NCBI RefSeq assembly: GCF_009908315.1
Contig: NZ_JAAATW010000004.1
Coordinates: 124,001 to 188,000 of the forward strand
From: Paragemmobacter ruber
GTDB taxonomy: Bacteria; Pseudomonadota; Alphaproteobacteria; Rhodobacterales; Rhodobacteraceae
DNA: 64,000 bases
Reading direction: 5' to 3'
Position 1 is the stretch's first letter. The number at the start of each line of letters is the position of its first letter. The notes beneath the pieces are model-generated. The model ran no database searches. It saw only the letters and a program-made list of their open reading frames with translations, and was not told the origin of the DNA. Positions 1 through 64,000 of this stretch are shown piece after piece. A program made the position numbers and the translations under genes.

Positions 1-13
1 GTGCGTGCATACA

Positions 14-46
14 CCTGTCTGCACTGCTTTGCTGCACGGGTTCCTG
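14..46 (+). repeat. 33-nt imperfect repeat, copy A
   Basis: This intergenic segment matches the reverse complement of 46005-46037 at 29 of 33 positions by hand alignment, starting with a perfect 13-nt block (cctgtctgcactg). The other copy lies upstream of the GH13 gene. No coding role is seen. A shared regulatory element or decayed repeat is possible. Confidence 0.5.
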
Positions 47-87
47 CACGCCCATTTCAGGCCAAACCCCCGTGGTTAATGGGGATT

Positions 88-852
88 TCAGGCCCAGACC
101 TGCCACAAAAGCCGCGCCGCCATCGCCGTCGACGTGACCACCAGCAGCGGCTTGATCAGCCGCGCCCCCACCCGCATCGCCAGCCTGGCGCCAAGCGCCG
201 CTCCCGCCACCTGCGCCGCCGCCATCAGCAGGCCCACCCACCACCACACCGCCCCGGTCGGCACGAACACCGCCAGCGATCCCAGATTGCTGGCAAAGTT
301 CAAAAGCTTCGTATGCGCCGTGGCCTTCAGAACGCCAAACCCCGCCAGCATCACGAAGGCCAGCATGAAGAACGATCCCGTCCCCGGCCCGAAGAACCCG
401 TCATAGGCCGCGATCAGGGGCACCGCCGTCAGGGCAAAGATACCGGGCCGCATCCGCTGCACCCGGTCGGCATCGCTCAGCCCCGGCTTGAACGCAAAGA
501 ACAGCGCCACCGCCACCAGGATCACCGGCATCACCAGCCGCAGAAACTCGGCCGGCATCAGATGCGCCACGCCCGCGCCCAAGGCGCCGCCTATGCCGGA
601 AATCCCCGCCATTCCAATCTGTTGGCGCAGGTCCACATGGCCCGCACGGGCATAGCTGACCGTGGCAGTCGCCGCACCGAAGGTGCCTTGCAGCTTGTTC
701 GTCGCCAAAGCCTCGATCGGTGATGCCCCCGCCAGCAGCAGTGCAGGCACCGTGATCAGCCCGCCCCCGCCCGCGATGGAGTCGACGAACCCCGCCAGAA
801 AGGCGGCAAGGATCAGCAGCAGCGCAATTTGGGGAAGAACCTCAAGCATCAT
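88..852 (-). CDS. TSUP family (TauE/SafE-like) membrane transporter
   Basis: Predicted inner-membrane protein of 254 residues belonging to the sulfite exporter TauE/SafE (TSUP) family, which moves sulfite, organosulfonates or other small anions. The N-terminal half has the family-typical helix with GFVDSIAGGGGLITVP, followed by a Thr/Asn-Lys stretch (ALATNKLQGTFGA). A second half repeats the pattern (TKLLNFASNLGS), as expected of an internally duplicated 8-TM protein. Two adjacent ATGs (852 and 849) are possible starts after a GAAGG-type ribosome site; a longer upstream frame looks like leader noise. The substrate cannot be told from sequence. It is divergent from the ClpP-like gene. Confidence 0.85.
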   Translation of the reverse strand: MMLEVLPQIALLLILAAFLAGFVDSIAGGGGLITVPALLLAGASPIEALATNKLQGTFGAATATVSYARAGHVDLRQQIGMAGISGIGGALGAGVAHLMPAEFLRLVMPVILVAVALFFAFKPGLSDADRVQRMRPGIFALTAVPLIAAYDGFFGPGTGSFFMLAFVMLAGFGVLKATAHTKLLNFASNLGSLAVFVPTGAVWWWVGLLMAAAQVAGAALGARLAMRVGARLIKPLLVVTSTAMAARLLWQVWA

Positions 853-959
853 GCCGCCTTCATTTCCGCCCCCGGCGCCAAAGTAAACCCCGCTTGCAGC
901 CTCCCGCCCCTGCGCTAGTCTGGCGCGAAGGCCCGCTGCGACGGGCGGATCAGAAGGGG

Positions 960-1646
960 ATGCCCATGCCACGCCTGCCGCTTGCCCTGTTCCTTTCGCT
1001 CGTGTCGGGAACCGCCCTTGCCGACACCCGCTTCACGCTGGACGGCAGCCTGCTGGTCTACAACACCGCCTATCCCGTCGATGCCACCCTGATCGACCCC
1101 GACAGCGGCATTTCCCCGGCCGATACCGTGGGCGACATCGCATACGAGGATATTGATGCCCTGCGCTCCATCCTTGCCCGCAACGATGGCAGGGTGCAGA
1201 CGATGCGCCTCACCTCGGATGGCGGCTATATCGAAGCCGCCTATGAAATGGCTGCAATCATAAAGGATTACGGGCTGAACACCGAAGTGCAGGGCGAATG
1301 TGCCAGCGCCTGCGCCATCCTCTTTTCCGCCGGCGAAAGCCGCGTGATGAACCGCGGCGGCCGCATCGGCCTGCACCCGTCCAGCTGGGGCGTCGAGGCG
1401 ATCCGCAACTATTACGAAGGCACCCGCGCCGACAGCGGCTGGAAGGACGAATTCGCCTTCGCCGAATGGGTCTATGAAGAGGGCCAGCGCGACGCGAACA
1501 AGCTGATCACCCATTTCCTGTCGCATGGCGTCAGCGCGGATTTCGCCGTCAAGGTCGTCTCGATCGGCATGAACGGCATGTGGTATCCCACACGGGCCGA
1601 GATGGAGGCTGCGAACCTCATCACCGCGCCCGCGGCGGCAGACTGA
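960..1646 (+). CDS. Periplasmic ClpP-like (COG3904-type) protein
   Basis: Secreted protein of 228 residues. A short signal peptide (LPLALFLSLVSGTALA) is followed by a mature domain resembling COG3904-type periplasmic proteins with a ClpP/crotonase-like fold. The strand MRLTSDGGYIEAAYEMAAII and the CASACAILFSAG segment match the usual arrangement, in which the Ser of the CASAC motif occupies the nucleophile position. GRIGLHPSSWG would hold the His. Enzymatic activity has not generally been shown for this family, so protease function is inference. The start at 960 was chosen because it puts the signal peptide at the N terminus. It stands alone and converges on the GNAT gene. Confidence 0.7.
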   Translation: MPMPRLPLALFLSLVSGTALADTRFTLDGSLLVYNTAYPVDATLIDPDSGISPADTVGDIAYEDIDALRSILARNDGRVQTMRLTSDGGYIEAAYEMAAIIKDYGLNTEVQGECASACAILFSAGESRVMNRGGRIGLHPSSWGVEAIRNYYEGTRADSGWKDEFAFAEWVYEEGQRDANKLITHFLSHGVSADFAVKVVSIGMNGMWYPTRAEMEAANLITAPAAAD

Positions 1647-1719
1647 ACGCGCCCTTCACCTTCGGGAAAGGATCGGCGCCCATCCTGCACCACGGTCCCG
1701 GAGGATGGTTCGCATGTGC

Positions 1720-2196
1720 CTACAGATCCAACCGCCGATGCACCCGCCCCACACGGCGCCCGTCCTGCAGGGCGTAATCCGGCTCGTGGCGATAGTCGCG
1801 AAAGCCCTGCCGCGCGTAAAAGGCCAGCCCCGGCACGTTGTCGGCCCGGATCGTCGCATTGATGACCTGCACCCCTGCGCTGTTCGCCGCCGCCCGCGTC
1901 GCGGCGAAGAGCGCAGCACCCGTTCCCCGCGCCTGCACGTCCGGATCCACGAAGGTGCCGATGTCGCCCCAGCCCTGCGGCAGGTCGCCCGACCGTCCCA
2001 AGGCCTGAAAACCGATCAGCCGCCCCTCTGCCTCGGCAATCACACAGCAGATCGCGTCCGGCCCGTCGATATAGCCCCGCACCGCATCCACGCTCCGCTC
2101 CGCCTGATAGGCCGTGGTGCCGCCGATCCGGATGATCCGGTTCTGCAGATCGGCCATCGCGGGCGCATCCTCGGGTCTGGCGGGGCGGATGATCAC
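1720..2196 (-). CDS. GNAT family N-acetyltransferase
   Basis: Small cytoplasmic acetyltransferase of 158 residues. Family motif A, which binds acetyl-CoA, is visible as VQARGTGAALFAA (Q/R-x-x-G-x-G/A), followed by the Asn-rich motif B region (INATIRADNVPGLAFYARQGF), typical of GNATs acting on small molecules or protein N termini. The start is GTG and overlaps the stop of serB as GTGA, so the two are very likely translationally coupled. The acceptor substrate is unknown. Similar GNATs sit beside metabolic genes without a known link to serine synthesis. Confidence 0.85.
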   Translation of the reverse strand: MIIRPARPEDAPAMADLQNRIIRIGGTTAYQAERSVDAVRGYIDGPDAICCVIAEAEGRLIGFQALGRSGDLPQGWGDIGTFVDPDVQARGTGAALFAATRAAANSAGVQVINATIRADNVPGLAFYARQGFRDYRHEPDYALQDGRRVGRVHRRLDL

Positions 2197-3068
2197 GGAT
2201 GGAACTCCTCACGCCGATAGCCTTGGATGAACAGAAGCGCCGTCAGATCCCCGTGGTTGATCCGCAGATCACATTGCGCCGCGACCACCGGCTTTGCATG
2301 CAGCGCGACGCCCGCCCCCGCCCGGCCCAACATGCCCAGATCGTTCGCCCCATCCCCCACCGCCATCACAGCGGTCTCGGGGATGCTTAACCGTTTGGCA
2401 ATATCTTCCAGCGCGTCCACCTTGGCCTGCCGCCCGAGGATTGGCTCACCGACCGTGCCATCCAGAAAATCGCCCTGCACATTCAATGTGTTGGCACGAT
2501 TCTCATCAAATCCCAGCACCGCCGCGATCCGCGTGGTAAAGGCCGTGAACCCGCCCGATACCAGCGCCGCATAGGCCCCGTTCGCCCGCATCGTCGCCAC
2601 CAGTTCCCGCCCCCCCGGCATCAGCGTGATCCGGTCCCGGATCACCCGGTCGATCACCGCGACGGGAAGCCCTTTCAACAGCCCCACCCGTTCGCGCAGC
2701 GCCGCTTCGAAATCCAGCTCCCCATTCATCGCCCGGCGCGTGATGTCGGCCACCCGCGCGCCCACCCCGGCCTCGTCGGCCAGCTCGTCGATACATTCCT
2801 GCTCGATCATGGTCGAATCCATGTCGGCCAGCAGCACCCGCTTGCGCCGCCCCTCGGCCGCCTGCACCACCAGATCGACCCGCATCCCCTGCAACCCCTC
2901 CCACACCTCCCAGCGGTTCAAGGGCATGACATCCAAAGGAAATTCCGCCGCCACCCCGGGTTCCAGCCAGATCGCATCGCCCCCGCCCCACGCGTTCCGC
3001 ACCGCCTCTACCGTGGCGCGCTCAAGGATCGGGGTTTGCGGGTTGGTCAGCAGGGTCGCGATGAACAT
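2193..3068 (-). CDS. serB: Phosphoserine phosphatase
   Basis: HAD-superfamily enzyme of 291 residues that hydrolyses O-phosphoserine to L-serine, the last step of the phosphorylated serine pathway. HAD motif I with the nucleophile Asp is [13 protein letters not shown] (DxDxT), and the cap region [11 protein letters not shown] follows. Motif II is ALVSGGFT and motif IV is [13 protein letters not shown]. An N-terminal region of about 75 residues precedes the catalytic domain, as in other proteobacterial SerB proteins. The chosen ATG at 3068 begins [11 protein letters not shown]. It is divergent from serC-serA across 150 bp, so all three serine genes sit together. GNAT follows with a 4-bp overlap. 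Confidence 0.95.
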
Positions 3069-3156
3069 GAGGTTTCCGATAGTGAACAGATGCGTCGCTT
3101 TCGCGCGGTGTTTCGCCGCTTTAGGGCAATTTTCCCGCTTGTGCCACCCCGTCCAC

Positions 3157-3203
3157 CCCGCTATTGCCGACAGCGGGACACCCTTCCCCAACGAAGGGCT
3201 TTT
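3157..3203 (+). ncRNA. serC leader RNA (alphaproteobacterial serC motif)
   Basis: Two consecutive hairpins lie just upstream of serC. The first has a 6-bp stem, cccgct (3157-3162) with agcggg (3172-3177) and a 9-nt loop. The second has a 6-bp stem, cccttc (3181-3186) with gaaggg (3193-3198), followed by cttttag and the serC start 16 nt after the stem. Position, two-hairpin layout and host group fit the published serC motif of alphaproteobacteria, whose ligand is unknown. The second hairpin plus T-run could also act as an attenuator. Assignment is from memory of the motif, not a covariance-model hit. Confidence 0.6.
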
Positions 3204-3218
3204 AGCTGGAAGGCTACC

Positions 3219-4376
3219 ATGACAGACCTGACCCCGCCGGCCAAGCGCCCGGCCAATCCGCGCTTCTCCTCTGGCCCCTGCGCCAAGATCCCCGGCTTCA
3301 CACTCGATCACCTCGCCGATGCGCCCCTGGGCCGCTCGCACCGCGCCGCGGTGGGCAAGGCGAAACTGGCCGAGGCCATCGAACTGACCCGTGAAATCCT
3401 CGGCGTGCCCGCCGATTACCGCATCGGCATCGTCCCCGGCTCCGACACCGGCGCCGTCGAGATGGCGATGTGGACGATGCTCGGCGCGCGCCCGGTCGAG
3501 ATGCTGGCCTGGGAATCCTTCGGCGAAGGCTGGGTTACCGACGCGGTGAAACAGCTCAAGCTCGACGCCGCCGTGAAAAATGCCCCCTACGGCCAGATCG
3601 TCGACCTTGCGACCGTGAACTTCGACGCTGATGTTGTCTTCACCTGGAACGGCACCACCTCGGGCGTCCGCCTGCCCAATGCCGACGCAATTCCCGCGAA
3701 CCGCCAAGGGCTTACCATCTGCGACGCTACCTCCGCTGCCTTCGCGATGGACCTGCCCTGGGACAAGCTCGACGTCACCACCTTCTCCTGGCAAAAGGTG
3801 CTGGGCGGCGAAGGCGCGCATGGGATGCTGATCCTGTCGCCCCGCGCGGTGGAACGTCTGGAAACCTACACCCCCGCCTGGCCCCTGCCGAAAATCTTCC
3901 GCCTGACGTCGAAGGGCAAGCTGATCGACGGCATCTTCGTGGGCGAGACGATCAACACACCGTCCATGCTGGCGGTGGAAGATTACCTCGTCGCGCTGAA
4001 ATGGGCGAAATCCGTGGGCGGGCTGAAGGGCCTCATTGCCCGGGCCGAGGCAAACGCCCGCACCGTCTGGGATTTCTGCGCCGCCAATCCGTGGATCGCG
4101 AACCTCGCGGAAGACCCCGCCACGGCCTCCACCACCAGCGTCTGCCTCAAGTTCACCGATCCCCGCATCACCGACGGCGCGGCCTTTGCCAAGGCCGTGG
4201 CCAAGCGGCTGGAAAAGGCGGGCGTGGCCTATGATGTGGGCGCCTATCGCGACGCCCCTCCCGGCCTGCGGATCTGGTGCGGATCGACGGTCGAGACCGC
4301 CGATGTCGCCGCCCTGATGCCGTGGATCGCCCACGCCTATCAAGCCGAGATCGCCGCACTGGCGCAGGCCGCCTGA
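3219..4376 (+). CDS. serC: Phosphoserine transaminase
   Basis: PLP-dependent class-V aminotransferase of 385 residues converting 3-phosphohydroxypyruvate and glutamate to O-phosphoserine and 2-oxoglutarate. The N-terminal [11 protein letters not shown] contains the substrate-loop signature. The PLP lysine is in [14 protein letters not shown], and an Asp that contacts the pyridine ring is in [13 protein letters not shown]. The form resembles the alphaproteobacterial type, longer at the C terminus than E. coli SerC. The start at 3219 follows AAGG and the two-hairpin leader. serA follows after 64 bp that contain a perfect 11-bp inverted repeat. Confidence 0.95.
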
Positions 4377-4379
4377 TCC

Positions 4380-4407
4380 GTAGGATGGGCAGTAGAGCCC
4401 ATCCTAC
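4380..4407 (+). repeat. Perfect 11-bp inverted repeat between serC and serA
   Basis: The arms gtaggatgggc (4380-4390) and gcccatcctac (4397-4407) are perfectly complementary, separated by a 6-nt loop agtaga. It lies within the serC-serA transcript, begins 4 nt after the serC stop and has no T-run, so a processing or RNA-stabilising hairpin, or a REP-like interspersed repeat, is more likely than a terminator. No second copy was noticed in this window. Confidence 0.75.
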
Positions 4408-4440
4408 CCACCCCCCCAATTCCCAAGACAGGAGCGCCAG

Positions 4441-6036
4441 ATGGCCCCCCGTGTACTCGTCTCCGACGAACTCTCCGAAACCGCCGTCCAGATCTTCCGC
4501 GACCGTGGCGTGGACGTGGACTACATGCCGAAACTCGGCAAGGACAAGGAAAAGCTGGCCGAACTGATCGGCCAATATGATGGCCTCGCCATCCGCTCGG
4601 CCACCAAGGTCACCGAAAAGCTGCTCGAAGCCGCGACCAACCTCAAGGTCGTCGGCCGCGCCGGCATCGGCGTGGACAACGTGGATATCCCGGCGGCGTC
4701 GAAAAAGGGCGTCATCGTGATGAACACGCCCTTCGGCAACTCCATCACCACCGCCGAACATGCCATCGCCATGATGTTCGCCATCGCGCGGCAAATCCCC
4801 GAGGCCAACGCCTCCACCCATGCGGGCAAATGGGAAAAGTCTAAATTCATGGGGGTGGAGCTGTTCAACAAGACCCTCGGCGTGATCGGCGCGGGCAATA
4901 TCGGTGGCATCGTCTGCGACCGTGCCGTGGGGCTGAAGATGAAGGTCGTGGCCTATGATCCCTTCCTGTCGGAAGAACGGGCCAAGCAACTCGGCGTCAC
5001 CAAGGTGGAGCTGGACGAACTGCTGTCCCGCGCCGATTTCATCACCCTGCACGTCCCGCTGACGGACAAGACCCGCAACATCCTGTCGCGCGAGAACCTT
5101 GCGAAAACCAAGAAGGGCGTCCGCATCATCAACTGCGCCCGTGGCGGCCTGATCGACGAGGTGGCGCTGAAGGATGCACTCGACGCAGGCCATGTCGCCG
5201 CCGCCGCGCTTGACGTGTTCGAGGTAGAACCCGCAACTGAGAACGTCCTCTTCAACCACCCCAATGTCGTCTGCACCCCGCATCTGGGTGCCGCCACGAC
5301 CGAGGCGCAGGAAAACGTGGCCCTCCAGGTGGCCGAACAGATGTCGGACTACCTGCTGACGGGCGCCGTGCAGAACGCGCTGAACATGCCCAACGTCACG
5401 GCAGAAGAGGCCGCCGTCATGGGCCCGTGGGTGAAACTCGCCCTGCATCTGGGCGCCTTCATCGGCCAGATGACAGATGAACCGATCAAGGCCATCAACA
5501 TCCTCTATGATGGCGGCGTGGCCGAGATGAACCTCGCCGCGCTGAACCAGTCGGTCATCGCGGGCGTGCTGAAAACCCAGAACCCGGATGTGAACCTCGT
5601 CTCCGCCCCCATCGTGGCCAAGGAACGCGGCATCCAGATCTCCACCACCCGGCAGGAAAAGACCGGCGTCTTCGATGCCTATATCAAGGTGACGATGGTC
5701 ACGGACAAACGCGAACGCTCCGTCGCCGGCACCTGCTTCTCGGATGGAAAACCCCGCTTCATTCAGATCAAGGGCATCAACATCGACGCCGAAATCGGCC
5801 GCCACATGCTCTACACCACGAACGAGGATGTTCCGGGCATCATCGGCCTTCTCGGCATGACCATGGGCAAGAACAACGTCAACATCGCGAACTTCACCCT
5901 CGGCCGTTCCGGCGTGGGGCAGGATGCGATCGCCATCCTCTACCTCGATCAACCGATCGACCCGAAGGTGGTGCACACGCTCGAATCCACCGGCATGTTC
6001 CAGCAGGTCAAGCCGCTGGAATTCGACGTGGCCTGA
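4441..6036 (+). CDS. serA: D-3-phosphoglycerate dehydrogenase
   Basis: NAD-dependent enzyme of 531 residues that oxidises 3-phosphoglycerate to 3-phosphohydroxypyruvate, the committed step of serine synthesis. The Rossmann motif is LGVIGAGNIGGIV. The catalytic Arg/Glu/His triad lies in NCARGGLIDE, FEVEP and TPHLGAATTEAQ. The length and the C-terminal part (ASB-type intervening domain from about residue 320, then an ACT domain from about 455 with TTNEDVPGIIGLLG) mark the long type-1 form, in which ACT domains commonly bind serine for feedback control. It shares a likely operon with serC. A repeat element and a GC hairpin follow the stop codon. Confidence 0.96.
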   Translation: MAPRVLVSDELSETAVQIFRDRGVDVDYMPKLGKDKEKLAELIGQYDGLAIRSATKVTEKLLEAATNLKVVGRAGIGVDNVDIPAASKKGVIVMNTPFGNSITTAEHAIAMMFAIARQIPEANASTHAGKWEKSKFMGVELFNKTLGVIGAGNIGGIVCDRAVGLKMKVVAYDPFLSEERAKQLGVTKVELDELLSRADFITLHVPLTDKTRNILSRENLAKTKKGVRIINCARGGLIDEVALKDALDAGHVAAAALDVFEVEPATENVLFNHPNVVCTPHLGAATTEAQENVALQVAEQMSDYLLTGAVQNALNMPNVTAEEAAVMGPWVKLALHLGAFIGQMTDEPIKAINILYDGGVAEMNLAALNQSVIAGVLKTQNPDVNLVSAPIVAKERGIQISTTRQEKTGVFDAYIKVTMVTDKRERSVAGTCFSDGKPRFIQIKGINIDAEIGRHMLYTTNEDVPGIIGLLGMTMGKNNVNIANFTLGRSGVGQDAIAILYLDQPIDPKVVHTLESTGMFQQVKPLEFDVA

Positions 6037-6090
6037 GACTCGGCCTGAGCTTTGGCCTGAACGGATGGGGAAGGGCGTGATGACTTGCCC

Positions 6091-6113
6091 CTTCCCCGTT
6101 GCTCAAATATCCC
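6091..6113 (-). repeat. Interspersed repeat copy 1 (tatttgagcaacggggaag form)
   Basis: Read on the minus strand this contains tatttgagcaacggggaag, closely similar to tattttggcaacggggaat at 63909-63927 and to the GTATTTGGGCCAAG form at 46143, 52988 and 60361. It lies about 55 nt after the serA stop, next to a GC-rich hairpin, in the place expected for a 3-prime element of serA. Confidence 0.65.
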
Positions 6114-6121
6114 ACGGGGGT

Positions 6122-6142
6122 CCGGGGGTGTGAAACCCCCGG
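6122..6142 (+). terminator. GC-rich hairpin after serA
   Basis: The arms ccgggggt (6122-6129) and acccccgg (6135-6142) pair perfectly over 8 bp with a 5-nt loop. It directly follows repeat copy 1 and precedes the phosphatase gene. It lacks a clear T-run, so termination is plausible but unproven; it may belong to the repeat element itself. Confidence 0.45.
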
Positions 6143-6173
6143 GGCTTCCCCTCCGCACCAATGGACAGGCACG

Positions 6174-6908
6174 ATGCGCAGCTACGCCATAGGCGACATT
6201 CACGGCCATCTCGACCTGCTTCTGCATGCCCATGACCTGATCGCCGAAGACCGCCGCCAGACCGGCGACCACGATGCCCCGGTGATCCATCTGGGCGATT
6301 ACGTGGATCGCGGCCCCGATTGCCGGGGTGTGGTGGAATACCTGCGCAAGGGGGCCGAGGCGGGCGAGAACTGGGTCACGCTCAAGGGCAACCATGACCG
6401 GATGTTCGCCCGCTTCCTGAACGATCCGTCAGAGCCGGAAGAAGGCCTGCGCTCCGATCTGTCATGGCTGCATCCCCGTCTCGGCGGGGCGGCGACGCTG
6501 GCCTCCTATGGCGTGAAGAACGCCGCCGACCGCCCCATCGCCCCCGTCCATGCCGAGGCGCTGGCGGCCGTGCCCCAGTCGCATCGCGATTTCCTGCAAT
6601 CGCGGCCCACATGGCTGCACCGTGGGGAATGTGTCTTTGTCCATGCGGGCATCCGCCCCGGAATCCCCATGCTGCAACAGCGTGAAACGGATCTGGTCTG
6701 GATCCGCGCGGGGTTCCTCGACGATCCGCGCGACCATGGCTTTCTCGTCGTGCATGGCCACACCGCGCTGGATCAGGCAACGCATTACGGCAACCGGGTG
6801 AACATCGACAGTTCCGCCGCTTATGGCGGGCCGCTGACGGCTGTGGTGATCGAATGCCGCGATGTCGCCGTGCTTACCGATCAGGGCCGCCGCCCGCTTC
6901 AACCCTGA
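6174..6908 (+). CDS. Calcineurin-like metallophosphoesterase (Ser/Thr phosphatase type)
   Basis: Dinuclear-metal phosphoesterase of 244 residues. The three core signatures are in order and intact: GDIHGHLDLL near the N terminus, GDYVDRGPDC, and GNHDRMF. Later His ligands appear in CVFVHAGIRPG and VVHGHTAL. The layout matches bacterial PrpA/ApaH-like phosphatases that act on phosphoproteins or diadenosine polyphosphates; the true substrate cannot be read from sequence. The ATG at 6174 places GDIHG seven residues in, as usual. A convergent small membrane-protein gene overlaps its last 10 bp. Confidence 0.9.
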   Translation: MRSYAIGDIHGHLDLLLHAHDLIAEDRRQTGDHDAPVIHLGDYVDRGPDCRGVVEYLRKGAEAGENWVTLKGNHDRMFARFLNDPSEPEEGLRSDLSWLHPRLGGAATLASYGVKNAADRPIAPVHAEALAAVPQSHRDFLQSRPTWLHRGECVFVHAGIRPGIPMLQQRETDLVWIRAGFLDDPRDHGFLVVHGHTALDQATHYGNRVNIDSSAAYGGPLTAVVIECRDVAVLTDQGRRPLQP

Positions 6909-7105
6909 CCTTTGCGCAAAAGCGCCCGCGCCGACAGCACGAAAGTCCCGCCAAAGAAGGCCCCGGCGATCCCCACCACTTCCACCAGCCCCGCACCGCG
7001 CGGCACGCCCTGCACGGCGAACAGAACGCCGATGCAGGCCAGGCCGAAGATCGAAAAGATCAGCCGGAACAGATGTTCACCGCGGGTGGGGCCATATTTG
7101 CTCAT
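6899..7105 (-). CDS. Small two-helix membrane protein of unknown function
   Basis: A 68-residue protein with two predicted transmembrane helices (LFRLIFSIFGLACIGVLFAV and, after a Pro/Gly turn, VEVVGIAGAFFGGTFVL) and a short basic C terminus (RALLRKGQG). I do not recognise a named family. Reading-frame codon use fits the neighbours and the hydrophobic pattern is clean, so it is probably real. It overlaps the 3-prime end of the phosphatase gene tail to tail by 10 bp and is divergent from the UPF0314 gene. Confidence 0.65.
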   Translation of the reverse strand: MSKYGPTRGEHLFRLIFSIFGLACIGVLFAVQGVPRGAGLVEVVGIAGAFFGGTFVLSARALLRKGQG

Positions 7106-7211
7106 GCCCCAGACCTAGCGCCCGAAACGCGCAAGGATAGGGGTGACATCCGCCGTGTTTTCCGTTTCCCTGTCGTCCTCCTTTCCCTGCCCCAACCCCG
7201 TTCAGGACCCG

Positions 7212-7778
7212 ATGATGACGCACCGTGACCGACTTCCCTACCTCGTCACCCTGGCGATCATCGTGCTTGCGGCCCTGTGGCTTTTGCATGTGGGGCGCGT
7301 GCCGATCTGCGAATGTGGCTATGTGAAGCTTTGGCACGGCCAGACCATGAGCTCTGAGAACTCGCAGCACCTGACCGACTGGTACACGCCCTCCCACATC
7401 ATCCACGGCTTTCTGTTCTACGGGCTCCTCTGGCTGGTGGCGCGGCGCCTGTCCTTTGGCTGGCGGCTGGTCATCGCCACGGTGATCGAAGCCGCGTGGG
7501 AGATCGTGGAAAACTCCGAAGCCGTGATCGAACGCTACCGTTCTGTCACCATCTCGCTCGACTACTACGGTGATAGCGTCATCAACGCGGTGGCCGACAT
7601 CTTCGCCATGATCGCAGGCTTCTTTCTCGCCCGCGTCTTGCCGATCTGGGCGACGGTCGCCCTGATCATCGGGTTCGAGGTGCTGACGATGTGGATCATC
7701 CGCGACGGGCTGGCGCTGAACATCCTGATGCTGGTGGCCCCGCTCGATGCGGTGAAGGCGTGGCAGGCGGGCGGCTGA
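7212..7778 (+). CDS. UPF0314/DUF2585 family membrane protein
   Basis: Membrane protein of 188 residues of the UPF0314 (DUF2585) family, common in alphaproteobacteria and of unknown function. Diagnostic stretches are [31 protein letters not shown] and [18 protein letters not shown], followed by the [11 protein letters not shown] segment and two C-terminal helices. Four or five transmembrane helices are expected. Two start codons are possible (7212 and 7215); longer upstream frames lack family similarity. It stands alone and converges on the MFS gene. Confidence 0.85.
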
Positions 7779-7808
7779 CGGGCAATCACGGGGCGGCGGG
7801 GGCAGGGA

Positions 7809-8933
7809 TCAGCCGCGCACCACCTCGGCACTGATCCGGCGCAACAGTAGCAACGACACCACCGCCGCCGCCACCGTCACCCCGGCGATCACCTGAAAGA
7901 ACCCGCGCTCACCCAGCCCCGCCACAAGCTGGCCCAGCAGGACCGGTGACGCGATCCCGCCCACCAGACCGGCGGCGATAATCGTGGGCGTGACGCGCGG
8001 ATCATCCCCCATGATACGGGACGCGGTGACGAAAAAGCCCGGAAAGAAAAGCCCCGCGAAGGCCCCCATCGCGATGAAGAACGGCACAGCAGGCAGAAGG
8101 ATCGCCCCGGTTGCGCACAGGGCCGCGCCCGTCATCGCCCCGGCATAAATGCCGAAGGGCGGCAACAGATGGGCGGTAAAGACCAACACCGTCCGCGCGA
8201 TCAGGAAGGCCACGAAGAACCCCGACAAGGCCCGCGCCGCCGTCGCCTCATCCGCGCCCGCCGCGATCAGCGCGGTCGGCCCCAGCCCGATCAGGCAGGC
8301 CTCCACCCCGATGCAGACCACGCCAAAGCACAACAGGCCTGCCCGGAACCGATAGGGTTTGCTCGCCCCCACGGCGCCTGCCTCCTCGGCCCGGCCCGTC
8401 GTCCCCGCTGCCAGCCAGATTAGCGCGCACAGGCCCGCCACGATGGCAAAGCACAGATGCGGGTCCGATCCCAGCGCCACAAAGATCAGGGGCGCGGCAA
8501 TGGCGCCCACCGCGAACATGGCGTTCAGAAGGCTGACCATCGACGGCCCTTTCACACCAAAGGCGCGCAGGACCCGCGGATTGAACACCACGGTCGATAC
8601 CCCATAGCCGGTGCCAAAGATGACCGATCCCACCAGCGTGGGCATCCATCCCAGCCCCGCCGCGATCAGCGCCGCGCCCACCGCCATCGCCCCCAGCGCA
8701 TGGCGCGGCGTGATGCTGCGGCCCCGGAAGAACATCACCGCCACGCCCAGCGCCGATCCGATCCACAACGCCGACACCAGCCATCCAGCCTGTCCCAGCG
8801 TCAGCCCGAACTCGCGCGCGAAGGCCGGCAGGGCAGGACCATAGAGCGATTGCCCCGCCCCCATCAGCGTGAAGGTCGTGACCCCGGCAAACAGCAGCGC
8901 GGCATGGGTGCGAATGAGGGCGTTCAAGGGCAT
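7809..8933 (-). CDS. MFS transporter
   Basis: Major facilitator protein of 374 residues with about 12 hydrophobic helices (for example [20 protein letters not shown] at the N terminus and [20 protein letters not shown] at the C terminus). It is on the short side for the family. No substrate-specific signature is visible. The start at 8933 ([10 protein letters not shown]) was chosen because upstream residues of the open frame are proline/arginine-rich and not membrane-like. It is divergent from the thiolase gene; no functional link is evident. Confidence 0.8.
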
Positions 8934-9136
8934 CTCTCGGAAAATATGTCGCCCCGGGGTTTCCCTTGCCTGCGCGGCACTGTCAACGGGCCGCCACCAC
9001 CCTGGCGCGAGAAGCCGCGCCGTTTTCAGGCCCGGTGGCCCATGCCGGCGCCCCATCTCGACGTCAGCCCCGACGTTACGTCACCGCTGCACAAATGGCG
9101 ATCCGCATGCCACTCTGCCCGAAAGAGGAGTGCCCC

Positions 9137-10297
9137 ATGACCGACATCTTCATCCTTTCCGGCGCCCGCACCGCCATCGGCAGCTTTGGCGGCAGCCTCT
9201 CCACCGTGCCGCCGATCGACCTTGCCACCACGGCCGCCAAGGCGGCCCTGTCCCGCGCGGGCGTGGAGGGCACGGCGATCGGCACCACCGTCTTTGGCCA
9301 TGTGATCAACACCGAACCGCGCGACATGTATCTGTCGCGCGTCGCGGCCATGCAGGCGGGCGTGCCGCAAGAGGTGCCCGCGATGAACGTCAACCGCCTC
9401 TGCGGATCGGGGGTGCAGGCTGTCGTCTCGGGGGTGCAGGCCCTGCTGGCGGGCGATGCCGACACCGCCCTCGTCGGTGGCGCGGAATGCATGAGCCGGT
9501 CGCCCCATACCCTGCCCATCGCCCGCTTCGGCCAGAAGATGGGCGATACCCGCGCCATCGACATGATGACCGGCGCGCTGACCTGCCCCTTCGGCACGGG
9601 TCACATGGGCGTGACGGCCGAGAACGTCGCCGCCGCCCATGGCATCAGCCGCGCCGATCAGGATGCCTTCGCGCTGGAAAGCCAGCGCCGCGCCGCCCGC
9701 GCGCTGGCCGAAGGCTGGTTTCAGGCCGAGATCACCCCGGTCGAGGTTGCCACCCGCAAGGGGCCGACGGTGTTTGATCGCGACGAACACCCCAAGGACA
9801 GCACGCCTGAGGCGCTGGCCGCACTGAAACCCGTGTTCCAGAAGGACGGCACCGTGACGGCGGGCAATGCCAGCGGCATTAATGATGGTGCGGCGGCGCT
9901 GATCCTGTCGCGCGGGCGGCGAGATGGCGCGCGGGCGCGGATCATGGGCTATGCCGTGGCGGGGGTGGATCCGCGTGTCATGGGCCTCGGCCCGATCCCG
10001 GCCACGCAGGCGCTCTGCGCCAAGCTGGGGATGACCCCGCAGGATTTCGACATCGTGGAATCGAACGAGGCCTTCGCCGCGCAGGCGCTTGCCGTGACCC
10101 GCGCGCTGGATCTCGACGCCGAAAAGGTGAACCCGTCCGGTGGTGCCATCGCGCTGGGCCATCCGGTCGGGGCGACGGGGGCCATCCTCGTGGTCAAGGC
10201 GCTGCATACGCTGGAACGCACGGGGCAGGGGACGGCGCTGGTGACCATGTGCATCGGCGGCGGGCAAGGCATCAGCCTTGCGATCGAACGGGTCTGA
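9137..10297 (+). CDS. Acetyl-CoA acetyltransferase / thiolase family
   Basis: Thiolase of 386 residues that condenses or cleaves acyl-CoA (acetoacetyl-CoA or 3-ketoacyl-CoA). The acyl-accepting Cys89 is in [11 protein letters not shown]. The catalytic His is in [15 protein letters not shown] and the second Cys in [17 protein letters not shown] is the oxyanion-hole Asn motif. All active-site residues are intact. The length equals degradative/biosynthetic thiolases such as PhaA/BktB, but the pathway (PHB synthesis, amino-acid or fatty-acid degradation) cannot be fixed because no phaB, phaC or fad gene is adjacent. The start at 9137 follows GAGGAG. Confidence 0.9.
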
Positions 10298-10315
10298 CGG
10301 CCACAACAGCCGGGG

Positions 10316-12358
10316 TCAGCGCAGGCGGATGCGCGTGCGGGCTGACCGCCCCTCGGCGTCGATCACCGAAAGGGTGAGGAAGCCCAGCCCCTCGACCGGC
10401 AGCAGGACCGCGCGGCTGCGCGCGGCGGTGATCATCGGCTGGCCATCGGCCAGCCATGTGAAAGGTGCCGTCCCGCCCTCCACCCGCACCAATACGCCTT
10501 CGGGCAGACGCTCCACCTCTGCCCCATCGGGGGGGAAGGCGACGGCGGGCGCGTCCTGTGCTGCCGCAAAGGCCGCGCTGCGCGACCGGAACCGTTGCAG
10601 CGGCGGCGGCAGTTGCGCGGTGGCCACCAGCAGGGTTTCGGGCGGGGCAGGGGGTTGCGGCGCAAGGTCGGGTTTCAGCCGGGCAAAGGCCTGAAACAGC
10701 ACTGGCGCCGCCAGATCCGCGCCAAAGACACCCGGCACCGGCGTGCCATCCGCCCGCCCCAGCCAGACCCCGATCACATGCCGCCCGTCAAAGCCGATCG
10801 CCCAGGCATCGCGATGGCCATAGCTGGTGCCGGTCTTGTAGGCCAGCCGGTTGGCCGGCGCACCCGGTGGCGGGGCCAGACCGCCAAGGATATCCGCCAC
10901 CTGCCACGCCGCCATGCGCGACACGATCCGCGCGCCTTCCGCGCTGTCCCCGTCCATCCGCCACCGCAAGGGCAGGCTCACCCCCCCGCGCGCAAGGCCC
11001 GCGTAAAGCTGCACCATATCCTGCAGGCTGACCCCGATCCCGCCCAGTGCGACCGCCAACCCCGGCGGCCCCTCCGGCAGGCGATAGCGCATCCGCGCCT
11101 GATCCATCGCAACCAACAGCCGCGCCGGACCCAGCGCCTCGGTCAACTGCACCACGGGAATGTTCAGCGACATCTGCAACGCCTGCCGCACCCGTACCGT
11201 GCCGCGATACTGGCGATCGAAATTCTGCGGCGCATAGGTGCCGAATCGGGTGGGGCGGTCCTCCATCAGCGTTTCGGGATGGGCCAGCCCTTCGTCAAAG
11301 GCCAGCGCATAGACCAAGGGCTTCAGCGTCGATCCCGGCGACCGCAGCGCCTGCGTCATGTCCACGAAACCCTGCCGCGCATCGGCGCGGAACGCCGCCG
11401 ACCCGACCGAGGCAAGGATCTCGCCCGTGGCGTGATCCGCCACCACCATGGCCACCTGCAGCCGGTCGCCCTGATGCTGCACGGTGTCCGCCGCCAGCGC
11501 CTCCAGCGCGGTCTGCAACGGGCGGTCGATGGTCAGCCGATGCACCGCCGCGGCAGGGGCCGCGCGGCGGGCGCGATCGGCCAGATGCGGCGCGATGGCG
11601 GGAACCGCCCTTCGCGCCACCGGCATGGCTTCGCTGCGCGCCACCCCGGCCTGTTCCGCGTCGATGATCCCCTTGCCCACCGCCCGCGCCAGCACCCGAT
11701 CCCGCGCCTCCGCCGCCCGGTCCGGGTGGCGGTCCGGCCTGCGGCTTTCGGGGCTTTGCGGGATCGCCACCATCAGCGCGGCCTCTGCCGGGGTCAGCCG
11801 CCACGGCTCCTTGCCAAAATAGGCCAGCGTCGCCGCGCGCAGCCCTTCGATATTGCCGCCATAGGGGGCAAGCTGCAGATACATCCCCATGATCTGCGCC
11901 TTGGTCAGCCGCTGTTCCAGGGCCAGCGCCACACGCATCTGCCTGATCTTGCCGTCCAGCCGCCCGGTCCCGCTGTCCTCCAGCAGTCGCGCCACCTGCA
12001 TGGTCAGCGTCGATCCGCCCGAAACGACCCCGCCGTTCCACAGCGCCTGCGCCCCCGCCCGCAGAAGGGCCAGCGCATCCACCCCGGCATGATCGGGAAA
12101 GCGTCCATCCTCATAGGCAATCAGCATGGCGGTGAACATCGGGTCCACCGCATCGGGCGCCAGCGCCATGCGCCAGCGGCCATCGGCCACCGTATAGGCG
12201 CGCAACAGCCGCCCCTCGTGATCCTCGACGATCACCGATGTTTCGGGCACCAGCGGCGGCAACACCGTTGCCGCCACCCAATCGTCAAACCCGTCACGCA
12301 GCAGGGCGGCAAGGAACAGCCCTGCCGCCAGCCCGAATACGGCGCGTGCCCGGATCAC
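10316..12358 (-). CDS. pbpC: Penicillin-binding protein 1C
   Basis: Bifunctional class-A PBP of 680 residues. A single N-terminal membrane anchor precedes a GT51 glycosyltransferase domain (IAYEDGRFPDHAGVD with the catalytic Glu; GGSTLTMQVARLL). A transpeptidase domain follows with SPGSTLKPL (Ser nucleophile in SxxK), SLN and KTGTSYGHRDAW (KTG). The last 90 or so residues look like the PBP1C C-terminal domain. Only 4 bp separate it from the upstream alpha-2-macroglobulin gene, the classical pairing in which the macroglobulin is thought to guard the periplasm and PBP1C to repair peptidoglycan. Confidence 0.95.
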   Translation of the reverse strand: MIRARAVFGLAAGLFLAALLRDGFDDWVAATVLPPLVPETSVIVEDHEGRLLRAYTVADGRWRMALAPDAVDPMFTAMLIAYEDGRFPDHAGVDALALLRAGAQALWNGGVVSGGSTLTMQVARLLEDSGTGRLDGKIRQMRVALALEQRLTKAQIMGMYLQLAPYGGNIEGLRAATLAYFGKEPWRLTPAEAALMVAIPQSPESRRPDRHPDRAAEARDRVLARAVGKGIIDAEQAGVARSEAMPVARRAVPAIAPHLADRARRAAPAAAVHRLTIDRPLQTALEALAADTVQHQGDRLQVAMVVADHATGEILASVGSAAFRADARQGFVDMTQALRSPGSTLKPLVYALAFDEGLAHPETLMEDRPTRFGTYAPQNFDRQYRGTVRVRQALQMSLNIPVVQLTEALGPARLLVAMDQARMRYRLPEGPPGLAVALGGIGVSLQDMVQLYAGLARGGVSLPLRWRMDGDSAEGARIVSRMAAWQVADILGGLAPPPGAPANRLAYKTGTSYGHRDAWAIGFDGRHVIGVWLGRADGTPVPGVFGADLAAPVLFQAFARLKPDLAPQPPAPPETLLVATAQLPPPLQRFRSRSAAFAAAQDAPAVAFPPDGAEVERLPEGVLVRVEGGTAPFTWLADGQPMITAARSRAVLLPVEGLGFLTLSVIDAEGRSARTRIRLR

Positions 12359-12362
12359 GGGG

Positions 12363-15300
12363 TTATTCCGTCACCATGACACGCCCGCTCTCGCCCACGG
12401 CGCGGAAATCGGGGCGATACATATCCTCGACCGATGGCGCGGGGTGATGGAAGCTGCCCGGCGACACCGCCCGCACCACATAGGCAAGGCGGAAGGGCTG
12501 GTTGTCCATCCGGTCCACGGCGGCAAGGAAACGGTCCTGCCGGTATTCCGCATGGGCCACCACGTCCAGAACCTCCAACCCCTCCAGCGCGGGCAGGCTT
12601 CCGGCGGTCATCAGGTTGGGATTGTCGATCTCGAACCCGGCAGGCAGCGGATCGTTCACCATCAGCCGCGCCTCGCCGCGCGCAAAGGGCGTCACCTCAA
12701 GGACCGCGATCATCCGGGTGCCCACGGCGACCGCGGCAGGATCAACCGCCCCGCCATCCATGCCGATATAGCGCCGCGTGATCGCATAGCCGTTGCCCGA
12801 GGCTGGTTCCGCCACCTCTGGCACACCAAAGGTGGTGACGGTCAGCGTCGTATCCGCCCCGCCATTCGTCACCGCCACCGGCACGGCGCCCAGCGTCCGC
12901 ATCTGCACCAGCGGCCCCTCTGCGGGCTGGCCGTCGATCGTGATGCCCGCCGCATCGGGGGCGTCGATCAACGCACGCGCCGCCAGCAGCGCCCATGTCG
13001 TCTCCTGCGTCGAAAGGGCGCCTGCCGTGGCGATCCGATCCGTCAGCGCCTCGCGGTCCACCGCGTTCGATCCCGCCTCGACGGCCAGCGTCAGCACTGC
13101 CGCCGCATCGCGATAGGCGGTGCCGTAATCGGCGCGGAAAACCTGCTCCGTCTCGGCCTCGGCGGCCTGCAGAAGCGCACCCGCCCGGGCGAACATCGCA
13201 TCCGCCCGCGCCTGTTCGCCATAGGCCGCCAGCGCCGCGCCCAGTTGCGCCATCGCCGTGGGGGTGGCAAAGGCATCGCCCTTCACATCGGCATAGTAGC
13301 GCAGATCGCCGATCGCCGCCGCGCCCTCGCGCGCCAGCACCATCAGCGCATAGGCCAAGGCCTCGCCGCCAATGTCGAAATCCGGGGCGAAGTTCACCTG
13401 ATTGCGCAGGTTGTCCAGCGCCATGCGCATGGCCCGTTCCGGCACGTCGAAGCCGCGCGCCTGCGCCCGTGACAGGAAATCCGTCACATAGGCATCGAGC
13501 CACAGATCACCCGATCCCGGCCCCCACAGGCCAAAGCCCCCTTCGCTGCCCTGATTGGTCAGGATCTCGGCCACCGCCTCCTGCACGCGGCCCCGCACGT
13601 CATCGGACCAGGGCAGGTCCATCGCCTGCGCCACCTGATCGAAATAGAGCAGAGGCATCGCCTTGGATGTCATCTGTTCGGTGCAGCCATAGGGATAGCG
13701 GTCCAGCGCCGCCAGCAGCCCCGGCGCATTCAGCCGCGCCAAGGGTCCGATGGCCAGCGTCGCCCGTGCGCCCGGCGCGTATCCGGCCAGCACCGCATCG
13801 TCAAAGCTGAACGTCTGCCCCGCCGCGAGGTCGAAGCGTGACACGCGCACCACCTCAGGATCGCCGCGCTGCACGGGCAGGGCCAGCGTCTTGGTCAGCG
13901 CCTTGCCATCCGGGGTGGTCAGGGTGACCGCCACCTCCTGCACGCCTTCGCCCTGCGCAAGGATCGGCACGGCCACCACCTGCTTGCCCTTCTCGGGCAG
14001 GTTGATGGTCGTGGGCGCATCGCCCAGCGTCACGCCGCGCCCGTCCAGCGCCAGCGCCATGGTCCCGAACGGCCCCGTGGCATGCACGATCTCCAGCAGC
14101 ACCCGGCTCTCATCGCCCGGCGCCATGAAACGCGGCAGCGACGCCGTCACGACCACCGGATCGCGGACCAGCACATCGGCGCTCGCCTGCCCGACGCCGG
14201 TCTTCGACCAAGCCACCGCCATCACCTTCACCGCACCGTTGAAGGCGGGCAGGGTGAATTCGGCCCTCGCATAGCCATCCGCGCCCACCTCCAGCGGCCC
14301 GGTGAAATAGGCCACCAGTTCCTCTGTCGGCGGCGGGGCCTGCAGGCGCGCCTGCGCCCCGGCATCCCCGCCGGATCGCACCGTCCCCTCGGCCCCGTTC
14401 AGCCCGTCAATCAGGCGCCCATAGATATCGCGGATGCCCACGCCCAGCTTGCGCTGGCCGAAATAGTGGCCTTGCGGATCGGGGGGAACAAAGCCCGTCA
14501 GGTTCAGGATGCCCTGATCCACGGCAGCAAGGGTGACATAGGCCGTCTCGCCCGCCGCCACGCCGTCCACCTTCACCGCAACGGGCAGGGGGCCGCGCGG
14601 GTCGGCCTCGGCCGCCACCTCGACCGTGGCCCGCAACGCCCGCGCGCCCGGATCAATCGCCGCATGGGCCAGCCCCAGCACGCGGCCCGGATTGCGCCCG
14701 GCCGCCACATCCATGGGCCGCAGCACCTGCGCCGTGACATAGACGCCCGCGCCCCAGTCATCGGTCACAGGCAGGTCGATCACGTTCTCGCCCTCGGCCA
14801 CATCCACCGCCTGCATCGCGATAAGGCGGTTCGACAGAACCATCACCACCGCCTTGCCCGCAAAGCGCGGCACCAGCCGCAGCTTGGCCACCTCGCCCGC
14901 CGCATAGGCCGCCTTGTCCAGCGACAATTCCAGCGTGTCCGGCGTCGCCGCCGCGTCCGCCGCGGCAAACCACCCGGCAGCAAAGGTCAGCGATGTGGCC
15001 GCCGCACCGCCTGCCTCGGTCACCGCCAGCTCATACTCGCCCCATGTCACCGGCACCGCGATCTCGACCGGGGCATCCAGCGCCACGTCTCCCTCGGCCA
15101 CCCGCGTGCGGCGGGTGACGGGCTCCCACATCCAGTTGCCAAAGCTCTGATACCATTGATAGGTCGTCTCGACCCGCACCAGTTCCCAGCGGGCCTGCAT
15201 CGGCACGGCCTGCCCCCCGGCCCCGATCCCGGCAAGGGTGAAGCGCGCCTCGCCATTCTCGGCCACCACGCCGTCGAACAGGGGTTTCACCCCGATCAGT

Positions 15301-17768
15301 GTGGCGGAGGGCGGCAGGGCGACGGTTGTTACCCGCTCGACCGGGCGGCCCGATCCTTCGGCCACGCGTACGGCGATCCGCGCCTCCAGCGGGCGGCCCG
15401 CATCTTCGGCCTCGGGCAGCAGAACCGGCACCCGCGCCTGACCGGCGGCATCGGTGCGCGCGGGATCAAAGCCCTGCATCACCGGGCTGAAGGGTTCGTC
15501 ATGACGCCCGAAGCGATAGCCGTCCCAGCCTTTAAGGGTTTCCGCCGCACGCAGCATCACCTCGCCCTCGATAGCCAGATCGGCCCCCGGCGCGCCGAAC
15601 AGGTAGCGCGCCGCGACATCCAGTTCCGCCATGGCACCGGGCTGCAGATCCTGCGGAACGGTCACGTCGAAATCAATCCGCTCGGGCAGGAAATCCTCGA
15701 CAAGGAACGTCGTCGTGGCCAGCGGGGGCGCATCCACATCGGCCAGCATCTCCAGCCGCCACACCCCGCGCGGGGCCGATCCAAGGATCGGCTGGCTGAA
15801 GACATAGCCGCCGCCCCAGTCGTTCACCGCCATGCGCGCGTGCTCCACGCCGTCGGGGCGCCGGACCACAGCCGTCAATGGCAGGCCTTCGATCGCCGCC
15901 CCCGCGCTGTCGCGCGTCAGGGCCGTGGCATAGACCGTCTCGCCCGCGCGATAGGCGCCCCGGTCGGTGGTCAGGAACACATCCACCGGCGGCGCGGCCT
16001 CGCGCCCTTCCACCCCGCGATCCGACAGGTCGAACTCGGGATCATTCAGCGACAGGAAGGCAAGGTCGGCCTCACCCTCGCGCGCCACGATCAGCGCGGG
16101 CGCCGCTGCCCCCACGCCGCGCGTAAGCCCTGCGTCAAAGCGGGCATAGCCCTGCGCATCGGTCACCGCGCTGCCCAGAACCTCGTTCCCGTTCGACAGA
16201 AGGTCGATGCCGATCCCTTCCTTCGCCGCGGCGCTGCCAAGGCTGCGCACAAAGACATGCAGGCCGTCCACACCCGACAGCGTGGTGATCCCCAGATCGG
16301 ATACCGTGAACCACTGCCACCCGGCAGGCACCTCCCACGGCTGCTCTCCGGGCACCGAGGCGCGCAGCGCATAGACACCGGCAGGCTGGCCCTGCAACGC
16401 TTCGTCCATCGGCAGGCGGGTGGTCACGTCGCGGTTGACCTCCATCCCCACCGTCGCCGTGCCGGTCCAGACCTCTGTCCCCGTCTGGGCGGTGAAATCG
16501 TATTCCTGCCATTCCGCCATGGGCGCCGACAGATAGCCGTTCTGGAAGGCCCGGATCAGGTTGCGGTCGGTCACGCGATACAGCGTCAGATCCAGCGCCT
16601 CGGTATTCACCGTCTCCACCGGCAGCGCGGCAGTCCCCGCCTTGGGCAGCACATAGGCCCGGCCCGCGAAGCGGACGCCGGGGTTGCGGTCGCGGATGTA
16701 GGAGGTGATATCCACCGATGCCGCCAGCACCTGCCCATCCGCCGCAGGCAGCCCCTCGCGGAAGGTCACCGTCGCCCGCTGGCCATGGGTCAACCCTTCC
16801 ACGCAGATATCGCGATACTCTGCGGTCACGCTCAGGCCGGGTTCATCCAGTTGCACGAAGCTCGCGTAATCCACGCCCTTCGCCGCCAGATCCTCGGAAA
16901 ACGTGGCGCAGAGGCGCGGGCGGGCGCTGTCGGATTCCACCCGGTTCTCCACGATGCGGAACCCGTATTTCCCCGCCGCATCCGCCAGATAGGCGGCGGT
17001 GTCGTCGCGCATCTGCACCGATTGCGCCAGTCGCAGGGCGCGCACCGTATCGCCGCCCCGCTCCAGCGCCTCCAGCGCCTGCGCCATCTGCACAAGGATC
17101 GTGTGCCGCTCCGGCGCGCCCTCGGCCCGCAGATAGGCGTTGACCGATGCGAAATAGGCCCGCTCCACATAGCTGCGCTGATCCGGCCCCTGCACGCCCC
17201 CTGCCACCAGCAGCAGCCGCGCATATTCCGCCCATTCGCCCGGCGCATCGGTCAGCGTCACCGCCGCCCCGGCAAAGCGCGCCGCGCTGTCGAAATCGCC
17301 CGCGAATTCCGCATCCGCCGCCGCCGTCTGCAGATCGGCCACCGTCCAGTCGCCCGCCATGTGATCGCGGCCCATGCCCGCAGCCTGCTGGGTGATCGAC
17401 TGCAACTCCCAGTCCTGCACAAAGCCGATCTCGCCCCGCCGCAGCGCCGCCCGTTCTGCCGCGCCAGGCGCGGCGGGCAGGACATAGGCCGAAATCGCCC
17501 CGGCATAGGGCGCGGCCTCACCCGGCCCGGATTTCAGAAAGCAGCTTCCATTGCGGGTATTGAAGGTGAACGCCTCGCAGCTTGACCCCGCCAGACAGGC
17601 GCGTTCGCAGGCCTCCAGCGTGGTGTCAAAGGCCGATGCCACATCGCCCCCCGGCAGATCCACATCCTGTGACACGACCACCCGCTTCGGTGGCACGAGG
17701 TCCTGTGAAAAGGCAGGCAGGGTGGGGATCGAAAGAAGCGCTGAAATCAGAAGGGCATGAACACGCAT
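12363..17768 (-). CDS. Bacterial alpha-2-macroglobulin with N-terminal PAN/Apple domain
   Basis: Very large periplasmic protein of 1801 residues, homologous to E. coli YfhM, a protease-trapping inhibitor. A signal peptide (VHALLISALLSIPTLPAFS) is followed by a Cys-rich PAN/Apple-like module (CERACLAGSSCEAFTFNTRN...CFLKS, residues about 45-95). MG repeats and the A2M domains come next. The thioester motif is intact as YGCTEQMTSK, with Cys at about residue 1362, inside the alpha/alpha-toroid region. The signal peptide lacks a clear lipobox, unlike lipidated YfhM, so it may be soluble. It is first gene of the pair with pbpC. The ATG at 17768 was chosen for the signal peptide. Confidence 0.93.
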   Translation of the reverse strand: MRVHALLISALLSIPTLPAFSQDLVPPKRVVVSQDVDLPGGDVASAFDTTLEACERACLAGSSCEAFTFNTRNGSCFLKSGPGEAAPYAGAISAYVLPAAPGAAERAALRRGEIGFVQDWELQSITQQAAGMGRDHMAGDWTVADLQTAAADAEFAGDFDSAARFAGAAVTLTDAPGEWAEYARLLLVAGGVQGPDQRSYVERAYFASVNAYLRAEGAPERHTILVQMAQALEALERGGDTVRALRLAQSVQMRDDTAAYLADAAGKYGFRIVENRVESDSARPRLCATFSEDLAAKGVDYASFVQLDEPGLSVTAEYRDICVEGLTHGQRATVTFREGLPAADGQVLAASVDITSYIRDRNPGVRFAGRAYVLPKAGTAALPVETVNTEALDLTLYRVTDRNLIRAFQNGYLSAPMAEWQEYDFTAQTGTEVWTGTATVGMEVNRDVTTRLPMDEALQGQPAGVYALRASVPGEQPWEVPAGWQWFTVSDLGITTLSGVDGLHVFVRSLGSAAAKEGIGIDLLSNGNEVLGSAVTDAQGYARFDAGLTRGVGAAAPALIVAREGEADLAFLSLNDPEFDLSDRGVEGREAAPPVDVFLTTDRGAYRAGETVYATALTRDSAGAAIEGLPLTAVVRRPDGVEHARMAVNDWGGGYVFSQPILGSAPRGVWRLEMLADVDAPPLATTTFLVEDFLPERIDFDVTVPQDLQPGAMAELDVAARYLFGAPGADLAIEGEVMLRAAETLKGWDGYRFGRHDEPFSPVMQGFDPARTDAAGQARVPVLLPEAEDAGRPLEARIAVRVAEGSGRPVERVTTVALPPSATLIGVKPLFDGVVAENGEARFTLAGIGAGGQAVPMQARWELVRVETTYQWYQSFGNWMWEPVTRRTRVAEGDVALDAPVEIAVPVTWGEYELAVTEAGGAAATSLTFAAGWFAAADAAATPDTLELSLDKAAYAAGEVAKLRLVPRFAGKAVVMVLSNRLIAMQAVDVAEGENVIDLPVTDDWGAGVYVTAQVLRPMDVAAGRNPGRVLGLAHAAIDPGARALRATVEVAAEADPRGPLPVAVKVDGVAAGETAYVTLAAVDQGILNLTGFVPPDPQGHYFGQRKLGVGIRDIYGRLIDGLNGAEGTVRSGGDAGAQARLQAPPPTEELVAYFTGPLEVGADGYARAEFTLPAFNGAVKVMAVAWSKTGVGQASADVLVRDPVVVTASLPRFMAPGDESRVLLEIVHATGPFGTMALALDGRGVTLGDAPTTINLPEKGKQVVAVPILAQGEGVQEVAVTLTTPDGKALTKTLALPVQRGDPEVVRVSRFDLAAGQTFSFDDAVLAGYAPGARATLAIGPLARLNAPGLLAALDRYPYGCTEQMTSKAMPLLYFDQVAQAMDLPWSDDVRGRVQEAVAEILTNQGSEGGFGLWGPGSGDLWLDAYVTDFLSRAQARGFDVPERAMRMALDNLRNQVNFAPDFDIGGEALAYALMVLAREGAAAIGDLRYYADVKGDAFATPTAMAQLGAALAAYGEQARADAMFARAGALLQAAEAETEQVFRADYGTAYRDAAAVLTLAVEAGSNAVDREALTDRIATAGALSTQETTWALLAARALIDAPDAAGITIDGQPAEGPLVQMRTLGAVPVAVTNGGADTTLTVTTFGVPEVAEPASGNGYAITRRYIGMDGGAVDPAAVAVGTRMIAVLEVTPFARGEARLMVNDPLPAGFEIDNPNLMTAGSLPALEGLEVLDVVAHAEYRQDRFLAAVDRMDNQPFRLAYVVRAVSPGSFHHPAPSVEDMYRPDFRAVGESGRVMVTE

Positions 17769-17914
17769 GGCGGCACCGGTGATGGAAGATGCGCGGGATG
17801 CTGACACGCCGCCCGCCCCGCTGGCAATGAGTCGTGCAGAGCGCCAGGGCGTTTACCCCCGGTTTACCGACTTCCCCGATGCTGACGTTTGAACGCAGGG
17901 GAATCGCATCACCC

Positions 17915-20500
17915 ATGACATCGGTAGAAAGACTGGCGGCAGAAGGACTGGCGGCCGAAAGACTGGCGGCCGAAAGATTGGCCAAGGAACGCCGCGCGCG
18001 GATGGCGGCGGAACGGCATCTGGAATGGAAAAGCCGCGAACTCGCGGCCGCCAACGAAAAACTTGCCCTGCAAGCCCGCGCCCTGTCAGAGCAGGTGGTA
18101 GAGGAACGGCAATCCGCCCGCGCCGCCCGGTCCGAAGCTGACCGTCTGAAAGGCCAGAACCAGCGCTATCTTGGCGATCTCGACCGCGCCCATACGGCGG
18201 CGGTGATGGCCGAACGGCGCCTGCGCACCTCCATCGACATCATCCGCGATGGCTTTGCCGTCTTCGATGCCGACAACCGTCTCCTGCTTGCCAATCCTGC
18301 GTGGCTTCACCCCTTTCCCGAAGGCGCCATCCTTCCCGGCATGGCCTATCGTGATCTGCTGGCCGCCGTTGCCCCCCTGCTGTGCCTGTCGCAGGATGTG
18401 GACAGCTGGATCGCCGCGATGTGCGACCGCATCACCGCAGATGACATTCCGCCCGTCGAACTGGCCCTGCGATCGGGCCGCTGGATCCGGCTAGAGGATC
18501 GGCGCGCCCGTGACGGCGACCGCGTCAGCCTTGCCATCGACATCACCTCTGAAATGCGCCTGCGCGCTGCGGTCGAGGCGATCCCCGATGGGTTTGTCCT
18601 GTATGACAGTCAGGATCGCCTGATCCTGTGCAACCGCCGCTATCAAGAGATCTATGCCCTGCCCGAAGATGCTGTCAGGCCCGGCACCCGCTTCGAAGAT
18701 GTCCTGCGCGCCGCCCTTGCGCAGGGCCTGCATGCCGATGCCGCGGGGCGAGAGGAGGCATGGTTCGAAGAACGCCTGTCGGATTACCGCGCCGCCGCCG
18801 GCGCGGTAGAGCAGCGCCTTACCGATGGCCGCTGGATCCGGGCGCAGGATCACGTCACGCCCGATGGCGGGCGCGTCGGCCTGCGCAGTGACATCACGCT
18901 CGCGCGCGCGGCGCAGGAAACGCTGCTCGCCGCCCGTGCGGCGGCCGAGGCGGCAAGCCGCGCGAAATCCGCCTTCCTCGCCAACATGAGCCATGAGATC
19001 CGCACCCCCATGAACGGTGTCGTCGGCATGGCCGAGCTTCTCTGCGGCACCGACCTGACCGAAGAACAGCGCCTCTTCGCCGAAACCATCCGGTCTTCCG
19101 GTGAGGCCTTGCTGATCATCATCAACGATGTGCTCGACTATTCCAAGATCGAGGCCGGTCATCTGGCGCTGAACCCCGAACCCTTTGATCTGGAACGCTT
19201 GATCCACGAAACCGCGATCCTTCTGCAACCGCAGGCCCGCGCCAAGGGGATCGAGCTTCTGACGGATTACGATATCTTCTTCCCCACCCGTCTGGTGGGC
19301 GATCCCGGGCGCCTGCGGCAGGTGCTAACCAACCTGATGGGCAACGCGGTGAAATTCACCGAACGCGGCCATGTGCTGGTGCGTGTGGTGGGGACGCAGG
19401 CAACGGACGGGATGGCGCGCCTCCATGTCACGGTTGAAGATACGGGCATCGGCATCGCCCCCGACCAGCAGGCCCGCATCTTCGACGAATTCACCCAGGT
19501 GGAGGACGCTGCCAATCGCCGCTATGAAGGTACGGGGCTCGGCCTTGCCATCACCCGCCGCCTGATCGCCCGGATGGAGGGCGAAATGTGGCTGGACAGC
19601 GCGCCGGGCAGCGGATCCTGCTTTGGCTTCGCCCTGACACTTCCCATCGCCGAAGAGGTGTTGCCCGCCCGCATCCCCACCAGCCTGCGCAACCTTCTGT
19701 TCTGCGCGGGCAATCCCACCAACCGCACCATCGTCGAACGGCAGCTTGCCCCGTTTGGCGTGAACCTCACGATCTGCCGCAACGCGGATGAGGTGCTCGA
19801 TCACGTCCAGATCGGCACGGATGCCGCGATCCTTGTCGATCACGGGCCGGACGGGGTGGATGGCCTTGCCCTGTGCCGCCAGCTTGCCCGACGGGGATTT
19901 TCGCAATCCCGGCTGGTGATGGTCACCCCCGACCATCTGCCCGAGGCCGAGGCCGCGCGTCACGACGGTCTGGTGGATGATGTTCTGGTGAAACCCGTGC
20001 TGCGCGCCGATCTTTGCCGCGCGCTGACGCGGTTGACGGGCGATCCCCTTCCGCTCGCCGTGCCGCCGTCGCCGGAAAGACAGACGCGCCGGATGCGCGT
20101 TCTCGCAGCCGAAGACAACAAGACCAATCAGCTGGTCCTGACCAAGATGCTGCGCGATCTCGATCTGGATCTGCGCTTTGCCGATAACGGGCGGCAGGCG
20201 ATCGAAAAGTGGCACGAGATGCGACCTGATCTCATCTTCATGGATATCTCGATGCCCGAACTTGACGGCTGCACCGCCACATCCGAAATCCGCAGGATCG
20301 AGGCGGGGCGGGCGCATGTGCCCATCATCGCCCTGACCGCACATGCGTTGGAGCAGGATGCAATCCGCTTCCTCGCCGCCGGAATTGATCGACACCTAAC
20401 CAAACCCCTGCGCAAATCGGCGCTGATCGAGGTCCTGCTGCACTACTGCCCGCCCGAGGCCGATCTGGGCAGTGCCGCCGCCCAAAGCACCGCGGCCTGA
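17915..20500 (+). CDS. Hybrid sensor histidine kinase with two receiver-like domains
   Basis: Cytoplasmic hybrid kinase of 861 residues. Order: coiled coil rich in LAAER units (residues 5-90), two PAS-like domains (about 100-210 and 215-330), HisKA with phospho-acceptor His360 in NMSHEIRTPMNG, HATPase (N box NLMGNAVKF, G1 EDTGIGIAP, G2 GTGLGLAI), then two receiver domains. The first receiver lacks the acidic pair (CAGNPTN) though it retains VDHGPD and LVKPV. The second is canonical (AAEDNKTNQ, phospho-acceptor Asp777 in FMDISMPELDG, LTAHA). No Hpt domain and no membrane helix are seen, so a separate phosphotransferase is expected. Alternative upstream start at 17879. Signal unknown. Confidence 0.92.
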   Translation: MTSVERLAAEGLAAERLAAERLAKERRARMAAERHLEWKSRELAAANEKLALQARALSEQVVEERQSARAARSEADRLKGQNQRYLGDLDRAHTAAVMAERRLRTSIDIIRDGFAVFDADNRLLLANPAWLHPFPEGAILPGMAYRDLLAAVAPLLCLSQDVDSWIAAMCDRITADDIPPVELALRSGRWIRLEDRRARDGDRVSLAIDITSEMRLRAAVEAIPDGFVLYDSQDRLILCNRRYQEIYALPEDAVRPGTRFEDVLRAALAQGLHADAAGREEAWFEERLSDYRAAAGAVEQRLTDGRWIRAQDHVTPDGGRVGLRSDITLARAAQETLLAARAAAEAASRAKSAFLANMSHEIRTPMNGVVGMAELLCGTDLTEEQRLFAETIRSSGEALLIIINDVLDYSKIEAGHLALNPEPFDLERLIHETAILLQPQARAKGIELLTDYDIFFPTRLVGDPGRLRQVLTNLMGNAVKFTERGHVLVRVVGTQATDGMARLHVTVEDTGIGIAPDQQARIFDEFTQVEDAANRRYEGTGLGLAITRRLIARMEGEMWLDSAPGSGSCFGFALTLPIAEEVLPARIPTSLRNLLFCAGNPTNRTIVERQLAPFGVNLTICRNADEVLDHVQIGTDAAILVDHGPDGVDGLALCRQLARRGFSQSRLVMVTPDHLPEAEAARHDGLVDDVLVKPVLRADLCRALTRLTGDPLPLAVPPSPERQTRRMRVLAAEDNKTNQLVLTKMLRDLDLDLRFADNGRQAIEKWHEMRPDLIFMDISMPELDGCTATSEIRRIEAGRAHVPIIALTAHALEQDAIRFLAAGIDRHLTKPLRKSALIEVLLHYCPPEADLGSAAAQSTAA
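17927..17986 (+). repeat. Four-copy 15-bp in-frame tandem repeat in kinase N terminus
   Basis: Units at 17927, 17942, 17957 and 17972 are close copies of gaaagactggcggcc. Units 1 and 3 differ only at the final base, and unit 4 is more diverged. Each unit is five codons (ERLAA), so copy-number change would lengthen or shorten the N-terminal coiled coil without shifting frame. Confidence 0.85.
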
Positions 20501-20503
20501 GGT

Positions 20504-21298
20504 TCAGGCCGCCGCCTCGGCCGCCTGATCGCGGGCGAAGACCGGCCGATCCGCCGTGGACCGCGCCGCATCATATGCATAGCCGCCGATGTCGAACCCG
20601 CGCAGATCGTCCGGGTCGGTCAGCCGATGTTCGGCGATGAACCGGGCCATCGCCCCGCGCGCCCGCTTGGCAAAGAAGGATACCACCTTGGCCTGCGCCC
20701 CCGGACCGTCCAGAAAAACTGGCGTGACCACCCGCAGCTTCAACGCCTTTGCCTGCACAGCGCCGAAATATTCCTGCGACGCGCAGTTCACCAGCACGTC
20801 ACTTCCCACCGCCGCCGCCGCGTCATTCAGGGCCCGCGCGATCCGCGCGCCCCACCAGGCATAAAGATCGCCCCCCTTCGGATTGGCCAGCTTGCTGCCC
20901 ATCTCCAGCCGGTAGGGCTGGATCAGGTCGAGCGGCCGCAGCAATCCGTACAGGCCCGACAGGATCCGCAGCCGATCCTGCGCCCAGCGCAGCGCATCGG
21001 GGTTCAGCGTCCGCGCCTCCAGCCCGGCATAGGTATCGCCGTCAAAACAGAAGGCCGCCGGTTTCACCGCCTCTGCCCCGGGCGTGACGGTGAAGGCGGC
21101 AAACCGCGCGGCGTTCAGCCGCGCCAGCGGTTCCGAAATCCCCATCAGCGCCCGCAAGTCATCGACGCTCAGCTTCCGCGCGATCCGGGCCAGCTTCACC
21201 GCATCGGCGGCAAAGGCGGGTTGCGTCGGCGCCATGCCTTCGGGCAGGGCGCGGGGTTCCTCATCCAGGCGCTTGGCAGGGGAAATCACGGTCAGCAT
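20504..21298 (-). CDS. yaaA: Peroxide stress protein YaaA (DUF328)
   Basis: Cytoplasmic protein of 264 residues of the YaaA/UPF0246 family, which in E. coli lowers free iron during peroxide stress and binds DNA. Recognisable family segments are MLTVISPAKRLDE at the N terminus, LNAARFAAF, FDGDTYAGLEA, ILSGLYGLLRPLDLIQPYRLEMG, and VNCASQEYF, plus the C-terminal KRARGAMARFI. Full length. Only three bases separate its stop from the stop of the convergent kinase gene. The next upstream gene in the same direction is recQ, 33 bp away, so they may share a transcript related to oxidative or DNA damage. Confidence 0.92.
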   Translation of the reverse strand: MLTVISPAKRLDEEPRALPEGMAPTQPAFAADAVKLARIARKLSVDDLRALMGISEPLARLNAARFAAFTVTPGAEAVKPAAFCFDGDTYAGLEARTLNPDALRWAQDRLRILSGLYGLLRPLDLIQPYRLEMGSKLANPKGGDLYAWWGARIARALNDAAAAVGSDVLVNCASQEYFGAVQAKALKLRVVTPVFLDGPGAQAKVVSFFAKRARGAMARFIAEHRLTDPDDLRGFDIGGYAYDAARSTADRPVFARDQAAEAAA

Positions 21299-21331
21299 CG
21301 CACACTCCTTTGACCGGGCAGATAGCCCGGC

Positions 21332-23374
21332 TCACGCCTCGCGCAAGACATCCAGAAAGGCCCGGCCAAAGCGTTCCACCTTCTGTTCGCCCATCCCCTG
21401 AATCCGCTCCAGATCCGACAGGCTGGAGGGGCGCCGTTCCGCGATCAGGCGCAGGGTGGAATGGGTCACCGACAGGTATTTCCCCGTTCCGTCCTCGCCC
21501 CGCGACAGCGCAAGGTGCACATCGGCCAGCCGGTCGAAAACCTGCGCCTCGGGCCGCCCGGCCAGCCGCATCCGCTGCGGATGCAGGGGTTCCGCCGCGC
21601 CGTTGATCACCTCCAGAAAGGCCGCGCCATAGCTTTCCAGCTTCTTCGCACCCACCCCGGTGATCCCCGCCATCCCATCCATATCGCGCGGGCGGCGTTC
21701 GGCCATCTCGATCAGCGTGCGGTCGGGAAAGATCACATAGGCCGGCACACCCGCCGCCTCGGCCAGCGCGCGGCGCTTGGCCTTCAGCGCCGACAGAAGC
21801 GGCGCATCCTCGTCCGACACCAGCGCCCGCACCGCCACCCGCGGCTGCGCGCTGGCCACAGTGTCGCGCCGCAGCGTGATGCTTTCCTCGCCCCGCAGGA
21901 TCGGCCGCGCCGCATCCGTCATCCGCAGCGCGCCGTGGCGTTCGGGATCGGGGCGCACCAGATCGCGCCCCATCATCTGCCGGAACACCGCGCCCCAGGC
22001 GGCCTTGGTCAGGTCGCGCCCCACGGCAAAGGTGGGCAGGGCGTCATGCCCGCGCCCGCGCACCTTGTCGGTGGCGCTGCCGGTCAGGATGTCGATCAGA
22101 TGGCCCGCCCCGAACCATTCCCCCGTCCGCAGGATCGCCGAAAGCGCTTTGCGCACCGCCTCGGTCGCGTCGAACAGATCGGCCGGGCGCTCGCACAGGT
22201 CGCAGTTGCCGCAGGGGTCCGCAGCCTCGCCGAAATAGCCCAGCAGCACGCGGCGCCGGCAGGTCATCGCCTCGGCCAGACCGAGCAGCGCGTTCAGCCG
22301 GGCATGATCGGCGGCCTTCCGGTCGGGCGGGGCCAACCCCTCATCAATTTGGGCGCGGCGCAGGCGGATGTCGTCGGGTCCGTACAGCGTCATCGTCTCG
22401 GCCGGGCTGCCATCGCGCCCGGCGCGGCCGATTTCCTGATAGTAACCTTCGATGGATTTCGGCAGATCGGCATGGGCAACCCAGCGGATATCGGGCTTGT
22501 CGATCCCCATGCCGAAGGCGATCGTCGCCACCACGATCAGCCCGTCCTCGCGCTGAAACCGCGTCTCGACCGCGCGGCGCATCTCGGGATCCATGCCGCC
22601 ATGGTAGAAACAGGCGACATGCCCTTCGTCCCGCAACGCCTGTGCCAGCGTTTCGGTCTTGGCCCGCGTGGCGCAATAGACGATGCCCGATTGCCCCTTC
22701 CGCGCCGCGACAAAGCGCAGGATCTGCGTGCGCGGATTGTCCTTCACCGCAAAGGCAAGGTGGATGTTCGGCCGATCAAAGCCGCGCAGGAAGGTGGCCG
22801 GCGCCACCCCGTCGAACAGCCGCGCCACGATCTCGGCCCGCGTCTCTTCATCCGCCGTGGCAGTAAAGGCCGCCAGCGGCACGCCAAGCGCGCGGCGCAA
22901 TTCGCCGATGCGCAGGTAATCGGGGCGGAAGTCATGGCCCCACTGGCTTACGCAATGGGCCTCGTCCACCGCGATCAGCGTGGTGCCGATCCGCCGCAGC
23001 ATGGGCAGCGTCGCGGCTGAGGCCAACCGCTCCGGCGCGATGTACAAAAGCTTCAGCCGCCGCGCATCCAGTGCGGCGAAAACCGCTTCCGTCTCGGCCT
23101 CGGTATTGCCCGATGTCAGCGCGCCCGCCTCCACCCCCGCCTCGCGCAGGCTGCGCACCTGATCCCGCATCAGCGCGATCAGCGGCGAGATCACCACCGT
23201 CACCCCGTCGCGGCACAGGGCGGGCAGCTGGAAGCACAGCGATTTGCCCCCGCCCGTGGGCATGATGGCCAGCGTGTTCCGCCCGGCCAACACTGCGTTG
23301 ACGATCTCTTCCTGACCGGGGCGGAAGCCGGGAAAGCCGAAAATGGTGTGCAGCAGATCGTGCGGATCAGACAT
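21332..23374 (-). CDS. recQ: ATP-dependent DNA helicase RecQ
   Basis: 3'-5' DNA helicase of 680 residues used in recombination and fork repair. Motif I is PTGGGKSLCFQLPAL, motif II is VDEAHCVSQWGHDFRPDY (DEAH), and motif VI is QEIGRAGRDG. A Zn-binding RQC region has Cys in CRRRVLLGYF and CGNCDLC. The C terminus holds two HRDC-like domains (about 520-590 and 605-680), each ending in a G-x-G/K-x-x-x-YG/FG motif (GVGAKKLESYG; GMGEQKVERFG). E. coli RecQ has one HRDC domain. Start at 23374. Confidence 0.95.
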   Translation of the reverse strand: MSDPHDLLHTIFGFPGFRPGQEEIVNAVLAGRNTLAIMPTGGGKSLCFQLPALCRDGVTVVISPLIALMRDQVRSLREAGVEAGALTSGNTEAETEAVFAALDARRLKLLYIAPERLASAATLPMLRRIGTTLIAVDEAHCVSQWGHDFRPDYLRIGELRRALGVPLAAFTATADEETRAEIVARLFDGVAPATFLRGFDRPNIHLAFAVKDNPRTQILRFVAARKGQSGIVYCATRAKTETLAQALRDEGHVACFYHGGMDPEMRRAVETRFQREDGLIVVATIAFGMGIDKPDIRWVAHADLPKSIEGYYQEIGRAGRDGSPAETMTLYGPDDIRLRRAQIDEGLAPPDRKAADHARLNALLGLAEAMTCRRRVLLGYFGEAADPCGNCDLCERPADLFDATEAVRKALSAILRTGEWFGAGHLIDILTGSATDKVRGRGHDALPTFAVGRDLTKAAWGAVFRQMMGRDLVRPDPERHGALRMTDAARPILRGEESITLRRDTVASAQPRVAVRALVSDEDAPLLSALKAKRRALAEAAGVPAYVIFPDRTLIEMAERRPRDMDGMAGITGVGAKKLESYGAAFLEVINGAAEPLHPQRMRLAGRPEAQVFDRLADVHLALSRGEDGTGKYLSVTHSTLRLIAERRPSSLSDLERIQGMGEQKVERFGRAFLDVLREA

Positions 23375-23450
23375 GGGGGGCGTGTTCGGGCCGATATGCG
23401 GCGGGCGGCAGGGCCAGCATGGCCTGCGCCCGGTTAACGGATTGCAAAGA

Positions 23451-23738
23451 TCACAGGAAGGCCGAGGCGTTGTTGATCAGGATGATCCGCAGCGCATAGA
23501 CCGCCAGCAGCACGATCAACGGGGCCAGATCCAGCCCGCCCATCTGCGGCAGGAAGGACCGCACGCGCGAATAGATCGGCTCGAGGATGCGGTTCAGACC
23601 GTCCCAGATATTCGCCACCAGCGGCTGGCGCAGGTTGAGGACCTGAAAATTGATCAGCCAGCTCATGATGATATGGGCAAGGATGATCCACTGGGCGACA
23701 TCAAGGATCAGAAGCAGGATTTGCAGGATCGAGGTCAT
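23451..23738 (-). CDS. YggT family membrane protein
   Basis: Small membrane protein of 95 residues of the YggT family, of unclear role (linked elsewhere to cell division and osmotic or K+ tolerance). Two hydrophobic segments flank the family core: LLILDVAQWIILAHIIMSWL, then the NLRQPLVANIWDGLNRILEPIYSRVRSFLP motif region read in parts (NRILEPIY, RSFLP, GGLDLAPLIVLL). Complete. It lies upstream of recQ in the same direction with a 76-bp gap and is divergent from the thioesterase gene. Confidence 0.9.
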   Translation of the reverse strand: MTSILQILLLILDVAQWIILAHIIMSWLINFQVLNLRQPLVANIWDGLNRILEPIYSRVRSFLPQMGGLDLAPLIVLLAVYALRIILINNASAFL

Positions 23739-23873
23739 TCACGGGCCTCCGCATACTAGGGGTTGTGTGCAGAGGTAGCGGTTGGCGCGAAAAAGGGCAA
23801 CGCCCTTCCGCAGCGTTGCGCCTTGACGTCGCCGGGATCACGGGGCAACCGGGGCGCGACAGGAGATTGCACG

Positions 23874-24404
23874 ATGTATCCCTTCCTCCGCATGGCCAAA
23901 GAGTTGTGGAAGTTCCGCAACGCGCCCGCTCTGCCCCTGCTCGGCACCCATGTCAGCACCCATCGCTGCTGGCCATGGGACCTTGACCCTTGGGTGGAAC
24001 TGAACAACGGGCGCACGCTCACGATCTATGACCTTGGGCGCATCCCGCTCAGCCTGCGCACGGGGCTGCGGACGGTGCTGCAGGCGCAGCGCTGGGGGCT
24101 GACGGTGGCAGGCAACACCGTGCGTTACCGCCGCCGCGTGCGCGCCTTCGACCGCCTGACGGTCTACAGCCGCTGCATCGGCTGGGATGACCGCTTTCTC
24201 TACATCGAACAGTCGATGTGGAAAGGCGATGACTGCACCAGCCATATCGTGATGCGCATGGCCGTGACCTCGCGCGATGGGATCGTATCGCCTGCCCGGC
24301 TTCTGGCGGCGATGGGCCAGCCGGTGGCAAGCCCGGCCCTGCCCGATTTCGTGCAGGGCTGGATCGCGGCCGAGGCCGTCCGCCCCTGGCCGCCGCAGCG
24401 CTGA
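23874..24404 (+). CDS. Thioesterase-like hotdog protein (COG0824/THEM6 type)
   Basis: Cytoplasmic protein of 176 residues with a single hotdog fold resembling the 4HBT-type acyl-CoA thioesterase group. The WDLDPWVELNNGRTLTIYDLGR segment corresponds to the helix that carries the catalytic Asp in related enzymes (W-x-D-x-x-x-x-x-NN-x-R), and NTVRYRRRVRAFDRLTVYSR forms the following strands. Substrate unknown. The ATG at 23874 follows AGGAGA. The next gene in the same direction, an MFS carrier, starts 90 bp later. Confidence 0.75.
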   Translation: MYPFLRMAKELWKFRNAPALPLLGTHVSTHRCWPWDLDPWVELNNGRTLTIYDLGRIPLSLRTGLRTVLQAQRWGLTVAGNTVRYRRRVRAFDRLTVYSRCIGWDDRFLYIEQSMWKGDDCTSHIVMRMAVTSRDGIVSPARLLAAMGQPVASPALPDFVQGWIAAEAVRPWPPQR

Positions 24405-24494
24405 AATCTCTGCCCCATCCATGCAGGCGCGGCTTGCGTGCGGGGCTGTTTCGCGATTCAATCCCTGCCAAGACCAAAAGGGCAGGGGGCAGGG

Positions 24495-25865
24495 ATGGCA
24501 CTGGCGGGCAGCGCGAAACGGCGCATCTGGGGGTGGTTCTTCTTTGACTGGGCCAGCCAGCCCTACAACACCCTGCTTCTGACCTTCATCTTCGGCCCCT
24601 ACTTCGCGGAAATCGCGCGCGGCTACTATATGGCCGAAGGCATGGACCCCGAGGCCGCCGGTGCCGCCGCGCAGGCCTATTGGGGGGCGGGGCTCGCGAT
24701 CGCCTCTGTCATCATCGCCGTCACCGCGCCGCTTCTCGGCGCCATTGCCGACAGCACGGGGCGGCGTCTGGTCTGGGTCTGGTTCTTTTCGGCCTTCTAC
24801 ATCGTCGGTTCCTACGCGCTGTGGTACATCGCGCCCGGGGGTGACAACCTGTTCTGGGCGGTGCTGTTCTTCGGGCTTGGCTTCATCGGGATGGAATTTG
24901 CCACCATCTTCACCAATGCACTGATGCCCAGCCTGACCGATCATGATGATCTGGGCGCGGTCAGCGGCAGCGGCTTTGCCTTCGGCTATCTGGGTGGGGT
25001 GCTGGCGCTGGCCATCATGCTGGCGCTGTTCGCCGAAAACAGCGCCACGGGAAAGACGCTGATCGGGATCGACCCGATCCTCGGCCTCGATCCCGAGGCG
25101 CGCGAAGGCACCCGCGCCGTGGGTCCCTTCACCGCGATCTGGTATGCCGTCTTCATGATCCCCTTCTTCCTCTGGGTGAAAGAGCCGCATATCGAACGCC
25201 GTCCGCTGAACCTGTCGCTGGCCTTCGCCAGCCTGCGCGACCTGATCGCCTCGCTGCGCTATCGCGGCAGCCTGTCGGCCTATCTGGCCTCGTCGCTGTT
25301 CTACCGCGATGCGCTGAACGCGCTTTACGGCTTTGGCGGTGTCTATGCCTCGGGCGTGCTGGGGTGGGAGATCACCCAGATCGGCGTCTTCGGCGTGGTC
25401 GGCGCCGTCACCGCCATGATCGCCGCATGGATCGGCGGCAAGGCCGACCGCCGCTATGGGCCAAAGCCGGTGATCGCCTTCTGCATCGTCGTCCTGATCG
25501 CGGTCTGCTGTGTGATCGTGGGCATGACGCGCGAAGGGCTGTGGGGCATCCCGCTCGATCCCGCAGGTGGCGCGTCGGACCGCATCTTCTTTGCCTGCGG
25601 TGCGCTGATCGGCGCGGCGGGCGGCGCGTTGCAGGCCGCCAGCCGCACCCTGATGGTGCGCCACACCACGCCCGACCGCGCGACCGAAGCCTTCGGCATC
25701 TATGCCCTGTCCGGCAAGGTGGCAAGCTTCATCTCGCCCGCGCTGATCGCCCTTGTCACCGCCATCAGCGGATCGCAGCGCATCGGCATCTCTCCGCTGA
25801 TCGTGATGTTCCTGATCGGCCTCGTTCTGCTACTCTTTGTGCGCGCACGGGGTGAACAGATATGA
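24495..25865 (+). CDS. MFS transporter, UMF1/Atg22-like
   Basis: Membrane protein of 456 residues with about 12 helices. The N terminus WGWFFFDWASQPYNTLLLTF carries the DWA-x-x-x-Y signature of the UMF1 (Atg22-like) MFS group, and GRRLVWVWFFSAFYIVGSYA follows the A-loop. LMPSLTDHDDLGAVSGSGFAFGYLGG is another conserved piece of that group. In yeast the relative exports vacuolar amino acids; bacterial function is unknown. The ATG at 24495 follows GGGGGCAGGG. Its stop overlaps the mepA start as ATGA, indicating coupling. Confidence 0.85.
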   Translation: MALAGSAKRRIWGWFFFDWASQPYNTLLLTFIFGPYFAEIARGYYMAEGMDPEAAGAAAQAYWGAGLAIASVIIAVTAPLLGAIADSTGRRLVWVWFFSAFYIVGSYALWYIAPGGDNLFWAVLFFGLGFIGMEFATIFTNALMPSLTDHDDLGAVSGSGFAFGYLGGVLALAIMLALFAENSATGKTLIGIDPILGLDPEAREGTRAVGPFTAIWYAVFMIPFFLWVKEPHIERRPLNLSLAFASLRDLIASLRYRGSLSAYLASSLFYRDALNALYGFGGVYASGVLGWEITQIGVFGVVGAVTAMIAAWIGGKADRRYGPKPVIAFCIVVLIAVCCVIVGMTREGLWGIPLDPAGGASDRIFFACGALIGAAGGALQAASRTLMVRHTTPDRATEAFGIYALSGKVASFISPALIALVTAISGSQRIGISPLIVMFLIGLVLLLFVRARGEQI

Positions 25866-26776
25866 TTGCACGCTTCTTCGCAGGGCTGGCGGCAGGGCTG
25901 GTGCTTGTCGCAACGCTGACGCTTCCCGCGCTGGCCGAGACGAAGGCGAACCAGCTGTTCGGCGCGGCCACCGCCCCGTCGCAGGATCGCCCGATGCCCT
26001 TTGGCAGCTATTCCAAAGGCTGCGCCGCAGGGCTGGTCGCCCTGCCCGAAACCGGCCCCACATGGCAGGCGATGCGCCTGTCGCGCAACCGCTACTGGGG
26101 CCACCCGGTGATGATCGACTATCTCGTCGAACTCAGCCAGACCGCGCGGCAGATCGGCTGGGCCGGGCTCTATATCGGCGATATCAGTCAGCCGCGCGGC
26201 GGCCCGATGACCAGCGGCCATGCCAGCCACCAGATCGGCCTTGATGCCGACATCTGGATGCTGCCGCCCCGCCGTCTCGATCTGTCGCGGCAGGAGCGCG
26301 AGGATATCTCCTCCATCCCGGTCCGCTCGGCCGATCAGCGCAGCGTGACCGCGAACTGGACACCCGCCCACCACGCCCTGATGAAGGCGGCGGCCTCTGA
26401 TCCGCGTGTGGACCGCATCTTTGTCGCCGCTGCCGTCAAGATTGAGATGTGCCGCAGCGCCACCCGCGCGGATCGCAAATGGCTGCAGAAGATCCGTCCT
26501 GTCCCGGGGCATGACACGCATTTCCATGTACGTCTGAAATGCCCGCGCGGCGCCCGGCATTGCGAAACCCAGACGCCCACGGTGGCCGAACTTTCGAACG
26601 GCGGGGATGGCTGCGACGAGACGCTGATGTGGTGGGTGTCGGACGAATACCTGAACCCGAAGCCCAATCCCGATGCCGATGCTGATGCCGAACCCGCCCC
26701 GCGCAAGCGCGGCGCCCGCGACTACACGCTTGCCGATCTGCCCAGACAATGCCGAAACGTCCTCACCTCGCCCTGA
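25862..26776 (+). CDS. mepA: Penicillin-insensitive murein endopeptidase
   Basis: Periplasmic LAS-family (M74) metallopeptidase of 304 residues cutting D-alanyl-meso-DAP cross-links in peptidoglycan. A signal peptide ends at TLPALAETK. Zinc ligands are in [15 protein letters not shown] (His and Asp) and [13 protein letters not shown] (HxH). [13 protein letters not shown] and SRNRYWGHP are also family-typical. A low-complexity [10 protein letters not shown] run precedes the C terminus. Start overlaps the MFS stop by 4 bp. The following gene overlaps its end by 28 bp, so three genes form one unit. Confidence 0.92.
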
Positions 26777-27645
26777 TGGCGGGGGTGTTTCTGGCGCTTG
26801 GTCTGCAAGGCAGTGCCAGCCAGACCCTGCCCGCAGGTCTTGTCGGCGCTTTCGAATGGCGCAGCGCAGATGAAAACCTCGGCGGGCTTTCGGCCATCGA
26901 CATGGCGCCCGACGGGCTGTCCTTCCTTGTCATCTCGGATCGGGGCGCATGGACACGCAGTCAAGTCACCCGCGATGCGTCGGGCCAGATCACCGGGATC
27001 GACGCCCCGCCGATGCGGTTTCTGCGCGGGCGGTCCGAGGCGCCGCTGGAAGCGGGGCGGAACGATTCCGAAGGCATGGCCGTGGCCGCCGACGGCACGG
27101 TGTATATCTCGTTCGAAAACGTCGCCCGAATCCTGCAGTATGACAGGATCGACGGGCCGGCCCTGAATCTGCCATCCCCGCGCGAATTCGGGCGGCTGCA
27201 ACGGAACTCTGCGCTCGAGGCGCTGGCGATTGATGGGTCCGGCACCCTTTACACCCTGCCCGAACGGTCGGGTGAACTGACCCGGCCCTTCCCCGTCTGG
27301 CGCTATCGCGATGGCGTCTGGGATCAACCCTTCGCCCTGCGCCGCGACGGCGGCTATCTGGTGGTCAGCGCCGATGTCGGCCCGGATGGCCGCTTTTATG
27401 TGCTGGAGCGCGAATTTCACGGTCTGGCCGGGTTCTCCAGCCGGGTGCGCAGCTTTGCGCTGTCCGACACCGCGCTTGCGGACGAACGGACCGAACTGGA
27501 AACGCCGCCCGGCCAGCATGACAATCTGGAAGGCCTGTCCGTCTGGCGCGGCCCGGACGGCGCGCTGTGGCTGACGATGATCGCCGATGACAATTTCAAC
27601 TTCTTCCAGACCACCGAAATCGTCGAATACCGCCTGCAGGACTGA
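26749..27645 (+). CDS. Esterase-like activity of phytase family protein
   Basis: Secreted protein of 298 residues with a signal peptide ([18 protein letters not shown]) and a six-bladed propeller-like domain of the 'esterase-like activity of phytase' family. Seen in sequence: [41 protein letters not shown], and ERNSALEAL-like segments, with a final [11 protein letters not shown]. The family's chemistry is poorly defined, so no substrate is named. The start lies inside mepA, with a 28-bp overlap in another frame; no better start codon occurs downstream before the signal peptide. Confidence 0.8.
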
Positions 27646-27665
27646 CCGCCGCGCACCGGCATCGG

Positions 27666-27694
27666 TTGACAACCGCGCAGGGCAGGCGTAACCG
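27666..27694 (+). promoter_or_regulatory. Possible sigma-70 type promoter for the queuosine transporter
   Basis: TTGACA at 27666-27671 is followed, after 17 nt, by taaccg at 27689-27694. The -35 is perfect, the -10 weak. It would give a 5-prime leader of about 50 nt containing a ccccaatctgggg hairpin. I looked for a preQ1 riboswitch here and did not recognise one. Confidence 0.35.
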
Positions 27695-27754
27695 CGCCCC
27701 GTCCCCAATCTGGGGGCCAAGTCTCCGCGACCTTGTCAAAACGGAACAACAGAC

Positions 27755-28378
27755 ATGACCCGCATCTTCTCTTATGGCGTCATCGCCATGGCCGCCGTCG
27801 TGGTGGCCTCCAACATCCTCGTCCAGCATCCGATTGGCACCTGGCTCACCTGGGGTGCCTTCACCTATCCGCTGGCCTTCCTCGTCTCGGATATCGTGAA
27901 CCGGCTGGAAGGCCCCGCCGCCGCGCGCCGGGTTGTCTATGTTGGCTTCCTTGTCGGTCTGGCCTGTTCGGCCATCGGCACCCAGATCATGGGGGAATAC
28001 GGCCCGCTCGTCACCCTGCGGGTGGCCATCGGATCGGCCATGGCCTTCCTGCTGGCGCAACTTCTGGATATCGCGATCTTCGACCGGCTCCGCCGTCAGG
28101 CATGGTGGAAGGCGCCCTTCATCTCTACCTTCGCGGGGTCCACGCTGGATACCGCGATCTTCTTCACCATCGCCTTCTCGCTATTGTTCAGCTTCCTTGA
28201 ACCGGGCAATGACGTGTCATGGGCGGCCGAAACCATGCCGCTTCTGGGCTTCGGCCCGCAGGTCCCCTTCTGGGTTTCGCTGGGTGTTGCCGACTGGTGT
28301 GTGAAAATCGCCGTCGATCTGATCGCATTGTTGCCGTTCCGCTTTGCGATCCGCCATTTCGGCGTAAAGGTTGCGTGA
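27755..28378 (+). CDS. yhhQ: Queuosine precursor transporter (YhhQ/VUT family)
   Basis: Inner-membrane protein of 207 residues of the YhhQ/VUT (COG1738) family, which imports queuosine precursors preQ0/preQ1 for tRNA modification. Six hydrophobic segments are seen. Family stretches are SNILVQHPIG, LTWGAFTYPLAFLVSDIVNR, AFLLAQLLDIAIFDRLR, STFAGSTLDTAIFF and GVADWCVKIAVDLIALLPFR. Complete. It lies downstream of the phytase-like gene with a 109-bp gap holding its own possible promoter. A separate short unit starts right after its stop. Confidence 0.9.
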   Translation: MTRIFSYGVIAMAAVVVASNILVQHPIGTWLTWGAFTYPLAFLVSDIVNRLEGPAAARRVVYVGFLVGLACSAIGTQIMGEYGPLVTLRVAIGSAMAFLLAQLLDIAIFDRLRRQAWWKAPFISTFAGSTLDTAIFFTIAFSLLFSFLEPGNDVSWAAETMPLLGFGPQVPFWVSLGVADWCVKIAVDLIALLPFRFAIRHFGVKVA

Positions 28379-28384
28379 TTTCTT

Positions 28385-28413
28385 TTGACAAACACAAAAT
28401 CTGTGCGAACCTC
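28385..28413 (+). promoter_or_regulatory. Possible promoter of the short 28.4-28.6 kb unit
   Basis: TTGACA (28385-28390) sits 6 nt after the yhhQ stop. At a 17-nt spacing the -10 would be aacctc (28408-28413), which is poor. The sharp fall in GC content here and the perfect -35 support a promoter, but the -10 leaves doubt. Confidence 0.4.
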
Positions 28414-28448
28414 ACCCTACTAGCAACCCATTGAAAGGAGGTGATCCA

Positions 28449-28505
28449 GTGTCTAGAGCTACATTGGAGAGAGGTGTCGGGACAGTCAGGGGGCGTGTTT
28501 TCTGA
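28449..28505 (+). CDS. 18-residue small ORF with near-ideal ribosome binding site
   Basis: GTG-started ORF encoding MSRATLERGVGTVRGRVF. It is preceded by aaaggaggtgatcc (28434-28447), which is complementary to the conserved 3' end of 16S rRNA over all 14 bases, with 7 nt between GGAGG and the start. The stop codon lies inside a 7-bp hairpin (ctgaggg 28502-28508 with ccctcag 28513-28519). The ORF is followed by about 70 nt and a strong terminator. I do not recognise the peptide. It could be a leader peptide, a small protein, or the coding part of a dual-function RNA. Confidence 0.5.
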   Translation: MSRATLERGVGTVRGRVF

Positions 28506-28558
28506 GGGCAGCCCCTCAGTCGACAGACCATCTGATTGGGCTTGAAACCTAACTGGCC

Positions 28559-28567
28559 CATCTCCTT
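28559..28567 (+). promoter_or_regulatory. Anti-Shine-Dalgarno segment in the short transcript
   Basis: catctcctt can pair with aaggaggtg at 28435-28443 over nine consecutive positions (eight Watson-Crick, one G-U). If formed, this helix would hide the ribosome binding site of the small ORF. It lies just before the terminator hairpin, so it could switch translation late in transcription. Confidence 0.45.
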
Positions 28568-28575
28568 GGATCTCG

Positions 28576-28609
28576 GAAAGGGTCGCCGCGCAGGCGACCC
28601 TTTCTCTTG
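28576..28609 (+). terminator. Intrinsic terminator of the short unit
   Basis: A perfect 12-bp stem (gaaagggtcgcc 28576-28587 with ggcgaccctttc 28593-28604), 5-nt loop, then tcttg. It separates the small ORF from arfB, which starts 25 nt downstream. Confidence 0.8.
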
Positions 28610-28633
28610 TGAAACCCGCACCATCCACCGCCC

Positions 28634-29059
28634 ATGCTCCGCATCACCGACACGATTGCCATCGCCGATTGGGAACTGTCCGAGCAGTTCATCCGCGCCT
28701 CCGGCCCGGGCGGGCAGAACGTGAACAAGGTCTCGACCGCCGTCGAACTGCGGTTCGAGGCAGAGCGCTCCCCCCACCTGCCCCCGCCGGTGAAGGCGCG
28801 GCTGAAGCGTCTTGCCGGGCGGCGCTGGACAACCGAAGGCGCCATCGTCCTGCAGGTGGATGAAACCCGCTCTCAGGCCCGCAACCGCGAGATTGCGCGC
28901 GAACGTCTGGCCGATCTGATCCGTCAGGCGCTGGTCGCGCCCAAGCGGCGCATCGCCACCAAGCCCACCCTCGGCAGCCAGCGCCGCAGGCTTGCCGCCA
29001 AATCCGTGCGGGGCGAGGTGAAATCCCTGCGGGGCCGGGTCGATGGCGACGATGACTGA
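28634..29059 (+). CDS. arfB: Alternative ribosome-rescue factor / peptidyl-tRNA hydrolase ArfB
   Basis: Protein of 141 residues of the ArfB (YaeJ/ICT1) family, which enters stalled ribosomes and releases nascent peptide. The catalytic GGQ is in SGPGGQNVNKVST. The C-terminal basic tail that occupies the mRNA channel is present as PKRRIATKPTLGSQRRRLAAKSVRGEVKSLR (read in segments). Length matches E. coli ArfB. It overlaps the APH-like gene by 17 bp (or 8 bp if that gene starts at 29052). Confidence 0.93.
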   Translation: MLRITDTIAIADWELSEQFIRASGPGGQNVNKVSTAVELRFEAERSPHLPPPVKARLKRLAGRRWTTEGAIVLQVDETRSQARNREIARERLADLIRQALVAPKRRIATKPTLGSQRRRLAAKSVRGEVKSLRGRVDGDDD

Positions 29060-29981
29060 AGCCGAGGCGCGCGCCGCCGCCGCGCTTTGGCAGGGCCGCG
29101 TGTCCCGCCTGATCGTGGCGCGCGAGAATGCGGTGTATGAGATGGCCCTGCCCGAAGGCACCTGCGCCGCCCTGCGCCTGCACCGCACGGGCTATCAGGA
29201 TGCGGCGGCGATCAGGTCGGAACTTTGGTGGTGCGCCGAACTCGCCGCGCTGGGCCTGCCGGTGCCGGCCCCGCTGCCGCTGCCAGATGGGGAACACCTC
29301 GCAACCCTTGCCACGGGACGCCATGCTTCGGCCGTCCGCTGGCTGGATGGAGAGGCGATCGGGGCGGCAGGCAGACCACTGGCCCACAGCACCCCCGCAC
29401 AGATTGATCTGCATGTCCGGCTTGGCCAATTGCTGCGCCGCCTGCACGAGACGAGCGACCGCCTGACCCTTCCGCCGGGTTTTTCCCGCCCGCGCTGGGA
29501 TGGGGATGGCCTGATGGGCGAGGCGCCGCTCTGGGGCCGGTTCTGGGAACATCCCGCCGCGTCGTATGAACGTTCGTCTGCACTGCTTGCTGCACGCGTC
29601 CTTTTGCGTTCGGCGATCGACCGCCACGCCAAGGCCGGGGGTGATTTCGGCCTGATCCATGCCGATGTGCTGCGCGAAAATATCCTGCGCATCGGCCCGG
29701 ATCTGGCGCTGATCGACTTCGACGACAGCGGTTTCGGCTTTCGTCTCTACGACCTTGGCACCGTTCTTTCCCAGAACCAGTACGAACCCGCGCGGGATGA
29801 TCTGCGCGATGCGCTGATGGCGGGATATGGAACGCAAGACGTTGAAATGGTGGAACTTTTCACACTGGCCCGGGTGCTTGCCTCGGTCGGCTGGACCATG
29901 CCGCGCCTTGCGCCCGACGACCCGATCCACCGCAGCCACCTCGCCCGCGCCGATATGGTGATCCGCCGCGTGCTGGGCTGA
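29043..29981 (+). CDS. APH/choline-kinase-fold phosphotransferase
   Basis: Cytoplasmic kinase-fold protein of 312 residues (or 309 from ATG 29052). Brenner's motif is LIHADVLRENIL (His, Asp, Asn), and the metal-binding Asp motif is LIDFDDSGFGFRLYDLG. The N lobe has a short glycine-poor loop, as in homoserine-kinase-type APH proteins. It is not close enough to known aminoglycoside kinases to suggest resistance. The physiological substrate is unknown; homoserine, choline or other small alcohols are options. Coupled to arfB by overlap; it ends directly at the pncB stop, tail to tail. Confidence 0.8.
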   Translation: MATMTEAEARAAAALWQGRVSRLIVARENAVYEMALPEGTCAALRLHRTGYQDAAAIRSELWWCAELAALGLPVPAPLPLPDGEHLATLATGRHASAVRWLDGEAIGAAGRPLAHSTPAQIDLHVRLGQLLRRLHETSDRLTLPPGFSRPRWDGDGLMGEAPLWGRFWEHPAASYERSSALLAARVLLRSAIDRHAKAGGDFGLIHADVLRENILRIGPDLALIDFDDSGFGFRLYDLGTVLSQNQYEPARDDLRDALMAGYGTQDVEMVELFTLARVLASVGWTMPRLAPDDPIHRSHLARADMVIRRVLG

Positions 29982-31271
29982 TCAGACGGTCACTTCCATC
30001 GCCGCCTGCGCCCCCACGCCAAAGACGCGCTTGTAACGCGCGATTTCGGCCTCTGGCCCCATCGCCTTGTTCGGGTTGTCCGACAGTTTCACCGTCGGCC
30101 GCCCATTGGCCGAAACCGCCTTGCAGACAAGGCTGAACGGGGCCAGCCTGTCGCCCGCCAAGCCCCTGAAATCATTGGTCAACATGGTGCCCCAGCCGAA
30201 CGACACCTTCACCCGGCCATGGAATTGGCGATGCAGCTCCTCGATCTTCTCCACGTCCAGCCCATCGGAAAAGATCACCAGCTTCTGTGTCGGATCCTCG
30301 CCCCGCGCCTTCCACCAGCGAATCGCCGTCTCTGCCCCGGCGGCGGGATCGCCGGAATCGATGCGGATGCCCGTCCATGTGGTCAGCCAGTCGGGGGCAT
30401 TGCGCAGGAACCCTTCCGTGCCGTAGGTATCGGGCAGGATGACGCGCAGGTTGCCGTCATGCTCTTCGTGCCAGTCGGCCAGAACCTGATACGGCGCCTG
30501 CGCCAGTTCGGCATCGCTCTGCGCCAGCGCCGAATAGACCATCGGCAGTTCATGCGCATTGGTCCCGATCGCCTCGATGTCCCGTTTCATCGCGATGCGG
30601 CAATTCGACGTGCCGATGAACTTTGTCCCCAGCCCTTCCTGCATCGCCTGAACGCACCAATCCTGCCACAGAAAGGAATGACGCCGCCGCGTGCCGAAAT
30701 CGGCGATCTTGAGCGTGTCCAAGCCCTTAAGCCGTTCGATCTTTTCCCACAGCCGCGTCATCGCCCGGGCATAGAGGACCTGAAGCTCGAACTTGCCCAT
30801 CCCTTTCAGCACGGCCCGCGACCGCAACTCCATCAGAACGGCCAGCGCCGGGATCTCCCACAGCATCACCTCGGGCCAGCGCCCTTCGAAGGTCAGCTCA
30901 TATTGACCGTCGCGCTTTTCCAGATGGTAAGGCGGCAGGCGCAGGCCTTCGAACCATTCCATGAAATCGGGGCGGAACATCTGCCGCTTGCCGTAGAACA
31001 TGTTGCCGCGCAGCCATGTGCTTTCGCCCCGCGACAGCGACAGGGATCGCACATGATCCAACTGCTCGCGCAGTTCGCCTTCGTCGATCAGTTCGGCAAG
31101 GCGCACGCTGGACGACCGGTTGATCAGCGAGAATGTGACCGCCGTCTCCGGCTTGTTGCGGAAAATCGACTGGCACATCAGAAGCTTGTAAAAATCGGTG
31201 TCGATCAGCGACCGGACGATCGGATCAATCTTCCAATTGTGGTTATGCACACGGGTGGCGATATCGACCAC
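29982..31271 (-). CDS. pncB: Nicotinate phosphoribosyltransferase
   Basis: Enzyme of 429 residues making nicotinate mononucleotide from nicotinate and PRPP with ATP, in NAD salvage. Family stretches are SLIDTDFYKLLMCQSIFRN near the N terminus, FGTRRRHSFLWQDW, FIGTSNCRIAMK, GTNAHELPMVYSAL, IRIDSGDP and FGWGTMLTNDF. Length matches the proteobacterial type. One base separates its start from the pncA stop, so pncA-pncB form an operon that turns nicotinamide to nicotinate and on to NaMN. Confidence 0.96.
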   Translation of the reverse strand: MVDIATRVHNHNWKIDPIVRSLIDTDFYKLLMCQSIFRNKPETAVTFSLINRSSSVRLAELIDEGELREQLDHVRSLSLSRGESTWLRGNMFYGKRQMFRPDFMEWFEGLRLPPYHLEKRDGQYELTFEGRWPEVMLWEIPALAVLMELRSRAVLKGMGKFELQVLYARAMTRLWEKIERLKGLDTLKIADFGTRRRHSFLWQDWCVQAMQEGLGTKFIGTSNCRIAMKRDIEAIGTNAHELPMVYSALAQSDAELAQAPYQVLADWHEEHDGNLRVILPDTYGTEGFLRNAPDWLTTWTGIRIDSGDPAAGAETAIRWWKARGEDPTQKLVIFSDGLDVEKIEELHRQFHGRVKVSFGWGTMLTNDFRGLAGDRLAPFSLVCKAVSANGRPTVKLSDNPNKAMGPEAEIARYKRVFGVGAQAAMEVTV

Positions 31272-31272
31272 G

Positions 31273-31881
31273 TCACTCCTCCAGCACGACGCCCGCGGCG
31301 CGCATCTCTTCGGTCATCCGGGCCAGCGACCCGCCCAGGTCGATGCCCCGGCACGCACCCATCAGGACGGTGGCCCTGAACCCAAGGCGCGCCGCATCCA
31401 GCGCAGAATGGGCAACGCAATAGTCGGTCGCGAGGCCCACGAAAGTGACCGCGCCCACCCCCCGCGCGCGCAGATAGCCGTCAAGCCCGGTCGTGGTGCT
31501 GCGGTCATTCTCGAAAAAGGCGGAATAGCTGTCGATGGCGGGGCGAAACCCCTTGCGCAGGATCAGCTGCGCCGGATCGACGCGCAACGCCGGGTGGAAA
31601 GCCGCGCCGTCGCTGCCCTGCACACAGTGATCGGGCCACAGTATCTGGGGTCCGTAGGCCATCACGATGCTGTCGAACGGCGCCTTTCCGGCATGGTTCG
31701 ACGCGAAAGAGGAATGGTCGCGCGGGTGCCAATCCTGCGTCAGCACGACGGTGGCAAAATCATCCATCAGTGCGTTCACGCGCGGAATGATCGTGTCGCC
31801 CTCTGCCACGGCCAGCGCGCCGCCGGGGCAAAAGTCGTTCTGGATGTCGATCACGATCAGGGCGTGGTCTTCTGCGGGCAT
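31273..31881 (-). CDS. pncA: Nicotinamidase
   Basis: Isochorismatase-fold amidase of 202 residues converting nicotinamide to nicotinate. Catalytic Asp is in VIDIQNDFCPGGALAV, the Lys in LRKGFRPAIDSYSAF, and the nucleophile Cys in VGLATDYCVAHSALDA. Metal ligands are in TQDWHPRDHSSFA (Asp, His, His). All key residues are intact. First gene of the pncA-pncB pair; divergent from trhO across 103 bp. Confidence 0.95.
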   Translation of the reverse strand: MPAEDHALIVIDIQNDFCPGGALAVAEGDTIIPRVNALMDDFATVVLTQDWHPRDHSSFASNHAGKAPFDSIVMAYGPQILWPDHCVQGSDGAAFHPALRVDPAQLILRKGFRPAIDSYSAFFENDRSTTTGLDGYLRARGVGAVTFVGLATDYCVAHSALDAARLGFRATVLMGACRGIDLGGSLARMTEEMRAAGVVLEE

Positions 31882-31984
31882 GGCGGGCCTCGTGCGCGGA
31901 TGCAGCTTCCTGCCTAGGAAACCCCTGCCCCCCCGTCAATGGGAGGCGCTTGAATTCGCGTGGATTTAGGGGCATGCCGCAGGG

Positions 31985-32887
31985 ATGCTGACAGTGGCCG
32001 CCCTTTATCATTTCACCCGGTTCGATGCCCCTGCCACCCTGCGGGATGGGCTTCTTTCCTGTGCCATGGCGCAAGGGGTGAAGGGATCGCTTCTTCTGGC
32101 ACGGGAAGGGATCAACGGCACCATCGCAGGCACCCGGCAGGGGATTGATGCGGTTCTGGGCCACATTCGCGCCCTGCCGGGCTGCGCCGATCTGGAATGG
32201 AAGGAAAGCCCCGCCGCGGAGATGCCGTTCGGCAAGATGAAGGTAAAGCTGAAGCGTGAAATCGTCACCATGGGCAAGCCGGACGTGGATCCGACGGCGC
32301 GTGTCGGCCATTATGTCGATGCCGCCGAATGGAACGCGCTGATCGCCGCGCCCGATGTGGCGGTGATCGACACGCGCAACGATTACGAGGTGTCGATCGG
32401 CACCTTTGCCGGCGCGATCGACCCGGGCACCCGCAGCTTCAGCGAGTTTCCCGCGTGGTGGGAAGAGAACCGGGATCGGTTTCACAACAAGCGTATCGCG
32501 ATGTTCTGCACCGGGGGCATCCGCTGTGAGAAATCGACCAACTGGCTGCTGCAACAGGGCGTGACCGAGGTGTTCCACCTGAAAGGCGGCATCCTGAAAT
32601 ACCTCGAAACCGTGCCCGAGGATCAATCGCTCTGGCAGGGGGAGTGTTTCGTGTTCGACAAGCGGGTGTCGGTGGGCCACGGGCTGGTGCCCGGGCAACT
32701 GTCCGTTTGCGGGGCCTGCCGCCGCCCTGTCACACCCGCGGCGCGGCAGCACGCGGATTACGAAGAAGGCGTCTCTTGCCCCGCCTGCACGGATGAATAC
32801 AGCGAAACGGATCGCGCGCGCTTTCGCGAACGCCAGCGCCAGATGAAACTGGCCGAGGCGCGGGGCGAGCCGCACCTCGGCGCGTGA
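31985..32887 (+). CDS. trhO: tRNA uridine(34) hydroxylase (rhodanese-type)
   Basis: Rhodanese-domain enzyme of 300 residues (YceA family), oxygen-dependent and responsible for 5-hydroxyuridine at wobble U34 of some tRNAs. The N-terminal ferredoxin-like domain is followed by a rhodanese domain with active-site Cys in MFCTGGIRCEKSTN. YEVSIGTFAGAIDPGTRSF is also diagnostic. A C-terminal Cys cluster (CGACRRPV and CPACTDEY) fits the usual zinc-like tail. It ends directly against the stop of the ABC ATPase gene, tail to tail. Confidence 0.92.
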   Translation: MLTVAALYHFTRFDAPATLRDGLLSCAMAQGVKGSLLLAREGINGTIAGTRQGIDAVLGHIRALPGCADLEWKESPAAEMPFGKMKVKLKREIVTMGKPDVDPTARVGHYVDAAEWNALIAAPDVAVIDTRNDYEVSIGTFAGAIDPGTRSFSEFPAWWEENRDRFHNKRIAMFCTGGIRCEKSTNWLLQQGVTEVFHLKGGILKYLETVPEDQSLWQGECFVFDKRVSVGHGLVPGQLSVCGACRRPVTPAARQHADYEEGVSCPACTDEYSETDRARFRERQRQMKLAEARGEPHLGA

Positions 32888-33943
32888 TCAGCGCAGGCGC
32901 TGTCCGTCCGCGGCGAAGAACAGCGCGTCACCCGCATCATAGGCAATGCCAACCATGGTGCCGATGGCCGGGGTGACATCGCCCTTCGCCTCGATCACCA
33001 GTTTTTCACCGGTCGCCGCCGAAACATGGATGAAGCTGACACCCCCCAGCGCTTCGGTCATCTCGACACGGTGGGTCTCGCCGCCCGTGATGCGCAGATG
33101 CTGCGGGCGAAGGCCCACCTCCACCTTGCTGCCCGCGGCCGGAAGGCGCGCCCCGGTCGGAACCGTGCCACCCAGACCCGGCGCTTCGGCCAGACCGGCC
33201 GAGACGACGGTCGCCGCGACAAAGTTCATCGCCGGGCTGCCGATGAATCCGGCGACAAACCGGTTGTCGGGATCATGGTAAAGTTCAAGCGGCTTGCCCA
33301 CCTGTTCCACCCGGCCCTTCCGCAGGACGACGATCTTATCAGCCAGCGTCATGGCCTCGACCTGATCATGTGTCACATAGATCATCGTCGCGCCGATTTC
33401 GCGGTGCAGGCGCGCGATTTCCACCCGCATCTCCACCCGCAATTCGGCATCGAGGTTCGAGAGCGGTTCATCAAACAGAAAGACTTCCGGCCCGCGCACG
33501 ATGGCCCGCCCGATGGCCACGCGCTGGCGCTGGCCGCCAGACAGCGCCTTGGGCTTGCGCGACAGGAGGTCCCCCAGTTTCAGGATACGGGCGGCCTCGG
33601 CCACCTTGCGGTTGATCTCCTGCGCCGGGTGACCCGTCATCTTCAGCCCAAAGCCCATGTTCTCTGCCACCGTCATGTGGGGGTAGAGCGCATAGGTTTG
33701 AAACACCATCGCCACGCCGCGTTCGGAAGGGTCAATATGCGTCACGTCCCGCGCGCCGATGTGGATCGACCCGCTCGACGTGTCTTCAAGCCCTGCCACC
33801 ATGCGCAGCAGCGTTGACTTCCCACAGCCAGAGGGGCCGACGAAAACGCAGAACTCGCCATCCTCGATGGTCAGGTCGACACCATGGATGACCTCTGCCT
33901 CGCCAAAGCGTTTGACCACCTTTTGCAGCACCACTCCCGACAT
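32888..33943 (-). CDS. Sugar ABC transporter ATP-binding protein (MsmK/UgpC type)
   Basis: ATPase of 351 residues driving a CUT1 carbohydrate importer. Walker A is GPSGCGKSTLL, signature LSGGQRQRVAIGRA, Walker B VFLFDEPLSNLDAEL, and the switch His is in YVTHDQVEAMT. The C-terminal TOBE/regulatory domain includes VGLRPQHLRI. It lies with iclR on the opposite strand from the permease operon, but no other transporter genes are near, so it most likely energises the 34.8-38 kb importer. The start at 33943 is preceded by GGGGGG; a start 15 bp upstream is possible. Confidence 0.9.
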   Translation of the reverse strand: MSGVVLQKVVKRFGEAEVIHGVDLTIEDGEFCVFVGPSGCGKSTLLRMVAGLEDTSSGSIHIGARDVTHIDPSERGVAMVFQTYALYPHMTVAENMGFGLKMTGHPAQEINRKVAEAARILKLGDLLSRKPKALSGGQRQRVAIGRAIVRGPEVFLFDEPLSNLDAELRVEMRVEIARLHREIGATMIYVTHDQVEAMTLADKIVVLRKGRVEQVGKPLELYHDPDNRFVAGFIGSPAMNFVAATVVSAGLAEAPGLGGTVPTGARLPAAGSKVEVGLRPQHLRITGGETHRVEMTEALGGVSFIHVSAATGEKLVIEAKGDVTPAIGTMVGIAYDAGDALFFAADGQRLR

Positions 33944-33967
33944 AGGATTTCCCCCCAAATAAGTCCG

Positions 33968-34750
33968 TCAATTCTGTTCCGGAAAGCGCCAGCTTTCCGC
34001 TTCGGCCGCGATTCGTGCCGCCGTTTCCTTGATCCGCCCTGCCCGGGCGTCCAGCGCCTGCAACGAGGTGCGGGATGTTGTGGATGTCACCGACAGCGCC
34101 CCGATCACCCGCCCCGTGCGCGTCAGGATTGGGACGGCGCAGCAGATGATTCCTGGCTCGTGCTCTTCGCGGTCAAAGGCGTGCCCGCGGCCCCGAATCG
34201 CCTCCAGCTCGGCCTTCAGCGCCCCGGCGCTGTCCAGTGTCTGGGGGGTAAAGCGGTGAAAGCTCTGGCGTTGCAGCGCGCGCTCCAGCGCATCCGGCGA
34301 CAGGAAGGCCAGCATCGCCTTGCCGACGCCGGTGCAATAGGCCGGCCCCACCTTGCCGGCCTGTGCAAACATCTCCACCGGCTTTGCGGCGTTGCGTTTG
34401 TCGACATAGAGAACCTGACCATTGTCCATCTGCGCCAGATGGATGGTCTCGCCGGTTTCTTCTGCCAATTCATCGAGATAGGGCCGCGCGATCGGGGCCA
34501 GCGATGACGTGGCCCAGGCGGCATGGGCAAGGCGGACCAGCCGCACCCCCAGCGCATAGGTCTGTCTGTCGGCGTCATAGATCAGCATGCCCTGATGGGT
34601 CAGCGTCTGGATCAGCCGGTAGAGCGTGGCCTTGGGATAGGACGCAGCGCCCAGCAATTCCGAAAAGCGCACCGGATGCCCTGCGGCTGCGACCATGTCG
34701 AGCACATCCAGCGCCTTGCCCACGGTTCCGTCGCCCTGTTCCGCCGACAT
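33968..34750 (-). CDS. IclR family transcriptional regulator
   Basis: DNA-binding regulator of 260 residues. Winged helix-turn-helix at residues about 10-70 (FSELLGAASYPKATLYRLIQ) and a C-terminal IclR effector domain (VGPAYCTGVGKAMLAFLSPD; GIICCAVPILTRTGRVIGALSV). It is divergent from the binding-protein gene and followed by the ATPase gene on the same strand with 24 bp between, so it very likely controls the galactoside operon and itself. The ligand is probably a galactoside-derived sugar or sugar acid (inference). Confidence 0.9.
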   Translation of the reverse strand: MSAEQGDGTVGKALDVLDMVAAAGHPVRFSELLGAASYPKATLYRLIQTLTHQGMLIYDADRQTYALGVRLVRLAHAAWATSSLAPIARPYLDELAEETGETIHLAQMDNGQVLYVDKRNAAKPVEMFAQAGKVGPAYCTGVGKAMLAFLSPDALERALQRQSFHRFTPQTLDSAGALKAELEAIRGRGHAFDREEHEPGIICCAVPILTRTGRVIGALSVTSTTSRTSLQALDARAGRIKETAARIAAEAESWRFPEQN

Positions 34751-34770
34751 CGGTTTTCCTTGCGTTGCGG

Positions 34771-34799
34771 TTGACAGCCTTAACGATAGGCCGCATAGT
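34771..34799 (+). promoter_or_regulatory. Promoter of the galactoside operon
   Basis: TTGACA (34771-34776), 17-nt spacer, CATAGT (34794-34799). The expected transcription start is near 34806, leaving a 47-nt leader that contains the IclR-like operator. This is the best promoter match noticed in the window. Confidence 0.6.
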
Positions 34800-34818
34800 T
34801 TTCAATATTCAAGACTAA

Positions 34819-34835
34819 GTTTCACATAATGGAAC
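34819..34835 (+). promoter_or_regulatory. Candidate IclR operator
   Basis: GTTTC-acataat-GGAAC, a 17-bp imperfect palindrome with one arm mismatch, of the form common for IclR-family sites. It lies just downstream of the predicted transcription start of the binding-protein operon and between the divergent iclR and transporter genes, fitting a repressor site. Confidence 0.5.
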
Positions 34836-34852
34836 CTAAAGGGAGGAAACCG

Positions 34853-36091
34853 ATGGTCCGTTACGCGAAGGGCGCGGCTGCGCTCATGGCAGCCCTGCTG
34901 CTTTCGACTGCTGCAGTGGCGCAGGAAAAGCGCATCCTGACCTTCATCACCGACAACAACGATCCGGCGCCCAAGGCGGCGTGGGAGCAGCTGGTGGCGG
35001 ATTTCGAGGCCGAGAATGCCGATATTGATGTCGAGATGAACATCATGGATCGCGAAGCCTACAAGACGGCGATCCGCAACTTCCTGACCGCCGATCCGCC
35101 GGATGTGGCAAACTGGTACCCCGGCAACCGAATGAAGCCCTTTGTCGATGCGGGCCTGTTCCTCGATATCTCGGATGTCTATGCGTCCAACAACCTGACC
35201 ACCGAACTCGCATCGACGCTTCCCGTGGTGACGCAGGATGGCAAGCAGTGGATGGTTCCCTACACCTACTACCAGTGGGGCATCTATTTTAACCGCACCG
35301 TCTATGAACAGGTCGGCGCGACCGTGCCCACCACCTGGGAAGAATTCATCGCCAATTGCGAAAAGTTCAAAGCGGCGAACATCGACTGCCTGACCACCGG
35401 CACCAGCCAGCTTTGGCCCGCGGCGGGGATCTTCGACTATCTCAACCTGCGCACCAACGGCTATGAGTTCCACCGCCAGCTGACGAATGGCGAAGTGGCG
35501 TGGACCGATGATCGTGTCCGCGCGACCTTTGCGGAATGGGCGAAGGTGGTGCCGTACACGACGGCCAATCACGCGGCGATCGACTGGCAGGATGCCGTTC
35601 CGCTGGTCGTGCAGGGCAAGGCTGCGAACTATGTGATGGGCAACTTTGCGGTGGCCGCCCTCAAGGAAGGCGGGATGACGGACGAGACGCTCGGGTTCAT
35701 GCCGTTCCCGACGATCAACCCGGATGTTCCGCGCGCCGAAGAGGCGCCCACGGATGCGGTGTTCATTCCGGCCGGTGCGGAAAACGTCGAAGATGCCAAG
35801 AAGTTCATGGCCTTCGTGGCGCGCGCCGATGTGCAGACCAAGCTGAACCAGAACCTCGGGCAATTGCCGGTCAACGCCGGGGCGACCGTCGGGGAAGACC
35901 CGTTCCTGCAGGCCGGGTTCGAACTGCTGTCGACGACGCCGGGCGGGATCGCGCAGTTCTTTGACCGGGATGCGCCGGCGGAAATGGCCAAGGTCGGGAT
36001 GGAAGGCTTCCAGGAATTCATGGTGAAGCCCGAAAATCTGGATGCGATCCTCGAGCGGCTGGAAGCCGCACGCCAGCGCATCTACCAGTAA
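34853..36091 (+). CDS. ABC transporter sugar-binding protein (CUT1)
   Basis: Periplasmic solute-binding protein of 412 residues. A signal peptide (ALMAALLLSTAAVA) is followed by a family-1 binding fold with ILTFITDNNDPAPKAAWEQL, PDVANWYPGNRM and VPYTYYQWGIYFNRTVYEQ. The start at 34853 was chosen over 34829 because GGGAGG lies 6 nt upstream and the signal peptide then starts properly. First gene of a seven- or eight-gene operon ending with GH42. Given the glycosidases downstream, an alpha- or beta-galactoside ligand is likely (inference). Confidence 0.92.
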   Translation: MVRYAKGAAALMAALLLSTAAVAQEKRILTFITDNNDPAPKAAWEQLVADFEAENADIDVEMNIMDREAYKTAIRNFLTADPPDVANWYPGNRMKPFVDAGLFLDISDVYASNNLTTELASTLPVVTQDGKQWMVPYTYYQWGIYFNRTVYEQVGATVPTTWEEFIANCEKFKAANIDCLTTGTSQLWPAAGIFDYLNLRTNGYEFHRQLTNGEVAWTDDRVRATFAEWAKVVPYTTANHAAIDWQDAVPLVVQGKAANYVMGNFAVAALKEGGMTDETLGFMPFPTINPDVPRAEEAPTDAVFIPAGAENVEDAKKFMAFVARADVQTKLNQNLGQLPVNAGATVGEDPFLQAGFELLSTTPGGIAQFFDRDAPAEMAKVGMEGFQEFMVKPENLDAILERLEAARQRIYQ

Positions 36092-36099
36092 CGCGAATT

Positions 36100-36132
36100 C
36101 CGGGCGCGGGTGGGCCAAAGGTCCGCGCCCGG
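36100..36132 (+). other. Intercistronic hairpin 1 after binding-protein gene
   Basis: Perfect 10-bp stem, ccgggcgcgg (36100-36109) with ccgcgcccgg (36123-36132), 13-nt loop. It starts 9 nt after the binding-protein stop. Such structures often protect the upstream binding-protein message and lower permease expression. Confidence 0.7.
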
Positions 36133-36137
36133 TATAA

Positions 36138-36175
36138 GACCCCGGGGCTCCTCCTCCCCCGGGGTCGCATTTTCC
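36138..36175 (+). terminator. Intercistronic hairpin 2, possible partial terminator
   Basis: Perfect 10-bp stem, gaccccgggg (36138-36147) with ccccggggtc (36157-36166), 9-nt loop, followed by gcattttcc. The T-run suggests partial termination between binding-protein and permease genes, which would set a high binding-protein to permease ratio. Confidence 0.55.
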
Positions 36176-36211
36176 CGCCCCCTGCTTTCCCAGCCCGCGC
36201 GAGAGGCCAGC

Positions 36212-37114
36212 ATGCCATCACGGACATTCAACCAGCGCAGCCTTGCGCCCTGGCTTTTCCTTGCGCCGGGGCTTTTGATGTTCATCGTCTATGTGATCTG
36301 GCCCATCGGCGAGAGCCTGATGCTGTCGCTTTACGATTGGGATGGGCTTTACAACCGCGAGGGGGAGTTCACGGGACGGTTCATCGGTCTGGACAACTTC
36401 CGTGAACTTGCCACCGATCAGGCCTTCCTAGTCTCGCTCTACAACAACGTGATCTGGCTTGGCATGTACATGCTGGCTGTGCCTGCCGGGCTGCTGGTTG
36501 CGATCTTTCTCAATCAGAATGTCCGTGGCATCCGGCTTTACAAATCCCTGTTCTTCTTTCCCTTCGTCATCTCGCAGGTGGTCGTGGGCCTGATCTTTTC
36601 GTGGTTCTACGCGCCGAATTTCGGCCTGCTTTACCTGATCCTCGAATGGTTTACCGGAAGCGGCGTGGCCATCCTCGCGGAAGAGCGCTATGTCACCTAT
36701 GGCATCATCGTCGCCGGGCTTTGGCCGCAGATCGCCTATGTGATGATCCTCTACCTTACAGGTCTGAACAACGTGGCCCCCGATCAGGTCGAGGCGGCCC
36801 GTCTGGATGGCGCGAAGGGGTGGCGGATGCTGTGGTATGTCATCCTGCCCCAGTTGCGCCCGGCGACCTTCATCGCCGTTGTGGTCACCGTGATCGGCGC
36901 GCTGCGGTCTTTTGACCTTGTGTCGATCATGACGGCGGGCGGTCCCTTCGGTTCGTCCCGCGTGCTGTCCTACTACATGTATGAACAGGCCCTGTCGGAA
37001 TACGGCTATCGCATGGGCTATGGCGCGGCCATCGCCGTGGTGCTGTTCGCGATCATGATGATCTTCATTTCGGGCTTCATCTGGAAGATGTGGCGCGACG
37101 AGACGGAGCGCTAA
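36212..37114 (+). CDS. ABC sugar transporter permease 1 (MalF-like)
   Basis: Inner-membrane permease of 300 residues with about six helices. N-terminal WLFLAPGLLMFIVYVIWPI is typical of CUT1 first permeases. The EAA loop that docks to the ATPase is EAARLDGAKGWRMLWYVILPQLRP (read in part: EAARLDGAKGWR). The start at 36212 puts the hydrophobic segment near the N terminus; longer frames read through the two intercistronic hairpins. The next permease begins one base after its stop. Confidence 0.92.
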   Translation: MPSRTFNQRSLAPWLFLAPGLLMFIVYVIWPIGESLMLSLYDWDGLYNREGEFTGRFIGLDNFRELATDQAFLVSLYNNVIWLGMYMLAVPAGLLVAIFLNQNVRGIRLYKSLFFFPFVISQVVVGLIFSWFYAPNFGLLYLILEWFTGSGVAILAEERYVTYGIIVAGLWPQIAYVMILYLTGLNNVAPDQVEAARLDGAKGWRMLWYVILPQLRPATFIAVVVTVIGALRSFDLVSIMTAGGPFGSSRVLSYYMYEQALSEYGYRMGYGAAIAVVLFAIMMIFISGFIWKMWRDETER

Positions 37115-37115
37115 G

Positions 37116-37961
37116 ATGTTCCCCAGACCGATCGAACAAAGCGCCCCTGCCGTCCAGTGGATCTACAAGATTGCCCTGCCTGTTGCGCTGGTGCTGTGGT
37201 TGCTGCCGCTTTTGGGTGTGGCCGCCACATCGGTGCGCCCGGCATCGGATCTGGCACAGGGGAACTATTTCGGAATCCCGTCCTACCTTGCCTTCGAGAA
37301 TTATGCCGACGTGTTCCGCAACACGCCGATGGCGCGCTACATCCTGAACAGCTTCATCGTGACGATCCCCACGGTGATCGGGGCGGTGGCGCTGTCGCTG
37401 ATGACGGGCTTCGCGCTGGCGGTCTACAGGTTCAAGGGCAACCTGATCCTGTTCTTCATGTTCGTCGCGGGCAATTTCGTGCCGTTCCAGATCCTGATGG
37501 TGCCGGTGCGCGACCTCACGCTCAGCCTTGGGATGTATAACAGCTATCATGGGCTGGCGCTGTTCCACATCGCCTTTCAGACGGGCTTTTGCACGCTGTT
37601 CATGCGCAACTTCATCAAGGCCCTTCCCAATGAACTGATCGAGGCCGCGCGCGTCGAAGGTGTGGCGGAGTGGCGCATCTTCTGGTTCATCGTCCTGCCG
37701 CTGATGCGGCCTGCCATCGCCGCGCTGTCCGTGCTGGTGTTCACCTTCATCTGGAACGATTTCTTCTGGGCGACGGTGCTGACGTCCAGCCCCGATGCGC
37801 AGCCCATCACCGCCGGTCTGTCATCGCTCAACGGTCAGTGGGTGGCGGCTTGGCATCTTGTGTCGGCCGGGTCGATCCTTGCCGCCCTGCCGCCTGTCCT
37901 GATGTTTTTCCTGATGCAGAAGCATTTCATCGCGGGCCTCACCCTGGGGGCGGTGAAGTGA
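37116..37961 (+). CDS. ABC sugar transporter permease 2 (MalG-like)
   Basis: Inner-membrane permease of 281 residues, partner of the preceding one. Six helices are expected, and the EAA loop is EAARVEGVAEWRIFWFIVLP. The C terminus MFFLMQKHFIAGLTLGAVK matches the conserved end of MalG-type subunits. Its stop overlaps the GTG start of the alpha-galactosidase (GTGA), directly coupling uptake and hydrolysis. Confidence 0.93.
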   Translation: MFPRPIEQSAPAVQWIYKIALPVALVLWLLPLLGVAATSVRPASDLAQGNYFGIPSYLAFENYADVFRNTPMARYILNSFIVTIPTVIGAVALSLMTGFALAVYRFKGNLILFFMFVAGNFVPFQILMVPVRDLTLSLGMYNSYHGLALFHIAFQTGFCTLFMRNFIKALPNELIEAARVEGVAEWRIFWFIVLPLMRPAIAALSVLVFTFIWNDFFWATVLTSSPDAQPITAGLSSLNGQWVAAWHLVSAGSILAALPPVLMFFLMQKHFIAGLTLGAVK

Positions 37962-40036
37962 CGGAATTCAGGCTGGATGCCGGGACTGGCGATCAGGCGC
38001 AGACCATCGCGCTGACCACGGCGGGCGGTATCCCCGAGGTGATCTGGTGGGGTGCCCCCCTGCCTGAGGATGAGGATCTGGCGCAACTGGCGGCGGCGTC
38101 GCGGCACGATCTGACGGGGGGGATGCTGGATGTCCTGCCGTCCCTATCGCTCTGCCCCGAGGCGGGGCGTGCCTTCCAGGGCCAGCCAGGGCTGGTTCTT
38201 TCGGCGGCCGATGGGGCGCCGATGCTGCCCAGCTTCACCTTCGAGCGTGTGGAAGAGGCGCCGGGCCGTCTGCGGCTGGTCAGCGTGGCGGAAGGGCTGC
38301 GCCTGACGCATGAGCTGCGCGCCTATCCCACCGGGGTGATCGGGCTGACCACGGTGCTGGACGCAAAGCAACCCGTGCGTCTGCACTGGCTGGCCGCGCC
38401 CGTGCTGCCCGCCCCGCAAGAGGGCGCGATCATTGATGTCCATGGCAAGTGGACGCGCGAGTTTCATCTGAACCACATCGACTGGACCCCCGGTATCCGT
38501 CTGCGCGAGTCGCGCACGGGCCGATCGGGGCATGAACATCCGCCCTATGCGCTTTTCGCCGGCGCGGGGGCGACCAATGCGCAGGGCGCGGTCTGGGCGC
38601 TGCATTACGGCTGGTCGGGCGGGCACCGCATGGTGGCCGAGGAATTGCCCGATGGTCGCCGTCAGGTGCAGTTCGGCCATGCCTGGGGGGCCGAGACGAA
38701 GCCGGGCCAGCATTTCCAGACGGCAGAACTGTTGGCGCTGTGGTCCGGGGCGGGGTTGAACGGGATTGCAGCCACCTTCCAGCGCGATATCCGCGACCGG
38801 GTGGTGACGTGGCCCGATCCGGCGCGCCCGCGCCCGGTGCATTACAACTGCTGGGAAGCGATCTACTTCGACCATAACCTCGCCGACCTTGCCGCCATTG
38901 CCGACCGTGCCGCCGATATGGGGGCAGAACGGTTCGTGCTTGATGATGGCTGGTTCGGACGGCGCGACGACGACACCACGAGCCTTGGCGATTGGACTGT
39001 CGATCGGCGCAAATGGCCTGACGGACTGCACCCGCTGATCGACCATGTGCACAGGCGCGGCATGACCTTCGGCCTGTGGTTCGAACCTGAAATGGTGAAC
39101 CCGGACAGCGATCTGATGCGCGCCCATCCGGACTGGATGCTGGGGCCGGCCGATCAGGTCACGGGGCGCAACCAGATGGTGCTGGATCTGGCACGTCCCG
39201 AGGTGCGCGAACATCTGTTCAACGCCGTGTCCGAGATTCTGGCCGAATACCCCATCGACTACATCAAATGGGATCACAACCGCCTGCTGCCCGTGGTGGA
39301 TGCGGCGCAGGCGCGCGGGATCTATGATCTTCTCTCTGCGCTGCGCCGGGCGCATCCGGGGGTGGAAATCGAAAGCTGCGCCAGCGGTGGTGGGCGGATC
39401 GACGCGGGCATCCTTGCCCATACCCAGCGGGTCTGGCTGTCCGACAGCATCGACGGGATCGAACGGCTGCGGATGCAGCATGAGGCCGCCCTGTTCCTGC
39501 CTGCGGCGGTGACCGGCAGCCATGTCGGCGCGCGGCGCAGCCATACGGCGGGGCGGGTTCTGCCCATGTCCTTTCGCGCCTGGGTCGCGGCGCAGCGTCA
39601 TTTCGGGTTCGAGATGGACCTGCGCACGCTGACCGAGGAAGAAGCCGCAACGCTGCGGGCCGTGACAGGGTGGTGGAAGGCCAATCGCCACTGGATGATG
39701 GCGGGCACGATCCACAGGATCGACAGTGACGATCCTGCCGTGGTGGCCGAGGTGCAGGTCGCGGCAGATGGGGGGAGGTTCGTGCTGTTTGCCGGGCAAG
39801 AGGTCACCAGCATGCAGATCCTGCCCCGCCCCTTGCGCCTGACGGGGCTTGACCCTGCGGCGCGGTATCGGTTGCGTCTGGTCAACCCCGAGGACGCCCC
39901 GCCGCAATCGCGCGGGCCGAATGTGCTGAAGTCCGGGGAGGTGATCCTGTCGGGCCTCGCGCTGATGCAGAAGGGGCTTCATCTGCCCGTCGCATGGCCG
40001 GCGACGATGTGGGTGGTGGAGGGTGAATGTGTCTGA
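37958..40036 (+). CDS. Alpha-galactosidase, GH36
   Basis: Glycosidase of 692 residues releasing galactose from alpha-galactosides such as melibiose and raffinose. A beta-rich N-terminal domain leads into a TIM barrel with FVLDDGWFGRRDDD, GLWFEPEMVNPDS and the nucleophile Asp439 in YIKWDHNR. The acid/base Asp496 is in WLSDSIDGIE, and ESCASGGGRID precedes it. No signal peptide is seen, so it acts on imported sugar in the cytoplasm. The GTG start overlaps the permease stop. dgoK starts 27 bp later. Confidence 0.95.
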   Translation: MTEFRLDAGTGDQAQTIALTTAGGIPEVIWWGAPLPEDEDLAQLAAASRHDLTGGMLDVLPSLSLCPEAGRAFQGQPGLVLSAADGAPMLPSFTFERVEEAPGRLRLVSVAEGLRLTHELRAYPTGVIGLTTVLDAKQPVRLHWLAAPVLPAPQEGAIIDVHGKWTREFHLNHIDWTPGIRLRESRTGRSGHEHPPYALFAGAGATNAQGAVWALHYGWSGGHRMVAEELPDGRRQVQFGHAWGAETKPGQHFQTAELLALWSGAGLNGIAATFQRDIRDRVVTWPDPARPRPVHYNCWEAIYFDHNLADLAAIADRAADMGAERFVLDDGWFGRRDDDTTSLGDWTVDRRKWPDGLHPLIDHVHRRGMTFGLWFEPEMVNPDSDLMRAHPDWMLGPADQVTGRNQMVLDLARPEVREHLFNAVSEILAEYPIDYIKWDHNRLLPVVDAAQARGIYDLLSALRRAHPGVEIESCASGGGRIDAGILAHTQRVWLSDSIDGIERLRMQHEAALFLPAAVTGSHVGARRSHTAGRVLPMSFRAWVAAQRHFGFEMDLRTLTEEEAATLRAVTGWWKANRHWMMAGTIHRIDSDDPAVVAEVQVAADGGRFVLFAGQEVTSMQILPRPLRLTGLDPAARYRLRLVNPEDAPPQSRGPNVLKSGEVILSGLALMQKGLHLPVAWPATMWVVEGECV

Positions 40037-40063
40037 CGGATGGCCCTGCAGGAAGGCGGAACG

Positions 40064-40960
40064 ATGATGGTGGACTGGATCGCGGTCGACTGGGGGACAA
40101 CCAACCTGCGCGCCTTCGCCATGCAGGGCGCGGCGGTGGTGGCGCAGGCCATGTCGGACGAAGGAATGGGGCGGCTGGATCGCGACGGGTTCGAACCGGC
40201 CCTGTTGCGGCTGATCGCGCCGTGGCTGACCGAAGGCAAGGTGACCGACGTCGTCGCCTGCGGGATGGTGGGCAGCCGTCAGGGCTGGCACGAGGCGCCC
40301 TATCGCGCGGTTCCCTGCGCGCCGCTCGACCCCGGGTCGCTGGTCGCGGCGCCGACGCGGGATGGCAGGATACGGGTGCGGCTGGTGCCTGGGTTGAAGC
40401 AGGCGCAACCCGCCGATGTGATGCGCGGGGAAGAGACGCAGATTGCGGGGACGCTGTCGCTTTTGCCGGGGTTTGACGGGGTGATCTGCCTGCCCGGCAC
40501 CCATTCCAAATGGGCGCATCTGAGCGCGGGCGAAGTGGTCAGTTTCCAGACCTTCATGACGGGCGAGATGTTCGCCCTTCTGTCGCAGGCGTCGGTCCTG
40601 CGTCACGGGATGCAGGGCGAGGGGTGGGAGGACGCGGCCTTTGATGCGGGCGTGGCCGATGCCTTGGCGCGGCCGGAGCGGATCGGGGCAAAGCTGTTCG
40701 GCATCCGGGCGGAAGGGCTGATCTCCGGTCTGTCGGTGGCGGCGGCGCGGGCGCGGCTGTCGGGGCTGCTGATCGGGATGGAACTGGCGGCGGCGCGGCC
40801 CTACTGGCTGGGTCAGGCGGTGGTGATCGTGGGATCCGAGGGGATCTCTGGCTCTTACGCGCGGGCGTTGAAGACTTTGGGTGTCGAGGCGCGGCTGGTG
40901 ACCGGGGGCGATGCGGTGCTGGCCGGGTTGGCCGCGACGCGGGCAAAGGTGAATGCATGA
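40064..40960 (+). CDS. dgoK: 2-dehydro-3-deoxygalactonokinase
   Basis: Kinase of 298 residues phosphorylating 2-keto-3-deoxygalactonate at C6. The N-terminal phosphate-binding loop is [13 protein letters not shown], and the conserved [12 protein letters not shown] and [12 protein letters not shown] segments follow. Length agrees with the DgoK family. Two ATGs (40064, 40067) are possible after AGGAAGGCGG. The stop overlaps dgoA as ATGA. The pair dgoK-dgoA defines the lower De Ley-Doudoroff route. Confidence 0.95.
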
Positions 40961-41565
40961 CGGAACGAAAGATTATCGCGATCCTGCGGGGGGTTACGCC
41001 GCCTGAGGCCGTGCCGGTGGCCGAGGCCTTGGTGAAGGCCGGGATCACATGGATCGAGGTGCCGCTGAACAGCCCGCATCCCGTGACGTCGATTGCCGCG
41101 ATGGTCCGGGTGCTGGGCGCCCATGCGGTGATCGGCGCGGGCACGGTGCTGAGCGTGGCGGATGTGGCCGAGGTGGCGGATGCCGGGGGGCGGTTGATCG
41201 TGTCGCCCAATTGCGACCCCGAGGTGATCGCCGCAACCAAGGCGCGCGGCCTGCAAAGCTGGCCGGGGGTGATGACGCCCACGGAATGTTTTGCCGCGCT
41301 GAAGGCCGGAGCGGATGGGTTGAAGATCTTCCCGGCCAGCCTGATCGGGCCGGACGGGGTGAAGGCCATCCGCGCGGTGCTGCCCAAGACCTGTCAGGTC
41401 TATGCGGTGGGCGGCGCGGGGCCAGAGAATTTCGGCCAGTGGATCAAGGCCGGGGCGGATGGGTTCGGCATCGGCACCGCGCTTTACACGCCCGGGCTAT
41501 CGGTGGCCGAGGTCGCCACGCGGGCGGCGCGGATCGTGGCAGCCTATGACGAGGCGGTGGGATGA
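40957..41565 (+). CDS. dgoA: 2-dehydro-3-deoxy-6-phosphogalactonate aldolase
   Basis: Class-I aldolase of 202 residues (KDPG/KHG family) splitting KDPGal to pyruvate and glyceraldehyde-3-phosphate. The Schiff-base Lys lies in [20 protein letters not shown], the Glu in [11 protein letters not shown], and the phosphate-binding Gly-rich end in [11 protein letters not shown]. The [19 protein letters not shown] form is typical of the galactonate branch rather than Eda. ATGA overlaps on both sides join it to dgoK and the lactonase. Confidence 0.95.
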
Positions 41566-42419
41566 TCTTTGATACCCGTGTCTGCGAACTGGGCGAGGGG
41601 GCCTTTTGGCACCCGCTGCGGCGGCAGGTCTTCTGGTTTGATATCCTTGGGAAAAAGCTGCACTCGGTCGAGGATGGCGCGCCGCGGACATGGTCCTTTG
41701 TGGAGCTTGTCTCGGCCGCCGGATGGGTGAGCCGGGATGTGCTGCTGATCGCGGGGGAGCGGGATCTGTTCCTGTTCGATCTGGAGACGGAAGAGATCGA
41801 GACGGTTGCGGAACTGGAGGCAGATGATCCCGGCACGCGGTCCAATGACGGGCGGGCGGACAGGCAGGGCGGGTTCTGGATCGGGACGATGGGCAAGCGG
41901 GGCGGGGATGACCCCAGGCGTGGGTCGATCTGGCGGTGGTACCGGGGCGAGATGCGGCGCATCTTCACCGAGCTGACGATCCCGAATTCGATCTGCTTCG
42001 CGCCGGATGGGACGCGGGCATATTTTTCCGACACGGTGACGCAGCGGATTCAGACGGTTGCGCTGGATGGTGACGGCTGGCCCGTGGGTCAGCCGGAGGT
42101 GTTCGTCGATCTGTCGGCCGAGGGGCTTTATCCCGATGGCGCGGTGGTGGATGCCGATGGCAATGTCTGGAATGCGCAATGGGGGGCGGGGCGGGTGGCC
42201 TGTTACGGCCCCGACGGGCGCTTCCTGAAGGCGGTGCCGATCGGGGCGAGCCAGACGTCTTGCCCCGTTTTCGGGGGCGAGGGGTTGGCCACGCTGTTCT
42301 GCACCACGGCCCGCGAGGGCATGGATGCGGCGGCGTTGGCCGCCGATCCCGAGGCTGGAAAGACCTTTGCAGTTCAGGGGTTTGGCCCCGGACTGCCCGA
42401 ACCACAGGTGATCTTGTGA
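41562..42419 (+). CDS. SMP-30/gluconolactonase family lactonase
   Basis: Metal-dependent beta-propeller lactonase of 285 residues. Metal ligands are visible: Glu in LGEGAFWHP, Asn and Asp in [17 protein letters not shown], Asn in [11 protein letters not shown] and Asp in [10 protein letters not shown]. Context points to hydrolysis of galactono-lactone made by galactose dehydrogenase, though the family also opens glucono- and arabino-lactones. Overlaps dgoA (ATGA) and GH42 (GTGA), so it is fully coupled to the sugar operon. Confidence 0.88.
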
Positions 42420-44317
42420 AACGTACGCTTGGCGTCTGCTACTATCCCGAACACTGGCCCGAGGCGAAATGGGCCGAGGATGCCGCGCGCATGGCGGCGC
42501 TGGGTCTGACATGGGTCCGCATCGGCGAATTCGCCTGGAGCCGGATGGAACCCGAGCCGGGGCGGTTCGACTGGGATTGGCTGGATCGCGCCATCGCCGT
42601 GCTGGGCGGGGCGGGGCTGAAGGTGGTGTTGGGCACCCCCACGGCGACGCCGCCGCGCTGGATGCTGGAGAAGCATCCAGACATGCTGGCAGTGGATGCA
42701 GAGGGGCGGCCGCGCGGGTTCGGGTCGCGGCGGCATTACTGTTTTTCGCATCGCGGATACCGGGCGGAATCGGCGCGGATCGTGACGGAGATGGCGCGGC
42801 GCTATGGGAAGAACCCGCATGTGGCGGCGTGGCAGACGGATAATGAATATGGCTGCCATGATACGGTGCTGAGCTATTCGGACGCGGCCCGCGAGGCCTT
42901 TCGCGAATGGCTGGCGCAGCGGTATCAGAGCCCGCAGGCCCTGAACCGGGCGTGGGGCAATGTGTTCTGGTCGATGGAGTATTCGTCCTTTGATGAGATC
43001 GGCCTGCCCAACCTGACGGTGACCGAGGCGAACCCGTCGCACACCATGGCCTTTCGCCGCTTTGCCAGTGACGAGGTGGTGGCCTTCAACCGGGTGCAGA
43101 CAGAGATCATCCGCAAATTCTCGGACGCGCCGATTGCCCATAACTATATGGGAAGGATCACGGAATTCGACCATTTCGCGGTCGGGGCGGACTTGGATAT
43201 CGCGTCGTGGGATGCCTATCCCTTGGGCTTCCTGTCGGACCGGCTGGAGGCGAGCGCCGAGCATAAGCGGCGCTTCGTGCGGCAGGGGGACCCGGATTTT
43301 CAGGCCTTCCACCACGACCTTTACCGCGCCGTGGGGCGGGGGCGGTGGTGGATCATGGAGCAGCAGCCGGGGCCGGTGAACTGGGCCCCGTGGAATGCCG
43401 ATCCGCTGCCCGGCATGGCGCGGCTGTGGGCGTGGGAGGCCTTCGCCCATGGGGCGGAAGCCGTGTGCTATTTCCGCTGGCGGCAGGCGCCGTTCGCGCA
43501 GGAACAGATGCATGCGGGGTTGCTCAGGCCCGACAGCGCCCCTGCGCAAGCCTTTGAAGAGGCGGGGAAAGTGGCGCAGGAACTGGCCGCGATGCCCGAT
43601 GTGGGAACGGCGCGGGCGGATGTGGCGCTGGTGTTCGACTATGCCAGCGCATGGGCCTGGGCCACGCAGCCGCAGGGGCGGGATTTCGACTATTTCCGGC
43701 TGGTCTTTGCCTTTTATCGCGGCTTGCGGCGGTTGGGGTTAAATGTGGATATCGTGGCCCCAGATGTGGCGGATCTGTCGGCCTACAAGCTGGTGCTGGC
43801 GCCGGGGGTGGCGACGTTGTCGGAGGCTTTCCTTGGGGCGTTGAAGGCGTATCAGGGGGCCGCGCTGATCGGGCCGCGCAGCAACGCGAAGACCGTGGAG
43901 TTTGCGACGCCTGTCCCGCTGCCGCCGAACCTGCCGGGGCTGGAGGCCGTAGTGGCGTGGGTGGAAAGCCTGCCGCCGGATGTTCCCGTGCCGCTGGAAG
44001 GGGGCGGTAACCTGTTGCACTGGCGCGAGAAAATCGAAACCGGGGCTGAGGTGGTGGAGCGCGCCAGCGATGGGTGGCCTGCGCTGATCCGGGCGGGGGG
44101 CTTGCATTATCTGGGCGGCTGGCCGGAGGAGGCGGTGCTGGACCGGATGCTGTTGCGCCTGTGTGAGGCGCAGGGGATTGAGGTCGAGGTTCTGCCCGAA
44201 GGGCTGCGGCGGCGGGATACCGACACGCATCGCTTCTGGTTCAATTACAATCCGTTCGAGGTGGATTGGGACGGCGTGACGCTGCCCGCCGCCGGGGTGC
44301 ATTGGGAGGCGCTTTAG
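42416..44317 (+). CDS. Beta-galactosidase, GH42
   Basis: Glycosidase of 633 residues hydrolysing beta-galactosides. Opening GVCYYPEHWPEAKW is diagnostic for GH42. The acid/base Glu144 is in QTDNEYGCHD and the nucleophile Glu315 in WWIMEQQPGPVNWAP. C-terminal A and C domains follow (trimerisation and small beta domain). No signal peptide: cytoplasmic. The GTG start overlaps the lactonase stop. Last gene of the operon; its end overlaps the convergent GH13 gene by 4 bp. Confidence 0.95.
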   Translation: MKRTLGVCYYPEHWPEAKWAEDAARMAALGLTWVRIGEFAWSRMEPEPGRFDWDWLDRAIAVLGGAGLKVVLGTPTATPPRWMLEKHPDMLAVDAEGRPRGFGSRRHYCFSHRGYRAESARIVTEMARRYGKNPHVAAWQTDNEYGCHDTVLSYSDAAREAFREWLAQRYQSPQALNRAWGNVFWSMEYSSFDEIGLPNLTVTEANPSHTMAFRRFASDEVVAFNRVQTEIIRKFSDAPIAHNYMGRITEFDHFAVGADLDIASWDAYPLGFLSDRLEASAEHKRRFVRQGDPDFQAFHHDLYRAVGRGRWWIMEQQPGPVNWAPWNADPLPGMARLWAWEAFAHGAEAVCYFRWRQAPFAQEQMHAGLLRPDSAPAQAFEEAGKVAQELAAMPDVGTARADVALVFDYASAWAWATQPQGRDFDYFRLVFAFYRGLRRLGLNVDIVAPDVADLSAYKLVLAPGVATLSEAFLGALKAYQGAALIGPRSNAKTVEFATPVPLPPNLPGLEAVVAWVESLPPDVPVPLEGGGNLLHWREKIETGAEVVERASDGWPALIRAGGLHYLGGWPEEAVLDRMLLRLCEAQGIEVEVLPEGLRRRDTDTHRFWFNYNPFEVDWDGVTLPAAGVHWEAL

Positions 44318-45921
44318 GGCGCCTCTGACCCTTCGGACAGTGTGGCGAAGGCCACGCCATTGGGGCCGAGGGTGAGGGTGTCACCGTCGAGTGTGGCACC
44401 GATCGAAGGGCCTGTCAGGGATGACAGGCCCTTGATATTTATGGTTATTTCGGAAGGAGACAGGTTGAAGAGGCAGGCCAGCCTGTCGCCGCGGGTGAAG
44501 CCGAGGACGGGGTCGGGCAGATCGAGAAAGAGGGTGCGGCCGGTGCGGAGTTCGGGGCGTTCGCTGCGGTAACGAAGCATTAGCTTGTAGTGATTCAGGA
44601 CCGAGTTGGGGTCTGCCGCCTGTGCCGCGACATTGCGGGCGCGTTGGGGTGCCTTGACGGGAAGCCACGGCTTGCCCGTTGAAAAGCCGCCGTTTTCGGA
44701 TCCGTCCCAGACCATGGGCGTGCGGGTGTTGTCGCGCCCCACGGGTTCGGGCCAGAAGGCGATGCCCTGGGGATCGGTCAGTTCGTCAAAGCCGAGGTCC
44801 GTGTTGGTCTGGCCCAGTTCTTCGCCCTGCCAGAGGCAGATGGAGCCTTCGAAGGACAGGATCAGCGCGGCGGCCTGTTTGGCCAGCGCGTCGGTCGTGG
44901 TGCCATGCGCCGCCCAGCGGGTGACGTGGCGCGGGACGTCATGGTTGGAGAAGGCCCACATCGGCCAGCCGTCAGGGGCGCCGGTGAAGAAATCCGCGAT
45001 CTTCTGGCGGAAGGCGGCGGGGGTGTAGTCGGGCCCCATCATCTCGAAGCTGTAGCATTGGTGCAGGCGGCTGCGCCCGGTGTATTCGCCCATCAGGCGG
45101 ATGGCGTGGTGGCTGTCGCCCACCTCGCCCACGGAGGCCCGCGCGTCATAGCTGTCGAGCAGGCTGCGGATGCGTTCCATCCAGCCTGTCGTTTCGGGGC
45201 GGTTCTTGTCGAACAGGTGATATTGCATCTCGTAGGGGTTGCCGTCGGGGCGGGATTTTTCGCGGAAGTCGGCGGGATTGTCGCGGAAGTGCGGATCGTG
45301 GAAGAAATAGTTGGCGGTGTCGAAGCGGAAGCCGTCCACGCCGCGATCGAGCCAGAAGCGCATGTTGGCGAGGTGCCAGTCCTGCACGGCGGGATTGTGG
45401 AAGTTGAAGTCGGGCTGTTCTGACAGGAAGTTGTGAAGATAGTACTGCTTGCGCCGTGCGTCCCATGTCCAGGCGCTGCCGCCGAAGACGGAGAGCCAGT
45501 TGGTGGGCGGCGTGCCATCCTTGCGCGCATCGGCCCAGACGAACCAGTCGGCGCGCGGGTTATCCCGGCTGGCGCGGCTTTCGGTGAAGAAGGGGTGCTG
45601 GTCGGAGCAGTGGCTAAGCACCTGGTCGATAATGATTTTCAGCCCGAGGTCATGGGCGCGCCGGATGAGGGTGTCGAAATCCTGCAGGGTGCCGAAGGTG
45701 GGGTCGATATCGGTGTAATCGCTGACATCATAGCCCATGTCGCGCATGGGCGAGGTGAAAATGGGCGAGAGCCAGATGGCATCTACCCCGAGGTCGGCGA
45801 TATGGGGGAGGCGGGCGGTGATGCCGGGGATATCGCCGATCCCATCACCGTTCGAATCCTGGAAGCTGCGGGGATAAACCTGATAGGTGACGGCCCCTTT
45901 CCACCAATCCGATGCTGACAT
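44314..45921 (-). CDS. Alpha-glucosidase, GH13
   Basis: Glycosidase of 535 residues of the oligo-1,6/alpha-glucosidase group. Conserved regions: DAIWLSPIFTSPMRDMGYDV, the nucleophile Asp201 in DGFRFDTANYF, the acid/base Glu266 in SVGEVGDSHH and the transition-state Asp328 in FSNHDVPRH. NGDGIGDIPGI is the calcium-site-like loop. Cytoplasmic. It runs against the galactoside operon and needs its own promoter in the 45.9-46.3 kb gap. The last 100 or so bases of coding sequence carry a hairpin-plus-T structure on the opposite strand. Confidence 0.94.
   Translation of the reverse strand: MSASDWWKGAVTYQVYPRSFQDSNGDGIGDIPGITARLPHIADLGVDAIWLSPIFTSPMRDMGYDVSDYTDIDPTFGTLQDFDTLIRRAHDLGLKIIIDQVLSHCSDQHPFFTESRASRDNPRADWFVWADARKDGTPPTNWLSVFGGSAWTWDARRKQYYLHNFLSEQPDFNFHNPAVQDWHLANMRFWLDRGVDGFRFDTANYFFHDPHFRDNPADFREKSRPDGNPYEMQYHLFDKNRPETTGWMERIRSLLDSYDARASVGEVGDSHHAIRLMGEYTGRSRLHQCYSFEMMGPDYTPAAFRQKIADFFTGAPDGWPMWAFSNHDVPRHVTRWAAHGTTTDALAKQAAALILSFEGSICLWQGEELGQTNTDLGFDELTDPQGIAFWPEPVGRDNTRTPMVWDGSENGGFSTGKPWLPVKAPQRARNVAAQAADPNSVLNHYKLMLRYRSERPELRTGRTLFLDLPDPVLGFTRGDRLACLFNLSPSEITINIKGLSSLTGPSIGATLDGDTLTLGPNGVAFATLSEGSEAP
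44406..44440 (+). terminator. Plus-strand terminator embedded in the GH13 coding region
   Basis: Perfect 12-bp stem, aagggcctgtca (44406-44417) with tgacaggccctt (44422-44433), 4-nt loop ggga, followed by gatattt. It lies 89 nt beyond the GH42 stop and is read in the direction of the galactoside operon. On the GH13 strand no T-run follows, so it should act mainly on the plus strand. Confidence 0.7.
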
Positions 45922-46004
45922 GCGCGCCCCGTTTCTGATTGCCCAAGGACAGTGCTAGCGGGTCAAGGTCTTGATGCACAGGGGGAAAACCTGTGGCGCC
46001 TGTT

Positions 46005-46037
46005 CAGGAACCGGTGCAGCAGGCCAGTGCAGACAGG
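46005..46037 (-). repeat. 33-nt imperfect repeat, copy B
   Basis: The reverse complement matches 14-46 at 29 of 33 bases, including a perfect 13-nt block. It lies about 85-115 bp upstream of the GH13 start, in a position where a regulatory site is possible. Confidence 0.5.
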
Positions 46038-46142
46038 CGTGCATACAAATCCGGAGAGAGTGAGGGATTTTTGGGCGGGAAGGGTGCGTTTTTGCGCGGG
46101 TCCTTGCCTGTGGCGGTGCCGCTGCGGATAGGGTGGCGATTT

Positions 46143-46167
46143 GGGTATTTGGGCCAAGATGAAGCGG
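46143..46167 (+). repeat. Interspersed repeat copy 2
   Basis: Contains tatttgggccaagatgaag. With five preceding bases it is identical over 27 nt to the copy at 60356-60382. It lies 113 bp upstream of the MFS start. Confidence 0.75.
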
Positions 46168-46280
46168 CAGGGTCCGGGAACGGGGGGGCGTCGCCGGATT
46201 GTCTGCATCACAAATCTGCATTTGACCTTGCTCGGAGAGGGGCAGAGAACGGCCGGGCGACCTGCTGAGGGATCCCCGAC

Positions 46281-47534
46281 ATGACCACCGCCACAACGAA
46301 GACCGCGCCGCTGATCACCCCTGTCCTGATCGCGGGTTGCGTCATCCTGATGCTGGGCTTTGCCATCCGGGCGAGTTTCGGGGTGTTCCAGATCCCCATC
46401 GCGGAGGAGTTCGGCTGGGCGCGGGCGGAGTTTTCGCTGGCCATCGCCATCCAGAACCTGGCCTGGGGGATCGGGCAGCCGCTGTTCGGCGCGGTGGCGG
46501 AGCGATTCGGGGATCGCAAGGCGATTGTCGCAGGCGCGCTGATGTATGCGGCGGGGCTGGTGCTTTCGGCCTGGGCGATCACGCCCGGGCAGATGCAGCT
46601 GCTGGAGATCCTTGTGGGGTTCGGGATCGCGGGGACGGGGTTCGGCGTGGTGCTGGCCATCGTGGGCCGGGCGGCGAGTGCCGAGAACCGGTCGATGGCG
46701 CTGGGGATTGCCACGGCGGCGGGGTCGGCGGGGCAGGTGATCGGCGCGCCGGTGGCGGAGTTTCTGCTGCAATCCTATGGCTGGCAGGAGGTGTTCCTGA
46801 TCTTTGCCGTGGTGATCCTGTCATCGCTGTTCGCGCTGCCCTTCATCCGGTCGCCCAAGGTGGCGACGAAGGCGGAACTGGAAGAGAGCATGGGGGTGGT
46901 GCTGAAGCGGGCCTTCAGGGATCCGTCCTATACGCTGATCTTTCTGGGCTTTTTCTCTTGCGGCTATCAGTTGGCCTTCATCACGGCGCATTTTCCGGCC
47001 TTCGTGACGGAGCTGTGCGGGCCGATTGACCCCGGTGGCATGATCGCGGGGATGGGGATCACGACGACATCGGCGCTGGGGGCGGTGTCGATTGCGATGA
47101 TCGGGCTGTTCAACATCGTAGGCACGATCACGGCGGGGTGGTTGGGCAAGCGCTATACGAAGAAGTATCTGCTGGCGGGCATCTATACCGGGCGGACAAT
47201 CGCGGCGGCGGTGTTCATCCTGCTGCCGATCACGCCGGAATCGGTGCTGGTGTTTTCCGCCGTGATGGGGGCCTTGTGGCTGGCCACCGTGCCGCTGACG
47301 AGTGGCCTGGTCGCGCATCTGTACGGGCTGCGCTATATGGGGACGCTTTATGGCGTGGTGTTCCTGAGCCACCAGATCGGGGGGTTCCTTGGCGTGTGGC
47401 TGGGGGGGATGATGTATGACCTGACCGGGGGCTATACGCTGGTGTGGTGGATCGGCGTGGGGGTGGGGGCGTTTTCGGCCATCGTCCATCTGCCGGTGCG
47501 GGAGACGCGGGGGCCGGTGGCGGCCGCCGCCTAG
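46281..47534 (+). CDS. MFS transporter (monocarboxylate/OFA-like)
   Basis: Membrane carrier of 417 residues with 12 predicted helices. The loop between helices 2 and 3 is GAVAERFGDRKAIV (MFS A-motif). The N-terminal GFAIRASFGVFQIPIAEEFGWARAEFS resembles monocarboxylate/oxalate-formate type MFS proteins. The substrate is not determined. The start at 46281 follows GAGGGATC. Its end converges on DUF4424, with a hairpin between. Confidence 0.82.
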   Translation: MTTATTKTAPLITPVLIAGCVILMLGFAIRASFGVFQIPIAEEFGWARAEFSLAIAIQNLAWGIGQPLFGAVAERFGDRKAIVAGALMYAAGLVLSAWAITPGQMQLLEILVGFGIAGTGFGVVLAIVGRAASAENRSMALGIATAAGSAGQVIGAPVAEFLLQSYGWQEVFLIFAVVILSSLFALPFIRSPKVATKAELEESMGVVLKRAFRDPSYTLIFLGFFSCGYQLAFITAHFPAFVTELCGPIDPGGMIAGMGITTTSALGAVSIAMIGLFNIVGTITAGWLGKRYTKKYLLAGIYTGRTIAAAVFILLPITPESVLVFSAVMGALWLATVPLTSGLVAHLYGLRYMGTLYGVVFLSHQIGGFLGVWLGGMMYDLTGGYTLVWWIGVGVGAFSAIVHLPVRETRGPVAAAA

Positions 47535-47562
47535 GTGTGCGGCCTGACCTTTACGCGCGCCC

Positions 47563-47582
47563 CCTGCCGGGGGTCCGGCAGG
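47563..47582. terminator. Hairpin between convergent MFS and DUF4424 genes
   Basis: Arms cctgccgg (47563-47570) and ccggcagg (47575-47582), loop gggt. It could serve as a bidirectional terminator; no strong T-run is seen on either side. Confidence 0.4.
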
Positions 47583-47598
47583 CGGAGGCCATGCCAGG

Positions 47599-48636
47599 CT
47601 ATTGCGGGAGCGGGGTCACGATCAGGATGTCGAGATCGCGGTCGGGGCTGTAGTTCCGTTTGCGAATTTCGAACGTGGTGGGGCCTGTCTTTTCAACCCC
47701 CTCGGCGCAGAGGGAGATGATGTTCTCTTCCGCGCCCTTGTCGAGCGTGAGGCGGAAATCCCCGATGGGGCCTGCCCATGAATTCGCGGTCCGCAGCACA
47801 TAGGCGAGGGAATAGGCCACCCCCATGCCTTGCGCGGGGGCCAGACGTTTGGCGATGCCGCGCGAGGTGCGATCATCAATGCAGTAGCGGGCGGCGTAGC
47901 CGGTGGCCCAGTCTTCCGTCGCCGGGTGCTGCCAGTAGAACAGACCACCCGGTGGGCGGTTTTCATAGTCATGCGCGATGGTGAGCGTCTGGCCTGCCGG
48001 GAAGGTCTGGGTCCAGTGATAGCGCAGGATGATGGACCAGAGCGGCCAGGTTTCGGGTGGCATGCCCTGTGCGGGGTCGCCTGCGTAGAACTCTGCCAGA
48101 CCTTCGGCTTGCAGCGCGGCCCTTGTTTCGGCGGGAAGGGCGTTGAGGGTGTCGGTCAGGGCGGCCACGTCGAGGGTGAGGGGGATGCCGTGGCGGGCGA
48201 GGGCTGCGGTCACGTCGCGGCCGGGGGTGTCGTACTGTTCGGCGGGGGGGCGGTCTTCCACCCAAGGCGGTTCGATCACGGCGATGCGGTCGATGGTGAC
48301 GGGGACGGGCTGGCCATCCACCGTGGCGGTGAAATTCACCAGATTCTCGCGGTCTTCGGGAAGGTTGAAGTCGCTGGTCTGGAGGTATTGGAGCGAGATG
48401 GGGGGTAGGGGGAAGATCACCTCGCCCGTGACATCGGCATCGGTGCGGTTGCGGAAGGTGTAGGTCACGCGGATGCGGTCGGGGGAGATGAAGAGGTCTT
48501 CGCTCTCCATCGCGATGGCATCGGTCTGGGCGAAGTGGAGGCCGGTGGCGGAGAGGCCGCCGAAGCCGTCATTCGCGAAGACGGCAGCGGGGAAGAGGAG
48601 GGCGGCGGCGAAAGCGGCGGCGGGGGCACGGAACAT
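47599..48636 (-). CDS. DUF4424 family secreted protein
   Basis: Exported protein of 345 residues of unknown function. A signal peptide (AAAFAAALLFPAAVFA) is followed by NDGFGGLSATGLHF and DLFISPDRIRVTYTFRN, an N-terminal pattern of the DUF4424 family. A beta-rich middle (GEVIFPLPPI), IILRYHWTQTFPAGQTLTIAHDYE and a C-terminal region with two Cys (YCIDDRT; SLCAEGV) follow. The start at 48636 was chosen to position the signal peptide. It is divergent from an MFS gene with no evident link. Confidence 0.8.
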   Translation of the reverse strand: MFRAPAAAFAAALLFPAAVFANDGFGGLSATGLHFAQTDAIAMESEDLFISPDRIRVTYTFRNRTDADVTGEVIFPLPPISLQYLQTSDFNLPEDRENLVNFTATVDGQPVPVTIDRIAVIEPPWVEDRPPAEQYDTPGRDVTAALARHGIPLTLDVAALTDTLNALPAETRAALQAEGLAEFYAGDPAQGMPPETWPLWSIILRYHWTQTFPAGQTLTIAHDYENRPPGGLFYWQHPATEDWATGYAARYCIDDRTSRGIAKRLAPAQGMGVAYSLAYVLRTANSWAGPIGDFRLTLDKGAEENIISLCAEGVEKTGPTTFEIRKRNYSPDRDLDILIVTPLPQ

Positions 48637-48769
48637 GGGGCAACTCCTGACGATGGGGGAAGGATGCCCCTTGGCGGGGGCGGCTGGCAAGAGTGTGGGG
48701 TTGCGGTGTGGGGTTGCGGTCGCCTGGCGGGATTGGCAGGGTGCGCGCGGGGATGGAGGAATTCTCAGA

Positions 48770-49942
48770 ATGATTGCGGGGATTGTGGCGCTGGTGGCGG
48801 CCTATGTGCTGAGCCAGTTCTACCGGGCGTTTCTGGCGGTGTTGGCGCCGGAGCTGGGGGCGGAGATCGGCGCGGGGCCGGAGGATCTGGCGGCGGCGTC
48901 GGGGGTGTGGTTTCTGGTTTTCGCGCTGGCGCAGGTGCCGGTGGGGGTGGCGCTGGACCGGGTGGGGCCGCGCCTGACAGCGGCGGTGCTGCTTGCCACG
49001 GGCGGGGCGGGCGGGGCTGCGGTCTTTGCGCTGGCGCAGGGGCCGGGGGCGGTGACGGTGGCCATGGCGCTGATCGGGGCGGGCTGTGCGCCGGTGCTGA
49101 TGGCGGCCTATTACATCTTTGCGCGCACCTATGCGGCGGCGGTCTTTGGCACGCTGGCGGGGGTGGTGATCGGCGTGGGGTCGATGGGGAACATCGCAGC
49201 CAGCCTGCCGCTTGCGGCGGCGGTGGAGGCGTTCGGCTGGCGGCAGACGCTGTGGGGGCTGGCGGGGGTGACGTTGGCGGTGGCTCTGGCGCTGGGCCTG
49301 TTGGTGCGCGATCCGCCCCGGGTGGAGGGGGTGGGGCGCGGGTCGATCTGGGATCTGCTGCGGATGCGGGCGCTGTGGCCGGTGCTGATCATGATGGCCG
49401 TCTGCTATGCGCCGGCGGCGGGGCTGCGCGGCCTGTGGGTGGGGCCTTATTTTGCCGATGTGTTCGGGGCCGATGCGGCGGCGATCGGCGTGGCGACGCT
49501 TGTCATGGGGGTGGCGATGGTGGCGGGCAACTTTGCCTATGGCCCGCTGGACCGCGTGCTGGGGACGCGGAAATGGCTGATCTTCGGGGGCAACCTTGGG
49601 GTTCTGTGCTGTCTGGCCGGGCTGTGGGCCATGCCTGCGGCGGGCGGCTTTGTGACCTTGGGGCTGCTGGCGGCGCTGGGGTTCTTTGGGGCGTCCTTTC
49701 CCATGGTGATGGCGCATGGCCGGGCCTTTGTGCCGCCGCATCTGGTGGGGCGGGGGGTGACGCTGCTGAACCTGTTCGGGATCGGGGCGGCGGGACTGGC
49801 GCAATGGGGGACGGGGCGCATCCATGCTGCGCTGGGCGGCGGCGCGGCAGAGGCGCCTTATCAGGGGATATTCCTGTTCTTCGGGGTGATGCTGGCGGTG
49901 GGGATGGTTGTCTATCTGTTCTCGCAGGATCGCACTGACTGA
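48770..49942 (+). CDS. MFS transporter
   Basis: Membrane carrier of 390 residues with about 12 helices starting IVALVAAYVLSQFYRAFLAV. The A-motif analogue is GVALDRVGPRLTAAVLLATG. The segment LVGRGVTLLNLFGIGAAGLAQ near the C terminus resembles a group of uncharacterised MFS proteins of alphaproteobacteria. Substrate unknown. The ATG at 48770 follows GGAGGA; longer upstream frames are not membrane-like. asd follows after a 99-bp gap. Confidence 0.8.
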   Translation: MIAGIVALVAAYVLSQFYRAFLAVLAPELGAEIGAGPEDLAAASGVWFLVFALAQVPVGVALDRVGPRLTAAVLLATGGAGGAAVFALAQGPGAVTVAMALIGAGCAPVLMAAYYIFARTYAAAVFGTLAGVVIGVGSMGNIAASLPLAAAVEAFGWRQTLWGLAGVTLAVALALGLLVRDPPRVEGVGRGSIWDLLRMRALWPVLIMMAVCYAPAAGLRGLWVGPYFADVFGADAAAIGVATLVMGVAMVAGNFAYGPLDRVLGTRKWLIFGGNLGVLCCLAGLWAMPAAGGFVTLGLLAALGFFGASFPMVMAHGRAFVPPHLVGRGVTLLNLFGIGAAGLAQWGTGRIHAALGGGAAEAPYQGIFLFFGVMLAVGMVVYLFSQDRTD

Positions 49943-50041
49943 GCGATTGCGCGGGGGGAGCGGAATCCGCTTTTCCCCCTGCACCGCTTGGGGTATGCGG
50001 CGCCGTCCCCGTTGGATGGGGACGCAAAAAGGAGATCCATG

Positions 50042-51064
50042 ATGGGCTACAAGGTCGTAGTCGTCGGTGCCACGGGCAACGTGGGCAAGGAAATGCTGAA
50101 CATCCTCGCGGAACGCGAGTTTCCGGTCGATGAGATCGCGGCGCTGGCGTCGCGCAAATCGCTGGGGACGGAAGTCAGCTTTGGCGACCGAACTTTGAAG
50201 ACCCAGGATCTGGACACCTTCGATTTCACGGGCTGGGATATCGCGCTGTTCGCCATCGGGTCGGACGCGACGAAGGTCTATGCGCCCAAGGCGGCGGCAT
50301 CGGGCTGTGTGGTGATCGACAACTCGTCGCTCTATCGCTACGACCCCGACATTCCGCTGATCGTGCCGGAAGTGAATGCGGATGACGTGGTCCGCTACAA
50401 GAACAAGAACATCATCGCGAACCCGAACTGTTCCACCGCGCAGATGGTGGTGGCGCTGAAGCCGTTGCATGACCGCGCGCGGATCAAGCGGGTGGTCGTG
50501 GCCACCTATCAATCCGTGTCGGGCACCGGCAAGGAGGCGATGGACGAGCTGTGGAACCAGACCAAGGGCATCTTCGTGCCCGGTCAGGAAGTGGAGCCGA
50601 AGGTTTACCCCAAGCAGATCGCCTTCAACGTGATCCCGCATATCGACGTCTTCCTCGATTCCGGCGAGACCAAGGAAGAGTGGAAGATGGTGGCCGAGAC
50701 GAAGAAGATCCTTGATCCCAAGATCAAGGTGACGGCGACCTGCGTGCGGGTGCCGGTCTTCGTGGGCCATTCGGAAGCGATCAACATCGAGTTCGAGGAT
50801 TACCTCGACTGGGAAGAGGCGACCGACATCCTGCGCGAGGCGCCCGGTGTGCTGGTGGTGGATAAGCGGGAAGCGGGTGGGTATATCACGCCCATCGAAT
50901 GTGTGGGCGAATACGCGACCTATGTCAGCCGCATCCGGCAGGACAGCACGATCGAGAACGGGCTGAACCTGTGGTGCGTGTCGGACAACCTGCGCAAGGG
51001 CGCGGCGCTGAACGCGGTGCAGATCGCGGAAGTGCTGGGCAACCGCTGCCTGAAGAAGGGCTGA
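50042..51064 (+). CDS. asd: Aspartate-semialdehyde dehydrogenase
   Basis: NADP-dependent enzyme of 340 residues that makes aspartate semialdehyde for lysine, methionine, threonine and DAP synthesis. The N-terminal VVVGATGNVGKEML binds cofactor, and the catalytic Cys130 is in NPNCSTAQM. The His region is VPVFVGHSEAINIEF. It is of the Gram-positive/alphaproteobacterial type. Two ATGs (50039, 50042) follow AAAAAGGAG; 50042 has the better spacing. A terminator follows. Confidence 0.95.
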   Translation: MGYKVVVVGATGNVGKEMLNILAEREFPVDEIAALASRKSLGTEVSFGDRTLKTQDLDTFDFTGWDIALFAIGSDATKVYAPKAAASGCVVIDNSSLYRYDPDIPLIVPEVNADDVVRYKNKNIIANPNCSTAQMVVALKPLHDRARIKRVVVATYQSVSGTGKEAMDELWNQTKGIFVPGQEVEPKVYPKQIAFNVIPHIDVFLDSGETKEEWKMVAETKKILDPKIKVTATCVRVPVFVGHSEAINIEFEDYLDWEEATDILREAPGVLVVDKREAGGYITPIECVGEYATYVSRIRQDSTIENGLNLWCVSDNLRKGAALNAVQIAEVLGNRCLKKG

Positions 51065-51088
51065 GGCGTCCTGTCGGACCGGTTACGG

Positions 51089-51117
51089 AAGGCCCCGCTG
51101 CGGCGGGGCCTTTGCTT
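51089..51117 (+). terminator. Intrinsic terminator of asd
   Basis: Perfect 10-bp stem, aaggccccgc (51089-51098) with gcggggcctt (51103-51112), 4-nt loop, then tgctttt. It starts 25 nt after the asd stop. Confidence 0.85.
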
Positions 51118-51376
51118 TTGGTGCCGCGATTTGCGCGCGGGTGGGGCGTTCGCGGACGAATCGCCTGTCGCGCCCGCGCGGGAAGGGGGGGCGGGGGTTG
51201 GTGCGTCGGCCCCGCCTGACGGCGGCGGTGGCCTGTCGCCTGGGCGGTGGGGGATACATGCCAAGGTATCGCCCGCATCCGACTGGCGCCGGGAATGAGG
51301 CCCTTGTGTGATTGAGGGGCGGGCGCTGTATCCGCCATCATGACCCCAGTGAGGACGACAATACCGGGGCTGCCAG
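51118..51376. other. Gene-free region downstream of the asd terminator
   Basis: About 259 bp (312 bp from the asd stop to the next gene) with no supported gene on either strand. No repeat or promoter was recognised apart from the asd terminator before it. Confidence 0.5.
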
Positions 51377-51559
51377 ATGTTCAAGGTTCTTGTGAAGACC
51401 ATCCTGCAGGATTGCAACGACACCGCCGTGAAGGGCGGGCCGCTGGCCATCGACAAGGCCGAGTTGCAGGCGCTGTTCCGCGACGATTTCGCCGATCACG
51501 CGATGCTGGTGAGGTCGCGCAAGGCGGCGCGGCAGGCGCAGTTGCGGCTGGCGGCCTGA
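51377..51559 (+). CDS. Small hypothetical protein, 60 residues
   Basis: An ORF starting MFKVLVKTILQDCNDTAV and ending in a basic/Ala-rich helix (RSRKAARQAQLRLAA). Third-position use (C/G-rich) matches real genes nearby and the protein is not proline/arginine noise, so it is probably expressed. No domain recognised. It lies alone between asd and the sbtB gene, which ends tail to tail 27 bp away. Confidence 0.5.
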   Translation: MFKVLVKTILQDCNDTAVKGGPLAIDKAELQALFRDDFADHAMLVRSRKAARQAQLRLAA

Positions 51560-51585
51560 GCGGGGATCACGGGGGCGCGCGGCGG

Positions 51586-51894
51586 TCAGAACCGTTCGGC
51601 GCGCAGGACCTGGGTATCGGTTACGCTGACCACGCCGATATGGCGTTCGACCACGGCGAAGGCCGCGTCGAGCAGGGCATCCAGACGGTCGGGCCGGATC
51701 AGGCAGATCACCGCGACCATGCCGGCGCGGCCGACCTGCCCTTCGCGCGACCAGCGCCCTGAGCGGCCCGACCCGCCGAGGACGGGCAGCACGGTGAAGC
51801 CGGTGACGCCGGCGCGGGTGAGGGCGTCGGTCAGGCGGTTCTCCATCGGGGCTTCGATGATGATCTCTACGCGCTTGGCCTGATGGGTTTGCAT
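51586..51894 (-). CDS. sbtB: P-II-like SbtB-type regulator
   Basis: Small P-II-like protein of 102 residues: beta-alpha-beta start AKRVEIIIEAPMENRLTDALTRAG, then a T-loop-like segment rich in Gly/Arg (GGSGRSGRWSREGQVGRAGM), and a second half AVICLIRPDRLDALLDAAFAVVERHIGVVSV. The immediately upstream gene is an SbtA-type bicarbonate carrier (1-bp gap), which is the reason for the name. The C-terminal Cys-Gly-Pro-x-Gly-Cys R-loop of some cyanobacterial SbtB is absent. SbtB proteins bind adenine nucleotides such as cAMP and gate SbtA; this is inference here. Confidence 0.75.
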   Translation of the reverse strand: MQTHQAKRVEIIIEAPMENRLTDALTRAGVTGFTVLPVLGGSGRSGRWSREGQVGRAGMVAVICLIRPDRLDALLDAAFAVVERHIGVVSVTDTQVLRAERF

Positions 51895-51895
51895 G

Positions 51896-52876
51896 TCAGC
51901 CTCCGGTGAGGGCGGTGGCCACGGCGACATAGGCCGGGATGCCGAGGGTGAGGTTGAAGGGGAAGGTGACCCCGAGCGAGAGGGTCAGGTAGATTGAGGG
52001 GTTTGCCTCGGGCAGGGCCACGCGCATGGCGGCGGGAACGGCGATGTAGGAGGCCGAGGCGGCGAGCGTCATTATCAGCGCGGTGCCGCCGGGCGAGAGG
52101 CCCAAGGCGAGGGCGGCGGCAAGGCCCGCCGCCGCGCCGATGACGGGCATCAGGATGCCGAAGGCCAAGGTGCCCGCGGTGAGGACGCCGCGCGCCCCGC
52201 GCAGGCCGCGCCCGGCGACAAGGCCCATGTCTAGAAGGAAGAGGCAGAGCACGCCCTGAAAGGGCGAGACGATGAAGCTTTCGATTCGTGCCATGCCGTC
52301 GGCCCCGGTGATGAAGCCGATGAAGAAGGACCCGATCAGGAGGACGATGGAGCCGTTGAGCAGGATCTCGCGCCACAGTTCGGCATCCATGCCTTCGCTG
52401 CGCCCGCCCGCGCGGGTGACGATGAAGAGGGCGGAGATGATGGCGGGCGCCTCCATCGCGGCGGCGACGGCGACCATGTAGCCTTCGGCGGCGATCCCCT
52501 GCGATTGCAGGACGGAGGTGGCGGTGACGAAGGTGACGATGGAGATGGAGCCGTAATGCGCGGCGACGGCGGCGGCATCGGTGACCGACAGGCGGGTGAG
52601 GGTTTTCAAGAGCGCGAAGGCCGCGAAGGGCAGGGCGAAGGAGAGGATCACCCCGGCGGCGAGCGCGGCGATCAGGTTGCCGTCCAGCCCGTGATCGGCG
52701 ACGGAGGCGCCGCCTTTGAAGCCGATGGCGAAGAGAAGGTAGATCGACAGCGCCTTGGCGGCGGCCTCCGGCACCGTGAGTTCCGACCGGGCCAGCGCGG
52801 CGGCGAGGCCCAGCGCGAAGCACAGGATCATGGGCGTCAGCAGGTTCGCGCCTGCCAGCGTCAGGATGTCTTGCAT
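51896..52876 (-). CDS. sbtA: SbtA-type sodium-dependent bicarbonate transporter
   Basis: Inner-membrane protein of 326 residues with about ten helices, of the SbtA (DUF897) family. Family-like stretches are NLLTPMILCFALGLAAALARSEL, YLLFAIGFKGGASVA, VAAHYGSISIVTFVTA, AAAMEAPAIISALF and ASASYIAVPAAMRVALPEANPS. The two halves look like inverted repeats. It is first of an sbtA-sbtB pair. Carbonic anhydrase is upstream on the same strand, 163 bp away, so the three together make a coherent inorganic-carbon module. Confidence 0.85.
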   Translation of the reverse strand: MQDILTLAGANLLTPMILCFALGLAAALARSELTVPEAAAKALSIYLLFAIGFKGGASVADHGLDGNLIAALAAGVILSFALPFAAFALLKTLTRLSVTDAAAVAAHYGSISIVTFVTATSVLQSQGIAAEGYMVAVAAAMEAPAIISALFIVTRAGGRSEGMDAELWREILLNGSIVLLIGSFFIGFITGADGMARIESFIVSPFQGVLCLFLLDMGLVAGRGLRGARGVLTAGTLAFGILMPVIGAAAGLAAALALGLSPGGTALIMTLAASASYIAVPAAMRVALPEANPSIYLTLSLGVTFPFNLTLGIPAYVAVATALTGG

Positions 52877-52987
52877 GGATCGCCCCCGCTTGGTTGGCGC
52901 GCACTATAGGCCGCTTCACGGCGCTGTGAAGATGCTGCGATGCGGAAAGGCCGGGCGCGCGGTGCGGAGCGTGGCGCGGGGGGGCAT

Positions 52988-53012
52988 GGGTATTTGGGCC
53001 AAGATGAAGCGG
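52988..53012 (+). repeat. Interspersed repeat copy 3
   Basis: Contains tatttgggccaagatgaag followed by cgg, as in copy 2. It lies 28 bp past the stop of the carbonic anhydrase gene (minus strand), before sbtA. Confidence 0.75.
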
Positions 53013-53039
53013 CGGGATGCCGGAACAGGACCCGCGCGA

Positions 53040-53687
53040 TCAGACCGGGACGAAGGCCGCGCGGATGGGATCGTATTGTTCGAGGGCGCCTTCGCCGGTG
53101 TCGTTCCACAGGCCGTGCAGGGTGAGGCGGTCATCTTCGACTGCCGTGCGGACGAAGGGGAAGGTCATCAGGTTTTCGAGGCTGACGAGGACGGCTTCCT
53201 TTTCCAGCGCGCGCAAGGGATCGGCGGGCTGGGTGAGGGTGACGCGATCATAGCCGGGGCGCAGGATATCCATCCAGCGGCCGACGAAGGAGGATTTTTC
53301 GTCCAGTTCCGGGGCCTTGCCCGAGCACATGTCATGGCAGCCCTTGACCCCGCCGCAGTTGGAATGGCCCAGCACCACGATATGGGCCACGCCGAGCGAG
53401 GTGACGGCATATTCCACCGCCGCCGAGGTGCCGTGATATTCGCCGTCCGGGTTGTAGGGCGGGACAAGGTTGGCGACGTTGCGATGGATGAAGAATTCGC
53501 CTTCATCCGCGCCGAAGATCGATGTGACGTGAACGCGGCTGTCGCAGCAGGAGATGACCATCGCGCGCGGGTGCTGGCCGCTTTGGGCGAGGCGGCGGAA
53601 CCAGGCCTTGTTGTCCTGATAGCTGGTGGCGCGCCAGCCGTGGAAGCGGCTGATCAGATAGGCGGGAAGGGGCCTGGCGAGGTGCAT
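53040..53687 (-). CDS. Beta-type carbonic anhydrase
   Basis: Zinc enzyme of 215 residues interconverting CO2 and bicarbonate. Zinc ligands are the Cys of MVISCCDSRVHV and the His/Cys pair of VLGHSNCGGVKG, with the Asp-Arg dyad in CDSR. The fold opening HGWRATSYQDNKAWFRRLAQ is typical of alphaproteobacterial beta-CAs. The ATG at 53687 was chosen (MHLARPLPAYL). Same strand as sbtA-sbtB. An AT-rich dyad lies 49-70 bp upstream. Confidence 0.94.
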   Translation of the reverse strand: MHLARPLPAYLISRFHGWRATSYQDNKAWFRRLAQSGQHPRAMVISCCDSRVHVTSIFGADEGEFFIHRNVANLVPPYNPDGEYHGTSAAVEYAVTSLGVAHIVVLGHSNCGGVKGCHDMCSGKAPELDEKSSFVGRWMDILRPGYDRVTLTQPADPLRALEKEAVLVSLENLMTFPFVRTAVEDDRLTLHGLWNDTGEGALEQYDPIRAAFVPV

Positions 53688-53735
53688 GGGGCGTCCCTTT
53701 GCAGTGATACCGGGGGTCTTGGTAGGACGAAGTAT

Positions 53736-53757
53736 AAGAAAATTCGAGTGTTTTCTT
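53736..53757. promoter_or_regulatory. AT-rich inverted repeat upstream of carbonic anhydrase
   Basis: aagaaaa (53736-53742) and ttttctt (53751-53757) are a 7-bp perfect inverted repeat spaced by 8 nt. In a region this GC-rich such an AT-rich dyad between divergent genes is a candidate operator or promoter element. No family-specific match is claimed. Confidence 0.4.
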
Positions 53758-53831
53758 TGAGCCGCGACAACCTTTTGTTCAGTGGCATGAAACATGCTGT
53801 CGGTCGGGTGAGTGCGCATTTGGGGGAAGGC

Positions 53832-54188
53832 ATGGCGGGCAGGGTGGTGACCTTGCATCCGCGCGAGCGGGTGGATGAGGATGAGGGGGCGATCGTCGCC
53901 ATCCTTGATCGGCTGGGGCCGGATCCCGGGGCGAAGCTGGTGACGCGGGCAGTGGGTGAATTGGCGCTGGCGGTGACGGTGATGTGCGCGCAGGTGGAGC
54001 GCTGCGAGTTGGAGACATTGCCGCGCGCGCTGAAGCGCGTGCAGGCCATGGCGGCGGGCGTGGGCATGGTGAGCCTTGCGCATGTGGCCGAGGATGCGCG
54101 GGCGGTGCTGATCCGCGGGGATGCCACGGCCTTTGCGGCGGTCTGGGCGCGGCTGGTGCGGGTGGCGGAGCAGTCGCTGGTGCGCTGA
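53832..54188 (+). CDS. Hypothetical all-helical protein (Hpt-sized)
   Basis: Protein of 118 residues starting MAGRVVTLHPRERVDEDEG. It is mostly helical, with Ala/Val/Leu-rich segments (AVGELALAVTVMCAQVERCELETLPRAL read in parts). Size and helical pattern recall Hpt domains, but the HxxKG histidine motif is missing. I do not recognise it. GGGGGAAGG before 53832 supports that start; 53787 is possible but has no ribosome site. It is divergent from carbonic anhydrase and followed by an M17 peptidase 74 bp later. Confidence 0.55.
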   Translation: MAGRVVTLHPRERVDEDEGAIVAILDRLGPDPGAKLVTRAVGELALAVTVMCAQVERCELETLPRALKRVQAMAAGVGMVSLAHVAEDARAVLIRGDATAFAAVWARLVRVAEQSLVR

Positions 54189-54262
54189 GGCCGTCTGCCC
54201 TTGCGGGCGGGGCGGGGGGTTCATAGGGTTCGGGCGAGAAGATCTGCCCGGGAACCCAAGCC

Positions 54263-55672
54263 ATGACTGATGCGAGCCTGCCCTACCTGACCCCCCGTTT
54301 TGCACATGCCGATGCGCCGTCGTTGCCCCTGTATGTGGTGGCATCGGACGCGCTGGCCGATCTGGCCGGGCAGATCGGGCCGGAAGCGGCGGCATGGCTG
54401 ACGGTGACGGGGTTCAAGGGTGATCTGGGCGAGGTGCGCCTGCTGCCCGGGGCGGGGGGGGCGCTGGTGGGGGCGGTGGCCGGGTTTGGCACGCCCAAGG
54501 CGCGGCGGAGGCTGCGGTTCGGGCTGGTGAAGGCGGTGGCGGCCCTGCCTGCGGGGGCGTGGCGGATCGAGGGTGGCCTGTCGCGCGCCGAGCGGGCCGA
54601 GGTGGCGCTGGGCTGGCTGCTGACGCAGTATCGCTTTGGCCGGTATCGCAGTGCGAAGGAGGGCGGTCTGGCCTTGCTGGCCTGTCCCGATGGGGTGGAC
54701 GCCGCGCGGATGATCGCGATGGCGCGGGGCGAGTTCCTGACGCGCGATCTGATCAACACGCCGGCGCAGGACATGGGGCCGGGCGAGCTTGAGGCGGCTT
54801 TTGCCGACTTGGGCGGGCGGTTCGGTGCGGCGGTGACTGTGGTGCGGGGCGATGACCTGTTGGCGCAGGGATTTCCCATGGTGCACGCGGTGGGGCGGGC
54901 GAGCCCGCGCGCGCCGCGGATCATGGAGATGCGCTGGGGGTCTGCGGGGCCTGCGCTGACGCTGGTGGGCAAGGGGGTGTGCTTTGATACGGGCGGGCTG
55001 AACCTGAAGCCGTCCTCGGGCATGAACCTGATGAAGAAGGACATGGGCGGCGCGGCCACGGTGATGGGGCTGGCGCAGATGATCATGGAGCTGGGCTTGG
55101 CCGTGCGTCTGCGCGTGATCGTGCCGGCGGTGGAGAATGTGGTGGCGGGCAATGCGCTGAAGCCGAAGGACATTCTGACCAGCCGCAAGGGATTGACGGT
55201 GGAGGTGAATGACACCGATGCGGAGGGGCGGCTGATCCTTGGCGATGCGCTGGCCTGGGCGGGGGAGGAGCCTTGCGACCTGCTGGTGTCGATGGCGACG
55301 CTGACGGGGGCGGCGCGGGTGGCGGTGGGGCCGGATCTGGCGCCCTATTACTGCGATGATGCGGGGATCGTGGCAGCGCTGGAGGCGGGGGCGGTGGCGG
55401 GTTGCGATCCGGTGTGGCGGCTGCCGTTCCATGACGCCTACGAGGCGGTGATCGAGCCGGGGATTGCGGATCTGGACAACGCGCCGGGCTTTGGCTTTGC
55501 CGGGTCGATCACGGCGGCGCTGTTCCTGCGGCGGTTCGCGGACCATCCGCGCTATGCGCATTTCGACATCTACGGCCACACGCCCAGCGATGCGCCGGGG
55601 CGGCCCAAGGGGGCGGTGGGGCAGGGGGCGCGGGCCTTGCTGCATGCTCTGCCTGCGATGCTGGGGCTGTGA
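54263..55672 (+). CDS. Leucyl aminopeptidase family (M17)
   Basis: Dizinc aminopeptidase of 469 residues that trims N-terminal residues from peptides. The metal and catalytic motifs are complete: GKGVCFDTGGLNLKP (Lys, Asp), MKKDMGGAA (Asp), and VNDTDAEGRLILGDAL (NTDAEGR, Asp, Glu, Arg). Compared with PepA the N-terminal domain is short. The stop overlaps the start of the NlpC/P60 gene (TGATG), so the peptidases are co-translated, suggesting peptide recycling. Confidence 0.93.
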   Translation: MTDASLPYLTPRFAHADAPSLPLYVVASDALADLAGQIGPEAAAWLTVTGFKGDLGEVRLLPGAGGALVGAVAGFGTPKARRRLRFGLVKAVAALPAGAWRIEGGLSRAERAEVALGWLLTQYRFGRYRSAKEGGLALLACPDGVDAARMIAMARGEFLTRDLINTPAQDMGPGELEAAFADLGGRFGAAVTVVRGDDLLAQGFPMVHAVGRASPRAPRIMEMRWGSAGPALTLVGKGVCFDTGGLNLKPSSGMNLMKKDMGGAATVMGLAQMIMELGLAVRLRVIVPAVENVVAGNALKPKDILTSRKGLTVEVNDTDAEGRLILGDALAWAGEEPCDLLVSMATLTGAARVAVGPDLAPYYCDDAGIVAALEAGAVAGCDPVWRLPFHDAYEAVIEPGIADLDNAPGFGFAGSITAALFLRRFADHPRYAHFDIYGHTPSDAPGRPKGAVGQGARALLHALPAMLGL

Positions 55673-56490
55673 TGGATCGGCGGCTGACGGCGTTCTCGGG
55701 CCGCGTGGCGCTGGAGTCGCTGCGGGGGCAGGTGGTGGCGGAGGCCTTCGTTCCTGGTGTGGCGGGGGCGGTGGCGGTGCCGCTGGCGGATCTGTGTGAC
55801 CGGCCGGGGGGCGCGCGCGATCGGCAGGTGATGCAGGGCGATGCGCTTCTGGTGGTGGACCGGCAGGATGGCGCGGTGTTCGTGCGGATGGAGAAGGACG
55901 GCTATTGCGGGTGGCTGGCGGAGGCCGAGGTGGGGCCTGCGGTGGCGGCCACGCATTGGGTGGCCTCTGCCGGCACGCATATCTACCCCGCGCCGCGGGT
56001 GCAGGCGCGCGCGCAGGGGGTGCTGCCGCATGGGGCGCGGTTGGCCGTTCTGGAGGCAGATGCGAAATGGGCGCGGGTGGAGGGCGGGTTTGTTCCCGCC
56101 CCGCATCTGCGGGCGGTGGGGGATTGGTTTGCCGATCCGGTGGGCGTGGCCGAGATGTTTCTGGGCACGCCCTATCTGTGGGGCGGGAACAGCCGCGAGG
56201 GGATCGACTGTTCGGGGCTGGTGCAGGCGGCATGGCTGGCATGCGGGCGGGCCTGTCCGGGGGATAGCGATCTGCAGCAGGAATTGGGCGCGGCGCTGCC
56301 CGAGGGGGCGGCGCTGCGGCGGGGCGATCTGATCTTCTGGAAGGGGCATGTGGCGCTGGTGGTGGATGGGGCGCGGCTGATCCATGCCAATGGTCACAGC
56401 ATGGATGTGCGGCATGAGGAGATTGCCGCCGCCATCGCCCGCATCGCGGCGCAGGGGGGTGGGCCGGTGACGGCACGGCGGCGGGTGTGA
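55672..56490 (+). CDS. NlpC/P60 (C40) cysteine peptidase with SH3-like domains
   Basis: Protein of 272 residues: about 140 N-terminal residues with SH3-like repeats, then an NlpC/P60 domain with catalytic Cys180 in GIDCSGLVQAAW, His in GHVALVVDG and a polar third residue in LIHANGHS. Such enzymes cut D-Glu-meso-DAP bonds in murein peptides. No signal peptide is seen, which fits recycling of imported muropeptides together with the coupled aminopeptidase (inference). A GTG three bases upstream is an alternative start. Confidence 0.88.
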   Translation: MDRRLTAFSGRVALESLRGQVVAEAFVPGVAGAVAVPLADLCDRPGGARDRQVMQGDALLVVDRQDGAVFVRMEKDGYCGWLAEAEVGPAVAATHWVASAGTHIYPAPRVQARAQGVLPHGARLAVLEADAKWARVEGGFVPAPHLRAVGDWFADPVGVAEMFLGTPYLWGGNSREGIDCSGLVQAAWLACGRACPGDSDLQQELGAALPEGAALRRGDLIFWKGHVALVVDGARLIHANGHSMDVRHEEIAAAIARIAAQGGGPVTARRRV

Positions 56491-56506
56491 CGGGTGGGGG
56501 GCTGGC

Positions 56507-56551
56507 GGGGGCGTGTTTGTTGGGGGCGTGTTTGTTGGGGGCGTGTTTGAC
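56507..56551 (+). repeat. Three-copy 15-bp tandem repeat upstream of tetR gene
   Basis: gggggcgtgtttgtt at 56507-56521 and 56522-56536 are identical; the third copy (56537-56551) differs in the last two bases. It lies in the 111-bp gap before the TetR gene, so copy-number change could alter its promoter or leader. Confidence 0.85.
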
Positions 56552-56601
56552 GGGCAAAGGCGGGGCGGTCTATGGTCGCCGCCTGCTTGGGGATGCGCGA
56601 G

Positions 56602-57219
56602 ATGAATGACGACAGCCACGGGATCCGGCGCGGGCGCAAGTTCGATCAGGTGCTGGCGGGCGCGCGTGAAGTGTTTCTGCGCGACGGGTTCGAAGGCGCC
56701 TCGGTCGATGACATCGCCCGCGTGGCGGGGGTGAGCAAGGCCACGCTCTACAACTATTTCCCCGACAAGCGGCTGTTGTTCATGGAGGTGGCGCGGGCCG
56801 AATGTCGCCGTGCGGCGGATGAGGCGGAGGCGCTGATCGACGATGCCGCCCCGGTGGCCGAGGTGCTGCGGCTGGCGGGAGAGCGGATCGTGGCCTTCGC
56901 GCAATCGGATCTGGGCCAGCGGATGCATCGCCTCTGCGTGGCGGAAAGCGACCGCTTTCCGGCGCTGGGGCAGGTCTTTTACGAAAGCGGGCCGCAATTG
57001 GTGCGGGAGCGGCTGGCGGTCTATCTGGCCAAGGCGGTGGCGCGGGGCGAGGTGCGGATTGACGATTTGAACCTTGCCGCCGACCAGTTCGCGCAACTGT
57101 GCAAGGCCGATCTGCATGATCGGGCGGTGTTTGGCATAGATCCGGCCCGAGCGCCGCGCGAGGTGGCGCGGGTGGTGGAGGGGGCCGTGGCCATGTTCAT
57201 GGCGCGCTACGGGGTGTGA
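56602..57219 (+). CDS. TetR family transcriptional regulator
   Basis: Repressor-type protein of 205 residues. N-terminal HTH (residues about 10-60): FDQVLAGAREVFLRDGFEGASVDDIARVAGVSKATLYNYFPDK (read in pieces: VDDIARVAGVSKATLYNYF). The ligand domain is typical (QRMHRLCVAESDRFP). The start at 56602 has GGGG nine bases upstream; 56593 is an alternative. No obvious target gene is adjacent; it ends against the frameshifted NYN gene. Confidence 0.85.
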   Translation: MNDDSHGIRRGRKFDQVLAGAREVFLRDGFEGASVDDIARVAGVSKATLYNYFPDKRLLFMEVARAECRRAADEAEALIDDAAPVAEVLRLAGERIVAFAQSDLGQRMHRLCVAESDRFPALGQVFYESGPQLVRERLAVYLAKAVARGEVRIDDLNLAADQFAQLCKADLHDRAVFGIDPARAPREVARVVEGAVAMFMARYGV

Positions 57220-57228
57220 GGGGCGCGG

Positions 57229-57904
57229 TCAGCGCAGGAGCCGAACCTTGGCATCCGGACCTTTGGGATCACAGGCGAAGTGTTGTGGGCGTGCCATGAG
57301 CCAGGCGCGCCATGTCCTTTCCGGCGTGTCGGTGATGCGGATGCCCTGACGGTGGAGCAGGGGGTTGAGCGCCGCGATGGCGATGCCGTCCGCGCCACCG
57401 TTTGCCTTGATCGCGGTGCGGACCTTTTCGAGCAACGGAGGTGGGTCCTGTGCAATCGGCAGGGGTGTTGGTGCGTTCGGGGCGGGCCGGACCGAAACCT
57501 GACTGGCTGAGGAAGTGGCGGCCATCCCTGACTTGATCTGGGTGGCCTGCAACCCCATGCGGTGCAGATGCCGGATGAGGGGTTCGAAATCGCGGTCATT
57601 CGATGCGATCAGGAAAGAGCCCGCAAGCCCGCGATAGGCGATGTCGAGGGCGGCGATGGTGAGCGTGATATCGGTGCTGTTCTTGCCGGGGCGGCCCTTG
57701 CAATGGGTGACGTCGAGCCCGGTTTCGGCGGCCCAATCGGGCCGGGCGGAGAGGTCGCAGAACAGCTGGGTCGAGGCGATCTGACCCAGACGCGCGGCCG
57801 TGGCTGCGATGGTCTGGCGGAAGGAGGGGGGGGATGTGGTCGCCGTCGATGAACACCGCCACGCGGGGCGTCGGTTGCACGGGTATGGGGGTGGCGGCGG
57901 TCAT
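57229..57904 (-). pseudogene. NYN (PIN-like) RNase domain protein with OST-HTH-like C terminus, frameshifted
   Basis: The minus strand encodes MTAATPIPVQ...VAVFIDGDHIPP in one frame, then SFRQTIAATAARLGQIASTQ, CKGRPGKNSTDITLTIAALD and FLIASNDRDFEPLIRHLHRM in the next. These are NYN-domain signatures (FIDGD and NDRDF hold metal-binding Asp). The frames join in a run of eight G (plus strand 57826-57833); seven would restore one 224-residue protein. The C-terminal 75 residues (PLLEKVRTAIKANGG..., WRAWLMARPQHF) resemble an OST-HTH/LOTUS or winged-helix domain. Either a real mutation, phase-variable tract, or sequencing error. Confidence 0.75.
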
Positions 57905-57996
57905 GGAAAATGCCTTGGGCGCGAAGAACCAAGGGGACGCTGCCGCGTGATTGGGGCGCAAGTTGGGCCGGGGTGGGGAAGGGCGATTTTCCTGCG

Positions 57997-58025
57997 AAAA
58001 ATCGGGATTGTTCGGGGAACAATCC
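57997..58025 (-). terminator. Intrinsic terminator downstream of folC
   Basis: Read on the minus strand: ggattgttc, loop ccc, gaacaatcc (9-bp stem, 58005-58025), then cgattttt. It lies 33 nt after the folC stop and before the NYN start. A second 7-bp hairpin (cgatttt/aaaatcg) overlaps the T-run. Confidence 0.75.
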
Positions 58026-58058
58026 TGGGCGGGGTGGGGGCCGGGGTGGGGGGACGGG

Positions 58059-59330
58059 TCAGCCGTTTTCGCGCAGGATGTGACCGGCGAGGTAGAGCGA
58101 GCCGCAGATGAGGATGCGGGCCTGCGGGTTGGTCGCGGCGATGGTGGTGACGGCTTCGGCCACGGAGGGGGCGGTGGTGGCGTCGATGCCCGCGCTGCGG
58201 GCGGCGTCGCGCGTCGCCTCGGCCGGGAGGGTGTTCTTTTCGCCGGGGATGGAGACGGCGTGGAGGCGCGTGACATGGGGGGCGAGGGGGCGCATGTAGC
58301 CCGTCACGTCCTTGGTGTTGAGCATCCCGCAGATGAGATGCGTGTCGCGGGCGGGCATGCGGGCGAGGGTGGCGGCGACGGCCTCGCCGCCTGCGGGGTT
58401 GTGGCCGCCGTCGAGCCAGAGCTCGGCCTTGGGGGCGGCGTCGATCAGCGGGCCGCGGCGCAGGCGCTGCATCCGGGCGGGCCATTCGGCGCGGGTGACG
58501 GCGGCCTGACAGGCGGCCTCGTCATGGCCCAGGAACCGCAGCGCGGTGATCGCGGCGCCGGCGTTCTGGATCTGATGGGGCCCCGGCAGATTGGGCAGCG
58601 GCAGGTCGAGAAGGCCGGTCTCGTCCTGATAGATGAGCCTTCCGCGTTCTTCCCACACCTGCCAGTGCTGGCCATGGGCGAGGATGGGGGCGCCGAGGCG
58701 GGCGGCGGTGGTTTCGATCACCGCCATCCCGTCGGGGTGTTGGGGGCCGACGATGACGGGGATGCCGCGCTTGATGATGCCTGCCTTTTCCGAGGCGATC
58801 TTGGGCAGCGTGTCGCCAAGGAAGGATTCGTGATCCATCGAGACGGGGGTGATGATGGACAGGCGGGGGGTGATGACGTTGGTGGCGTCGAGCCTGCCGC
58901 CGAGGCCCACCTCAAGCAGCGTCCAGTCGGCGGGAGTGCGGGCGAAGGCCAGGAAAGCGGCGCAGGTGGTGATCTCGAAGAAGGTGATTTCGTCCGGGCC
59001 GTTCTTGGCGACACATTCATCGAGCAGGGCGGCGAGGGCGGGTTCTTCGATCAACGCCCCGGCGAGGCGGATGCGTTCGTGGAAGCGGGCGAGGTGGGGG
59101 GAGGTATAGGCGTGGACGCGTTTCCCCGCCGCTTCCAGCCCGGCGCGGATCATGGCCTGCGTGCTGCCCTTGCCATTGGTGCCTGCGATGTGGATCGCGG
59201 GGGGGATGGCGCGTTCGGGGTTGCCCAGAAGGCCCAGCAGGCGGTGGACGCGGTCCAGCGTCAGGTCGATGACCTTGGGGTGCAGGGTCATCATCCGGTC
59301 GAGGATCGCGTCGGAGGGGAGCGGGGTCAC
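58059..59330 (-). CDS. folC: Bifunctional dihydrofolate/folylpolyglutamate synthase
   Basis: ATP-dependent ligase of 423 residues adding glutamate to dihydropteroate and to tetrahydrofolate. The P-loop is IAGTNGKGSTQAM, the following HAYTSPHLARFHERIRLAG is diagnostic, and the Mg/Glu region is FEITTCAAFLAF. GGRLDATNVITP matches the ATP-grasp-independent Mur-ligase-type core. One base separates it from accD upstream, the usual alphaproteobacterial accD-folC pair. Confidence 0.95.
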   Translation of the reverse strand: MTPLPSDAILDRMMTLHPKVIDLTLDRVHRLLGLLGNPERAIPPAIHIAGTNGKGSTQAMIRAGLEAAGKRVHAYTSPHLARFHERIRLAGALIEEPALAALLDECVAKNGPDEITFFEITTCAAFLAFARTPADWTLLEVGLGGRLDATNVITPRLSIITPVSMDHESFLGDTLPKIASEKAGIIKRGIPVIVGPQHPDGMAVIETTAARLGAPILAHGQHWQVWEERGRLIYQDETGLLDLPLPNLPGPHQIQNAGAAITALRFLGHDEAACQAAVTRAEWPARMQRLRRGPLIDAAPKAELWLDGGHNPAGGEAVAATLARMPARDTHLICGMLNTKDVTGYMRPLAPHVTRLHAVSIPGEKNTLPAEATRDAARSAGIDATTAPSVAEAVTTIAATNPQARILICGSLYLAGHILRENG

Positions 59331-59331
59331 G

Positions 59332-60225
59332 TCAGGCTTCGGCGGGTTGCGCGGTGAGTTCGCCCTTGATCGCCGGGGGCTGGTTGGTGAGCATTCGGAG
59401 GATCGTCACCAGTTCCTCGCGCAGGGCCTTGCGATGGGTGACGCGGTCGAGCATGCCGTGGTCGAGCAGGTATTCTGCGCGCTGGAAGCCTTCGGGCAGT
59501 TTTTCGCGGATCGTCTGTTCGATGACGCGGGGGCCGGCGAAGCAGATGAGCGCGTTGGGTTCGGCGATCTGGACATCGCCCAGCATGGCGTAGGAGGCGG
59601 TGACGCCGCCCGTCGTGGGGTGGGTGAGGACGACGATATAGGGAAGGTTCGCCTCGCGCAGCATCTGCACGGCCACGGTGGTGCGGGGCATCTGCATGAG
59701 CGAGAGGATGCCTTCCTGCATGCGCGCGCCACCCGCGGCGGAGAAGAGGACGAGGGGGCGTTTGAGTTTCACCGCGCGTTCGGCGGCGGCGAGGATGGCG
59801 TTGCCCACATAGATGCCCATGGAGCCCGCCATGAAGGAGAAATCCTGCGCGGCGGCGACGATGGGCGTCTTGGCGATTTCGCCTTCGGCCACCAGCATCG
59901 CCTCTTTCTCTCCGGTCGCCTTTTGCGCGGCCTTCAGGCGTTCGGGGTATTTCTTCTGATCGCGGAAATGCAGGGGATCGGTGACGGGTTCGGGGACCTT
60001 CACCTCGGTGAAGATGCCGCCGTCGAAGAGCGCGGCGAAGCGGTCGCGCGGGCTGATGGCCATGTGATGGTCGCAGGAGGTGCAGACGTTCAGGTTGGCC
60101 GACAGTTCGCGGTGGAAGAGCATGGTCCCGCATTCGGGGCATTTCGTCCAAAGATTTTCAGGCACTTCCCGGCGGGAGAAGAGCGAGTTGATCTTGGGGC
60201 GGACGTAGTTGGAGATCCAGTTCAT
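59332..60225 (-). CDS. accD: Acetyl-CoA carboxylase carboxyltransferase subunit beta
   Basis: Subunit of 297 residues that, with AccA, carboxylates acetyl-CoA from carboxybiotin for fatty-acid synthesis. A four-Cys zinc ribbon (CPECG and CTSCD) is at residues about 29-51, then the crotonase-fold carboxyltransferase core ([39 protein letters not shown]). Start ATG 60225 ([13 protein letters not shown]). In many alphaproteobacteria trpA or trpB precedes accD; not here. folC follows with a 1-bp gap. Confidence 0.96.
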
Positions 60226-60360
60226 GCGGGCGTGGCCTTTGCGGGTCGCGTCGGTTGGGTGAGAGATATGCCGGGGGGGTGGGAAATGCAATCGGGCAGG
60301 GCGGCGATGGGCGGGATGCACCCGGCCCCCGGCGTGGCGCGGAGGGGTGGCGGGTGATTT

Positions 60361-60382
60361 GGGTATTTGGGCCAAGATGAAG
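60361..60382 (+). repeat. Interspersed repeat copy 4
   Basis: Contains tatttgggccaagatgaag; identical to copy 2 over 27 nt when the preceding gattt is included. It lies 22 bp past the stop of the minus-strand GNAT gene and before accD. Confidence 0.75.
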
Positions 60383-60403
60383 GGGGGTGGGGCCTGCGGA
60401 GGA

Positions 60404-60856
60404 TCAGGTGGTGGGAATGGAATAGAGGATGAAGGGGGTGCGGGGGGCGTAGCTGTCATAGAGCGCGCGGGCGGTGGCGTTGTCTTCGGCGGTGAGCCAG
60501 CGGACATTTGGCAGGCCGCGCGCGCGGGCGAAGGCGAGGACATGGTCGATCAGTGCGCGGCCCGTGCCTTGGCCCCGCGCGGCGGGGGTGGTGAAGAGGT
60601 CGGACAGGTAGCAGACCATGGAGCCGCCGAGGGAGCGGTGCATCAGTTGGTATTGCACGAAGCCGAGCGGTTGGCCTGTCTCATCGAGGGCGAGGTCGCA
60701 CCAGAACGGGTTGGCGGGATCGTGGATCCAGCCCCAGACGGTATCGGCCGTCTGGGGGGTGAGGGCGGTGTTGTAGAAGTTGGCATAGCCTTCGAACAGG
60801 GGTTGCCAGAGGGCGCGGTCGGCAGGTGTGGCGGGGCGGATCGTGGGCATGGGCAT
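60404..60856 (-). CDS. GNAT family N-acetyltransferase
   Basis: Acetyltransferase of 150 residues. Motif A is [20 protein letters not shown] (R-x-x-G-x-G/A), motif B region [17 protein letters not shown]. The N-terminal [23 protein letters not shown] is typical of a GNAT branch similar to amino-acid or diamine acetylators. It overlaps the M23 gene by one base (TGATG), so coupled; a repeat copy follows its stop. Confidence 0.9.
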
Positions 60857-61752
60857 CAGACCGTGAAGCTGTGCGCGGGAAGGCGCATCAGGAGGTTTGC
60901 ATCGGGGCTGATGTCGGACCAGACGTCCATCAGGCTGGCATGGCCCACGCCGAAGAAGTTGCCGGAGGTGGCGAGCAGGTCGGTGATGATCTGGAAATGG
61001 ATGTGCGGGGCCCAGCCGCCGTTTTCGGGCCAGTCGCCCAGATGCGCGATGATCTGGCCTGCGGCGACGGTGGCGGTGGGATGGAGGCTGGGCAGGGTTG
61101 CGGCGAGGTGGCCGTAGAGGGTGAAGAAGCGGGTGCCGTCCAGATCATGTTCGAGGATCAGGGTATGGCCGTAATCCAGCGGATCGGCATTGTAGGTGAG
61201 GTGCGCCACGCGGCCGGGCAGGGGGGCGTGGACCGGCGTTCCGGCGGGGGCGAAGACGTCGATGCCGAGGTGGATGGTGCGCCGTTCGGAGCTTGCCGCA
61301 TCGGCGAATTGCGGCGTGGCGTAGACGGTGCGGTTCTCGCCATAGAGGCCGAAGCCGTAGCGGATGCCCCTTGCCTGATGCCGGGCGAACCACGCATCGA
61401 AGGCGGCGTCTGAGAAGGCGGGCATGTCGGGCCGTGCGCCGGTGGTGGGCAGGGCCATGCCGGGGGCGGTGGCGGGATCGGGCAGGAACAGTGGATGGAC
61501 GGGCAGCGTGGCCAGCGCCGCGCGCAGGCGGGTGGCGCCCGGCACGGCTTCGCCCTGTGTCACCTTGCGCGCGATGGCGGCGAGGAGGCCCGCATCCACC
61601 TGTGCCAGCCGGGCGCGGGTGGCGGGATCGGTGGCGGCGATCAGGGCCGCGATGTCTGGCGCGGCGGACAGGCCGGTGCAGGCCTGCCGCAGCGCTGTGT
61701 AGAGGTCAGCGCAGCCGTTCAGCCGCGCGGCGAGGGGGGTGAGATCGGTCAT
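60856..61752 (-). CDS. M23 family metallopeptidase, no visible export signal
   Basis: Protein of 298 residues. The C-terminal half is an M23/LytM-like domain with HLGIDVFAPAGTPVHAPLPG (His, Asp zinc ligands), LYGHLA and GGWAPHIHFQI (HxH). The N-terminal 120 residues are helical, with no signal peptide or membrane segment, unusual for a peptidoglycan hydrolase. In some relatives an M23 module is fused to APH-like and aminotransferase domains, so a cytoplasmic role is possible. ATG 61752; GNAT follows with a 1-bp overlap. Confidence 0.8.
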   Translation of the reverse strand: MTDLTPLAARLNGCADLYTALRQACTGLSAAPDIAALIAATDPATRARLAQVDAGLLAAIARKVTQGEAVPGATRLRAALATLPVHPLFLPDPATAPGMALPTTGARPDMPAFSDAAFDAWFARHQARGIRYGFGLYGENRTVYATPQFADAASSERRTIHLGIDVFAPAGTPVHAPLPGRVAHLTYNADPLDYGHTLILEHDLDGTRFFTLYGHLAATLPSLHPTATVAAGQIIAHLGDWPENGGWAPHIHFQIITDLLATSGNFFGVGHASLMDVWSDISPDANLLMRLPAHSFTV

Positions 61753-61957
61753 GTGCGGCCAAGGTTCCTTTTCCCGGCCAGAAAAGCGGTTTGTCGGAAG
61801 CGATGCAATGGGGGCGCTGGGGGGGCGCTGGGGCGAGAGGTCGGGGCCGAAGAGGCCATGTCCCGCCGGTGGTGCGCCCCGCGCGGGGTGGGGGCGGTGG
61901 ACGCTGCGCGGCGGGGGCGGTATGCAGCGCTGACGGTGCAGGAAGGGACGCGCGGGG

Positions 61958-62530
61958 ATGGGTGTGAAGGGTTTTTGGTTTCTGGGTGTTGCGGCCCTTG
62001 CAGGATGCGTGGCGGCGACGGACGGGGGGATCCGGTCTGTCACGCTGCTGGATGGGGCAGTGGTGGCGGCGGCGCCTGCGGGCTATTGCATCGCGCCGGG
62101 CGCCGGGCAGCGGCAGGCCGACAGCGCGGTGGTGATCATGGGGCGGTGTTCCGCGACGGGCACGGCGGTGCCTGCGCTGGTGACGCTGACCGTCGGGCAG
62201 GCCGGATCGGCCGGGGCGATGGCCGGGGGCGGGGCGGCGCTGGCGGGTTACTTCACCTCGCCCGCCGGGCGGGCGGCGTTGAGCCGTTCGGGCCGGGCGG
62301 GGGATGTGGAGGTGGTGTCGGCCTCGGACGCGGGGGGGGCGTTTCTGTTGCGGGTGCGCGACCGCGTGGCAGGGGAGTACTGGCGCGGGATCGCGGGGTT
62401 GCGCGGACGTCTGGTGACGGTGACCGCAGCGGGGCCGGAGGGGCAGGCGCTGGATCCGGCGCAGGGGCGGGCGTTGGTGGAGGCGGCGCTGGCGGCGCTG
62501 CGGCGGGCCAATGCACAGGGTGCAACATAA
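61958..62530 (+). CDS. Putative lipoprotein of unknown function
   Basis: Protein of 190 residues with a short lipobox-type signal (FWFLGVAALAGC) and a mature region with two further Cys (GYCIAPG and MGRCSAT). The rest is Gly/Ala-rich with no recognised domain; ALVEAALAALRRANAQ ends it. Likely outer-membrane or periplasmic. ATG 61958 follows GGAAGGG and CGGGG. It lies about 150 bp before the DUF6478-like gene on the same strand; they could be an operon. Confidence 0.7.
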   Translation: MGVKGFWFLGVAALAGCVAATDGGIRSVTLLDGAVVAAAPAGYCIAPGAGQRQADSAVVIMGRCSATGTAVPALVTLTVGQAGSAGAMAGGGAALAGYFTSPAGRAALSRSGRAGDVEVVSASDAGGAFLLRVRDRVAGEYWRGIAGLRGRLVTVTAAGPEGQALDPAQGRALVEAALAALRRANAQGAT

Positions 62531-62680
62531 GGCGACGCACGGGGCGCAGCGGCAGGCGGCGCTAACCAGACCGCGACCGGGGGCTGAACACTTCGCTTCT
62601 TAGGTGAAAAGGCGGTGGCGCGGGGCAGCCTTTCCGGCAATAGATAGGAAGGTGCCTTGGGCGGTGTTTCGGGACTGGGA

Positions 62681-63454
62681 ATGGTGGGGAAGATCGAGGG
62701 CGTTCTGGACCGGCTGCTGCAGAAGCGGGCCTTGCGGCGCTGGGAAGAGATTGCAGAGGCGGCGGCGACGGTAGATCCCGACACGTTGCGGGGCTGGCGC
62801 AGCCGGGCGCGGGCGATGCGGCGGCAGTTGGACCGGGTGATCCATCAGGCGGAACACCGGCTGGCGCTGCCGGTGATCGGGTCGAACGCCATGCGCAAGC
62901 CCTTGGGCACAGACTGGGCGTGGCGGCCCGATCTGTGGCGCGGGCCGATGCCGGTGCCCGGAGAGGCATCGGTGCCCAACCGGATGCCGTTCTGCGAGGG
63001 TGCCACCGTCTTTCATGACTGCCGGGTGAGCGAGCTGACCGTGCGGCAGATCCGCAACGAGCGGGAAAGCGACGTGGCGCCGTTCGGCTTTCGCATGGAT
63101 GTGTTCCGGTTTGACGGATCGTTCCTGTCACTGGTGATCGACCTGCCGGAGGAGGCGGCGCGGGGGTTGAAGCTGCGCCATCTGATCCGGCTGGATGTGA
63201 TCGTGGAGTTGGAAAAGCCCCTTGAGATCTTTGCCCGGCTGAACGTGAAGCATGGGCCGAATACGGAACAGATCGTTCTGGAACTGCCGCTGGGCGCGCA
63301 GGAGGTGATGGTGGAGTTCGACCTGACCTATTCCAAGATCAATGAAAAGCGGATCGAAAAGCTGTGGATCGACCTGATCTTCGAGGGGCCGGAGATGAAC
63401 CAGATCATCCTGCGCGACGTGACGGTGAGCCGCAGGCCGCGGGCCGAGATGTGA
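62681..63454 (+). CDS. DUF6478-like family protein
   Basis: Protein of 257 residues, which I associate with the Rhodobacteraceae-restricted DUF6478 family. Segments: RLLQKRALRRWEEIAEAA helix, RMRRQLDRVIHQAEHRLALPVIG-like (read as AMRRQLDRVIHQAEHRLAL), ATVFHDCRVSELTVRQI, and a beta-rich C terminus (DLPEEAARGLKLRHLIRLDV). Function unknown. ATG 62681 chosen; a TTG at 62657 has a stronger AGGAAGG site and would add eight residues. The next gene starts 12 bp after its stop. Confidence 0.7.
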   Translation: MVGKIEGVLDRLLQKRALRRWEEIAEAAATVDPDTLRGWRSRARAMRRQLDRVIHQAEHRLALPVIGSNAMRKPLGTDWAWRPDLWRGPMPVPGEASVPNRMPFCEGATVFHDCRVSELTVRQIRNERESDVAPFGFRMDVFRFDGSFLSLVIDLPEEAARGLKLRHLIRLDVIVELEKPLEIFARLNVKHGPNTEQIVLELPLGAQEVMVEFDLTYSKINEKRIEKLWIDLIFEGPEMNQIILRDVTVSRRPRAEM

Positions 63455-63465
63455 GGGGTGGGACG

Positions 63466-63837
63466 ATGGACGGGGTGAAGCTGACGAAGACGCGCATCCG
63501 GGCCGGGGTGTGGGAGGGCGTGCTGTCGGGGACCGAGCGTGCGGCGCTGGAGGTGCGGCATCTGGAGGCAGAGGTGACGGGCGTGACCGTGGCGCAGATC
63601 CCGGACCGGCCCGGCGAATGGGCGGTGCGGGTGCCGATCCCGGTGGCCGCGCTGAGCGAGGGGGTGCAGACCTTCCTGATCCGGCAGCGCGACACGGGCG
63701 AGACGCTGGCGCATTTCACCGTGATCACCGGGGTGCCGATGGAGGATGACCTGCGCGCGGAGGTGGATCTGCTGCGCGCGGAGTTGGACATGCTGAAGCG
63801 GGCCTTCCGGCGGCATTGCGTCGAGACGCTGGGATAG
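63466..63837 (+). CDS. Hypothetical protein, companion of the DUF6478-like gene
   Basis: Protein of 123 residues with a beta-rich body (LKTRIRAGVWEG-like start MDGVKLTKTRIRAGVWEGVL, GEWAVRVPIPVAALSEGVQ, FLIRQRDTGETLAHFTVITG) and a C-terminal helix (LRAEVDLLRAELDMLKRAF) with heptad leucines, probably a coiled coil. No family recognised. It lies 11 bp after the DUF6478-like gene, so the two probably act together. ATG 63466 follows GAGGGGTGGG. Confidence 0.65.
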   Translation: MDGVKLTKTRIRAGVWEGVLSGTERAALEVRHLEAEVTGVTVAQIPDRPGEWAVRVPIPVAALSEGVQTFLIRQRDTGETLAHFTVITGVPMEDDLRAEVDLLRAELDMLKRAFRRHCVETLG

Positions 63838-63861
63838 AGGCGCGCGGGGTGGGGAGGGTGC

Positions 63862-63880
63862 AGGGGGCGTTCCGCCCCCT
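63862..63880. terminator. GC hairpin near right edge
   Basis: agggggcg (63862-63869) and cgccccct (63873-63880) form an 8-bp stem with a 3-nt loop, 24 nt after the last gene and near repeat copy 5, the same arrangement as the hairpin next to copy 1. Confidence 0.5.
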
Positions 63881-63905
63881 CGTCGCTGCGCGCCTCACCC
63901 CCTGA

Positions 63906-63930
63906 GGATATTTTGGCAACGGGGAATGGG
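63906..63930 (+). repeat. Interspersed repeat copy 5
   Basis: Contains tattttggcaacggggaat, closely matching copy 1 on the opposite strand. Together with the hairpin at 63862 it forms the second full element of the family in this window. Confidence 0.65.
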
Positions 63931-64000
63931 CAGGTTGGTGGCCTGCGGGCTTTCCGCGCATGACGTTGCGTTGCCCGTGACAGGGGGCGGCGGGTGCGGC

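Follow-up and report, generated by a model that had tools for sequence, protein, structure and literature searches.

The window, that is, the whole 64,000-nucleotide stretch of DNA that was analyzed, carries a compact unit on its forward (+) strand at positions 28379–28615. This unit is flanked on the same strand by a yhhQ-like gene upstream (27755–28378; profile match to Pfam Vut_1) and by an arfB-like gene of 141 amino acids downstream (28634–29059; profile match to the RF-1 domain). A previous sequence-only reading had described here a TTGACA motif, a ribosome site, an 18-residue GTG open reading frame (ORF), a hairpin over the stop codon, an anti-Shine-Dalgarno (anti-SD) segment and a terminator, and examination of the sequence and its folding found each of them at the positions given. 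The TTGACA, a −35-like element, lies at 28385–28390. An A/C-rich leader (28420–28432), of the CAAC or AAC type that recurs in relatives, precedes the extended Shine-Dalgarno (SD) sequence GAAAGGAGGTGATCCAG, also written GAAAGGAGGUGAUCCAG, which was assigned at 28433–28449 by sequence and by comparison with 16S rRNA. The ORF, referred to here as rreR, appears in the ORF list at 28449–28505 with a GTG start, 18 codons and a TGA stop (28503–28505); its peptide reads V S R A T L E R G V G T V R G R V F.

Several hairpins are predicted within the unit. A start-codon hairpin (28445–28468), absent from the earlier list, is formed by 8 bp between UCCAGUGU (28445–28452) and ACAUUGGA (28461–28468), and is seen both in the minimum free energy (MFE) structure of the unit folded alone and in the family alignment. 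The stop-codon hairpin of the MFE structure (28502–28519) consists of 7 bp between CUGAGGG (28502–28508) and CCCUCAG (28513–28519). The intramolecular anti-SD CAUCUCCU (28559–28566) pairs with AGGAGGUG (28436–28443) in the MFE structure and in the family alignment. The proposal that catctcctt (28559–28567) pairs with aaggaggtg is upheld by comparative data, with the helix trimmed to the 8 bp that involve 28559–28566. The terminator stem-loop (28575–28605), seen in the sequence and in the MFE structure, comprises 13 bp (28575–28587 with 28593–28605) and a GCGCA loop. It had been described as a 12-bp terminator; the stem is present and 1 bp longer, and a consensus scan calls no terminator at the unit, the U-tract of the window copy being interrupted. 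The arfB-like ORF starts 28 nt past this stem. Folding of 28379–28640 gave an MFE of −95.7 kcal/mol (z −2.70). The observation of a unit at this locus is correct, and the unit is far from what chance would provide.

The consensus scan likewise called no σ70 promoter at the unit, with no match to a −10 element. Given that the scan calls neither signal, the promoter and terminator assignments rest on conservation and on the stem. A TTGAC was present no more than 80 nt 5′ of the SD in 105 of 132 loci (genus loci together with family loci of the 18-amino acid type), and in 101 of those 105 it lay 46–51 nt before the SD. From the spacing of the −35-like element and the point at which the Rfam CC2171 model begins, transcription would start near 28420. 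The promoter region at 28385–28408 is largely kept in the genus as TTGACAAACACAAAATCTGTGTCA, which includes an ACACA…TGTGT inverted repeat that could be an operator; the window copy has TGTGCGA at this place.

The extended SD is complementary to the 3′ end of 16S rRNA, as taken from relatives, over 17 nt. The sequence-only reading had recognized a perfect complement but had given its length as 14 nt. A search of family genomes gave GAAAGGAGGTGATCCAGCCGC as the 16S 3′ end, and a 16S oligonucleotide for Sinorhizobium meliloti that appears in PMC6943124 reads GGCUGGAUCACCUCCUUUCU. Without mismatch, AAAGGAGGTGATCC occurs at one site in the window's own 3.96-Mb assembly; with up to two mismatches it occurs at 44 sites, compared with 12 for the reversed control. 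Given that no second unmismatched AAAGGAGGTGATCC was found in this assembly, its own 16S end seems to be missing from it.

The distribution of the unit was assessed in sets of genomes of increasing breadth. A 22-mer from the unit, allowing up to two mismatches, was present in 37 of 61 relatives and once per genome in all 19 genomes of the genus, and its reversed control had no match in any of the 61. With up to one mismatch, GAAAGGAGGTGATCCANTGTC was found in 67 of 385 genomes of the class, and thus most class genomes are without this form. With up to three mismatches it was found in 207 of 248 family genomes, an upper bound because such matches include the 16S end itself or chance occurrences; the reversed control also matched in a few genomes. 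From this last search 110 family loci were fetched, of which 106 could be parsed as elements and 93 of these have 18 codons. Four of the 144 genus and family loci were left out of parsing, since the site had three mismatches or was not found (L276, L313, L358 and L366); exactly 18 codons are present in 125 of the 140 that were parsed. Removal of five near-duplicates and of eight sequences without Glu7 left the family set of 127 sequences used below, in which shared kinship means that counts are not independent. The SD, the ORF and the pairing are kept in relatives, as the sequence-only reading had asked of a real element, and its description of a self-contained unit is also supported by the comparative data.

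Among named genomes, the exact pattern occurs in 117 stretches. Among the 80 of these that were listed, the names that could be recognized were all of Alphaproteobacteria, some stretches being from metagenome-assembled genomes with broad titles, and included Bradyrhizobium, Microvirga, Sphingomonas, Parvibaculum, Hyphomicrobium, Citreimonas, Frigidibacter and others. One stretch titled Tepidisphaeraceae bears an ORF of the Bradyrhizobium type and was probably mis-binned. In a draw across the phylum, 50 of 86 genomes of the class matched with one mismatch, as against 7 of 213 genomes outside it. By sequence, then, the unit is largely family-wide and occurs in scattered lineages elsewhere in the Alphaproteobacteria.

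Across these lineages a 5′ cassette consisting of the CAAC-type leader, the SD, the start codon and a following UC recurs, whereas the ORFs differ by lineage. The family considered here has VSRxxLExGVGT… (18 amino acids), Bradyrhizobium has the VSYTKRCHLAGIAR type (GTG start, 14 amino acids), CC2171-type members have VSHCH…TWI.A, Sphingomonas-type members have MSHGSAxxSV (18 amino acids), and other types end in …EQP[SL]. In six further loci (L025, L128, L129, L182, L183 and L257) the extended-SD cassette heads ORFs of 55–63 amino acids. By eye these look like secreted small proteins with a signal peptide-like N terminus; N termini such as MSNGLVRLIALAA are similar to those found in certain short members, and no Pfam match was found for the two that were tested (L182 and L128).

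Within the 127 family sequences, codon usage in the ORF is close to frozen at several positions. Arg3 is AGA in 115 of 115 cases, Leu6 is TTG in 115 of 120, Glu7 is GAG in 126 of 127 sequences and Thr12 is ACA in 122 of 124. By contrast, Ser2, present in 124 of 127, is encoded by four codons (TCT 69, TCG 39, TCA 13 and TCC 3), and the codon of Gly11 varies synonymously between GGG and GGA. The mean entropies at positions 1, 2 and 3 are 0.51, 0.63 and 0.74 bits over codons 2–13, and 1.54, 1.42 and 1.13 bits over codons 14–18. A coding gene of such depth should have far freer third positions. Because the third positions show scarcely more variation than the first and second, selection acts mainly on the RNA and not on the peptide, and the constraint on the ORF is mainly at the nucleotide level. 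Part of the codon pattern arises because the start-codon hairpin pairs codons 4–7 with the SD-start region; the third base of codon 2 sits in the loop of this hairpin in the family alignment. A coding interpretation drawn from amino acid conservation was considered and is weakened by the frozen codons and by the entropies. Since the 18-codon frame is nonetheless kept in 125 of 140 loci, translation probably matters. The suggestion of a dual function for RNA and peptide is therefore weakened by the mainly nucleotide-level constraint, although the 18-codon frame is retained.

The fold of the family RNA was examined by MAFFT and RNAalifold alignment of the 127 sequences; this alignment and Rfam RF01867 took the place of a custom covariance model. 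In the RNAalifold consensus the SD core, GGAGGTG, which is invariant in all 127 sequences, pairs with the 3′ anti-SD. Paired cells amount to 97.9% for the anti-SD helix, compared with 52–63% when the helix is slid, and to 95.0% for the start hairpin, compared with 36–47%. When sequences were folded singly, the mean helix probability was at least 0.5 for the anti-SD helix in 117 of 127 and for the start hairpin in 108 of 127; the anti-SD motif C[AG]YCTCC is present in 112 of 127. No two-sided changes were found for the anti-SD helix in this alignment because the SD is invariant, and the changes that do occur in it are mostly of a kind that keeps wobble pairs. In the terminator stem, 94.7% of cells are paired and 154 cells show two-sided change; the stop-codon hairpin is only weakly kept in the consensus. 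In 60 of the 127 sequences, drawn at random, the SD was on average unpaired at 0.039, compared with 0.298 in shuffles of the segment that starts at codon 3 and stops 45 nt short of the end. Openness of the SD was below that of all 20 shuffles in 41 of the 60 sequences, and below all but at most one in 49. The comparative data thus support a family RNA that folds to hide its SD, with the start codon in its own hairpin, and a self-switching RNA, as had been proposed, is a fair reading of the modeled pairing between SD and anti-SD.

A third helix, between codons 9–11 and a stretch before the anti-SD, is 91.5% paired in the alignment. Only 26 of the 127 single folds give it a probability of 0.5, and the MFE structure of the window copy lacks it; for these reasons it is not relied upon. 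The possibility that the whole 3′ segment mimics 16S rRNA (CUAACUGGCCCAUCUCC compared with CUGGAUCACCUCC) was set aside as the main explanation because CUAACYGG is better explained by pairing with codons 9–11 and a stretch further upstream; only CAYCUCC mirrors 16S within the segment.

An SD lock extending across the class was also considered and rejected. The 110 class elements used here were taken from 214 by leaving out the family set, ORFs of more than 45 amino acids, short or terminator-less pieces and near-duplicates. Among them the SD was on average unpaired at 0.35, compared with 0.30 in shuffles; 35 of the 110 were below 0.2, and in 11 at most one of 20 shuffles was as low. Many CC2171-type members have an SD more open than that of their shuffles, and in Bradyrhizobium-type members the start codon is wholly buried by folding, the SD only partly. 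As far as these folding models go, the SD lock is lineage-specific.

The energetics of opening were calculated for the same 127 family sequences. In these model energies the duplex with the 16S tail has a median of −32.2 kcal/mol as against a median opening cost of 10.6 kcal/mol, and opening by the 17-nt tail is net favorable in all 127. The 7-nt core taken alone is net favorable in 123 of 127, although its median is no better than −3.6 kcal/mol, and thus the extended SD would not be strictly needed to open the fold. The GAAA at the 5′ edge of the SD is predicted to be unpaired at 0.5 or more in 97 of 127.

We take the window unit to be rreR, the 18-amino acid Rhodobacter/Roseobacter counterpart of Bradyrhizobium rreB. 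Both are said to have been described by Hahn et al. in 2017 (RNA Biol 14:1353–1363, PMC5711450), with rreB reportedly associated with the 30S subunit, weakly translated and of start codon-dependent stability, being stabilized when the start codon is missing. Members are reportedly recognized by a complement of at least 16 nt to the 16S 3′ end just upstream of a small ORF and by a short monocistronic transcript. The complement at 28433–28449 is 17 nt; the ORF has 18 codons here as in the great majority of genus and family loci; and the TTGACA and the terminator stem fit, at the level of sequence, a short monocistronic transcript. Further reported points of likeness are the extended SD of about 17 nt, the GTG start and the single short ORF in a small stand-alone mRNA, with 14 amino acids in Bradyrhizobium and 18 in the Rhodobacter/Roseobacter lineage. 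The family is placed in that lineage because Citreimonas and Frigidibacter are among its named records (L169 and L184). If rreR is as reported, a unit of this kind is already in print for this lineage, and the window holds a further copy of rreR, which represents in Rhodobacterales the rre group of small mRNAs that have an extended SD. Table 1 of PMC7217052 has entries for a 14-amino acid small protein of Bradyrhizobium japonicum and an 18-amino acid small protein of Dinoroseobacter shibae, both unstructured, and cites Hahn et al.; these rows would correspond to rreB and rreR.

The unit also shares its 5′ cassette with Rfam CC2171 (RF01867), a Caulobacter sRNA. The sequence-only reading had recognized no described family; the matches to rreB/rreR, as reported, and to CC2171 do not bear this out. 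The window unit scored 34.6 bits (E 2.7e-05) against the CC2171 model, below its gathering score of 75. In a scan of 20 related loci, 18 had E ≤ 0.01 and one (L044, 76.3) was above the threshold. The shared features are the 5′ cassette GAAAGGAGGUGAUCCAGUGUCU, exact in the alignment, and the terminal hairpin. In the CC2171 model, codons 3–5 pair with the stretch before the terminator, and many CC2171-type members have an open SD (0.55–0.58 unpaired), whereas that of the window copy is hidden. A search for CC2171 together with Caulobacter found no paper in the literature searched; two earlier Caulobacter noncoding RNAs are reported in PMC4117421 to have proved translated. There is in addition a likeness to leader-peptide RNAs in which the SD is sequestered (translational attenuators), which have a short ORF and a cis pairing of SD and anti-SD that a ribosome could open. 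Unlike in those, it is the short ORF's own SD that is hidden here, and the next gene is preceded by a terminator stem. Among the papers listed in the literature search, none dealt with a cis anti-SD in rreR, and one may exist. Possibly new are the comparative support for an SD that is locked in cis while a foothold stays open, the observation that the ORF is constrained at the nucleotide level, the connection with CC2171 found across the class, and the gene order yhhQ-rreR-arfB.

On balance, we consider it probable, though well short of certain, that the unit is a small mRNA that closes on itself and captures 30S subunits, the ribosome thereby setting its expression. A transcript of ∼185 nt would start just 5′ of the SD and end at the terminator near 28605. 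The free RNA would fold shut, with the SD core paired to the anti-SD at 28559–28566 and the GUG in its hairpin. Being mostly unpaired, the GAAA at the SD's 5′ edge could offer a foothold for the UUUC end of 16S rRNA, and the resulting 17-bp duplex would be strong enough to open the fold. The 30S subunit would then be tightly bound after its capture at a weak start codon, and because of this, translation would be poor and the fate of the RNA would depend on ribosome binding. What the analysis shows is the anatomy, the conservation, the closed fold as seen by comparison, and a constraint mainly on nucleotides; that the RNA is transcribed, captures 30S subunits, switches and decays in a ribosome-dependent manner is inferred. 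If the fold is indeed closed and is opened by the 16S tail, this is a conserved RNA that has the ribosome, and not a metabolite, as its input. It would give a reason for keeping a 17-nt SD that is expected to slow translation and not to help it, and would provide a test case for the sensing of small-subunit supply in Alphaproteobacteria.

The neighboring genes bear on a different explanation, in which the unit is an attenuator leader of arfB: a 30S subunit on the SD would alter the fold near the terminator and so set read-through into the rescue gene. In 17 of 18 genus loci the unit is followed by an arfB gene on the same strand, as it is in 90 of 114 further loci of the 18-amino acid type (107 of 132), and the gap between terminator stem and arfB, for which arfB start codons are approximate, is at most 60 nt in 70 of 108 cases and at most 35 nt in 48, as well as 28 nt in the window, which leaves little room for a promoter. 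Where the gap is short, transcription from the promoter of rreR or of yhhQ probably continues into arfB, and for this reason a role as an arfB leader is possible. On the other hand, 38 of the 108 cases have a gap of more than 60 nt, and yhhQ, which precedes the unit in all 18 genus loci and in 107 of the 114 further ones (125 of 132), is linked more often than arfB; these neighbor counts include a few loci from the same genome and some contigs that break off early. The terminator forms independently beside the SD/anti-SD helix in the MFE structure, with no competing structure visible there. Outside the 18-amino acid type, arfB is near two of eight other family loci and was found once, in divergent orientation (L049), among 181 other class loci, whose flanks differed in length, and no fixed class-wide neighbor was found in these 181 loci or in the flanks of 17 representatives. 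We regard an attenuator leader as unlikely. A combination of the two schemes, in which a 30S subunit invades at GAAA and displaces the anti-SD in a toehold switch read by the 16S tail, wired in Rhodobacterales as an arfB leader such that the supply of free 30S subunits or ribosome stalling sets arfB expression, seems to us decidedly unlikely; an arfB link, if functional, would tie small-subunit sensing to ribosome rescue. In L049, from a genome of another family, the divergent arfB match begins 84 nt upstream of the cassette, which makes this a second instance of arfB lying close by.

That the 18-amino acid peptide is itself the product, with the long SD serving strong initiation, would agree with the conserved frame, start and stop position and with the recurrence of Ser2, Leu6, Glu7, Gly9, Val10, Gly11 and Thr12, of which Ser2 and Gly11 use synonymous codons. 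We judge this improbable, in that third positions are hardly freer than the others in codons 2–13 and less variable in codons 14–18, Arg3, Leu6 and Thr12 have nearly always one codon each, the peptides differ between lineages, the D. shibae small protein appears as unstructured in PMC7217052, and the start codon and SD are predicted to be buried. A trans-acting sRNA, whose CAUCUCC anti-SD would bind the SDs of other mRNAs while the SD and ORF part serves as its own lock, would account for the prevalence of the anti-SD motif in the family, and a motif of this type is reported for the Caulobacter alphaR8 sRNAs in PMC12559287. As this segment sits in the cis helix in most single folds, and as the 17-nt SD and the kept 18-codon frame would be left unexplained, we hold it to be very improbable. 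The self-closing mRNA that captures 30S subunits remains our preferred interpretation.

Similar sequences were also seen in more distant settings. Four of the seven matches outside the class (L394–L397, from four genomes) precede a gene that we take, from its sequence, to be 2-oxoacid:ferredoxin oxidoreductase beta-like; the gene starts with AAGGAGGTGATCTGATGTC, apparently an ordinary strong SD. One further match is chance-like. The other two (L398 and L399, from two genomes of one family outside the Alphaproteobacteria) look rre-like, with UAAGGAGGUGAUC, an AUG UCG start and 18-amino acid ORFs ending in AMSEGRSS and AMSEGRVY, followed by a terminator-like hairpin; among the 79 genomes of that family, these two alone carry the unmismatched form. 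The cassette was present on six viral contigs (L258–L263), of which L263 was too short and five could be read. L258, L259 and L261 carry Bradyrhizobium-type ORFs of 14–16 amino acids, L260 a 33-amino acid VSHCH ORF and L262 a 71-amino acid ORF; these cassettes may be prophage neighbors or host DNA. Within the class, one genome (G048) has two different copies of the cassette, L097 and L098, with different ORFs.
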